A stretch of 42,153 nucleotides of DNA from Acidimicrobiia bacterium (GTDB taxonomy: Bacteria > Actinomycetota > Acidimicrobiia > Spongiisociales > ZC4RG35), in contig JAICGW010000011.1 in assembly GCA_025922945.1 (NCBI GenBank), forward strand, positions 1 to 42,153, written 5' to 3'. Under the pieces are notes generated by a model. That model saw only the letters and a list, made by a program, of their open reading frames with translations, did not search any database and was not told where the DNA came from. Numbering within the stretch: the first letter of the stretch is position 1; every line of letters starts with the position of its first letter. Of this stretch, positions 1 to 42,153 are shown piece by piece. Position numbers and translations under genes: made by a program.

Positions 1-1
1 C

Positions 2-371
2 CGGTGATGGACCTGCCTCGGCTTGGGCCTTCGCGGCCGGACTGATGGCAGTGCTCGGGCATTGCTATCCCGTCTTCCATCGCTTTCGAGGCGGCAAGGG
101 CGTCGCCACCGGTGGCGGGGTGCTGCTATTTGCGGTCCCCATAGTCGGCCTCATCCTCAGTGCTCTCTGGGTAACCGTGGCCAAGGTGGGAACGGTGGCC
201 TCGATCGCTTCTTTGATCGTCGTCGCTGCCTCGATCCCCCTACTCATCTGGCAAGGCGTTGAGGGTTGGGCGCTCTTCTGGTTTGGGGTGATGCTGGGCC
301 TAGTTATCTACCGCCACCGTGGGAACATATCGAGGATCGTGAAAAGACGTGAACCATCGGTGGTGAGGTGA
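2..371 (+). CDS. plsY: Glycerol-3-phosphate acyltransferase PlsY, 5'-truncated by window edge
   Basis: GHCYPVFHRFRGGKGVATGGG motif typical of PlsY, multiple TM segments, C-terminal 'YRHRGNISRI'. Confidence 0.88.
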   Translation, partial: GDGPASAWAFAAGLMAVLGHCYPVFHRFRGGKGVATGGGVLLFAVPIVGLILSALWVTVAKVGTVASIASLIVVAASIPLLIWQGVEGWALFWFGVMLGLVIYRHRGNISRIVKRREPSVVR

Positions 372-1147
372 CCGCCACAGTCGCCGTCATCCCCGCCGCC
401 GGCCGGGGAACGCGGATGCGACCGGCCACCCGGATCGTGCCCAAGGCGTTGGTGACCGTGGTCGACCGCCCGGCCGTTCAGTATGTGGTCGAAGAAGCCG
501 TGAGGGGCGGGGCCGATGAGGTGATCATGGTCGTCGACCTCGACGCCGGCCACCTTGTCCAGCAACATTTCTTGATGGAGGGCCGTCTTCCTGGCCTGGA
601 GGACATCAAGATCCGGGTCGTCGTCCAGGAGGAGCCGCTAGGCCTGGGCCACGCCGTTTGGGAGGCTGCCGAGGCGGTGCGAGACCGGTCCTTCTTCTGT
701 TTGCTGGCCGACAACATCGTCCGCCCCGGGGGCGACGTGCTCCCCGCCCTGGCTGCAGCCTCGCAAGGCAACTCAGCAGTCTGCCTGCGCCGTCTGACCG
801 ATGAGTTCCTCTCCAAATACGGAGTGGTGGTGCCCGGCTCCGATGTGGTTGACCGCACGCTCGACGTCATCGGGGCGGTGGAAAAGCCTGGTCCCGAGCA
901 CGCCCCTTCCGACCTCGGCCTCATCGGCCGCTATCTCTTCACGCCCGAGATCTTCGAGGTCCTAGCCAAGCTGCCGCCCGGTCATGGCGGCGAGATCCAG
1001 CTCACAGACGCCATCGATCGACTCGCCTCCTCGGGGAAGTGCCGGGGGTATGTCGCCGAAGAGGACTTGCTCGATGTCGGGACGCCGAGGGGTTTGGTCG
1101 AAGCCACCTGGGTGCTGGGCCGGAGCCAGTTTCCCGACCTCGAATAG
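368..1147 (+). CDS. galU: UTP--glucose-1-phosphate uridylyltransferase
   Basis: N-terminal AAGRGTRMRPATRIVPKALVTVVDRP nucleotidyltransferase signature; GTG start overlapping plsY stop. Confidence 0.9.
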   Translation: MTATVAVIPAAGRGTRMRPATRIVPKALVTVVDRPAVQYVVEEAVRGGADEVIMVVDLDAGHLVQQHFLMEGRLPGLEDIKIRVVVQEEPLGLGHAVWEAAEAVRDRSFFCLLADNIVRPGGDVLPALAAASQGNSAVCLRRLTDEFLSKYGVVVPGSDVVDRTLDVIGAVEKPGPEHAPSDLGLIGRYLFTPEIFEVLAKLPPGHGGEIQLTDAIDRLASSGKCRGYVAEEDLLDVGTPRGLVEATWVLGRSQFPDLE

Positions 1148-2374
1148 ATGCTCCCGCTCCCACAAGCCCAACGGCAGGTGCTGGAGAACCTCCCCTCGAT
1201 GCCGATCGAGACCGTTTCGCTCGGTCAGGGCCTCGGCCTGGTCCTGGCCCGACCGGCCATAGCCACCCATCCGGTTCCACCCTTCGCCAACTCTGCCATG
1301 GACGGGTACGCGGTTCGAGCGAAGGATGTGGCGGTGGTTCCGGTCGACCTGAAGGTCACAGAAGACGTACCAGCGGGGTCGGTGGCCACCGGGACGGTGG
1401 ACTCCGGGACTGCAATCAAGATCATGACCGGGGCGCCAATCCCGGAAGGAGCCGATGCCGTGGTGAGGGTGGAAGACACCGACCACGAGGGCGAGATCGT
1501 GACCGTACGGGAGAGTGTTTCCGTTGGCACCTCGGTCCGGCCCGCCGGTGGTGACGTCGCCGCCGGAACGATCCTGGTGGAGACCGGGGTCCGCCTCAAC
1601 TCCGCCCATATCGGGGTCCTCGCCAACAACGGTTTCGCCCGGCTGGAGGCCCATCGGCGTCCAGTGGTGGCGGTGGCGTCGACTGGCGACGAGTTAGTAG
1701 CGGTCGACGACGGTGAGCTCGGGCCGGGCCAGATCCGGGACTCGAACCGCCCCATGCTCATCGCGCTCCTCGAGGAATTGGGGGTCGAGGTGGTGGACCT
1801 TGGCCGCATCCCCGACGTCGAGGAGCGATTGCTGGCGACCTTGCAAGAGGGCGCTGACCGAGCCGATGCCATCGTCACGTCGGGCGGGGTTTCGATGGGG
1901 GAGTACGACCTGGTGAAGGCGGTGCTGAAGAAGTTGGGCGACGTCGAGTTCTGGCAGGTGGCGATGCAGCCAGCCAAGCCGTTCGCGTTCGGCCGAGTTT
2001 CGTCGACCCCGTTTTTCGGATTGCCGGGTAACCCGGTCTCGTCATTCGTCGCGTTCGAACAGTTCGTGCGACCTTCGCTGTTGCACATGATGAATGCGCG
2101 CCGGATTCTGCGCCCACGAGTTCGAGGAAGGACCGAGACTGCGCTGGCGACCGATATCGAAAAGACGGTGTTCGTGAGAGTCACTACCCGGATGGAGAAC
2201 GAAGTGCGATGGTGCCGACCGTCGGGTGGTCAATCGTCGAACGTTCTCTCCGCGGTCGCCAACGGAGATGCGTTTGCCGTAGTGGGCGAGGGCACCGATC
2301 GCGTCGAAGCGGGAGGGACGGTCACCCTCGAGATGTATCGCTGGCCGGAGGAAAGAACGATCAATGAGCTCTGA
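1148..2374 (+). CDS. moeA: Molybdopterin molybdenumtransferase MoeA / gephyrin-like protein Glp
   Basis: PFANSAMDGYAV, MTGAPIPEGADAVV, TSGGVSMGEYD, FGLPGNPVSSFV motifs of the MoeA/gephyrin family. Confidence 0.92.
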   Translation: MLPLPQAQRQVLENLPSMPIETVSLGQGLGLVLARPAIATHPVPPFANSAMDGYAVRAKDVAVVPVDLKVTEDVPAGSVATGTVDSGTAIKIMTGAPIPEGADAVVRVEDTDHEGEIVTVRESVSVGTSVRPAGGDVAAGTILVETGVRLNSAHIGVLANNGFARLEAHRRPVVAVASTGDELVAVDDGELGPGQIRDSNRPMLIALLEELGVEVVDLGRIPDVEERLLATLQEGADRADAIVTSGGVSMGEYDLVKAVLKKLGDVEFWQVAMQPAKPFAFGRVSSTPFFGLPGNPVSSFVAFEQFVRPSLLHMMNARRILRPRVRGRTETALATDIEKTVFVRVTTRMENEVRWCRPSGGQSSNVLSAVANGDAFAVVGEGTDRVEAGGTVTLEMYRWPEERTINEL

Positions 2375-2840
2375 GATAAGGCTTCCTCATCTCACCCCTG
2401 CCGGTGATGCCCACATGATTGATGTTTCCACGAAGGACGTCACCCAGCGCACGGCGTCGGCGGAGGCGATCGTCGCTCTGGCGGATACGACGGCCGAGGC
2501 CCTGTTTGGTGGAACCTTGCCGAAGGGCGATGCCCTGGCCGCCATTCGGCTGGCCGGGATCATGGGCGCCAAGCGGACTGCGGAACTCATTCCCCTCTGC
2601 CATCCCCTGCCGATCGACGCGATCGAGGTATCGGTCACGCGGGTCGAAGCCGGAGCCCGCATCGTGGCCGATGTGACTACGACGGCTCGGACGGGAGTGG
2701 AAATGGAGGCGATGACTGCCGCATCCATTGCGGCGATCACCCTTTATGACATGGTGAAAGGCATCGAACGAGGCGTCGAGATAACGTCCGTGCGCTTGCT
2801 CCGCAAGACGGGGGGGCGCAGCGGGACCTGGGAACGCTGA
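2364..2840 (+). CDS. moaC: Cyclic pyranopterin monophosphate synthase MoaC
   Basis: MIDVSTKDVTQRTASAEA, GIMGAKRTAELIPLCHPLPI, TGVEMEAMTAASIAAITLYDM; overlaps moeA by 11 bp. Confidence 0.94.
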   Translation: MSSEIRLPHLTPAGDAHMIDVSTKDVTQRTASAEAIVALADTTAEALFGGTLPKGDALAAIRLAGIMGAKRTAELIPLCHPLPIDAIEVSVTRVEAGARIVADVTTTARTGVEMEAMTAASIAAITLYDMVKGIERGVEITSVRLLRKTGGRSGTWER

Positions 2841-2908
2841 CAGTAGTTGTTTGCCACGAACTGAAGGGCTACGCTCCGCCCCGCGAGCAGAGGGTCTTTC
2901 CGAACAAC

Positions 2909-3346
2909 ATGGTGACACCAGTAATAGTTGCGGGTCTGATATTGGCCGCAGTATGGGGTCTGTACCTTCTCCCCGGGATGTTCGGGGAGCGGCGCAGCAC
3001 TCCGCTCAACTCGACCGAAGAGTTCGATCGTCTGACGCGGGTGATCGCAGACGTCCAGCGTCGGGCGACATATGACGCACGTCTCTCCAACAACCGTGAC
3101 CAGATGCGGACCCGCCGCCGGCGGGCGCTGGCGGCTCTGATCATCATCGCCATCGCCACCCTGGTGATCGCCTGGCGCCGGCATTCGCTCAACTGGCTGT
3201 TGGTTCATATCGGCATTGATGCCTGCCTGGCGTGGTATCTGGCCATGCTCTCTCAGATCCGCCAGCGCCAGGCGCAGCAACTCGCCAACCGCTACGCCGA
3301 GAACACCCTCGAAGAGTCCCCGGTCCGGGTCGTCTCCCAGCGCTAA
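2909..3346 (+). CDS. Small membrane protein, GlpR (Rv0996)-like: TM - basic cytoplasmic loop - two TMs
   Basis: N-terminal TM, RTRRRRALAALIIIAIATLVIAW and WLLVHIGIDACLAWYLAML TM pair, position downstream of moeA/glp. Confidence 0.6.
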   Translation: MVTPVIVAGLILAAVWGLYLLPGMFGERRSTPLNSTEEFDRLTRVIADVQRRATYDARLSNNRDQMRTRRRRALAALIIIAIATLVIAWRRHSLNWLLVHIGIDACLAWYLAMLSQIRQRQAQQLANRYAENTLEESPVRVVSQR

Positions 3347-3355
3347 CCGGCCCCG

Positions 3356-3409
3356 CATTTCGTGACCGGACCGACCGCGCTTAGGCCGGTTCGGCTCACG
3401 AACGAAATG
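3356..3409. terminator. Strong stem-loop between convergent genes (putative bidirectional terminator)
   Basis: CATTTCGT...ACGAAATG and TTCGTGA/CCGGACCGACC pairing with GGCCGGTTCGG/TCACGAA. Confidence 0.6.
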
Positions 3410-3412
3410 GGC

Positions 3413-4393
3413 TTAACCGTGCGGCGGACTAGAGACGTTGTCGATCTTCCAGACCTCCCCGCCCAAGGTCACGATGTATGCGGCGTTCTGGATGAATTCA
3501 ACCGAGGTGGGCTGATTTAGCTGGTCGACCACAACGGCGAAAGTGCCGTCGTCATTTACTCGCAAAAGCGCGCCCGTATCAGGCGACGCCGGAGAACCGT
3601 CAGGTCCACCCAGAAAGACCCCCTGCGAGAGTGCGTACAGACTGGCTCCGCGGCCAAACTCAACGTCGACGAGGAGCCTGCCACCCGCGGCCACCTCGAT
3701 TGCGGTCGGGGAATTCGGGCTGAACGACACAACCTTGCCGGTAACGGGCAGATGGGGCACAGGGCCGGCCTCGGCCATATAAACCGTGTTGCCCCGCACC
3801 TCGAGCCCGGTAGGCACGATGTTGCCGAACGCGACCAACTCGGTGACCTCCCCGTCAAGTGTGACCGATAGCACCCGATTGAGGTGCCCATCCGTGACCA
3901 AGAACCCACCACGGAAGGTCTCGAGCGCATACTGGACCCCTGTTGGGACAAAGAAGTCCGTGCTCGGTGGGTGATCGAGCGAGAACGCACCGATATCGGC
4001 AATCACGGTGAAGCTGTCGTGGTCGTCCACCCGATAGATGCCGACCACGTCGCTCCCGCCGACGTCCGGTCCGACCAAGGTGACCAGCACGTAAGCCGTG
4101 CTGCCCATGAACGCGATGTCCATTGCGCCACCGATTCCCACGATCGACTCCGGCAGTCCACTGGCGTAGGTAGTGACCGCACCGGTCGTCGGATCTACCC
4201 GGGAAACCCTCCCGGCGAAGCCCTCGGTGACATACAGTGCCCCATCGGGGCCGACGGTGCTCCCCGAGCCGCCTTCCAAGCCCGAAACCAACAAGGCGGC
4301 ATCCGTCACTTCTGGTGGGACGGCCACCGCAGGAATCGATAGACCCATTACGACGGCCACGACTGAGAGCGTTAGAACTCGTCTCATCTCCAC
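3413..4393 (-). CDS. ScyD/ScyE-family (beta-propeller) secreted protein
   Basis: Signal peptide; GLEGGSGSTVGPDGALYVTEGFAGRVSRVDPTTGAVTTYASGLP and later NHL-like repeats typical of ScyD/ScyE proteins. Confidence 0.7.
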   Translation of the reverse strand: MEMRRVLTLSVVAVVMGLSIPAVAVPPEVTDAALLVSGLEGGSGSTVGPDGALYVTEGFAGRVSRVDPTTGAVTTYASGLPESIVGIGGAMDIAFMGSTAYVLVTLVGPDVGGSDVVGIYRVDDHDSFTVIADIGAFSLDHPPSTDFFVPTGVQYALETFRGGFLVTDGHLNRVLSVTLDGEVTELVAFGNIVPTGLEVRGNTVYMAEAGPVPHLPVTGKVVSFSPNSPTAIEVAAGGRLLVDVEFGRGASLYALSQGVFLGGPDGSPASPDTGALLRVNDDGTFAVVVDQLNQPTSVEFIQNAAYIVTLGGEVWKIDNVSSPPHG

Positions 4394-4535
4394 TCCCTTC
4401 CTTATCGCCTAGTCGTTGCTTCGAGAGTTCTTACGTTCCATCGCTTGGAAATTTCTCAAGAGCGGGTCTCGTCCGCCCAAAAAGTCGCTGTCCGTAGAAC
4501 GACCCCATGTCTTCGAATTAAGCTTCACTCCGCCG

Positions 4536-4609
4536 GGGGGTGTAGCTCAGCCCGGCAGAGCGCTTCCCTCGCACGGAAGAAGCCAGGGGTTCAAATCCCC
4601 TCACCTCCA
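4536..4609 (+). tRNA. tRNA-Ala (anticodon CGC)
   Basis: Cloverleaf: acceptor GGGGGTG/CACCTCC with G3:U70, D-arm GCTC..GAGC, anticodon arm CTTCC-CTCGCAC-GGAAG, T-arm AGGGG-TTCAAAT-CCCCT. Confidence 0.93.
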
Positions 4610-4933
4610 CCCCGAAACTCCAATGACGAGAAGGCTTTTCGGCCTCTAAGCGTCGGCGCCCGATTCTCCCGGTATCGGTTTGGTCCGCGTTTCGTCCGCA
4701 TGCCAGCGCGAAATGCTCATTGAGCATCTGGAACTGGCGGACCGTGCCTACATACACCTGGCTGCTCCGCTACCGGCAACAAGGCCCGGTGGGGCTCGTC
4801 AAGAGCGGGTTCGGGGCCCCTCCAGGTCGTCGGAAGCCCCTGTTAGTCGCGCCTCGATCGAGGACGCCACGTCGGCCATGAGGGTCCCACTTTCCGCCGG
4901 CTGCAGACCCTTTGATTGGAGCTCGAGGTCCCC

Positions 4934-4974
4934 TCTTGAGTTTTTCTCAAGTGGCCTTTCGTAACTTCGATCAA
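4934..4974 (+). promoter_or_regulatory. Promoter-like element copy 1: heptamer pair TTGAGTT-N4-TCAAGTG (11-bp period), 8 bp, TAACTT
   Basis: 32/41 identical to copy 2 at exactly +215 bp; contains dyad CTTGAG-N5-CTCAAG. Confidence 0.5.
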
Positions 4975-5148
4975 CCTCATGAAGGGATCATCATCCAAGA
5001 CGTAATCTCGCCCGCGGCCACCAGTGGTTCCCGCAGACCGCTTTTGATGGTCGAGTACACCGGTAGTTAGGCCGACAGGAGTAACCAGACGAACTAGAGA
5101 ATTGGCTGTCTTCATGGATCTCCACACAATCGCAGGCGGTGGTCGCTT

Positions 5149-5189
5149 TCTTGAGCTGTTCTCGAGTCGCCTTACGTATCTTTGCCCAA
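5149..5189 (+). promoter_or_regulatory. Promoter-like element copy 2: TTGAGCT-N4-TCGAGTC (11-bp period), 8 bp, TATCTT, directly before the SARP-kinase-NTPase gene
   Basis: Repeat of 4934-4974; spacing matches SARP binding-site architecture. Confidence 0.5.
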
Positions 5190-5196
5190 GACGGCG

Positions 5197-8100
5197 ATGA
5201 CGACAGTTCTCGATTCCGCAACCGAGGTGACGATCCCCATTCGCGTGCTGGGCCCGGTCACCATCGTGACCGAGGAAGGGACTGCTCAGCTGGGAGGTCC
5301 GAAGCAGCGAGCGGTGCTGGCGATGCTGATCACAAAACTGGGGAAGGTGGTTACCACCGACGAATTGGTGGACGGAATTTGGGGAGAGGATCCACCCCCA
5401 GCGGTCCTCTCCTCGATTCATACCTATGTCTCCAACCTCCGAGCCACCGTCGGGCGTCCCCTCGATCGCCAGGGCAGCGGCTACCGACTTGAGGCCCCCC
5501 GCGCCGACGTGGATTGCTATCGCTTCGAGGATCAGGTCGCCGCCGCGCGGGTGAATCTGGCTACCAACCCCAGTACGGCGAGCGTCAATCTGCGGCAGGC
5601 GCTGGCGCTTTGGAGCGGGCGTGCCTATTCCGACGTGGTCAGGTTTCCGGGACTGGCGATCGAAGCGACCCGGCTCGAAGAATCCCGACTGTCGGCAGTG
5701 GAAGCTCGGATCGAGGCCGACCTCGCCCTCGGCAAGCACGGTTCACTGGTGGGCGAACTCGATGCCCTGGCGGCCGAATATCCCCTTCGCGAGTCGCTCC
5801 GAGCCAAACACATGTTGGCGCTCTATCGGGATGGACGCCAGGCCGACGCTCTTCGTGCGTATCGCCGAACTCAGGATTATCTGAGGGAGGAGCTCGGGGT
5901 TCATCCTTCTGCTGAGCTATCCGAGCTTGAGGAGCGAATCCTCAATCACGACTACTCGCTGATCCACAGCCGGGAAGTGGTCAGCGAACAGATCGCCCTC
6001 CTCTTTACTGACATCGTCGATTCGACTCTGCTGTGGGAGACCAACCCAACGGCAATGCAGGCGGCGCTGTCCCGTCACGACCATTTGGTCCAGTCAGCAG
6101 TAGAGGCCAATGGCGGAACTGTCATCAAAGGATTGGGCGACGGATTCATCGCCGCATTTGCTGAGGCCTCGCTTGCGGCCCAGGCGGCGATGGCAGCTCA
6201 GCAGGCGATCCTCGCCAGCGATTGGAGTCCGGTTGAGCTGAGAGTGAGGATGGTGGTCGACACCGGTGAGGTCGAGCGACGGGGCGGAGACCTGTTCGGA
6301 ACGGCGATGAACCGCGGCTCCCGTCTTCTCAACGCCGGCCACGGAGGGCAGATCCTTTTGTCGGACGATGCCCAGAAAGCTCTGACCCGCGATGCCGGCA
6401 CCCAAGTCAAGAGCCTGGGCGAGCATCGGTTCCGGGGCCTGGGCCGTCCTCAGGCGGTCCATCAACTAGTGGCCGACGGACTTCCCGCCAGCTTTCCCCC
6501 GCTTAACACCTCGGGGGCTTCGATCGAGCTCGACCGCAGCTTCGGCGACTCGATTCGCGGTTACGAGCTTCGAGAAAGAGTTGGACGGGGAGCCTTTGCC
6601 ACCGTCTATCGGGGATACCAACCCGCGATCGGCCGCGAGGTGGCGATAAAGATCGTCAAGCCCGAGTTCGCCAACCATCCCGCGTTCATCCGCCAGTTCG
6701 AATCCGAGGCTCGATTCGTCGCTTCGCTCGAACATCCCCACATTGTCTCCGTCTATGACTATTGGCGGGATGCAGATGGGGCTTACGTCGTTGGTCCATT
6801 CATGGTTGGGCGCAGCCTGGCCGACGCGACGTTTGCCACGATGCCTTTGGCCCAGGTGATCAAGATCGCCTCGCAGGTCGGCTCGGCCCTGTCTTACGCC
6901 CACCGGCAGGGAGTGGTTCACCGCGACGTCAAGCCGGCCAACATCCTTTTGGATGGAGACGGCAACGCCTATTTGTCCGATTTCGGAATCGCTGCTCGGG
7001 CGGTCGAAGAAGCTACCGGCATCCAGTCGAAGTCGATTGGATACCGTGCTCCCGAGGATCGCCGCGGGCAGGCAGTCGATGTTCGCTCCGATCTTTACGG
7101 ACTGGCGGCGGTGGTCGCCCGGCTCCTCCTCGGGGTGCCTCCGGATCATGTCGACCTGAGCCTCGTCGACGAACGGGTGCGGGACGTCCTCGCCCGAGGC
7201 CTGGCCGGCGACCCTGCGGACCGCTACGAGAGCGTCGATGAGTTTCTCGAACACCTCCTGTCCCGGGCCGGGGGAACGGCCGTGGCGCTTGCCTCGATCC
7301 ACCGCCGCAACCCCTACAAGGGCCTGGCCGCGTTCGATCAACGGGACGCCCCTGATTTCTTCGGCCGTTCCGAGGAGATCGGGCGCTTGGTTCACATGGT
7401 TCGCCAGAACCGGCTCTCAGCAGTGGTAGGCCCCTCCGGATCGGGCAAGTCCTCGCTTACCTTGGCCGGCCTGCTACCGGCGCTAGACGCCGGCGCCGTA
7501 TCGGGATCAGAGAGCTGGGTGGCGGTGCGGGCGGTGCCCGGGGGCTATCCCTTCGACGAGCTCGCCACCTCCCTGGCCGCCTTCTCCACCCAACCGCTTT
7601 CGGAACTCGCCACCGAACTCTCCGCCCCCGATGGAAAGGGACTTCTGAGGGCGGCCAAACGGATCGGCCAGGAACTTGCCGGCGAGTTGGTGATTGTGAT
7701 CGACCAATACGAGGAGCTGTTCACGCTCGTTGCGGACGAGGACGTTCGCAACGCCTTCGCCACCACCTTGGTAACGGCGGCGTCGGACCCCGTAAGCCGG
7801 GTCAGGGTGGTGCTGACGCTGAGAGCGGACTTTTTTCACCAGGTTCTCGGCCAACCGATCCTGGGACAGATAATCGGCCGGGCCCACTTGGCGTTGGCGC
7901 CCCTCGACGCCGACGGCATTCGGTTGGCCATCGTCGAGCCGGCCGCCCGGGCCGGTCTCCAATTCGAACCGGGCCTGCCCGAACGGATTGTGGCCGACCT
8001 CAGGAACCAACCGGGAAGCCTGCCGTTGCTTCAGTTCACCCTCGACCGCCTGGCGACGAAGGCGTCCGAAGGTTTGATTACCGACCGCCACTACATGGAG

Positions 8101-10842
8101 CTGGGAGGGGTCAAAGGAGCACTGGCCGAGCGCGCCGAGGCGATCTTTGCTGGGCTGACCGGCAGCCAGAAGCACGCGGCGCAGCAGGTTTTCACCCGGC
8201 TCCTTTTGGTTTCCGAAGAGGCTGACGACGTCCGTCGTCGGGTGAGGATGACCGAGCTCGAATCACTCGGCCTCCCACCAGATGACCTAGCCACCCTGGT
8301 CGAAAAGTTTGGAAAGGAGCGCTTGCTCACCTTCGATGTCGACTCCGTCACGAGAGGGGCCACAGTCGAGGTCGCCCACGAAGCCCTACTCCGGGAATGG
8401 CCCACGCTCCGCAACTGGGTCGACACCCGGCGGGAATCTCTGATTCTCCAGCGCCGCTTCCACGCCGCCTTCGACGAATGGGAGGAATCGGGCCAGCATC
8501 CATCGAGCCTGCTCACCGGCGGCAAGCTCATCCAGTACCAGGAGTGGGCGAGCGGCAAGGACGTCACGCTGACTACCGCCGAAAGTGAGTTTCTCGGAAG
8601 GTCGATCGATCAGGCCGCATCTGATGCGCGAACTCGTATCACTCTGCGTCGCCGGATCATGGTCGGATTCGCCGTTGCCGCGATGATCGCCATTGTGTTG
8701 GCCGTGCTCGCGTTCCTCCAGCGAGGCGCGGCGGAGCGCCATGCCGCGATTGCCGAGGCTCGCGAACTAGTTCTCGAAGCCGACCGGGCGGTGGCGACCG
8801 ACCCCGAGCTCAGCGTGCTCCTATCCCTGGAAGCGATCGAAGCCTTCCGCGCTGCTGGCGAGGAGCCGTCGCCAAGCGCTATCGGGACCATGAGGCGCGG
8901 AATCAACGAGTCGGTGGTCTCGCAGCGCTTCCCAGGCGGCGGGTTTGTGGCGGTCAGCCCGGACGGCGCCTACCTGGCCACCAGGGGTGGGGGTGCCAGC
9001 GTGGCGGTTTGGAACCTGACTACCGGGAAGGTTGTGCAGGAATTGATACGTTCGGACGGGTCGCCCATCGATGCCCGGTTCGCGTCAGGCGACACTCTCG
9101 CTGTGGCATACAGCGGCGTCCCGCGAGCATTACGGGTCTGGGAGTGGCGCACCGGAGCCAGCGTCGACCTCGGGGGCGAAACGCCCTTGCCTGAAGGGCC
9201 TGCAGTCGCCAGTCTTCTCCAGATCGACCGCCAACTCGGGCTTGCCACTGTTCGGCACGGCTCGAACTCCGGATTCGAGGTGTGGGATCTGAACCGCCAA
9301 GAGCGCCGGTTCATCGAGGACTCGTCGGTGCCCGGGATCTTTCTGTGGCCGTCGTTTTTCCCGGATGGACGGCTCGCGTTTTTGGACTTCCCCAACGACG
9401 CTATTGAGAGCTGGATAATCCGAATCGTCGACTCCACGACCGGCGAGCAGTCCAAGACTGTGGTGGTTGATTGGGGCGACCAGCCCGAGTTCATCCCAGG
9501 GTCCATTTCCGTCTCGCCCGACGGGTCCTGGGCTGCGATCTATGACCAGGAGCAAATCGCGTTGGTCGATCTCGCTAGCGGAAAAGCGCTTTGGGTCAAC
9601 GATGGGCTCACCCGGACAGCTTCGGCACTGTGGCTCCCCGACGGCGAGCATCTATTCGTCGGTGGTGAAGTGGCTCCGAGTGTGCTGCGGGCCCTGGACG
9701 GTGAGGCAATCCGTCAGCTCCAAGGAGGTGCCCGCGGCGGCACCTATTCGCACGACCTTGTTCCTGGAACCGACCAGGTGGCGGCGGCAGGAGTGAGCAG
9801 CTTGGAAACGGTCATCTTCGACCTGGCGCCCGTGCGCTCCGACCTTCCGACACGAGGCTCTCAGTTTCGCAAACTCACTCACCTCGGATTTGTGGGAAAT
9901 GGTGACCGGCTGGCGGTCTCGGACCTGGAGTCGAGTGCCGTTATCGACGCTTTTACGGGCGAAGTGATCGATAGAAGGCCGGGCGCCGAACCCGCATGGT
10001 TTGCCTGGGGGATCCCTTTCTTCTCACGCGGGGGTGATTATGCGGCGGGTCCCGACGCCGAAGGACGGTCGACCGCGTGGTCCAACCTCGATCAGCGTGT
10101 GATTTACACCGCCCCCGACGGTTGGGGTGTTCAAGGGATCAGCAGCGACGGCACTCTGGCGGTGATAGTTGGTGGGGGACAGGATTGGAATGAAACGGCG
10201 AGCCAGCTAATCAGGACATCAGACGGGTCAGTGGTGGCCGAGCTCGAGGTGGAGGGCTGGTCGCTGCAATCCGTCTTCTCACCTGATAACAAAATGGTTC
10301 TGACGGACCTGCGGCCCAACTTGCGCATCTGGGATACCTCAAACGGTGCTCTATTGCGTGAGATCGAGTCCAATGTGATCGATGTCACCAGCTTCACACA
10401 GGCGTTCACACCCGACGGTTCGATACTCGTGGCCGGAACACAGACCGGTTCGATCCTCATACTCGATATGGAAGGCCTTCTCGCCGGCCTACCTACCGAA
10501 GAGGCGGTCCTTCGCCAGATTCCGGCGCACACCACGTTCATAAACCAAGTCCTGTTGTCCCCCGACGGGTCGATGATCCTCAGTCGGGCCCAAGATGAAC
10601 CGGTGAAGCTGTGGGACCTTGACACTGGGGAGAAGCTGGGCGAGTTCGACACGGATGGCTTCAGGTTCGGGGCCTTTCATCCCACCGAACCCCTGCTCTA
10701 TATAGCGCTCCCTGACGACCGGATCGGCATTTACACGCTCGACACCGACCAGTTAGTCGAGATCGCTCGCTCCCGCCTCACCCGGGAGCTCACGGCGGAG
10801 GAATGTCAGTTGTACCTGCGGCGAAGCTGCGCTCTTCAATAG
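5197..10842 (+). CDS. Multi-module signalling protein: SARP/BTAD transcriptional activator + class III nucleotide cyclase + Ser/Thr protein kinase + nSTAND NTPase + TM + WD40 propeller
   Basis: SARP wHTH (LGGPKQRAVLAMLI...VSNLRATVG); cyclase (LLFTDIVDSTLLWE, KGLGDGFIAAF); STK (VAIKIVK, HRDVKPANILL, DFGIA); nSTAND Walker A GPSGSGKSS and Walker B LVIVIDQYEELF; TM IMVGFAVAAMIAIVLAVLAFL; WD-type SPDG/VWNL repeats. ATG at 5197; TTG at 5182 possible. Confidence 0.92.
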   Translation: MTTVLDSATEVTIPIRVLGPVTIVTEEGTAQLGGPKQRAVLAMLITKLGKVVTTDELVDGIWGEDPPPAVLSSIHTYVSNLRATVGRPLDRQGSGYRLEAPRADVDCYRFEDQVAAARVNLATNPSTASVNLRQALALWSGRAYSDVVRFPGLAIEATRLEESRLSAVEARIEADLALGKHGSLVGELDALAAEYPLRESLRAKHMLALYRDGRQADALRAYRRTQDYLREELGVHPSAELSELEERILNHDYSLIHSREVVSEQIALLFTDIVDSTLLWETNPTAMQAALSRHDHLVQSAVEANGGTVIKGLGDGFIAAFAEASLAAQAAMAAQQAILASDWSPVELRVRMVVDTGEVERRGGDLFGTAMNRGSRLLNAGHGGQILLSDDAQKALTRDAGTQVKSLGEHRFRGLGRPQAVHQLVADGLPASFPPLNTSGASIELDRSFGDSIRGYELRERVGRGAFATVYRGYQPAIGREVAIKIVKPEFANHPAFIRQFESEARFVASLEHPHIVSVYDYWRDADGAYVVGPFMVGRSLADATFATMPLAQVIKIASQVGSALSYAHRQGVVHRDVKPANILLDGDGNAYLSDFGIAARAVEEATGIQSKSIGYRAPEDRRGQAVDVRSDLYGLAAVVARLLLGVPPDHVDLSLVDERVRDVLARGLAGDPADRYESVDEFLEHLLSRAGGTAVALASIHRRNPYKGLAAFDQRDAPDFFGRSEEIGRLVHMVRQNRLSAVVGPSGSGKSSLTLAGLLPALDAGAVSGSESWVAVRAVPGGYPFDELATSLAAFSTQPLSELATELSAPDGKGLLRAAKRIGQELAGELVIVIDQYEELFTLVADEDVRNAFATTLVTAASDPVSRVRVVLTLRADFFHQVLGQPILGQIIGRAHLALAPLDADGIRLAIVEPAARAGLQFEPGLPERIVADLRNQPGSLPLLQFTLDRLATKASEGLITDRHYMELGGVKGALAERAEAIFAGLTGSQKHAAQQVFTRLLLVSEEADDVRRRVRMTELESLGLPPDDLATLVEKFGKERLLTFDVDSVTRGATVEVAHEALLREWPTLRNWVDTRRESLILQRRFHAAFDEWEESGQHPSSLLTGGKLIQYQEWASGKDVTLTTAESEFLGRSIDQAASDARTRITLRRRIMVGFAVAAMIAIVLAVLAFLQRGAAERHAAIAEARELVLEADRAVATDPELSVLLSLEAIEAFRAAGEEPSPSAIGTMRRGINESVVSQRFPGGGFVAVSPDGAYLATRGGGASVAVWNLTTGKVVQELIRSDGSPIDARFASGDTLAVAYSGVPRALRVWEWRTGASVDLGGETPLPEGPAVASLLQIDRQLGLATVRHGSNSGFEVWDLNRQERRFIEDSSVPGIFLWPSFFPDGRLAFLDFPNDAIESWIIRIVDSTTGEQSKTVVVDWGDQPEFIPGSISVSPDGSWAAIYDQEQIALVDLASGKALWVNDGLTRTASALWLPDGEHLFVGGEVAPSVLRALDGEAIRQLQGGARGGTYSHDLVPGTDQVAAAGVSSLETVIFDLAPVRSDLPTRGSQFRKLTHLGFVGNGDRLAVSDLESSAVIDAFTGEVIDRRPGAEPAWFAWGIPFFSRGGDYAAGPDAEGRSTAWSNLDQRVIYTAPDGWGVQGISSDGTLAVIVGGGQDWNETASQLIRTSDGSVVAELEVEGWSLQSVFSPDNKMVLTDLRPNLRIWDTSNGALLREIESNVIDVTSFTQAFTPDGSILVAGTQTGSILILDMEGLLAGLPTEEAVLRQIPAHTTFINQVLLSPDGSMILSRAQDEPVKLWDLDTGEKLGEFDTDGFRFGAFHPTEPLLYIALPDDRIGIYTLDTDQLVEIARSRLTRELTAEECQLYLRRSCALQ

Positions 10843-10855
10843 GGGCATCCAGGGC

Positions 10856-11443
10856 TCAGGAAGGATCCGGAACCTTGATCGCCGCAACCTCGAATTCGAG
10901 AGTGACGTTCTCGCTTACCAACACGCCGCCGGCCTCCAGGGCGGCATTCCAATTGACGCCCCAGTCCTTGCGATTGATGGTGGCCTTACCTTCGAGGCCG
11001 ATCCTGCGGTTCCCGAAAGGGTCCACGGAGTCCCCGTTGTAAGTCACCGCAAAGGTGACCGGCCGGGTTGTTCCCTTGATGGTGAGGTCTCCGGTGATCC
11101 GGTATTCCGCCGGTTCGACCTTCTCCACCGCAGTAGAGACGAACTCGATTTCGGGATAGTTGTCCATGTCGAAGAAGTCGTTGCTTCGTAGGTGGGCATC
11201 CCGATCAGGGCTACGGGTGTCGATGCTGGCTGCCTTGATGGTCAGTTCCAGACTCGACTGCGTTGGGTCCTCAGCGTTGAAATAGCCCGCTCCCTCGAAC
11301 TCGTTGAAGCTTCCCCGCACCTTGGAAACCATGGCGTGGCGAGCCACGAAACCGACCCGACTATGCGAGGGGTCAACTACGTAGCGGCCCGTCAGGTCCG
11401 ACTTCATGGCAATGGCGGCACTAGTCATGCCCGGTCCTTTCAC
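10856..11443 (-). CDS. YceI family protein
   Basis: YVVDPSHSRVGFVARHAMVSKVRGSFNEFEG ... ITGDLTIKGTTRPVTF. Confidence 0.92.
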   Translation of the reverse strand: MKGPGMTSAAIAMKSDLTGRYVVDPSHSRVGFVARHAMVSKVRGSFNEFEGAGYFNAEDPTQSSLELTIKAASIDTRSPDRDAHLRSNDFFDMDNYPEIEFVSTAVEKVEPAEYRITGDLTIKGTTRPVTFAVTYNGDSVDPFGNRRIGLEGKATINRKDWGVNWNAALEAGGVLVSENVTLEFEVAAIKVPDPS

Positions 11444-11463
11444 TAGATAAGCAGTATCTGACT

Positions 11464-11495
11464 ACGCAGGTAATAATACGGCATAATACCTGCGT
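11464..11495. promoter_or_regulatory. Perfect 9-bp inverted repeat ACGCAGGTA-N14-TACCTGCGT in the yceI/marR divergent promoter
   Basis: Direct reading; located between divergent yceI and marR-like genes. Confidence 0.65.
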
Positions 11496-11524
11496 TGTCA
11501 ACTACTGCGTGGTAAGGTTCCGCG

Positions 11525-11965
11525 ATGTCCACCAAAGCCTTGGTCACAGACCAGCGGATCGCCGACTACGGACGTCTGGTGGCAACCCAGCGACGCCTCC
11601 ACCGCATCTTCGACCGTTCCCTACGCACCCGGGTCGGGATTTCGATCGTCTGGTATGAGGCGCTGCTCCGGTTAGCTCACTCTCCAGACCAACAGATACC
11701 GATCACCGAGCTGGGCGAGAAGCTCGAACTCACCTCAAGCGGTGCCACCCGCCTGGTAGATCGCCTGGAGGAAAGCGGCTATATCGAGCGGGTGCCCTGC
11801 CCCACGGACCGCCGGGTCCTGTGGGCGCGGCTCACAGACCAGGGTCACAAAGTCCTGAATGAGGCGACGCGTGTGCACTTGAACGATCTCGATGAGCATT
11901 TCATGTCCCGCCTCGATCCGAAGGACCTGGAGACCTTGAAGGATCTACTTCATCGTCTCCATTGA
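11525..11965 (+). CDS. MarR family transcriptional regulator
   Basis: ITELGEKLELTSSGATRLVDRLEESGYIERVPCPTDRRVLWARLTDQG wHTH of MarR family. Confidence 0.9.
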   Translation: MSTKALVTDQRIADYGRLVATQRRLHRIFDRSLRTRVGISIVWYEALLRLAHSPDQQIPITELGEKLELTSSGATRLVDRLEESGYIERVPCPTDRRVLWARLTDQGHKVLNEATRVHLNDLDEHFMSRLDPKDLETLKDLLHRLH

Positions 11966-12133
11966 CGGCCGCAACTTCAGCCGTTGCCAATCGCCGGACG
12001 TAGTGGCGGGAAGTCACTACCCGGTGCCCATCCTCAAACTCCACCAGGACTGAATTCAGCCCACCTCCCGCCAGCACCCTGCATCGTTGGCCAAATCTCC
12101 CGGGCAGTCGGGTCCGGACCCGCCAGTAGTGGG

Positions 12134-12979
12134 TCACCCGCCCGGATTCATCAGCTCTTGGAGGCGCATGGCATTGCGAGGCGCGTGGCCGTAGCCATCG
12201 TTGTCGAAATAGACATAGACATCGAAGGACCTTCCGGAGGACGATTTCGATGCTTGCCAATGAGCAAAGCGTTCGGCCCAGCCCTGCAGTTGGTCGTCTG
12301 CGTAGCTGCTGCCGTAAAGAGCTTCAGGTCCGTGCAGTCGAAAGTACATGAAGTCGGTCGTGTCCTGTTCCAGGTAGGGCCAGCGCGACGAGTGAGATGC
12401 GGCCAGGCCAACTTCAAACTCGCTCGCCAGCTCTTTGAGTCCCGCGGCCGAGAAGCTCGGATTCCGGATTTCGAGAACGTGGCGAACCGGTGAGTCCGAT
12501 CGGGGCTCGCCGACTTCGATTCCGTCGCGGGTATGGAAGGAGGCGACGTCGACGATCGCGGGGTGGGAGCGGGGCAGGAGTTGGAAGAAAGCCTCGAGCC
12601 GACCGAGATCGACCGGAAGATTGGCCGGGAGCTGCCAGAGGATCGGTCCCAATTTGTCTCCTAGCTCGAGCATTCCCGAAGCGAAGAAGTTCGCCAAAGG
12701 CACTTCGACTCCCGACAGCTTCTTCATGTGGGTGATGAAGCGACTGCCCTTGACTGCGAACTGGAAGTTGGCCGGAGTGACATCTTCAAGGCGTCGGAAC
12801 CAGTTCGGCGGTACGAGCGAGTAGAAGGTTCGATTGATCTCCACCGTGTTGAAACGGGCTGATACGAATGCCAGTTCCTGGCCTGCCGGCAAGCCTGCCG
12901 GATAGAAACTATTTCGCCAGTGTCGGTACGACCACCCGGAAAGGCCGATTCTGATTTCCCCCAAGGCGCGTGCTGTCAC
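12134..12979 (-). CDS. DUF72 domain-containing protein
   Basis: IRIGLSGWSYRHWRNSFYP, FNTVEINRTFYSLV, FQFAVKGSRFITHMKKL; GTG start inferred within longer ORF. Confidence 0.88.
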   Translation of the reverse strand: MTARALGEIRIGLSGWSYRHWRNSFYPAGLPAGQELAFVSARFNTVEINRTFYSLVPPNWFRRLEDVTPANFQFAVKGSRFITHMKKLSGVEVPLANFFASGMLELGDKLGPILWQLPANLPVDLGRLEAFFQLLPRSHPAIVDVASFHTRDGIEVGEPRSDSPVRHVLEIRNPSFSAAGLKELASEFEVGLAASHSSRWPYLEQDTTDFMYFRLHGPEALYGSSYADDQLQGWAERFAHWQASKSSSGRSFDVYVYFDNDGYGHAPRNAMRLQELMNPGG

Positions 12980-12990
12980 GGCTCGGATCG

Positions 12991-13722
12991 CTAGATGACG
13001 CGAACGGCAAGGAGTCCCAAAGCAATGGTAATGACCGCGGCCGTCAGCAGCTTCAGTGGTACCTCCCAGGTCTCGAGGATCTCGCCCTCGGTCCACTTTT
13101 CCGTGCCATCCCGACGCTGCAACACCATCTCGGCGAAGTCGACTGTCCGGCGTAGGTTGCGGGCCGGGGTGCTCAAGGCACGCTGCGTCATCGAGAGCAG
13201 TGTGGTGGCAGCCGCCATCAGCAGGGCTCCCGAACCGATGGTCTGGGATTGGGCCCAATAGCCGACCAAGGTGGGAAACGCTCCCCAGGCGAGACCGAAC
13301 CCGAGCGGGGTATGAAGGGGTCGGGGCCACTCGAGGGCATATCCAATGGCTAGAGCAATCCCTGCCGCCGCCCACGCCATTACCCAAGGCGATATCACGA
13401 ATGCGCCCGCAACGGCGACGGCCATGGCCGCCGCCATGCCCCCGATTCCTAGTGCAAGCAGGGTCTGACGGCCAAGGGTGGTACGCAACGGCCGGCCGTG
13501 AAGTTCGTCGAGGGCATGGGCGCCAACTCCGAGCCCGAAGAGGAACGCCAGGAGGGTTCCGGCCAACGTCACGCCGTCCACGGCCGGGGCAGTGGCCGCC
13601 CCGAGCACGACGTGCGACAGATGCCAAGCGGTATAGGGGGGATGGAGAATCGCCACCAAGTCGCCGGCCGGAGACCCCACGGGAGCGTAGAAGGCGGGGC
13701 GCTTCACGGTCTCCTTGCCCAC
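12991..13722 (-). CDS. Polytopic membrane protein of unknown function
   Basis: Several hydrophobic helices; GTG start overlaps the methyltransferase stop by about 19 bp. Confidence 0.65.
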   Translation of the reverse strand: MGKETVKRPAFYAPVGSPAGDLVAILHPPYTAWHLSHVVLGAATAPAVDGVTLAGTLLAFLFGLGVGAHALDELHGRPLRTTLGRQTLLALGIGGMAAAMAVAVAGAFVISPWVMAWAAAGIALAIGYALEWPRPLHTPLGFGLAWGAFPTLVGYWAQSQTIGSGALLMAAATTLLSMTQRALSTPARNLRRTVDFAEMVLQRRDGTEKWTEGEILETWEVPLKLLTAAVITIALGLLAVRVI

Positions 13723-14375
13723 ATCACGATCCCACCGCCAAGGGACATGCGACGGGTCCGCACCTCCACCAGTCCGGCGCTTCGCCAGATGGTCTCGAGC
13801 CGAGGATTCTCTTGGTGAAACTGCTCGATGGAAGGTTTCAGGAATTTGCCCACGCGATACCAACCCCGTCCAATGAGGCGGCCGGCGATCGGAAGCAGGA
13901 TGCTGCTGTAAAACGTCCATGGCGCTCGCCACAGGCCCGAGGGGAGGCCGAACTCCACCATGCCGATCACTCCTCCTGGCCTGACGACCCGGGCCAGCTC
14001 CGCGATCGATGCGACGGGATCATCGACGTAGCGAAGCAGGTACCCGAAGGTAAGCCCGTCGAAGGTCCGGTCGGCGAATGGAAGACGCTCGCCACGAGCC
14101 AGGACTCGCCAAGGCCCCGGATGGTGCCGAATCATTTCCCGAGTTAGATCGACGGCGGTCACGCGGTGACCCCGATCTTGGAGCAGCCGGGTGATGGACC
14201 CGGTCCCAGCGGCGACATCCAGCACCGTGGCCCGGTTCGGAAGCCGAAGCCCTTCGACCATGGTCCGGCGCCAACGAGCGTCCTGGCCGAGACTGAGAAT
14301 CGCCGCCCAACGTTCGTACGAGGAGCCAATTGGACTGAAGATCGCTCTGGCGGTCTCGTTGGCAGGATATGTCAC
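13704..14375 (-). CDS. UbiE-like class I SAM-dependent methyltransferase
   Basis: ATVLDVAAGTGSITRLL, LPFADRTFDGLTFGYLLRYVDDP, GTG start. Confidence 0.85.
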   Translation of the reverse strand: MTYPANETARAIFSPIGSSYERWAAILSLGQDARWRRTMVEGLRLPNRATVLDVAAGTGSITRLLQDRGHRVTAVDLTREMIRHHPGPWRVLARGERLPFADRTFDGLTFGYLLRYVDDPVASIAELARVVRPGGVIGMVEFGLPSGLWRAPWTFYSSILLPIAGRLIGRGWYRVGKFLKPSIEQFHQENPRLETIWRSAGLVEVRTRRMSLGGGIVMWARRP

Positions 14376-14416
14376 CGGCCTAGAGATTTAACTAGGCCGG
14401 GTTTTCGCAGACCCGG
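14375..14416. promoter_or_regulatory. Overlapping inverted repeats CCGGCCTAG-N8-CTAGGCCGG and CCGGGT-N8-ACCCGG
   Basis: Direct reading; the two dyads share bases 14397-14400. Confidence 0.55.
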
Positions 14417-14469
14417 TTTGACGTCCGGCCCCTCTTGGGTACGGCACGCCCCAACACGAGGGAGCGGGA

Positions 14470-14742
14470 GTGGAGCTAGTCAAGCAAGCAATACCTGTCT
14501 GGAGAACATACGCGGCCTGCAGAGGTATGCCGTCGGAAATGTTCATCTCACCCGAGCGGGAGATGTCCCTTCAGCAGGTGGAGGCCGCCAAAGCCGTTTG
14601 TGGGGACTGCATGGTGATCGACGATTGCTTGACCTACGCCATTACCAACACGGTCAGAGATGGAGTCTGGGGCGGCCTGAGCGCTGACGAGCTGGCACCG
14701 CTCTATTCAGCCTGGCAAACGCAGCGAGCGACCGTCGCCTAG
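14470..14742 (+). CDS. WhiB family Fe-S transcriptional regulator
   Basis: Cys ligands AACRG / AVCGDCMVIDDC and GVWGGLSADE motif. Confidence 0.92.
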   Translation: MELVKQAIPVWRTYAACRGMPSEMFISPEREMSLQQVEAAKAVCGDCMVIDDCLTYAITNTVRDGVWGGLSADELAPLYSAWQTQRATVA

Positions 14743-14785
14743 CTCTCCGGGCGGGATCGATCAATCTGGCCAACCGGACGGGTTG

Positions 14786-15109
14786 TCAGAGTGCCGACTC
14801 TTCGACGCTCACTGAGACCTCGAGCAGATCGATTATCTGGCGAACAGACCAACTCGGATTCCTGAAAACGATCGACTCATCCTTCTCGACCGCCTCGAAG
14901 AGACTTTCGAGACCGGCGGAGTCTATAAAAGCCACCTGGTCAAGCTCATAGACAACGCGGGCGTGTTGGTCCAAGAAGGGTCTGAGATAGTCCTTGACAG
15001 CCGGACCCGTCGCCAGATCGAGCTCGCCGGCGATAGCGGCAACTACGGCGCCATCATCGGCGTGAACTGACACGGAAAAGGGAACTGGTGACTCCGACAC
15101 GGCACGCAC
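14786..15109 (-). CDS. STAS domain anti-sigma factor antagonist-like protein
   Basis: AAIAGELDLATGPAVKDYLRPFL...VAFIDSAGLESLF. Confidence 0.85.
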   Translation of the reverse strand: MRAVSESPVPFSVSVHADDGAVVAAIAGELDLATGPAVKDYLRPFLDQHARVVYELDQVAFIDSAGLESLFEAVEKDESIVFRNPSWSVRQIIDLLEVSVSVEESAL

Positions 15110-15186
15110 ACTTCCTGAGAATCTGGGTCTGCCAGGGTCTGGAGCAGAAGTCCAAGTGATTTGAACTCGGAAGCGACTATACCCCG

Positions 15187-15945
15187 CTATGGGGCGCTCT
15201 GCCGCCTCCGGTTTGCCTCAGAAATGAGGACAGTCGGGTCGAGCCTGCGGCTCACAATATCTTCGGCTACCGCCCGCAACCGGGCGTTGTGGTCCCGGGC
15301 GTAGCGGCGCATGGCGGAAAATGCCTCGTCCATCCTCAGGCTGACTCTTTGGGCGACCACGCCCCGAGCCTGTTCGATCACCACCCGGGAGTCGAGGGCG
15401 CTTTGGAGCTGATCTATGACGAGCTGAGCATCGTGAGCGGCCCGATCCTGGAGGATTGCAATTGAGGCAATATCGGCGAGAGTTTGGGCGGTAGACAATT
15501 CGAGGCTCGAGAGACTTCCTTCTTGATGCCGGAAGAGATTCAGGGCTCCCAAGGTTTGTGTGCGGAGTCGCATGGGCAAGGCGGCCACGGATCGGATTCC
15601 GGCCTCTAGAGCTGCTTGCGAGAATGTGGGCCAGCGCAGTCGAGCCTGCTCACCTCTGATCGTCTCGACCAATACAGGTTCACCCTTTTGATAGGCATCG
15701 AAGCAAGGTCCCTCTTCGTACTTCAGCTGCAGAAGCTCTACAACTTGGGCGGCCTCGCTGGTGGTAGCCACCACATGCAAGGTTCCCAGGGGATCGGCAA
15801 TCACCAGACCTGCGTGGTCGACGTCGATCACCTCGGTGCAGCTTTCGACGAGGTGGTAGAAGAGGTCCGTCACATCGAAGCCGGTTACCAGAGTGTCAGC
15901 CAGGCCGATGAAAATCTCGGCGAGGCGCGTCTCGCGAGCTTTCAC
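15187..15945 (-). CDS. GAF and ANTAR domain-containing protein
   Basis: N-terminal GAF fold; C-terminal ALDSRVVIEQARGVVAQRVSLRMDEAFSAMRRYARDHNARLRAVAEDIV (ANTAR). Confidence 0.9.
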   Translation of the reverse strand: MKARETRLAEIFIGLADTLVTGFDVTDLFYHLVESCTEVIDVDHAGLVIADPLGTLHVVATTSEAAQVVELLQLKYEEGPCFDAYQKGEPVLVETIRGEQARLRWPTFSQAALEAGIRSVAALPMRLRTQTLGALNLFRHQEGSLSSLELSTAQTLADIASIAILQDRAAHDAQLVIDQLQSALDSRVVIEQARGVVAQRVSLRMDEAFSAMRRYARDHNARLRAVAEDIVSRRLDPTVLISEANRRRQSAP

Positions 15946-15973
15946 CGTCCCTAGATTAGGAGACGAGGCTCAA

Positions 15974-17422
15974 TCACGTCATGGCCGCGAGAAGGCGGTC
16001 GACTTCTACCAGCCCGACACCTACCTCTTTATCGGCAATGCCATACGGAAGGATGAGATGGCCATCATCGACTACCGAGCCACACGAATAAACGACGTTC
16101 GGGACATAGCCGTCACGGTCTGACCAGTCGGGGCTGAGGAGCGGCTCGCGCAGCCTCCCCACGATTCGGTCCGGTTCGTCCAAGTCCAAGAGCAATGCCC
16201 CCAATCGATAAGTGCGCATCGGGCCTACTCCATGAGTTATGACCAACCACCCTGCCTCGGTCTCGATGGGTGATCCGCAATTGCCGACCTGGACGGCTTC
16301 CCATGAGGCCTCGGGACCAGTGAGCCGCTCCGCCTGATTCCAATCCCAGACGTCGTCTGCCCAGAGAACATGCAGATTGGTCTGATCGTGTCGCGATAGG
16401 GCGAGGAACTTGCCGTCGATGCGTCGCGGAAAGAGCGCCATTCCCTTGTTCTGGGCGCAGGATCCGTGGAGGCTCGACACCCGAAAACGCACGAAGTCAG
16501 CTGTTGAGATCAGCTGGGGAAGGATGCGCATCCCGTCGAACGCCGTGTAGGTAGCGAAGTAGTTCACGCTGCCGTCTTCCTCGGTGAAACGGACAAAGCG
16601 AGCATCCTCCATCCCATTGCTGTCCGAGGGGCCGGCTGGAAAAAGGACTCGTTCGGAGAGAGGTTCGTCCTCAAAGACGAGCTCGTAGTTGGAACTGGCT
16701 AGCCAACGAAACACGTGGGTCGTGGTCTCGGCCTGGAGCGGGTGGATCCGATCCTTAGCGGTGACAGTCGTCAGGGCATTTCCCAGTTCGGTGGCGTCGA
16801 ACTGCTGTGGGAGCAGGCCAAGGACCTCGTCGGCGATGTCGTCCTCGGCATCCATCTGGGCGAGCTTGGATGCGAACCGATCCCGCTCGAACAACACCTC
16901 GGATCGCCGACCGGCGGCCGCGTAGGGGCCGGGTGGGTCGATCTCCAATTCGCCATCGGGGCGCCGGCGACCGCTCCGGAATTCGATGGAAGAGATGTGC
17001 CCTTCGCCGATAGCGCGCAAGCTGAGGATGAACTCGGATCCACCGATCCCAACGATGGAAGGATTGGTTAAAGCGGCCCCCTCGATGGCGTACTCCTGGG
17101 TGAAAGTTGCTCCCAGCAGCATCCGCAACGAGCGGTTGGAGACTCTTGCGACCTCTGGCACCACCCGGCCGACGAAATTCAGATTCGACTCCCATATCGC
17201 CTCGATATCTCTGTGACGGGTTTGGAATCCTTTCCGCAGGTCCTCGAGGGATTCTTCGATCGTTTGCGGGTCGAGGGCGATGGTGTGCCGGACGATCCGA
17301 CGGAGACGTTCCTGGCTGTCGGGGAGACCACCGGTATGAGCCAAAAACGGCTTGGTAATCACCCGGCCGGGGTCTGGCCGGAGCCGGATGCCGGTAGGGA
17401 TGACCTCTACCACGAGAACCAC
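15974..17422 (-). CDS. Glycoside hydrolase family 130 (mannoside phosphorylase-like) protein
   Basis: FPAGPSDSNGMEDARFVRFTEEDGSVNYFATYTAFDG, DQTNLHVLWADDVWDW, GCGSPIETEAGWLVITHGVGPMRTYRLGALLLDLDEP. Confidence 0.88.
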   Translation of the reverse strand: MVLVVEVIPTGIRLRPDPGRVITKPFLAHTGGLPDSQERLRRIVRHTIALDPQTIEESLEDLRKGFQTRHRDIEAIWESNLNFVGRVVPEVARVSNRSLRMLLGATFTQEYAIEGAALTNPSIVGIGGSEFILSLRAIGEGHISSIEFRSGRRRPDGELEIDPPGPYAAAGRRSEVLFERDRFASKLAQMDAEDDIADEVLGLLPQQFDATELGNALTTVTAKDRIHPLQAETTTHVFRWLASSNYELVFEDEPLSERVLFPAGPSDSNGMEDARFVRFTEEDGSVNYFATYTAFDGMRILPQLISTADFVRFRVSSLHGSCAQNKGMALFPRRIDGKFLALSRHDQTNLHVLWADDVWDWNQAERLTGPEASWEAVQVGNCGSPIETEAGWLVITHGVGPMRTYRLGALLLDLDEPDRIVGRLREPLLSPDWSDRDGYVPNVVYSCGSVVDDGHLILPYGIADKEVGVGLVEVDRLLAAMT

Positions 17423-17438
17423 TCAACCCCGGCAGGAA

Positions 17439-18557
17439 CTAGCTGACTGCGACCGATTCCCCGAGGCGATCGAAATACTCGACGTAGCGTTGCGCGACGG
17501 CCGACCAGGTCAGCCGCCGCGCCACGGACCGGGCTTCTTCGACGGCTCGGCGGTAGGCGATGTCGTCCGTCAGGAATTGCTCGATCGCTGCCGCCATTCC
17601 CGCAATATCGCCGTGGTCGACGACGACTCCGGCACCGGATCCCAACAATTCCCGAGCATGAGGGAAATCGGTGGCCACCACCGGTCGGCCAAGAGTTACC
17701 GCCTCGGTCAGAACTCCGGAACACACCTGCTCGTCATTGTCATAAGGAATCACTATTACATCTGCTTGTGCCGCAACCCGGTAAAGGAATTCTTCCGACT
17801 GGTAGGAGCTTTCGAATCGCACCAATTCCGAAATTCCGAGGCTCTCTGCCTGGCGACAGAGGGCATCCCGGTACGCAGGTCCTTGACGCCGCAGGATGTT
17901 GGGGTGGATTTGTCCCACGACTCGGTAGGTCGGCGGTGGAGAAAGGTGTATCAGCCCGGCGAGGGCCTCGAGGGTCCGCTCGATTCCTTTGCCCGGGCCC
18001 AGCAGTCCCCACGTTAAGAGGTTGCGACGACGCCCGGATCGGGGATCGGCCGGGGTCCAGCCTGAGCCGTGAGGGAGCACCACCACGCGGTCCGCCGCAA
18101 TTCCAAAGATGTCTTCGAGAGCGACTCGGGCCGAATGCGAGGGCACAGATAGGAGATCGGATCGATCGGCAAGGGCCTCGAGGATTCGGCGCTGGTTGGG
18201 ATGGGGCCGGAGCGGGATCGTGTGGAAAACGGTCATGATCGCCGTTTGCAGACCCTCGACGAGTTCCACCACGGCCTCGCCATCCCCGGGGCCGTAGATG
18301 CCGAATTCATGCTGGATGACGACCGTCTGGTACCTGTTGAGCACTGTTCGAGCCCGCTCGATTCCCATTTTTGAAACGGGATCGAACTCGATGACTACCC
18401 GTGGATCGGAGGAGGGGAAGTCCCGCAGGCCCACGAGGCGGGCGATGGCCACGGGCTGCCCGCGCAACTCGAGGGCCTGTTGCAAGGAGCTGGAGAAACG
18501 AGCAATGCCGCACCGTGTTGGCGGAAATGTTGAGATCATCGCAACGGGTTGCGGCAA
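17439..18557 (-). CDS. Glycosyltransferase family 4
   Basis: STFPPTRCGIARFSSSLQQAL, LPHGSGW, VIPYDNDEQVCSGVLTEAVTLGRPVVAT; TTG start chosen because AAGGAGG precedes it. Confidence 0.87.
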   Translation of the reverse strand: MPQPVAMISTFPPTRCGIARFSSSLQQALELRGQPVAIARLVGLRDFPSSDPRVVIEFDPVSKMGIERARTVLNRYQTVVIQHEFGIYGPGDGEAVVELVEGLQTAIMTVFHTIPLRPHPNQRRILEALADRSDLLSVPSHSARVALEDIFGIAADRVVVLPHGSGWTPADPRSGRRRNLLTWGLLGPGKGIERTLEALAGLIHLSPPPTYRVVGQIHPNILRRQGPAYRDALCRQAESLGISELVRFESSYQSEEFLYRVAAQADVIVIPYDNDEQVCSGVLTEAVTLGRPVVATDFPHARELLGSGAGVVVDHGDIAGMAAAIEQFLTDDIAYRRAVEEARSVARRLTWSAVAQRYVEYFDRLGESVAVS

Positions 18558-18659
18558 AGTTGAAACCTCCTTCGAGCCATCGGGGCGAACCCGAAGAACC
18601 CCCAAGAAAACACCGTAAGGACTAGTACCCGGGTCGGCACGGCGTCAAACGCCAGGTGG

Positions 18660-19697
18660 CTATCGGATTTTCGCGTTTACCAGACGCTCGTAGACAGCGG
18701 CGTATCCGGCGGCCATTGCCGAGCGGGAGAAGCGGTCGCGGGCCGAAGCGTGGATCGCGATGGGGTCAAGGTCCCCCACGCGTTCCACCGCCGCGGACGC
18801 CTCCTCAACGCCGGAAACGAGGAACCCATTGACGCCCTCGAGGACCAACTCCGGCATTGCACCGTCTCGCCAGGCGACTACAGGAGTTCCGGCGGCAAAG
18901 CCCTCGACGACCACCAGCCCAAAGGGCTCGGCCCACCGGAGCGGCATCAGGAGGGCGGCGGCTTTCCCCAAGAGCTCGGCCAACTCCGGCCGCTGGGCTT
19001 CCCCGACGTAGTCGATTCCCTCCCCGAGCCGGGGTTTGATCTCGGCATCGAAGTAGCCGCGGTATTTCGGTTCGATCAGGCCCGCCAGTAGCAACCGACG
19101 CCCGGTTCGCCGAGCCACCTGGATTGCCAGATCGGGCGCCTTTTCCGGAGCCATCCGTCCGGCGAAGAGGAGGAAGTCCTCTTTGCGCTCCCGAAGCGGA
19201 AAGAGCTCGAGGTCGATGCCGTTATGGACGGTGGCGACGTAGTTGAGATCGGGAAGGAATTGTCGCTCCGACTCCGATATCGAAACAAAGGGCTGCTCCT
19301 TGTACGAAGCGAGAATCGGGTGGTGGACCTCATTCCATGCGGAACCATGCAGGGTCGAAACCATGGGACAGGGGAGGAAACGGCTGAACCCCAGGGTATG
19401 AACATGGAGGTGGGAGTGGAGGACGTCGAACCGGTTTTCGACCACGGCCTCCATCGCCCGAAACACGTGGAGCTCCTCGGTTAGTCGAGGATCGAGAAGC
19501 GATCCGTCGAGAGGTTCTGAAACGGTGGCGACCAACCTTCCCGAACTTCGACCACCCCCGGCAGCAAAGACGGTGACATCGTGACCTAGCTCGACCAGGC
19601 CCTCAACCAGGTCATAGGCGACCTGTTCCCAGGGCCCGTAGCCCGGGGGAGGAAAACCATGGGCGATCGGGGCGAGCATGGCGATTCGGAGGGTCAC
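18660..19697 (-). CDS. Glycosyltransferase family 4
   Basis: RIAMLAPIAHGFPPPGYGPWEQVAYDLVEGLVELGHDVTVFA, FAGRMAPEKAPDLAI, MPLRWAEPFGLVVVEGFAAGTPVVAW. Confidence 0.9.
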   Translation of the reverse strand: MTLRIAMLAPIAHGFPPPGYGPWEQVAYDLVEGLVELGHDVTVFAAGGGRSSGRLVATVSEPLDGSLLDPRLTEELHVFRAMEAVVENRFDVLHSHLHVHTLGFSRFLPCPMVSTLHGSAWNEVHHPILASYKEQPFVSISESERQFLPDLNYVATVHNGIDLELFPLRERKEDFLLFAGRMAPEKAPDLAIQVARRTGRRLLLAGLIEPKYRGYFDAEIKPRLGEGIDYVGEAQRPELAELLGKAAALLMPLRWAEPFGLVVVEGFAAGTPVVAWRDGAMPELVLEGVNGFLVSGVEEASAAVERVGDLDPIAIHASARDRFSRSAMAAGYAAVYERLVNAKIR

Positions 19698-19845
19698 TGG
19701 TACCGGGGCGTACCCGAGCTCAAATCCGGCGAAACTCGCCTTGGAGTTGCACGGGAGACATGAAAGACCCCGTTTGCCTTTGTGGGGCAGCGGGAACCGA
19801 TCCTTGGTGGCCAGCTCCATCGGTGTCGTATCGCCGTCCCTGATC

Positions 19846-20751
19846 GTGACCGTGACCATCGAGGCGAAGGATGGCAACCAGGGCGACGAAGTACATCTCC
19901 ATCCTGGCGGCCAGGGATTCTGGATTGCCCGCATGATCGAACATCTGGGGGAAACCCCGGTGTTGTGCGCGCCTGTGGGAGGCGAGGTGGGCTCGGCTCT
20001 GAGGTCCCTGATGCCGTCCAATTTGGACCTGTGGCCGGTAGAAACTCACGGCGAATCGCCGATCTACATTCATGATCGGCGCTCGGGCGAGAGAGTCACG
20101 GTGGCTGAGACCTCGATGCCATTGCTCAGCCGTCATGAGCAGGACGACTTCTTCTCGCGGGCTCTGGAAGTGGCGATGGCCACTGAGTTGCTGGTCGTGA
20201 CTGGTCGTTACTTCGGAGGAGGCATCTCGGTCGACTTCTTTACCCGGCTGGCCGCCGATCTCTCGGCCCTGGACGTTCCGATAGTGGCCGACGTTCATGG
20301 CGAAGAACTTGACGCTTTGCTCGAGGGAGGATCTGTCCACCTGCTCAAGCTGAGCCAGGACGACCTCATCGAAGACGAGCGAATCGAGGGAGCGAATTTA
20401 ACCGAGATCGGCGAAGCGGTAGACACGATTCGAGCTCAGGGCGCACGCAACGTGATCGTCTCCGGTGCCGAGGGAGCGACGCTGGCCTGCCTCGGGGATA
20501 GTTGGTACCGAGTCGAACAGCCAGCCCTGCAAGTGGCTGACCATCGTGGCTCAGGCGATTCGATGACCGCGGCACTGGCCGTGGCGATCGTCCGGGGCAT
20601 GGACGAGGTGGAGATGCTCTCATTGGGGGCGGCCGCCGGGGCGGCCAACGCGGTAAGGCATGGCCTGGGGAATGCAGATCGGGACCTCATCGTTCAGCTC
20701 GCCGGCCGCATCGAAGTCGAGAAGATCAGAGGTCCCGATGATGGTGGCTGA
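19846..20751 (+). CDS. PfkB family carbohydrate kinase
   Basis: VTVTIEAKDGNQGDEVHLHPGGQGFWIARMIEHLGE and DHRGSGDSMTAALAVAIVRG (PfkB GxGD motif); start uncertain. Confidence 0.8.
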   Translation: MTVTIEAKDGNQGDEVHLHPGGQGFWIARMIEHLGETPVLCAPVGGEVGSALRSLMPSNLDLWPVETHGESPIYIHDRRSGERVTVAETSMPLLSRHEQDDFFSRALEVAMATELLVVTGRYFGGGISVDFFTRLAADLSALDVPIVADVHGEELDALLEGGSVHLLKLSQDDLIEDERIEGANLTEIGEAVDTIRAQGARNVIVSGAEGATLACLGDSWYRVEQPALQVADHRGSGDSMTAALAVAIVRGMDEVEMLSLGAAAGAANAVRHGLGNADRDLIVQLAGRIEVEKIRGPDDGG

Positions 20752-21622
20752 ACCAGATCGGGCCGAGCCGGTCGTCGTCGAGGAGGCAAAGGATGTCGAG
20801 CCAAGCCCGCGGCCCCGGGTACTCCTAACCAACGACGATGGCATCGACTCGCCGGGGCTTCGACTGCTGGCGGAGCGTCTCCATGAGCAATACCAGCTGG
20901 TGGTGGCCGCACCGGCCCGAGACATGAGCGGGAGCGGAACCGGAATTGGTCGCTTCGATCACAAGAAAGGAATAGAGCTGCGCCGTGCAACCTGGAATGG
21001 CATTGAGGCATACACAGTCGATGGGCCACCTGGTCTGGCGGTGATGGCGGCGGCGCTCGGGGCATTTGGGCCCAAGCCGGAGTTGGTGGTCTCGGGAGTC
21101 AATGCCGGGGTCAATACCGGGCACTCGGTAATCCACTCGGGAACGGTCGGCGCCGTGCTCACGGCACGGACCTTTGGCAGTCACGGCCTGGCGATGAGCC
21201 TGGGTTATTCCGATCCCTGGCAATGGGAGTCAGCAGTAACCAGCGCCATCCAGGCCGCTGCGTGGGTTCTCGCCCATCGGGGTCGACCCATGGTGTTGAA
21301 CGTGAACGTTCCCGGCCTGCCGCCAAACAAGATTCTGGGCATCAAATGGGCCCAGCTCGACGAATTCGGGTACTTCCGGGTGGCGACAGCCGATTACGAG
21401 GAGCAACTGTTGCAATTTGAGATCTCGACCGGACCCGGCGGTCAGGTGGAGGTCGGCGGCTCGGAGGCGGGCCGCAACCCATTGACGGACACGGCGCTGT
21501 GCCACGCGGGTTACGTGACGATGACCGCCCTCACTGCGGTCGAGCCCGCCGGGCGGCCCGAGGTCGAGCCGGAGGTGGTGATTCCGATGCCACTGGGGGG
21601 CGCCAGGCTGCGCTCGGTTTGA
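20738..21622 (+). CDS. surE: 5'/3'-nucleotidase SurE family
   Basis: VLLTNDDGIDSPGLRLLAE, VVAAPARDMSGSGTGI, VVSGVNAGVNTGHSVIHSGTVGA. Confidence 0.9.
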   Translation: MMVAEPDRAEPVVVEEAKDVEPSPRPRVLLTNDDGIDSPGLRLLAERLHEQYQLVVAAPARDMSGSGTGIGRFDHKKGIELRRATWNGIEAYTVDGPPGLAVMAAALGAFGPKPELVVSGVNAGVNTGHSVIHSGTVGAVLTARTFGSHGLAMSLGYSDPWQWESAVTSAIQAAAWVLAHRGRPMVLNVNVPGLPPNKILGIKWAQLDEFGYFRVATADYEEQLLQFEISTGPGGQVEVGGSEAGRNPLTDTALCHAGYVTMTALTAVEPAGRPEVEPEVVIPMPLGGARLRSV

Positions 21623-21652
21623 GAGCCCAACGGCAGGGGTAGTCCCAAGACG

Positions 21653-22627
21653 ATGGGCGAGCTATCTCTGGGACTTACGATTTCGAGCGAAGAATTTGCG
21701 CCTTCGCGCCTGGTCGAGGTGGCTGTGTTGGCCGAAGAGGCCGGCTTCGACTTTGTTTCGATCTCCGATCACTACCACCCCTGGGTGTCGGAGCAGGGTC
21801 ATAGCCCCTTTGTTTGGTCGATCCTGGGAGCGATATCGCAGGCGACCGAAGCGATCGAAGTGGCGGTGGGGGTTAGTTGTCCGACGATTCGCATCCACCC
21901 TGCCATCCTCGCCCAGAGCGTCGCCACGACCGGCGTGCTGTTGGATGGTCGTTTCGTTTGGGGAGTGGGCACTGGGGAGGCGCTCAACGAGCATGTGGTG
22001 GGGGAGGCGTGGCCTCCATATGAGATTCGGGCCGAGATGATGGAAGAAGCGATCTCGGTCATTCGCCGCCTTTGGTCCGAGGAGTCTGTGACCCACTTCG
22101 GTCAGTACTACACAGTGGTCGACGCCCGGATCCTCGATCAACCGGATGAACCGGTCCCGATCATCGTCTCCGCCTTTGGTCCGGAGTCCGCCGAGTTGGC
22201 GGCGTCCCTAGGCGATGGTCTTTGGATTACCGGAGCAGCAGAGGAAACCGTCAAGGTTTTTCGCCGCGCGGGAGGAAAGGGCCCGGTGTACTCGCAGTTG
22301 ACTTTGTGCTGGGCCGAGTCGGAGAGCGAGGCGATTGATACCGCCCACCGCTTGTGGGCCTTTAGTGAGCTGCCCGGAACTCTCAATCAGGATCTGCCGA
22401 CCATGCTCCATTACGAGGAGGCGGTGAAACTGGTGACTCCGGAGATGGTTTCCAAATCCACCCCTTGCGGACCCGACCCCGGGCCGGTTCTGGACGCGGC
22501 CCGGAAAGCCTTGAAAGCTGGAGTCGACCATCTCTACTTCCACCAGATCGGTCCCGATCAAGAGGGGTTTGTTGAATTCTGGAAGAAGGAGCTCCGCGAC
22601 GAGCTCCTCGCTCTCCAAGCCGCGTGA
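21653..22627 (+). CDS. LLM-class F420-dependent oxidoreductase (TIGR03557-like)
   Basis: FDFVSISDHYHPWVSEQGHSPFVWSILGAI, RFVWGVGTGEALNEHVVGEAWP. Confidence 0.87.
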   Translation: MGELSLGLTISSEEFAPSRLVEVAVLAEEAGFDFVSISDHYHPWVSEQGHSPFVWSILGAISQATEAIEVAVGVSCPTIRIHPAILAQSVATTGVLLDGRFVWGVGTGEALNEHVVGEAWPPYEIRAEMMEEAISVIRRLWSEESVTHFGQYYTVVDARILDQPDEPVPIIVSAFGPESAELAASLGDGLWITGAAEETVKVFRRAGGKGPVYSQLTLCWAESESEAIDTAHRLWAFSELPGTLNQDLPTMLHYEEAVKLVTPEMVSKSTPCGPDPGPVLDAARKALKAGVDHLYFHQIGPDQEGFVEFWKKELRDELLALQAA

Positions 22628-23646
22628 TTTCGCCCAGCTCGATCGACCGTCTCGTCTGTTTTGATCATGTGACCGAGCTCATCGGTCGCAATGGGATCTT
22701 TGAACACGCCAAAGAGTCCCACCCCCGGCTTGAGCACGGCTACAGCCTCGACGACAACGGGCGGGCACTGGTGATCGTGGCGCGGGCCAACGCCTGCGGG
22801 ATCGATTTTCCATCCCGGTCCCGCAATCGATGTCTGTGGTTCGTGCTGGCTGCCCAAGAGGGCGGATGGAAGGACCGACAGACCACCGAAGGGGTGTGGA
22901 ATCGTTCAGCATCCGACGATGCCATTGGGCGGGCGATCTGGGGTTTGGGGGCGGCCGCGGCCTGTTGGCCTGAGGAACTTGGCCGAGAGCGGGCGAAGGA
23001 AGCCCTCCTGCGAGCGGTCGATTTCGACAGCGGCTGGTGGCGTCCAGTGGCCTATGCCTCGCTGGGCTTTCTCGCCTACAACGCCGTGGCGCCGAATCAA
23101 GGGGCCGCCGAAGCAATTGCCCGGCTGTCCCGGAAACTCCCGCTGGGGAGACGCCACGATGATGAGTGGCTGTGGCCCGAAGGGCCCCTTCGCTACGACA
23201 ACGCCCGTCTTCCCGAGGCGCTCATCGGATGCGGCCACGCCCTGGACGACCCGAAATTGGTGAGCGAGGGACTCCGCCTGCTCGAGTGGCTTGTCGAGAC
23301 CGAGATGGGCGAACATGGCTTCAGCTTTGCGCCGGTGGCGGGACGTTTCGTCTCTCACCGGAAGCCCTCTTTCGATCAGCAGCCGCTCGAGGCCTGGGCG
23401 ATGGCCGATGCCTGCGTCCGGGCGGCCGAGGTGACCGGCGATCCCGGCTGGATGGTTCCGGCGCGGGTGGCGGTCTCCTGGTTCTTGGGGGACAACGATC
23501 AACGCGCTGGGCTCTACGACCCCAGGACCGGTGCGTGTTGCGACGGACTCACTGCTGAAGGCATGAACCTCAATCAGGGTGCCGAATCCACCCTGGCCGC
23601 CCTGGGGGCGCTACTGGCTCTGAGGCGTCCGGTTGACGCCCCTTGA
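22624..23646 (+). CDS. (alpha/alpha)6-barrel, six-hairpin glycosidase-like protein of unknown activity
   Basis: DDNGRALVIVARA, WNRSASDDAIGRAIWGLGAAA, WPEGPLRYDNARLPEALI, FDQQPLEAWAMADAC, NLNQGAESTLAALGALL repeats. Confidence 0.65.
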   Translation: MISPSSIDRLVCFDHVTELIGRNGIFEHAKESHPRLEHGYSLDDNGRALVIVARANACGIDFPSRSRNRCLWFVLAAQEGGWKDRQTTEGVWNRSASDDAIGRAIWGLGAAAACWPEELGRERAKEALLRAVDFDSGWWRPVAYASLGFLAYNAVAPNQGAAEAIARLSRKLPLGRRHDDEWLWPEGPLRYDNARLPEALIGCGHALDDPKLVSEGLRLLEWLVETEMGEHGFSFAPVAGRFVSHRKPSFDQQPLEAWAMADACVRAAEVTGDPGWMVPARVAVSWFLGDNDQRAGLYDPRTGACCDGLTAEGMNLNQGAESTLAALGALLALRRPVDAP

Positions 23647-23649
23647 GTC

Positions 23650-24264
23650 ATGGCTGACTCGGTCACCAAGCGAAGGAAGGCGGTGGAGGAGCTCGCCGAC
23701 ATCGCCAAATCCTGCACCAACTGCGATCTCTATAAAGACGCCACTCAAACCGTATTTGGGATCGGACCAGTAACCGCAGAACTGGTCCTGGTCGGCGAGC
23801 AACCGGGCGACGAGGAGGACAAGCAGGGCGAGCCGTTCGTGGGTCCCGCCGGCAAGCTGTTGCGGTCAGCGCTGGACGAGGCTGGGATCGACCCGGACGA
23901 GGTGTACATGACCAATGCCGTCAAGCACTTCAAATGGAAACCTGGCGCCGGCTGGCGTCGCCTCCACCAAAAGCCCAACCGGTACGAAATCGAAGCCTGC
24001 CGGCCCTGGCTCGAAGGGGAGTTCGCTCTCCTCCGACCGCGCCTGATCGTTGGGCTCGGAGCCACCGCATGCCAGGCCATGCTCGGCTCGAGCATCAGGG
24101 TCCTCACCGACCGGGGAAAGACCTTTGACTGGGGCGAACGCCAGGTTCTGGTGACGGTTCATCCCTCCTCGATCCTGCGTTCTCGGGATGAGGCCTCCCG
24201 GCAGGAGAACCGGCGAGCGTTCGTGGCCGATCTCCGGGATGCGGTGCGGATCATCGCTCGCTAA
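23650..24264 (+). CDS. UdgX-type uracil-DNA glycosylase
   Basis: GEQPGDEEDKQGEPFVGPAGKLL, YMTNAVKHFKW, GWRRLHQKP loop (counterpart of the KRRIH loop of UdgX), HPSSILR, CTNC. Confidence 0.88.
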   Translation: MADSVTKRRKAVEELADIAKSCTNCDLYKDATQTVFGIGPVTAELVLVGEQPGDEEDKQGEPFVGPAGKLLRSALDEAGIDPDEVYMTNAVKHFKWKPGAGWRRLHQKPNRYEIEACRPWLEGEFALLRPRLIVGLGATACQAMLGSSIRVLTDRGKTFDWGERQVLVTVHPSSILRSRDEASRQENRRAFVADLRDAVRIIAR

Positions 24265-24319
24265 GGCCTTGTCCCCACGTAATGCCAATTGATGCGGAAT
24301 CCGCATGCCCAAGCCTTAG
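24261..24319. repeat. Nested inverted repeat between convergent genes; inner 15-bp palindrome ATGCGGA-A-TCCGCAT, outer CTAAGGC/GCCTTAG
   Basis: Direct reading. Confidence 0.55.
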
Positions 24320-24325
24320 GTTTGT

Positions 24326-25993
24326 TTATTGAGTGGAACCGACCAGCTCGACCCTCTCAGCGGTGGGGAGCGTGAACTCGAAGCAGGCGCCACCGAGCAA
24401 GTCTGAAGGTCTATAGCGAATCGTGCCGCCATGGGCGATGACGAGGTCTTTGGCAACAGAGAGCCCGATCCCGGAGCCGGGAACGGTGGCGTTGTGGCGA
24501 TAGGCGCCGCGTTCGAAACGTTGCCAGATATCGCTCTGATGCTTGGTGGGGACCCCGTCTCCATCGTCATGGACGGCGAAAACGACTGCTTTCCCGTCCT
24601 CGCGAGCAACGACCTTGATCTGAGATCGTCCGTAGCGGATGGCGTTAGTTAACAGGTTGACCAACACCTGGCGCACCCGATCGGGATCGGCCGAAACCGA
24701 AACATCGGGATCGACGTCGATTGCCACGGCTCGATTTGTAGCAGCGGTGGCGACAGCCTCGCGAACTAGATCGGCAGCCAGATACGGCCGCCGGTAAAGA
24801 CGAACGTTCTGCAGCCGATCGCGGGCCACATTGATGAGATCGGTGACGATATGTCCCAGCTGGCCGGCGGAAACGTTGATCGTCTCCAGCATTTCGTGGC
24901 GTTCGACCGGATCCAGGGCGTCGCCCGCATCCATGAGCAACTGGGTGTAGCCCTGGATGCCGGTAAGCGGAGTCCTCAGTTCGTGCGAGACCGAGGCGAC
25001 GAGATCGTCGCGCTGTTTCTCCAGGAGTTCTTTCCGTTCCCGGATCGCCACGGCTTGGCGGCCAATGATCAGGGCGGCTACCGCCGTGGTGGCGATATTC
25101 AGAATCAAGCTGTTGCCTGAGCTCATGAGGAGGCGGATGACGAACAGGCTGGCGACGGCGGTGTAGGGCGCCACCAGCTGCCACCCTTCGACCGGGCGAT
25201 AGGCATGTTCAGAGGCCGTCGAGGGCCGGGTGATCATGAAGGCGGCAAGGGCGAACGCGCTATACGAGAAGAGCCAGATGCCGTCGAGCCAAGTCCACTC
25301 GACGAACGTGTCTGCCGCCACCTGAAGGGAAAATATGACGTCGGCGACCATGGTGAGGGCGACGCCGGCCGCGACCAATAGAACCTTGAGATCGAGCCGA
25401 TCCTCCGATCGGCGCATCGCCAGCACCATGAGGGCAGTGGCCAGCAGCACATCGCCGAATGGATAGACGAGATTGAGGATGGTTTCGATCGGATCGGCGC
25501 CAACACTGACCACTCGATTTAGATAGGCGACCCACATCACGGCCGCCAGTGAGAGGGTGCCGGCCGTGGCGTCGAGGGCGAGGCGGATTCGCTCGTAGCG
25601 TCCCGGTCGCAAATACGGAAGGAATACGACGCCGGCAAAAATGAACGGATAGCCGGCGACATAGAAGAAGTCGGCCACACCGGGGTACGGGATTTCGCCG
25701 GTCAAGGCGCCCTGGATTACCCAGACGATCTCGCCAATCCCCCAACAGGCCACGCCGGCACCGATCAACGTCCAGGCGACGCGCGCCCGCCCCTTGTTTG
25801 CCAACCCGGCGGCAGTCAGTGCGATCCCAGCCGCCATGGATGCCCCGGCATAAGCGACCCCGGCGTTCGCGAAGTTTGCTGGTGGGCCAGCGACGACCAG
25901 AAACAGGCCGTAGCCGAAGGCCACGGCCGCCGCTGCGAGCGCGAAAGCTCGGACGGCGTTCAAGAAGTAATGGGGTCTCGGTTCAGCTGACAT
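24326..25993 (-). CDS. Multi-TM sensor histidine kinase
   Basis: N-terminal TM sensor; VASVSHELRTPLTGIQGYTQLL (H-box), DPDRVRQVLVNLLTNAIRYG, DDGDGVP, GSGIGLSVAKDLV. Confidence 0.92.
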   Translation of the reverse strand: MSAEPRPHYFLNAVRAFALAAAAVAFGYGLFLVVAGPPANFANAGVAYAGASMAAGIALTAAGLANKGRARVAWTLIGAGVACWGIGEIVWVIQGALTGEIPYPGVADFFYVAGYPFIFAGVVFLPYLRPGRYERIRLALDATAGTLSLAAVMWVAYLNRVVSVGADPIETILNLVYPFGDVLLATALMVLAMRRSEDRLDLKVLLVAAGVALTMVADVIFSLQVAADTFVEWTWLDGIWLFSYSAFALAAFMITRPSTASEHAYRPVEGWQLVAPYTAVASLFVIRLLMSSGNSLILNIATTAVAALIIGRQAVAIRERKELLEKQRDDLVASVSHELRTPLTGIQGYTQLLMDAGDALDPVERHEMLETINVSAGQLGHIVTDLINVARDRLQNVRLYRRPYLAADLVREAVATAATNRAVAIDVDPDVSVSADPDRVRQVLVNLLTNAIRYGRSQIKVVAREDGKAVVFAVHDDGDGVPTKHQSDIWQRFERGAYRHNATVPGSGIGLSVAKDLVIAHGGTIRYRPSDLLGGACFEFTLPTAERVELVGSTQ

Positions 25994-26054
25994 TCGCCTC
26001 GGATGTATTTTCGGTCGGCTACTCGCCCGAGTTAATGACCCCGGCAGCCTCGGC

Positions 26055-26480
26055 TCAGGTCAGGTGTCTTTGACAGCCGACTTCGTAGGCTTCCAGCAGC
26101 CACCTGGCGAAGGTGGCATCGACCTCGTCAGGGGTGCGGAGGCGAAAAGCATGGAGGACGTTTCGGGGTGAGAATTCCTCGACCCGGGTCCATCTGCTGT
26201 GGGCGAAGGAGCGGGCCAGGATCAGGTGGCCGTCAAGCCACGACTTGCGGGGGACGAAAGCGGCAAAGCTCATGCGCACGTGAAAGGCGATTCGGCTCTT
26301 CTCGGGGAGAACGGACACGGGGGGATCCGCCTCGGCCAACAACCCCAGAACCCGATCGAAGGTCTCTCTCACGTGCGGTGCGCTGGTGAGAAAATGCTCG
26401 TCGAGACTTCTCAGCCGAACGCAGCTATGGGGCTGGTTGCGGTTGGCGAAGGTCCGCTCACAGCTCGGACACATCCACAT
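26055..26480 (-). CDS. DUF5655-like protein with N-terminal zinc-finger-like segment
   Basis: MWMCPSCERTFANRNQPHSC...KSRIAFHVRMSFAAF; start could be upstream at 26513. Confidence 0.7.
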   Translation of the reverse strand: MWMCPSCERTFANRNQPHSCVRLRSLDEHFLTSAPHVRETFDRVLGLLAEADPPVSVLPEKSRIAFHVRMSFAAFVPRKSWLDGHLILARSFAHSRWTRVEEFSPRNVLHAFRLRTPDEVDATFARWLLEAYEVGCQRHLT

Positions 26481-26527
26481 CGCCTGGCGCGAATCGCCGA
26501 CTGCCCTAGGCATCGGAACGGAACTTA

Positions 26528-26550
26528 CTCCGACTAAACCTGTGTCGGAG
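26528..26550 (+). promoter_or_regulatory. Perfect 7-bp inverted repeat CTCCGAC-N9-GTCGGAG whose 3' arm includes the pobA Shine-Dalgarno (GGAGGT)
   Basis: Direct reading; GGAGG at 26547-26551, TTG start at 26559. Confidence 0.6.
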
Positions 26551-26558
26551 GTGGGCAA

Positions 26559-27725
26559 TTGCGAACCCAGGTTGTAATCGTTGGGGGCGGTCCCGCTGGC
26601 ACGCTACTCGCGCGCCTCTTGGCCGCCGAGGGAATCGAGAGCGTGGTCCTGGAGCTGCGCAGCCGCGACCACGTCTTGTCCCGTATTCGGGCCGGAGTGC
26701 TCGAACAGGGGAGCGTCGAAGTCCTGAGCTCGATCGGTCTTGGTGGTCGCATCGCCCGCGATGGTTTCGTGCATGGGGGGGTCAATCTCGCTTTCGCCAA
26801 TCGGATGTTCCGGGTGGACTTCGAGGGGCTCGTCCGCCGCTCCGTCACCATTTATGGCCAAACCGAGGTGCAAAAGCACCTTTACGAAGCATGTGATCGA
26901 AGTGGTCAGGAGATCCATTTTGAGGCCGAGGAGGTGAAGCTCTTCGACCTCGACACGACCAATCCCTTCGCCACCTCTGTGATAAACGGACAACTCCATC
27001 GAGTCGAAGGGGATTTCATCGCTGGCTGTGACGGTGGCCACGGCGTCAGTCGAACGATGATTCCCAACCCTCGGACCTACGAGAGGGTCTATCCGTTCGG
27101 CTGGCTCGGCATCCTGTCGGAGACGCCTCCGGTCAACGACGAACTGATCTATAACAACCACGAGCGCGGTTTTGCTCTGTGCTCGATGAGAAATCCCAAC
27201 CTCTCTCGTTACTACCTCCAGTGTCCGCTCGAAACCACGGTTGAGGATTGGCCTGACGATCGTTTCTGGGAGGAGCTCAAACGCCGATTGCCCACGCGGA
27301 CTGCGGAGGGGCTGGTGGCGGGAGCTTCGATCGAGAAGTCGATCACCCCTTTGCGGAGCATGGTGACCGAGCCCATGAGCCACGGTCGCCTGTACCTGGC
27401 GGGCGACGCCGCCCATATCGTCCCACCGACCGGTGCGAAGGGGCTCAACCTCGCTATCTCCGACGTCGTCTATCTGGCCCGAGCCCTTGCCGAGCATTAC
27501 CGACGTGGCTCGGACGAGGCGCTGAGTCGCTATTCGGAGACGGCTCTGGGGAGGGTGTGGAAGGCGGTCAGGTTCTCGTGGTGGATGACGACATTGATGC
27601 ATCGCTTCGAGGACCAGGGTTCCTTCGGCCAGCGCGTACAAGAGGCTGAGCTCGACTACCTCGCTTCGTCGCCGGCGGCGCAAACGGCGATGGCAGAGAA
27701 CTACACCGGCCTACCCATCGACTAA
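26559..27725 (+). CDS. pobA: 4-hydroxybenzoate 3-monooxygenase
   Basis: VVIVGGGPAGTLLARLLAAEGIESVVLE, SRIRAGVLEQGSVEVL, GRLYLAGDAAHIVPPTGAKGLNLAISDV. Confidence 0.93.
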   Translation: MRTQVVIVGGGPAGTLLARLLAAEGIESVVLELRSRDHVLSRIRAGVLEQGSVEVLSSIGLGGRIARDGFVHGGVNLAFANRMFRVDFEGLVRRSVTIYGQTEVQKHLYEACDRSGQEIHFEAEEVKLFDLDTTNPFATSVINGQLHRVEGDFIAGCDGGHGVSRTMIPNPRTYERVYPFGWLGILSETPPVNDELIYNNHERGFALCSMRNPNLSRYYLQCPLETTVEDWPDDRFWEELKRRLPTRTAEGLVAGASIEKSITPLRSMVTEPMSHGRLYLAGDAAHIVPPTGAKGLNLAISDVVYLARALAEHYRRGSDEALSRYSETALGRVWKAVRFSWWMTTLMHRFEDQGSFGQRVQEAELDYLASSPAAQTAMAENYTGLPID

Positions 27726-27738
27726 CTAAGTTGCCCCT

Positions 27739-28104
27739 GTGGACTCTCGATTTGAACAGGGGATGCAGACCAGGCGCCAGGTCCTCGGTGCGGAATATGT
27801 CGATCAGGCGGTGGCCAATACCACCGATTTCGACTCGGACTTCCAGAAATGGATCACCGAAAGCGCCTGGGCAGGCGTTTGGGCTCGCCCTGGCTTGGAG
27901 CGGAAGGTGAGGAGCCTGATCACAATCGCCATCCTGGCCGCGATGGGTCACAACGAGCTCGAAGTCCATCTGCGAGCGGCCGTTCACACGGGCGCCACTC
28001 CCCCGGAGGTGGCTGAAGCCCTCATGCATGTCGCGGTCTATGCCGGAGTGCCCGCCGCCAATCACGCATTCCGGGTGGCGAAGAACGTCTTTGAGGAAAC
28101 ATGA
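27739..28104 (+). CDS. pcaC: 4-carboxymuconolactone decarboxylase
   Basis: FEQGMQTRRQVLGAEYVDQA...FDSDFQKWITESAWAGVWARPGLERKVRSLITIAILAAMG. Confidence 0.92.
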   Translation: MDSRFEQGMQTRRQVLGAEYVDQAVANTTDFDSDFQKWITESAWAGVWARPGLERKVRSLITIAILAAMGHNELEVHLRAAVHTGATPPEVAEALMHVAVYAGVPAANHAFRVAKNVFEET

Positions 28105-28766
28105 CGACCGACCTAAGCGATCACCCCCCGTTTCGTTATCCCGATTATCGGTCGACGATCAAGCGGTCGCCGGACATGAAGATGATTGAGATCATCCGCA
28201 CGCTGACCGAAGAAACTGGGCCCGGTCCTATCGTCGCTGACCTCTCCAGCGAAGACGCGGATCTCACTACCAATGCCGGTACGGGAGCAGCCGCCATTGG
28301 CGAGCGCATCATTGTGACGGGGAAGGTTTTGGACACATATGGTGGCCCGCTCCCTAAAACCTTGATCGAGATCTGGCAAGCCAATGCCAGTGGTCGCTAT
28401 ACGCATTGGCGAGAAACCGAATTCCCGGCCCCCCTTGATCCCAATTTTCTCGGTGCGGGTCAGTGCCTTACCGACGACGAGGGCATTTACCGTTTCACCA
28501 CCATCAAGCCTGGTCCCTATCCATGGGGGAACCATGCCAATGCCTGGCGGCCGTCGCATATCCACCTTTCACTCCTCGGACCCCGCGTCCGTTCTCGCCT
28601 GGTAACTCAGATGTATTTCGAAGGTGATCCACTGCTGGCTCTGGATCCGATCTTCAATGCGGTCCCCGAGCACTCCCGCAGCCGGATGGTGGCTCGCTAT
28701 GACCACCAGGTGACGGTTCCCAATTGGGCGCTCGGCTGGCGCTGGGACATCGTGCTCGAGGGATGA
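28101..28766 (+). CDS. pcaH: Protocatechuate 3,4-dioxygenase beta subunit
   Basis: LIEIWQANASGRYTH, TIKPGPYPWGNHANAWRPSHIHLSLLG (Tyr/Tyr/His/His iron-ligand positions present). Confidence 0.95.
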   Translation: MTTDLSDHPPFRYPDYRSTIKRSPDMKMIEIIRTLTEETGPGPIVADLSSEDADLTTNAGTGAAAIGERIIVTGKVLDTYGGPLPKTLIEIWQANASGRYTHWRETEFPAPLDPNFLGAGQCLTDDEGIYRFTTIKPGPYPWGNHANAWRPSHIHLSLLGPRVRSRLVTQMYFEGDPLLALDPIFNAVPEHSRSRMVARYDHQVTVPNWALGWRWDIVLEG

Positions 28767-29320
28767 TCGGACCGACTCCATCACAGACGGTTGGGCCCTA
28801 CTTCACGATGAAGTTGAGCAACAACAACGTCCTCATCGGACCGGCGGTGGAGGGAGAGCCGATCCGCATCGAGGGGCGGGTGTTCGACGGCGATGGGGCT
28901 TTCGTAGAGGACGCGCTGGTGGAGATCTGGCAGGCGGACGCTGCGGGTGAATACGCAGTGTCCGCCGGCGCCGGCACCGCGAAATTCACCGGATTCGGCC
29001 GAGCGGAGTCCGATCCCACCACGGGCACATATTGGTTCGAGACGATCAAGCCGGGGCGGGTTCCTGATCCGGAAGGGGAACTGCAGGCGCCTCACGTGTC
29101 GGTGATCGTTCAGGCCCGAGGCATGCTGCGACCGGTCTTCACTCGCCTCTATTTTTCTGACGAGATGGAGGCCAACGATGCGGACCTGATTCTCCGCATG
29201 GTTCCCCCAGAAAGGCGCTCAACACTTTTGGCCTCCGTAGCGAGGGTCGAGGATCGGAAGGTCTACCAGTTCGATGTCCGCCTGCAGGGCGACGAAGAAA
29301 CCGTCTTCTTCGACTTCTGA
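28763..29320 (+). CDS. pcaG: Protocatechuate 3,4-dioxygenase alpha subunit
   Basis: TPSQTVGPYFTMKL, LVEIWQADAAGEYA, APHVSVIVQARGMLRPVFTRLYFSDE; starts inside pcaH. Confidence 0.94.
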   Translation: MIGPTPSQTVGPYFTMKLSNNNVLIGPAVEGEPIRIEGRVFDGDGAFVEDALVEIWQADAAGEYAVSAGAGTAKFTGFGRAESDPTTGTYWFETIKPGRVPDPEGELQAPHVSVIVQARGMLRPVFTRLYFSDEMEANDADLILRMVPPERRSTLLASVARVEDRKVYQFDVRLQGDEETVFFDF

Positions 29321-29323
29321 GCG

Positions 29324-30349
29324 ATGACGTTTCCCGATCCCGGTTTCTCCACACCCGTCATGGGAGAGATTTTCACGGCGGAACGAAAGGTCGCCGGCCT
29401 GCTCTCTTTCGAGGTGGGCCTGGCCAGGGCTCGTGCCGACCTCGGGCTGATCTCTTCCGAGGTGGCCGAGGAGATAGCCACCGCCTGTCAGGAATTCGAC
29501 GCGGATCCGTCCGCGGTCGTCGCCTCCACTTGGGAGCGGGGATCACCTTTGATCGATTTGCTCCAGTCCCTCCGGTCGAGGCTCTCGGCGGAGGCCGGCG
29601 AGGCCCTTCATCAGGGCTCCACCAGTCAAGACGCCATCGACACCGCCTTGATGCTCCAGATCCGGGATGCCGTGTCACTGCTCGCGTCGGAAACGGAAGA
29701 GGTAGGCGAGCAGCTGGCAGATTTGGCGAGCCGACACGGGACGACTGCCTACCAGGCGCGCACCCTGCTCCAGGTGGCGCTGCCGTCGACGTTCGGAAAT
29801 CGAGCCTTAGCCTGGCTCGATCCCCTGCTCCGGGCTGCCAAGGAGCTGAGAGAGGTGGGGGAGTCGCTCCCCGTCCAGTTGGGCGGTCCTATCGGAGATC
29901 CGGAAGGCCTGGGGTCCGCGGAGCTTGCAGAGCGCCTGGCCGCTCACCTCGGGCTCACCGCCCCCGCCCGGTCCTGGCATACAGATCGTTCGTACGTCCG
30001 GAAGCCGGCGGGCGGCGCGGTCGAGATCGCCCTGGCGGCAGGAAAGATCGCCTTCGATCTGGCGCTGCTCTCCGGGTTTGGCGAAGTCTCGATGCGAGCC
30101 GGGGAATCTTCGTCGATGGCCCACAAACGCAATCCCATCGATGCCATCAGATCGGTGGCTGCCGCCCGCGCCTGCGCGGCCGCTGCCTCGGTGCTCTCGA
30201 CCCCGGGCGGACACGAGCTGGAAAGGGGCGTCGGCGGCTGGCAGGCGGAATGGTGGGCGGTTCCCCTGGTTTTTCAGGGGGCGGCGGCAGCGGTCGATGG
30301 ACTCAAGTCGAGCCTCGCCCAGCTCGAAGTGGGTACCGGCCGAAATTAA
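29324..30349 (+). CDS. pcaB: 3-carboxy-cis,cis-muconate cycloisomerase
   Basis: LHQGSTSQDAIDTALMLQIRDA, GESSSMAHKRNPIDAI fumarase/ASL superfamily signature in pca context. Confidence 0.92.
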   Translation: MTFPDPGFSTPVMGEIFTAERKVAGLLSFEVGLARARADLGLISSEVAEEIATACQEFDADPSAVVASTWERGSPLIDLLQSLRSRLSAEAGEALHQGSTSQDAIDTALMLQIRDAVSLLASETEEVGEQLADLASRHGTTAYQARTLLQVALPSTFGNRALAWLDPLLRAAKELREVGESLPVQLGGPIGDPEGLGSAELAERLAAHLGLTAPARSWHTDRSYVRKPAGGAVEIALAAGKIAFDLALLSGFGEVSMRAGESSSMAHKRNPIDAIRSVAAARACAAAASVLSTPGGHELERGVGGWQAEWWAVPLVFQGAAAAVDGLKSSLAQLEVGTGRN

Positions 30350-30358
30350 GGCTGTGTA

Positions 30359-31471
30359 TTAGCCCCAGACCTGGCTGGCGATCGAGACCATTCGCTCCAG
30401 CTTGGGCCACTGCTCATCGATCGTGAGCGTGTTGCCATGAACGGTCGAAGAGAACCCACATTGGTGACTGAGCGCGCACTGGTCGAGATCGACGAATCGA
30501 GCTGCCTCCTCGATTCGACCCTTGACCAAATCCGCATCTTCTACCTCGGGGTGCTTGGAGCTCATGAGACCAAGAACGACGGATCTGTCCTTCGGCATGA
30601 AACGCAGCGGGGCAAAATCGCCAGAGCGCTCGTCGTCATACTCGAGAAAGAAGGCGTCGACGGCCATATCACGGAACATGATCTCGGCCACCGGCTCATA
30701 TCCGCCCTGGGCCACCCAGGCACTCTGAAAATTACCCCGGCACAGGTGGATCCCGACAGTCATACCCGCTGGCCGGTCCCGGATGGCGTCATTGACAAGC
30801 CGGCAGTAGAGCCGGGTGAGCTCGTCGGGGTCGTCACCCCGGGCGGCAGTTCGCTCTCGGATCTCTGGATCGCATAAGTAAGCGAGATTGGTGTCGTCAA
30901 GCTGCAGGTACGTGCAGCCGCGGGAGGCCAGGTCGGCGATCTCCTCCCGATAGGCGGCGGTGAGGTCGTTGAAGAAGTCGTCCAAGTCGGGGTATACGTC
31001 GGTGGAGATGCCCTGACGCCCGCCGCGGAAGTGGAGCATGGAAGGAGCCGGAATGCTCACTTTCGGAGTGCGAGACGTCTGTTTGGCCAAGAAATCGAAG
31101 TCCGCACCCTGGATCGAACGGGAATGACGAATGGGAGCGTCGACGTGCAAGGTAGGGGGTCGGAACCCAACCTCGGAGCCGTCATCCCGTTTGAACTTGG
31201 CAAAGAATTCGCCGTAGGTGGTGTTGACGCCGTCAAGCTTCTCGAGAAAGTCGATATGGAAAAAGGTTCGTCGGAACTCGCCGTCGGTGATGCCTTGGAG
31301 ACCAACGGCTTCTTCCTGTCCTACCAGCTCCTTGATGGCTTCGTCTTCGACCGACCGTAACTCGTCGGCGCCGAGCTTGCCTTCGGCGTGTGCTTCCCGA
31401 GCCGTGAGCACCGATTGCGGTCGGAGAAAGCTGCCCACGTGATCGGCGCGAAACGGTGGTGTCTGGTTCAT
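30359..31471 (-). CDS. Cobalamin-independent methionine synthase II (MetE C-terminal-like, YxjG/YxjH type)
   Basis: RADHVGSFLRPQSV, YLQLDDTNLAYLCDP, GIHLCRGNF, FFLEYDDERSGDF, LSHQCGFSS (Zn-ligand His/Cys/Glu/Cys pattern). Confidence 0.87.
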   Translation of the reverse strand: MNQTPPFRADHVGSFLRPQSVLTAREAHAEGKLGADELRSVEDEAIKELVGQEEAVGLQGITDGEFRRTFFHIDFLEKLDGVNTTYGEFFAKFKRDDGSEVGFRPPTLHVDAPIRHSRSIQGADFDFLAKQTSRTPKVSIPAPSMLHFRGGRQGISTDVYPDLDDFFNDLTAAYREEIADLASRGCTYLQLDDTNLAYLCDPEIRERTAARGDDPDELTRLYCRLVNDAIRDRPAGMTVGIHLCRGNFQSAWVAQGGYEPVAEIMFRDMAVDAFFLEYDDERSGDFAPLRFMPKDRSVVLGLMSSKHPEVEDADLVKGRIEEAARFVDLDQCALSHQCGFSSTVHGNTLTIDEQWPKLERMVSIASQVWG

Positions 31472-31553
31472 GGGTAGGACTCCAATCGACCTGGTTCCGA
31501 GTGTATCCCGGGTCGTATGCCGGATATCGATAGCCGCTCGGTAGCCTGCGGGC

Positions 31554-32882
31554 GTGAAATCCCGCCAGGTTCTGGTCGGCGCGTTCTTGGTGACCCTGGC
31601 CGCTTGTACACCTGATACCTCAGCGCCAACCACAACGTCGTCAGCGGGTACCCAACCCCCCTCGCCCAGCACCACCCAGGGCTCTGCCTCGACCGTGGCG
31701 CCGACCCTTCCTCCCGGCACCGAGGCGCTTCCCGAGAGCTTGCGGGCGGAGATCGCTCTCCTGATCCCGCGTACCGAGGAGCTACGCGAGCTCACCTTCC
31801 TCGAGGCCCCGGTGATTGATGTCATCAGCACCGAGGAATTGACGCAGCGGGTGGTTGAGCAGGTGGCGGAGGAGTACGAGGACGTCGAGACCGACGAGGC
31901 GCTTTACCGGCTGCTGGGGCTCGTGCCACCCGACTACGACCTCCTCGACAACCTCACCATGCTCTACGGCGAGCAGGTGGCCGGCTACTACGAGGGGGAT
32001 ACGAAGGAATTAGTCGTTACCGCTCGCAACGACGAATTCACCCCGCTCGAGGAGGCGACCCTGGTGCATGAGCTCACCCACGCTTTGACTGATCAGCACC
32101 ACGAGTTCAATAGCGAATTCGACCGGCTCTTCGAGTCTGACCTTTTCGATCGGGGCTCGGCCTTGCAGGCCGTGATCGAGGGAGATGCCTCACTGGTCGA
32201 AACCTTGTTCGCGCAGCAGCTATCGCCGGCCGAGCAGCAGGAGTTCCTGGAGGAAGCGTTCAACATCGACACCTCTGTCTTCGATTCCGTGCCCAAGTTC
32301 ATTCAGGACAGCCTGATCTTTCCTTACGACGCCGGAGTGTCATTCATCCAGAGCATCTGGATCGAAGGGGGATTCGACGCGGTCGACGGGCTCTATGCCA
32401 GTCCGCCGGTTTCGACGGAGCAGGTCCTGACTCCGTCCGACTTTGGAACCGATGCGCCCGCGCAGGTTGAGGTCCCCGACCGGGAGCTGGAAGGCTACGA
32501 GCGGTCGTATGGGTCGACCTGGGGGGAGCTCGGCTTTCGTTTGATGTTCGATCAGGTTCTCGGAGGCGCTGAAGGGGCGGCCGAGGGTTGGGGTGGCGAC
32601 AGCTACGACGTCTATTTCAACGGCGCCGATGTTGTCTTGGTTCTCGAGTACGTCGGGGACACTCCCGGAGACGGCCCAGAGATGCGAGACGCGTTGCGCG
32701 ACTACTTCCAGATCGTCACAGGGATCGCCGAGCCGACAGCGGACGAAGGTCCCGCCGGTGGGTCAATCTACGAAGGCGACTCATATGTCTTTGTCGGGAA
32801 TATCGGCGAGCGAGTTCTATTGATCGCCGCCGGCGACCCCGCCGTCGGGGCTATCGCCCGGTCGTGGTATCCCGAGTTCTAG
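31554..32882 (+). CDS. Putative lipoprotein zinc metallopeptidase (HEXXH)
   Basis: Lipobox LAAC; Ser/Thr/Pro linker; VHELTHALTDQHHEF followed by AVIEGDASLVE (gluzincin-like third ligand). Confidence 0.7.
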   Translation: MKSRQVLVGAFLVTLAACTPDTSAPTTTSSAGTQPPSPSTTQGSASTVAPTLPPGTEALPESLRAEIALLIPRTEELRELTFLEAPVIDVISTEELTQRVVEQVAEEYEDVETDEALYRLLGLVPPDYDLLDNLTMLYGEQVAGYYEGDTKELVVTARNDEFTPLEEATLVHELTHALTDQHHEFNSEFDRLFESDLFDRGSALQAVIEGDASLVETLFAQQLSPAEQQEFLEEAFNIDTSVFDSVPKFIQDSLIFPYDAGVSFIQSIWIEGGFDAVDGLYASPPVSTEQVLTPSDFGTDAPAQVEVPDRELEGYERSYGSTWGELGFRLMFDQVLGGAEGAAEGWGGDSYDVYFNGADVVLVLEYVGDTPGDGPEMRDALRDYFQIVTGIAEPTADEGPAGGSIYEGDSYVFVGNIGERVLLIAAGDPAVGAIARSWYPEF

Positions 32883-33693
32883 CCAGCATCGTTTCGTAGA
32901 GTTTGCGGCGGGGAAGGCCGAGGTCGGCAGCGACTAGGCGCACGGCAGTGGTCATGGATTGACCCTGGGCCATTGCGTCCAGGACCCCTTCGATCCCGCT
33001 TTCGATGTCCGGTGTCCTCTGTGCCACCGCGGAAAGGACGAGAGTGAATTCTCCCTTTGCCTCGCGCTCGGCAAAGACCCCAAGAGCTTCGGCGCAGGTC
33101 AGCCAGAGGACCTCCTCGAACTTCTTGGTCAATTCGCGGGCAATGCAGAGGGGCCGATCGGGGGCGACTCTCGCTAGTGCTTCAAGGTCGGTGAGAAGCT
33201 GAGAGGCGCCGACAAACAAAACGATGGTCCGCGTTTCCTGGGCGATCTGGTTGAGGCGCTCCTCACGGTCCCGTCCCCGGCGGGGGAGGAAACCTTCGAA
33301 AACCACCCGTTCGCTCGGAAAGCCGCTGACCGCCAGGCTCGCCGTCAGGGCGCTGGGACCCGGCACGACCGTCACCTGCGCCCCCACTCGGCGGGCCGCG
33401 TTGACAGCCGACCAGCCTGGATCTGAGATGGCCGGGATGCCGGCATCGGTGAGCAAGGCGACGGTCAGATCGGCCTCGAGGTCGGCGGCGAGCTGGTTTT
33501 GCCTTTCCCCCTCGTTGCCTACGAAATAGGAGTTGAGTCGCTTCTTGATTCCGAGGGAGTCGAGCAGAACTCGGCTGCGACGGGTGTCCTCGCAATAGAT
33601 GACGTCGCTTGTGGCCAGAGTTTGGGCCAGTCGGGGCGAGGCGTCAGCGAGGTTGCCGATCGGCGTCGCGCAAAGGATCAAGGTCCCGGGCAT
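32851..33693 (-). CDS. rsmI: 16S rRNA (cytidine(1402)-2'-O)-methyltransferase
   Basis: GTLILCATPIGNLADASPRL, IYCEDTRRSRVLLDSLGI, LLTDAGIPAISDPGWSAVNAA, FEGFLPRRG. Confidence 0.95.
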   Translation of the reverse strand: MPGTLILCATPIGNLADASPRLAQTLATSDVIYCEDTRRSRVLLDSLGIKKRLNSYFVGNEGERQNQLAADLEADLTVALLTDAGIPAISDPGWSAVNAARRVGAQVTVVPGPSALTASLAVSGFPSERVVFEGFLPRRGRDREERLNQIAQETRTIVLFVGASQLLTDLEALARVAPDRPLCIARELTKKFEEVLWLTCAEALGVFAEREAKGEFTLVLSAVAQRTPDIESGIEGVLDAMAQGQSMTTAVRLVAADLGLPRRKLYETMLARTRDTTTGR

Positions 33694-34030
33694 CGATCCA
33701 CGTTAAGGGCGTGCCCGGAGGTGGAGGTGGGCGAAGACGGGGCAGCTCGAGCACGCTGGTCGCTCGCCTGATTGTCACCAAGGCGCCGGGCTGCATTTCT
33801 CTCACCGCGACGACGATCTGGTCCTCGTCGAGACCGCAGACCCACAGAGCCTCTCTCATGCCAAACCCGTGCACCGCGCGGCCGGTGAGCCAGAGACCTT
33901 GCTTTTTGGAGAGGGGGCGAAGGCCTCTCCACCGGGACCAGAAGGTGGTGGCTTTCCTTACCGGCCCTGACCGCCAGCCCGGGCCGAAAAACTCCCCGTT
34001 CTCATCGTAAGATCGGCTGCGTGGACCCAT
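33644..34030 (-). CDS. Small protein, possibly divergent DUF192
   Basis: GFGMREALWVCGLDEDQIVVAVREMQPGALVTIRRATSVLELP resembles the DUF192 core; overlaps rsmI start. Confidence 0.5.
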   Translation of the reverse strand: MGPRSRSYDENGEFFGPGWRSGPVRKATTFWSRWRGLRPLSKKQGLWLTGRAVHGFGMREALWVCGLDEDQIVVAVREMQPGALVTIRRATSVLELPRLRPPPPPGTPLTWIDARDLDPLRDADRQPR

Positions 34031-34932
34031 CGGTCGAAGCTATCGAATTCAACCGTGAGCTGGAACGGTTGCTGTCTGAGTATCCCCGCGTCGACACGAT
34101 CTCTCCCTCAGAAGCGCGCAGTGAACGCGAGGCGGGAAGATCGGCCTTTGGCCCGCTGCGATTGTCCGAGCACGCAGTCGAGCGAACGATCGAGACCGGG
34201 GTCGGGGACTTGCGCCTGCGGTGTTTTCTTCCCGATAGTCCGCGGGGGGTCTATCTCCATATCCATGGCGGGGGCTGGGTTTTGGGAGGGATCCACCATC
34301 AGGACCCACGTCTGCAACGTCTCTCCGAAACCTGCGACCTGGCCGTGCTCTCGGTCGATTATCGCCTGGCCCCCGAGTGCCCCTATCCGGCGACCCCTGA
34401 CGACTGCGAAGCGGCGGCGCTGTGGTTGGTCGAGAACGCGGGGGACGAGTTCGGGACCGAACGCCTCCTGATCGGAGGGGAGTCGGCCGGCGCCCATCTT
34501 TCCGTCGTCACGTTGCTCCGGCTGCGCGATCGCCACGGACTGACTCCGTTCGCGGGCGCCAACCTGGTCTACGGCGCCTATGACCTCCGGCTCAGCCAGA
34601 GCTGTCGGGCGTGGGGCGAGCGACTCTTGGTCCTCAACACTCCTATCACGGAGTACTTCGTCCGCAGCTTCGTCCCCGCCGATCGCCTCGAAGACCCCGA
34701 TGTTTCTCCGATCTTGGCCGACCTGGCTGGCCTACCTCCGGCATTATTCACTGTCGGTACCGAGGATCCCTTGTTTGACGACACCCAGCTCATGTTCGAG
34801 CGCTGGAAGGCCGCGGGAAATAAAGCCGAGCTGGCCGTCTACCAGGGCGGCGCCCACGGGTTCGATGCCTTTCCTATCGCGCTGGCAGAGGAGGCGCTGA
34901 CCCGGATGTACGACTTCCTCGCGCGATGTTGA
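34021..34932 (+). CDS. Alpha/beta hydrolase (hormone-sensitive lipase-like)
   Basis: HIHGGGWVLGG, VDYRLAPECPYPA, IGGESAGAHL, GTEDPLFDD, GGAHGFD. Confidence 0.92.
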   Translation: MDPSVEAIEFNRELERLLSEYPRVDTISPSEARSEREAGRSAFGPLRLSEHAVERTIETGVGDLRLRCFLPDSPRGVYLHIHGGGWVLGGIHHQDPRLQRLSETCDLAVLSVDYRLAPECPYPATPDDCEAAALWLVENAGDEFGTERLLIGGESAGAHLSVVTLLRLRDRHGLTPFAGANLVYGAYDLRLSQSCRAWGERLLVLNTPITEYFVRSFVPADRLEDPDVSPILADLAGLPPALFTVGTEDPLFDDTQLMFERWKAAGNKAELAVYQGGAHGFDAFPIALAEEALTRMYDFLARC

Positions 34933-34987
34933 TCGTTCTGTGGGCTGGTGGATAGGCAGGGCCGCCCTGCGAACCCTGGGTTCGCCG

Positions 34988-35221
34988 TTAGACCAGTTGG
35001 GAGCGACAGTCCGAGCAGATGCCGCGGCCTTTGAAAGGGGTGACGTCATCGGTGCGGCCGCAAAACGCGCAAGTGTCTTCCATCTTGCGCAGGGTGATGC
35101 CGGTGCCTTCGATGGAGATGAGGAGCTGATCTCCCTCGCGAATGTTGAACAGACGCCGGGTCTCCGCCGGGATGACGATTCGTCCCAGGTCGTCGATCTT
35201 TCGCACGATTCCAGCGTCCAT
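34988..35221 (-). CDS. AbrB/MazE/SpoVT-family regulator with C-terminal zinc-ribbon-like CxxC pair
   Basis: GIVRKIDDLGRIVIPAETRRLFNIREGDQLLI + CAFCGRTDDVTPFKGRGICSDC. Confidence 0.9.
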   Translation of the reverse strand: MDAGIVRKIDDLGRIVIPAETRRLFNIREGDQLLISIEGTGITLRKMEDTCAFCGRTDDVTPFKGRGICSDCRSQLV

Positions 35222-35296
35222 CGACCCAACTCCTCGGCTTGCCTGCCGACATTACCCCTTGGGCTCCATCGGTGCCGGGCTACGCTCGCCGGTTGA

Positions 35297-36043
35297 ATGG
35301 GATGGGTCGACTCGCACTGCCATCTCCAGCTCGACGATCGAGATCCCGCTCAACTCCTGTCTCGCGCCACCGAAGTCGACTGGGTCGTGGTTCCCGGGGT
35401 GGATGCGAAGAGTTCTGGCACCGCCCTGGATCTGGCTACCCGATTCCCCGACCGTGTCCTCGCCACCGCCGGACTTCACCCCCATCAGGCATCGTCGTGG
35501 GACGAACAGGAATTTGAGATCAGCGAGCTCGCCTCTCGCGCCGCGGCGGTGGGAGAAACGGGGCTCGATTTCTACCGCAACCTCGCTCCCCCCGAGGATC
35601 AACACCATAGCTTCGAGGCGCAATTGCGTTTGGCCGAGTCGCTCGACAAACCGGTCATCGTTCACTGCCGCGATGCCTTTGCCGATGTCTACGAGATTCT
35701 CGAGCGGACGAAAACCGGTCCGAGAGCGATTCTTCACTGCTGGACCGGTGGGCGTCGCTGGACCAAGCGCTTCCTGCCACTGGGCTGCTGGTTCTCCTTC
35801 GCCGGGCCAATCGCTTTCGAGACCGGCGAAACCATTCGGCTGGCGGCCGAACTGATTCCACCCGAGCGAACCTTGGTGGAAACCGACACTCCCTACCTCG
35901 CTCCCCCTCCTCACCGACATGAGCTCAATGAGCCGGCATACGTGTCGTTCGTGGGTGCAACTTTGGCCGAGGTTTGGTCGCTCCCGATCGAGCAGGTCAG
36001 CGCGCAAACTTCGGCCAATGCCGGATCGGTCTTTGGGCGATGA
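35297..36043 (+). CDS. tatD: TatD family hydrolase
   Basis: WVDSHCHLQL, ATAGLHPHQAS, AVGETGLDFYRN, PVIVHCRDAF, LVETDTPYLAPPPHR. Confidence 0.94.
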   Translation: MGWVDSHCHLQLDDRDPAQLLSRATEVDWVVVPGVDAKSSGTALDLATRFPDRVLATAGLHPHQASSWDEQEFEISELASRAAAVGETGLDFYRNLAPPEDQHHSFEAQLRLAESLDKPVIVHCRDAFADVYEILERTKTGPRAILHCWTGGRRWTKRFLPLGCWFSFAGPIAFETGETIRLAAELIPPERTLVETDTPYLAPPPHRHELNEPAYVSFVGATLAEVWSLPIEQVSAQTSANAGSVFGR

Positions 36044-36846
36044 GCACCCGAACCCGCCGGGGAGTCAAGGCGCTTCTTGATCGCCACGGCCTAAAGCCGA
36101 AGACCTCGTGGGGTCAGCACTTCCTGGTCGATACCAACGTCGTCGACCGTGTGGTGCGCACGGCTTCGGTGCGGCCCGGCGACCGGGTGCTCGAAGTGGG
36201 GCCGGGGACCGGGACTCTCACCCGCGCCTTGTCGGCGGCTGGGGCGGAGGTGGTGGCGGTGGAGATCGACCGCCGGCTGGCTCCCCTCCTCGAGGAGGAA
36301 CTAGCTGACAGCGGGGTCCGCGTTATCTATGCCGATGCGCTCGAGGTCGATTACAACGACCTCCTCGGCCCGCCCCCCTGGATGGTGGTGGCCAATCTTC
36401 CCTACCAGGTAGGCACCATGCTTTTGCTCGACTGGCTGCGATTCGTTCCCGTCCTCACGGAATTCACAGTCATGGTTCAACAGGAAGTAGGGGAGCGACT
36501 TACCGCCCAGGTGGGGGATCCCGCCTATGGCCTTCCGAGTGTGGTGACCGGTTTGCATGCCGAGGCCCGGATCGCATTCAAGGTCGGACCGCAGGTTTTT
36601 TTCCCGACCCCGCGGGTCGACTCGGTTGTTGTCACCCTCCACCGTCGTCCCGCTCACGAGCTCAGTGAGCGAGCCATCGAGTTGGCGGCCGCCGGATTTG
36701 GGCAGCGCCGCAAGATGCTGCGGGGCTCGTTGGCATCGAAGCTGGCCGATCCGGTCGCGGTGCTGGAAGAAGCGGGATTCGATCCGCGGCTTCGAGCGGA
36801 GGAGCTCAGTCCGTTCGATTTCCTGCGATTGGCGGAAGCGACGTGA
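36040..36846 (+). CDS. rsmA: 16S rRNA (adenine(1518)-N(6)/adenine(1519)-N(6))-dimethyltransferase
   Basis: KTSWGQHFLVDTNVVDRVV, VLEVGPGTGTLTRAL, VVANLPYQVGTMLL, QQEVGERL; overlaps tatD stop. Confidence 0.96.
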   Translation: MSTRTRRGVKALLDRHGLKPKTSWGQHFLVDTNVVDRVVRTASVRPGDRVLEVGPGTGTLTRALSAAGAEVVAVEIDRRLAPLLEEELADSGVRVIYADALEVDYNDLLGPPPWMVVANLPYQVGTMLLLDWLRFVPVLTEFTVMVQQEVGERLTAQVGDPAYGLPSVVTGLHAEARIAFKVGPQVFFPTPRVDSVVVTLHRRPAHELSERAIELAAAGFGQRRKMLRGSLASKLADPVAVLEEAGFDPRLRAEELSPFDFLRLAEAT

Positions 36847-37685
36847 GCGTCTGGGAGGCACCGGCCAAGATCAACCTCAGCTTGGAGGTCGGACCTCGCG
36901 GGGCCACCGGGCTCCACCCGCTCCGATCTCTGGTCCTCTGCATCGGTTGGACCGATGTCCTGCATTTCGAGGAATCAGACGAAGACCATTTGCAGGTCGT
37001 GGGGGCCGACCTGCCCGATGATGGCGAGAACCTGGTCTGGAAGGCCGTTGCGGCGATCAGGCGAGGAAGCCGTCCGCAGCTGCACATCCGATTGGAGAAG
37101 TCGATCCCCGTTGCCGCCGGGCTCGGGGGTGGATCGAGTGACGCCGCCGCGACGTTGGCGGCCCTCGCCGATCTCATGGGTCGTGACGACGAAGCGATGC
37201 GGTCGACGGCCGTCGAAGTGGGGGCGGATGTGGCCCTCTTCCTCACTGGAGGCCTCCAGCGGATGGAGGGTTACGGCGAACACCTGACGAGAGAGAAGGC
37301 AACTCCCGACTTCGCCGTGGCAGTGGCGGTGCCCCCCTTCGAGCTGGAGACCAGCCGGGTCTACGAACGCTGGGACTCGTTAGACGAACCCACGGGTCCC
37401 GAGGTGGAAGGCCGGCGACTTCCCCCTTCCCTCCGTCTGTTGGGTCCTTTGCGCAACGATCTCACCCCAGCGGCCGTCGATCTTCAGCCCGAGCTGGCGG
37501 ACTTCATCGCCGAACTCTCCGGTACCTGGGAGCAACCAGTGCTGATGAGCGGCTCAGGGCCAGCCCTTTTCGGCCTCTTTGCCGACCTGGACGAAGCCAC
37601 CGGTGCCGCCGCCGCCGTTCCTTCTGCCTATCGCCAGCGCCAGGCCGCTGCTCCTCGCTCGAACGGCGTCGAGCGGATTGATTAG
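36843..37685 (+). CDS. ispE: 4-diphosphocytidyl-2-C-methyl-D-erythritol kinase
   Basis: APAKINLSLEVG, IPVAAGLGGGSSDAAATL (GHMP motif), SGSGPALFGLF. Confidence 0.95.
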   Translation: MSVWEAPAKINLSLEVGPRGATGLHPLRSLVLCIGWTDVLHFEESDEDHLQVVGADLPDDGENLVWKAVAAIRRGSRPQLHIRLEKSIPVAAGLGGGSSDAAATLAALADLMGRDDEAMRSTAVEVGADVALFLTGGLQRMEGYGEHLTREKATPDFAVAVAVPPFELETSRVYERWDSLDEPTGPEVEGRRLPPSLRLLGPLRNDLTPAAVDLQPELADFIAELSGTWEQPVLMSGSGPALFGLFADLDEATGAAAAVPSAYRQRQAAAPRSNGVERID

Positions 37686-37692
37686 AAAATGG

Positions 37693-37727
37693 AAAACGCC
37701 CCGAGGCATGTGCCGTCGGGGCGTTTT
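37693..37727. terminator. Bidirectional intrinsic terminator
   Basis: Perfect 12-bp stem AAAACGCCCCGA / TCGGGGCGTTTT with 11-nt loop between convergent ispE and hsp20. Confidence 0.93.
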
Positions 37728-37740
37728 CGTGAGCCGGGGG

Positions 37741-38145
37741 TTATCCGGTCAGAGCCTTGTCCGAGCTGCCAACCGAGACCTTGCGCGGCTTGGCTTGCTC
37801 AGCCACTGGAATGGTGATCGTCAGCACTCCGTGGTCGTATCCAGCATCGACGTGATCGGTGTCGAGTCCATCGCCCAGCTGGAACCGCCGGACGAAAGCG
37901 CCAAATGGCCGCTCGCGGGCGACCCACTGCCCGCCTTCGGGATCGGCGATCGACCTGGTCCCCGACACTGTGAGTGTCGTTCGTTCCACGGTCACTTCGA
38001 CGGTGTCGGGATCGACTCCCGGAAGGTCAAGGTGGAGATAGAACCGGTCGCCGAGGCGATAGGCATCTACCGGAACCGTTGGAGTTCTTGACCCGAAAAG
38101 CTCTTGCGACATCCGGTCAAGCTCGGCAAACGGCTCAAAACGCAT
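37741..38145 (-). CDS. Hsp20/alpha-crystallin family small heat-shock protein
   Basis: FYLHLDLPGVDPDTVEVTVERTTLTVSGTR ... GVLTITIPVAEQAKPRKV; SD GGAGGAA upstream of ATG. Confidence 0.94.
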   Translation of the reverse strand: MRFEPFAELDRMSQELFGSRTPTVPVDAYRLGDRFYLHLDLPGVDPDTVEVTVERTTLTVSGTRSIADPEGGQWVARERPFGAFVRRFQLGDGLDTDHVDAGYDHGVLTITIPVAEQAKPRKVSVGSSDKALTG

Positions 38146-38316
38146 AATCACCTGAGTTCCTCCTTTCGGTCTGGTAGACATAGTATACCACAGAAAATCT
38201 GATGCGTACCCACTCATATTTGGCCAAGGGCTCCAACCCCTTCTCCTCGGAGCTCATGGGCCAAAAGGGTATTCTTCAGGGGCCATGCCGGCTGGTCGCT
38301 GGCGCCAAACCGCCCT

Positions 38317-38388
38317 TGGGGGGTGGTGTAATCGGTAGCACAACGGACTTTGGATCCGTTAGAGCGGGTTCGAGTCCTGCCCCCCCAG
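38317..38388 (+). tRNA. tRNA-Gln (anticodon TTG)
   Basis: Acceptor TGGGGGG/CCCCCCA (U1-A72), anticodon arm ACGGA-CTTTGGA-TCCGT, T-arm GCGGG-TTCGAGT-CCTGC, discriminator G. Confidence 0.94.
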
Positions 38389-38418
38389 CTTGCAGACCCT
38401 CGACTTGAGCCGGCCCGG

Positions 38419-39801
38419 ATGAGCCTTTATGCCATCGTCCTTGCCGCCGGGCAGGGCAAGAGGATGAAGTCGGATCTTCCCAAGGTGCTCCATACGGCCC
38501 TGGGAAAGCCGATGATCCACTGGGTGCTCGAATCGGTGGCCCCCCTGGAACCCGAGAAAATCCTGGTGGTGGTGGGCCATGGAGCCGAGGCCGTCTCGGC
38601 GGCCCTCCCCCTCGGGACCATCGCCGTGCATCAGGAACCGCAACTTGGCACCGGACATGCGGTCCAACTAGCTATGGCCGAAGTGGCGGACTCGCCCGAG
38701 GACACCATCCTCGTCGTGAATGGAGACATGCCTCTCCTGGGTGCTCCCTTGTTGGGCCGGACCATCGCCGCCTGTGGGGGAAAGGCCGCGTCCTTGGTCT
38801 CCTTTCAAGCCGAGGATCCCACCGGTTACGGAAGAATCGTGCGCAACGTTGGCGGCGAACTCGTTCGGGTGGTCGAGGAGAAAGACGCCAGCGAGAGCGA
38901 GCGCCATCTGCGGGAGGTGAACGCCGGGGTTTACGCCTTCTCGGCGAGCGCCTTGCGGAGGGCTCTCAGCCAGAATGACCGCAACAATGCTCAGCAGGAG
39001 CACTACCTGCCCGATGTAATACCAGCGATGATCGAAGAGGGAGGTGTCGCCATTGTGAAGGCGGAGCCAGAGGAGGTGGCAGGGGTCAACTCGCAGGACC
39101 AGCTTTCCTCGGCCGAGGCGCAACTGCGGAAGCGGATCAACCTCGATTGGCAACAGCGGGGGGTCTGGATGCAGGACCCGGACCGGGTATACATCGATGC
39201 CTCGGTCACCCTGGCCGCCGGGGTACGCCTTTATCCCGGTGTTCATCTCGAGGGCAATACCGTGGTTTCCGAGGGAGCGGTGGTCGGTCCCGAGGTCTAT
39301 GCGATCGATTCCGAAATCGGACCCGGGAGCCGGGTTTGGTACTCCGTTCTGAGAAAGGCACAGGTGGGAGAGGACGTCGAAGTCGGACCATTCGCGTCTC
39401 TTCGCCCCGGAACCGTGCTGGCGGCCCGATCGAAGGCGGGAACCTTCGTGGAGATGAAGAACACCTCGGTCGGCGAGGGAGCCAAGGTTCCCCACCTCTC
39501 CTACCTAGGCGATGCCACCGTCGGAGCTCGAACGAACATCGGTGCCGGAACCATCACCTGCAACTACAACGGTTACGAGAAGCTTCCAACCACCATCGGC
39601 GAGGATGTCTTTGTCGGCTCCGACACGATGTTCATCGCCCCAGTGGAAATTGGCGACCGGGCGGTGACAGGGGCGGGGTCGGTCATAACCAACGATGTCC
39701 CGCCGGGGGCCCTGGCGGTCGAGCGTTCTCCGCAGAAAGAGATACCCGACTACGCTCAAAAGCTCGCAGCCCGTTATCGAAATCGCAGGTCCAAGGACTA
39801 G
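38419..39801 (+). CDS. glmU: Bifunctional UDP-N-acetylglucosamine diphosphorylase / glucosamine-1-phosphate N-acetyltransferase
   Basis: AIVLAAGQGKRMKSDLPKVLH; C-terminal left-handed beta-helix; NIGAGTITCNYNGYEK. Confidence 0.97.
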   Translation: MSLYAIVLAAGQGKRMKSDLPKVLHTALGKPMIHWVLESVAPLEPEKILVVVGHGAEAVSAALPLGTIAVHQEPQLGTGHAVQLAMAEVADSPEDTILVVNGDMPLLGAPLLGRTIAACGGKAASLVSFQAEDPTGYGRIVRNVGGELVRVVEEKDASESERHLREVNAGVYAFSASALRRALSQNDRNNAQQEHYLPDVIPAMIEEGGVAIVKAEPEEVAGVNSQDQLSSAEAQLRKRINLDWQQRGVWMQDPDRVYIDASVTLAAGVRLYPGVHLEGNTVVSEGAVVGPEVYAIDSEIGPGSRVWYSVLRKAQVGEDVEVGPFASLRPGTVLAARSKAGTFVEMKNTSVGEGAKVPHLSYLGDATVGARTNIGAGTITCNYNGYEKLPTTIGEDVFVGSDTMFIAPVEIGDRAVTGAGSVITNDVPPGALAVERSPQKEIPDYAQKLAARYRNRRSKD

Positions 39802-40770
39802 ATGGACGTCGTAAGCCGCAACCGGATGATGCTCTTCACGGGCGGGGCGAACCTACCTCTAGCCGAGGAGGTCGCCGACATTCTCGGGGTACGGATCGGT
39901 CAACTGCATCGCTCCACATTTGCCAACGGCGAGATCTACGACCGTCCCATCGAAAGTGTGCGCGGGGCAGATTGCTTCGTGATCCAGAGCCATTCGGCTC
40001 CGATCAACGAGAACATCATGGAGCACTTCATCATCATCGACGCTTTGCGTCGCGCTTCGGCGCGCCGGATAACGGCGGTGATGCCGTTCTATGGATATTC
40101 GCGGCAGGACAAGAAGGTGCTTCCTCGCGAACCGATCACGGCCCGGATGATCGGTGACTTCTTCGTGACCGCGGGCGCCGACCGCATAGTTTCAGTCGAT
40201 CTTCACTCCGGCCAGTTACAGGGTTTCGTGCCGAGCTTCGATCACCTCACGGCCTTGCCCATCATCACCGATTACCTGCGGGAGCGGATTTCGGGGCCCA
40301 CCGCCATCATCTCCCCGGATGCCGGTGGTGTGAAGCGAGCCGAGAAGTACGCTCGCCGTCTAGACGGGACCGTGGCTTTCGTCTACAAACGGAGAGAACC
40401 CGACACCCATAACGTGTCGGCCGCCCACGAGTTGGCCGGAGACGTCAAGGGTCGTCACGCCATCATCGTCGATGACATGGTCGACACCGCCGGAACTGTC
40501 ACCAACGCCGCCGACCTGGTCCGCGACCAGGGAGCGCTTTCGGTGAGGATCGCCGCTACCCATGCCATCTTTTCCGAGCCGGCCATCGATCGGATCAAGA
40601 ACTCCTCGGTGGAAGAGGTGATCGTCACCAACACTCTGCCGGTGCCCGATGACGCATTGCGGCTCGACAAGATCAAGGTCTTGTCGATCGCTTCGATCCT
40701 GGCGGAGGCGGTGCACGCCATTTTCACCGAGAGCTCGGTGTCCGAGATCTTCCTCGGCGATAACACCTAA
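39802..40770 (+). CDS. prs: Ribose-phosphate pyrophosphokinase
   Basis: FANGEIYDRPIESVRGADCFVIQS, PFYGYSRQDKK, AIIVDDMVDTAGTVTNAA. Confidence 0.97.
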   Translation: MDVVSRNRMMLFTGGANLPLAEEVADILGVRIGQLHRSTFANGEIYDRPIESVRGADCFVIQSHSAPINENIMEHFIIIDALRRASARRITAVMPFYGYSRQDKKVLPREPITARMIGDFFVTAGADRIVSVDLHSGQLQGFVPSFDHLTALPIITDYLRERISGPTAIISPDAGGVKRAEKYARRLDGTVAFVYKRREPDTHNVSAAHELAGDVKGRHAIIVDDMVDTAGTVTNAADLVRDQGALSVRIAATHAIFSEPAIDRIKNSSVEEVIVTNTLPVPDDALRLDKIKVLSIASILAEAVHAIFTESSVSEIFLGDNT

Positions 40771-40784
40771 TCTCGTCGCCGCGA

Positions 40785-41513
40785 TCAGCCGAGGTCCCAG
40801 GCCGGTAAGACCAGAACCTCACCCGGAAAGATGAGGTCGGGGTCGCCCGATCTGATCCGGTCCTTGTTGGCTCCGATCACAGCCAGCCAGTAAGGGGCGA
40901 CCTCATGATCCAAGGCTGGGCGGCCCAGGAGGTCGAGGAGTCGACGTTCGGCCAGGAGCCACATGTTGTCACCCGGCATCACCACCACGTGCTCGGCCTC
41001 CGCCGTTCCCGGGACTGTGGCGACTGACGTGGTGGGGAGGGGTTCGATGGGGAGATAGAGAATCTCGATGGGGGGTGAGATCACCGAGTTCGCCATCGTG
41101 GTTGTTGTCTCGATCACCAGAGTTGTGGTCGAAGGCTCCTCCATTGGATCCGAGGCTGGCACCGGGACGTAACCGGGGGCGATCGAGGCGTGGGCGGGGA
41201 GGGCCATCGCTATGGCGACGGTCGATGCCAGACCGCCGTCGATCCAGCGACGCAGAGGTTGCCAGGTGAGAGGTGATATCGCCTTGACGAGCTGGGGGAT
41301 TCGTACGAGAGAAGCGAGCAGGTAGAGGAAGGTTGATGACAGGAGCCAGTAGGCGATTGCCAGGCCGAGCAGGCGAGATCCCGCGCCCAGCGCTACCTCC
41401 AACGTTCCATCGGCCAGGGCTGAGACCGGGAATGCTCCCGCCAGCCGATGCAAGACAATGGTGGCGCCGATCAGGCCCCCGAGGATGATGACGAGCCCCA
41501 GCCGTCGCCTCAT
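40785..41513 (-). CDS. Membrane protein with C-terminal LysM-like domain
   Basis: TM segments, Pro/Thr-rich linker, HVVVMPGDNMWLLAERRLLDLLG...NKDRIRSGDPDLIFPGEVLVLP. Confidence 0.75.
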   Translation of the reverse strand: MRRRLGLVIILGGLIGATIVLHRLAGAFPVSALADGTLEVALGAGSRLLGLAIAYWLLSSTFLYLLASLVRIPQLVKAISPLTWQPLRRWIDGGLASTVAIAMALPAHASIAPGYVPVPASDPMEEPSTTTLVIETTTTMANSVISPPIEILYLPIEPLPTTSVATVPGTAEAEHVVVMPGDNMWLLAERRLLDLLGRPALDHEVAPYWLAVIGANKDRIRSGDPDLIFPGEVLVLPAWDLG

Positions 41514-41607
41514 GCAATCGAGCTTACGACTCGCCCTTGCCGGAAGGAAGGGGTCAGGAAGGGATAGGTCTACGATTCCCGGTCGGTTCGTCCACGGAGG
41601 AGATTTC

Positions 41608-41841
41608 TTGCTTGTCAAAATTGGTGTTGCTGACACCAATCGCGTGATCGAACTGGAAGCCGAGTCGGCGGAATCGATCAAGACCGTACTGGAGGAGGCC
41701 TACAGCACCGGAAAGAGCATCCTTTGGTTCGAAGACACCAAGAGTCGTCTCATTGGCGTGCCCCTGGAAAAGGTGGCCTACGTGGAAATCGACCAGGAGA
41801 GCGACTCCCGCCAGGTGGGGTTTGCCCGGAGCGGGGGATGA
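41608..41841 (+). CDS. DUF3107 family protein
   Basis: LVKIGVADTNRVIELEAESAESIKTVLEEA...IGVPLEKVAYVEI; GGAGGAGA upstream of TTG. Confidence 0.8.
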   Translation: MLVKIGVADTNRVIELEAESAESIKTVLEEAYSTGKSILWFEDTKSRLIGVPLEKVAYVEIDQESDSRQVGFARSGG

Positions 41842-41845
41842 AGTC

Positions 41846-42130
41846 TTAGCCGGCGCGGCGTCGGCGTTCTGCCAGCCAGCGCTTGCGGAGACGCCGGCGC
41901 TCGTCTTCGGCGAACCCGCCCCAGACGCCCGACTCTTGATTCGATTCGAGGGCGTATTGGAGACAGTCTTCCTGCACCGTGCAAACGGCGCAGATCTGTT
42001 TGGCAGCGGCGATTTGTTCGATGGCTGGCCCGGTGCTGCCGATGGGGAAGAAGAGACTCGGCTCCGAGTCCCGGCAGGCGGCGAGGTCCCTCCATTCGGT
42101 GGTGACAGTGAGCGTGGGGGTGGTCGTCAT
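41846..42130 (-). CDS. WhiB family Fe-S transcriptional regulator
   Basis: WRDLAACRDSEPSLFFP, AKQICAVCTVQEDCLQYAL, GVWGGFAEDERR. Confidence 0.93.
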   Translation of the reverse strand: MTTTPTLTVTTEWRDLAACRDSEPSLFFPIGSTGPAIEQIAAAKQICAVCTVQEDCLQYALESNQESGVWGGFAEDERRRLRKRWLAERRRRAG

Positions 42131-42153
42131 CAGGGTCCTTTGTGAACGCTTTC

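Follow-up and report, generated by a model that had tools for sequence, protein, structure and literature searches.

A predicted membrane-anchored receptor combining SARP, nucleotide cyclase, kinase and STAND modules in a single chain

One gene in the window (the whole 42,153-nucleotide stretch of DNA analysed) encoded a polypeptide in which a SARP winged helix, a BTAD domain, a class III cyclase, a Ser/Thr kinase, an nSTAND1 NTPase, a transmembrane (TM) helix and a tandem propeller followed each other from the N- to the C-terminus (Pfam). Taken as a whole, it is reasonably likely to be a signalling receptor in a single membrane-anchored chain, with a STAND switch as its basis, and it is likely that it acts as a SARP activator tethered to the membrane and controlled by its STAND module. 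The module order had been proposed in an earlier sequence-only reading and was borne out, all the named modules being recognised in that order. The features of the gene were as follows:

5197-10842, + strand: coding sequence of the multi-module receptor (open reading frame; homologue L073 60% identical over the full length; alternative start TTG 5182)
5239-5490, + strand: SARP (OmpR/ToxR-type) winged-helix DNA-binding domain (Pfam Trans_reg_C, AfsR structure match)
5509-5943, + strand: BTAD domain (Pfam)
5986-6483, + strand: class III nucleotide cyclase domain (Pfam, catalytic residues)
6553-7251, + strand: PknB/PknI-like Ser/Thr kinase domain (Pfam, catalytic residues, structure match)
7312-8502, + strand: nSTAND1 NTPase (Pfam, Walker A K756, Walker B D841)
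8656-8718, + strand: predicted single TM helix, N-in/C-out (TM and K/R bias in 41 of 41 homologues)
8917-10737, + strand: tandem beta-propeller, WD40-type (about 53 strands in the model; fastest-diverging module)
10804-10830, + strand: Cys1875 and Cys1883, conserved cysteines of the C-terminal ECxxY..C motif (the sole two after the TM helix)

The frame was single and uninterrupted on the + strand, from TTG 5182 or ATG 5197 to 10842 (1886 or 1881 amino acids); residues are numbered here from the TTG. The TTG previously taken as the start did lie in the open frame, but ATG 5197 is the likelier start, because the -10 element (5177-5182) of the promoter box described below overlaps the TTG. The search for homologues with the same module order showed it to be recurrent within one taxonomic order, on about 20 independent contigs, and a frameshift or an assembly chimaera of the window gene was ruled out because these contigs shared the identical order.

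Trans_reg_C matched residues 39-92 (Pfam, 2e-7) and BTAD residues 110-254 (Pfam, 1e-43), the arrangement by which SARPs are defined (an OmpR-type winged helix at the N-terminus, then BTAD). The N-terminal model matched the cryo-EM structure of AfsR with a TM-score of 0.93 (normalised to the AfsR fragment) and 41% identity; Thr81 corresponded to Thr88 of AfsR, and Asn85 replaced its Arg92. One family member, L084, carried about 330 extra in-frame residues ahead of the SARP domain (L084:2032). Streptomyces AfsR shares with the window protein the SARP winged helix and BTAD followed by a STAND NTPase, as well as the promoter grammar, but it has NB-ARC and TPR parts and lacks the TM helix, cyclase, kinase and propeller; in the window protein the cyclase and kinase were placed between BTAD and nSTAND1. 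The NCBIfam AfsR equivalog gave 189 bits (cut-off 1430) with the match stopping at residue 258, which leaves the protein outside AfsR proper. AfsR is autoinhibited by its own STAND part, relieved by ATP and modulated via phosphorylation by a separate kinase (PMC10936776), and SARP-NB-ARC and SARP-LAL forms are known (PMC10972967).

Two copies of a direct repeat were present upstream of the gene, the second ending just ahead of ATG 5197:

4934-4974, + strand: 41-bp direct repeat, upstream copy (SARP box TTGAG-N6-TCAAG at 4936-4951, -10-like TAACTT at 4962-4967)
5149-5189, + strand: 41-bp direct repeat, downstream copy (SARP box TTGAG-N6-TCGAG at 5151-5166, -10-like TATCTT at 5177-5182)

Both copies contained TYRAG-N6-TYRAG, followed exactly 10 nt on by TANNNT. 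SARP promoters are characterised by 11-bp repeats, with the 3' repeat 8 bp from the -10 element (PMC10936776), and the predicted operators conformed to this rule, since 8 bp remain before the -10 if two further bases are counted with TYRAG to make the heptamer. This box and TANNNT arrangement was also found upstream of L011, L074, L078 and L104, and with one mismatch upstream of L024, L027 and L073. Of 46 upstream regions, 9 contained TYRAG-N6-TYRAG, where about 0.4 were expected (P about 4e-10, a guide only, the sequences being related), in most cases with TANNNT exactly 10 nt later. The full pattern had three exact matches in the 2.56-Mb genome, two of them before the window gene, and none in the reversed control; one-mismatch matches in the genome showed no excess over the control. 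Across the relatives searched and the window genome there were 10 matches, 6 of which fell in promoters of the receptor gene family. Chance occurrence of the box was ruled out by the upstream enrichment, the genome and control counts and the family-promoter matches, and a palindromic operator (CTTGAG-N5-CTCAAG) was rejected, L011, L074 and L104 having direct TCAAG repeats. A scan for sigma-70 promoters and terminators upstream of the window gene found none.

The third exact box (G000:C2:8894-8925; L112:4895-4926) lay ahead of a 220-aa ORF (L112:4954-5616), whose product was anchored in the membrane by its N-terminus and matched SnoaL/NTF2-like proteins weakly, below the cut-off; its paralogues in the genome formed a tandem pair on contig C44. 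No relative of this gene was found beside any of the receptor homologues, and a conserved neighbour as SARP target was therefore discarded. The window gene is probably autoregulated, with at least one distant predicted target, because the box stood twice before it, had three exact matches in the genome and recurred before homologues; as a point against the receptor reading, the strict box was present in just those 9 of the 46 homologues. With boxes of SARP grammar before its own gene, the membrane-tethered activator suggested earlier was supported as the simplest reading.

The TM helix was the sole strong hydrophobic peak of the protein, starting at about residue 1159-1161 (KD 2.9). A hydrophobic helix was present about 50-70 residues past the NTPase in all 41 homologues reaching far enough, each with an excess of K/R on the N side (means of 7.0 inside vs. 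2.4 outside). Cysteines after the TM helix were even in number (2, 4, 6 or 8) in 32 of the 32 homologues with a complete C-terminus, compared with 15 of 30 for cysteines before it, counts which come from related sequences and carry no formal probability; the C-terminal ECxxY...C motif was near-invariant. The propeller is probably exported and disulfide-bonded, because of the even cysteine counts and the positive-inside charge. The proposal of a single TM helix with cytoplasmic effectors and an outside propeller thus gained computational support, and there is strong computational support for a DNA-binding domain inside, a single TM helix and a predicted outside sensor in the manner of CadC/ToxR. 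We know of no cyclase, kinase or STAND module in CadC or ToxR, one-component membrane activators. The layout predicted for the window protein resembles theirs: an OmpR/ToxR-type winged helix inside, a single TM helix and a sensor outside (as outlined in PMC5430869). A chromosome-bound membrane protein is topologically demanding, which counts against a tethered activator, though CadC and ToxR manage it.

nSTAND1 covered residues 711-1107 (Pfam, 2e-111) with Walker A and Walker B (DQYEELF) both present, as expected of a member of the family; a PDB sequence search with the NTPase gave no match. The C-terminus, described earlier as WD40-like, did have a propeller fold, but WD40-type propeller families were confined to a small patch (about residues 1680-1860, Pfam), and the remainder was apparent from the model of residues 704-1886 (mean pLDDT 86), whose approximately 53 strands in the propeller region are consistent with two seven-bladed propellers. 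The best PDB match of the C-terminal half was full-length Apaf-1 (Foldseek), the domains matching piecewise (global TM-score 0.35). Apaf-1 also has a STAND NTPase followed by tandem propellers, but it is soluble and carries a CARD, whereas in the window protein the TM helix separates switch from propeller.

The catalytic residues had been described as intact, and all those checked were present in the cyclase, kinase and NTPase. The cyclase (Guanylate_cyc, residues 269-421, Pfam, 4e-11) had the residues required of class III enzymes: D277 and D320 for metal binding, K316 and D370 for base recognition, and N377 and R381 for the transition state. The closest solved cyclase was mycobacterial Ma1120, which likewise recognises the base with a K/D pair; ATP would be the expected substrate, and cAMP the product, because of this shared pair. 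The cyclase is slightly favoured to be catalytically active. The kinase (Pkinase, residues 461-655, Pfam, 2e-39), whose model matched PknI/PknB structures, had the full Hanks-type set (K490, alpha-C E509, HR581D582, D600FG and APE), and it is fairly likely to be active. Activity is not to be assumed, since the close relative L073 was already altered: despite 60% identity to the window protein, its cyclase had FTE (Glu at a metal position) and ELFG, and its kinase HLD where HRD is expected. L078 kept all catalytic residues (72% identical to the window protein in the cyclase and 78% in the kinase); by sequence, these two proteins belong to the intact-enzyme side of the family.

The survey of this family covered 99 relatives, a sample of 395 genomes of the class and one of 397 genomes of the phylum, with matches classified by domain. 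The BTAD-cyclase-kinase fusion was present in 21 of the 395 class genomes (including the window genome), all belonging to the window's taxonomic order, and in two phylum-sample genomes outside the class; a genome-collection scan with a single sequence returned just one relative, apparently the same contig as one in G005. Domain mapping of the loci gave 23 uncut rows with the full SARP-BTAD-cyclase-kinase-nSTAND1-TM-propeller order, besides some cut at the 3' end, and 11 of a sister form without the cyclase. Cyclase-kinase-nSTAND1 forms with no recognisable SARP-BTAD were L093 (N-terminal, about 238 aa), L094 and L028. Tandem copies were seen (L079, L080), with tandem or multiple paralogues in genomes G064, G016 and G644.

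Key residues of the NTPase were identical in 46 of 46 relatives, apart from one conservative E-to-D change, while those of the cyclase were intact in 10 and degenerate in 17 of 27, and those of the kinase intact in 20 and degenerate in 21 of 41. Switch and activator together look like the family core, because the NTPase is invariant while cyclase and kinase are often degenerate; across the family, the sensor propeller appears to diverge fastest and the enzymes to be frequently lost. Pseudo-cyclases and pseudo-kinases were observed in otherwise full-length members (L079, L080, L084-L092, L096-L097, L101-L106) with invariant NTPase motifs, and the kinase activation segment was deleted in several pseudo-kinase members. 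As for a single origin of the cyclase fusion, the NTPase tree needed 2 changes (one-clade test, p-AU 0.067), and in the cyclase tree intact and degenerate copies split apart on long branches. A test for correlated loss of cyclase and kinase among the relatives had too few independent pairs. A Deinococcus plasmid (NZ_CP026517.1, 132401-134697) contained a kinase-nSTAND match with 45% identity in segments of residues 450-1139, which suggests that the kinase-STAND pair may be older or mobile.

In the mechanism proposed for the tethered receptor, autoinhibition would be released when the exported propeller meets a ligand or partner, after which the NTPase would exchange nucleotide and oligomerise, as does Apaf-1 and as is presumed for STAND proteins generally. 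Oligomerisation would gather the N-terminal modules of neighbouring chains; the SARP domains would pair side by side on the 11-bp direct repeats and recruit RNA polymerase, activating the receptor's own two promoter boxes and the gene for the membrane-anchored SnoaL-like protein. Where a lineage has kept its enzymes intact, as that of the window has, clustering might also complete the dimeric cyclase active site (cAMP being expected) and allow kinase trans-phosphorylation, a plausible substrate being the STAND/SARP part of the kinase's own chain or of a neighbour. As kinase and STAND-SARP share a chain, control may operate inside the complex. Clustering as the common trigger of the outputs is conceivable, with the balance leaning a little against it; it was borrowed from Apaf-1, since the oligomeric state of AfsR was unchanged by ATP in vitro (PMC10936776). 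The idea that one molecule links sensing, cAMP, phosphorylation and DNA binding stood as far as the modules are concerned, but cAMP and phosphorylation were not established as essential outputs, the enzymes decaying in relatives. Neither activity would be needed for the core function, because one or other enzyme is inactive in many relatives.

This decay is also the basis of a serious, if tentative, alternative, in which cyclase and kinase are kept mainly as dimerisation or spacer folds and the STAND switch and SARP output alone matter, in the window genome too. The degenerate cyclases and kinases beside an undegenerate NTPase fit it, as do the sister forms without a cyclase and the failure of Pfam to recognise the cyclase in 15 of 26 N-terminal halves (11 of 26 recognised, compared with 26 of 26 for the kinase). 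On the other hand, the catalytic residues were all intact in the window protein, L078 and several other members, and between the window protein and L073 the cyclase and kinase were as conserved as the NTPase (73, 74 and 72% identity), with the propeller at 44%. In the strongest form of the preferred receptor reading, which is rather unlikely, a single oligomerisation event driven by a ligand would turn on promoter activation by the tethered SARP dimer, cAMP synthesis and phosphorylation together, with positive autoregulation and the enzymes later lost one by one around a retained switch; if true, this would be a bacterial transmembrane Apaf-1-like receptor with three simultaneous outputs.

A receptor for biological conflict (phage defence or kin recognition), whose propeller senses a foreign molecule and whose N-terminal modules serve as alarm or effector outputs, is improbable. 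Systems coupling NTPases to swappable effectors, including kinases and often inactive cyclases, have been described (PMC7159879; PMC10907252), and the multiple paralogues in several genomes (G064, G016, G644), the fast-diverging sensor and plasmid nSTAND-WD40 relatives annotated with HTH or trypsin-like domains would suit such a role. The window gene matched no defence-specific model, its PADLOC matches being generic kinase ones, and no defence gene was recognised next to it, so that it does not qualify as an anti-phage STAND; moreover, what the N-terminus provides is a conserved activator of transcription that has promoter boxes of its own, and the sensor is predicted outside, away from where phage proteins accumulate. 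Proteolytic activation, in which regulated cleavage near the TM helix would let the SARP-cyclase-kinase-STAND part go as a soluble fragment able to diffuse to DNA, is quite doubtful: the in-frame TGA of L097 just before the TM helix would give such a product, but the helix was retained in 41 of 41 homologues and the stop may be an error or mark an inactive gene, because near-identical L096 lacks it (L097:4207-4209, between NTPase and TM helix, read as Arg in L096).

Several parts of the tethered receptor are known from other systems. AfsK-type membrane Ser/Thr kinases share a kinase with a C-terminal propeller and membrane association but, unlike the window protein, have PQQ-type repeats and no STAND (NCBIfam AfsK model 47 bits, cut-off 1300); since AfsK phosphorylates AfsR (PMC1262709), the window protein resembles an AfsK-AfsR pair in one chain. 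A kinase-cyclase combination is found in Myxococcus PKN2 (PMC1262709). The TOMM system kinase/cyclase fusion protein (TIGR03903) likewise has kinase and cyclase in one chain, but the kinase part alone of the window protein matched it (80 bits, cut-off 706), which places the protein outside that group. To our knowledge, the TOMM fusion has no SARP, TM helix or propeller. In nSTAND1-WD40 proteins of Streptomyces and cyanobacteria, nSTAND1 likewise precedes a long propeller, with 25-29% identity to the window protein over residues 705-1878, but their N-termini are annotated as HTH or trypsin-like peptidase rather than SARP-cyclase-kinase. BTAD and nSTAND1 named together, or the full combination, were not found in the literature searched, which included few subscription journals; domain databases may list it. 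With SARP-STAND, kinase-propeller, kinase-cyclase and nSTAND1-WD40 pairs already known, their combination in one chain would be a variant of AfsR-type SARP-STAND regulators.

It would gather into one chain every step between an outside signal and the promoter, a path usually split over receptor, kinase, second-messenger enzyme and regulator (e.g. AfsK/AfsR), and it suggests transmembrane receptors as one form that large SARPs can take. The natural series of intact and decayed cyclases and kinases around an invariant switch makes directly testable which output a STAND receptor needs, and the operators predicted at the receptor gene itself (two autoregulatory boxes) and at one other gene would make the SARP output measurable without knowledge of the ligand. 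Upstream in the window, a gene on the - strand (3413-4393) coded for a secreted protein of the ScyD/ScyE family (NCBIfam 107 bits, cut-off 80); it was oriented away from the receptor gene and separated from it by a tRNA-Ala (4536-4611).
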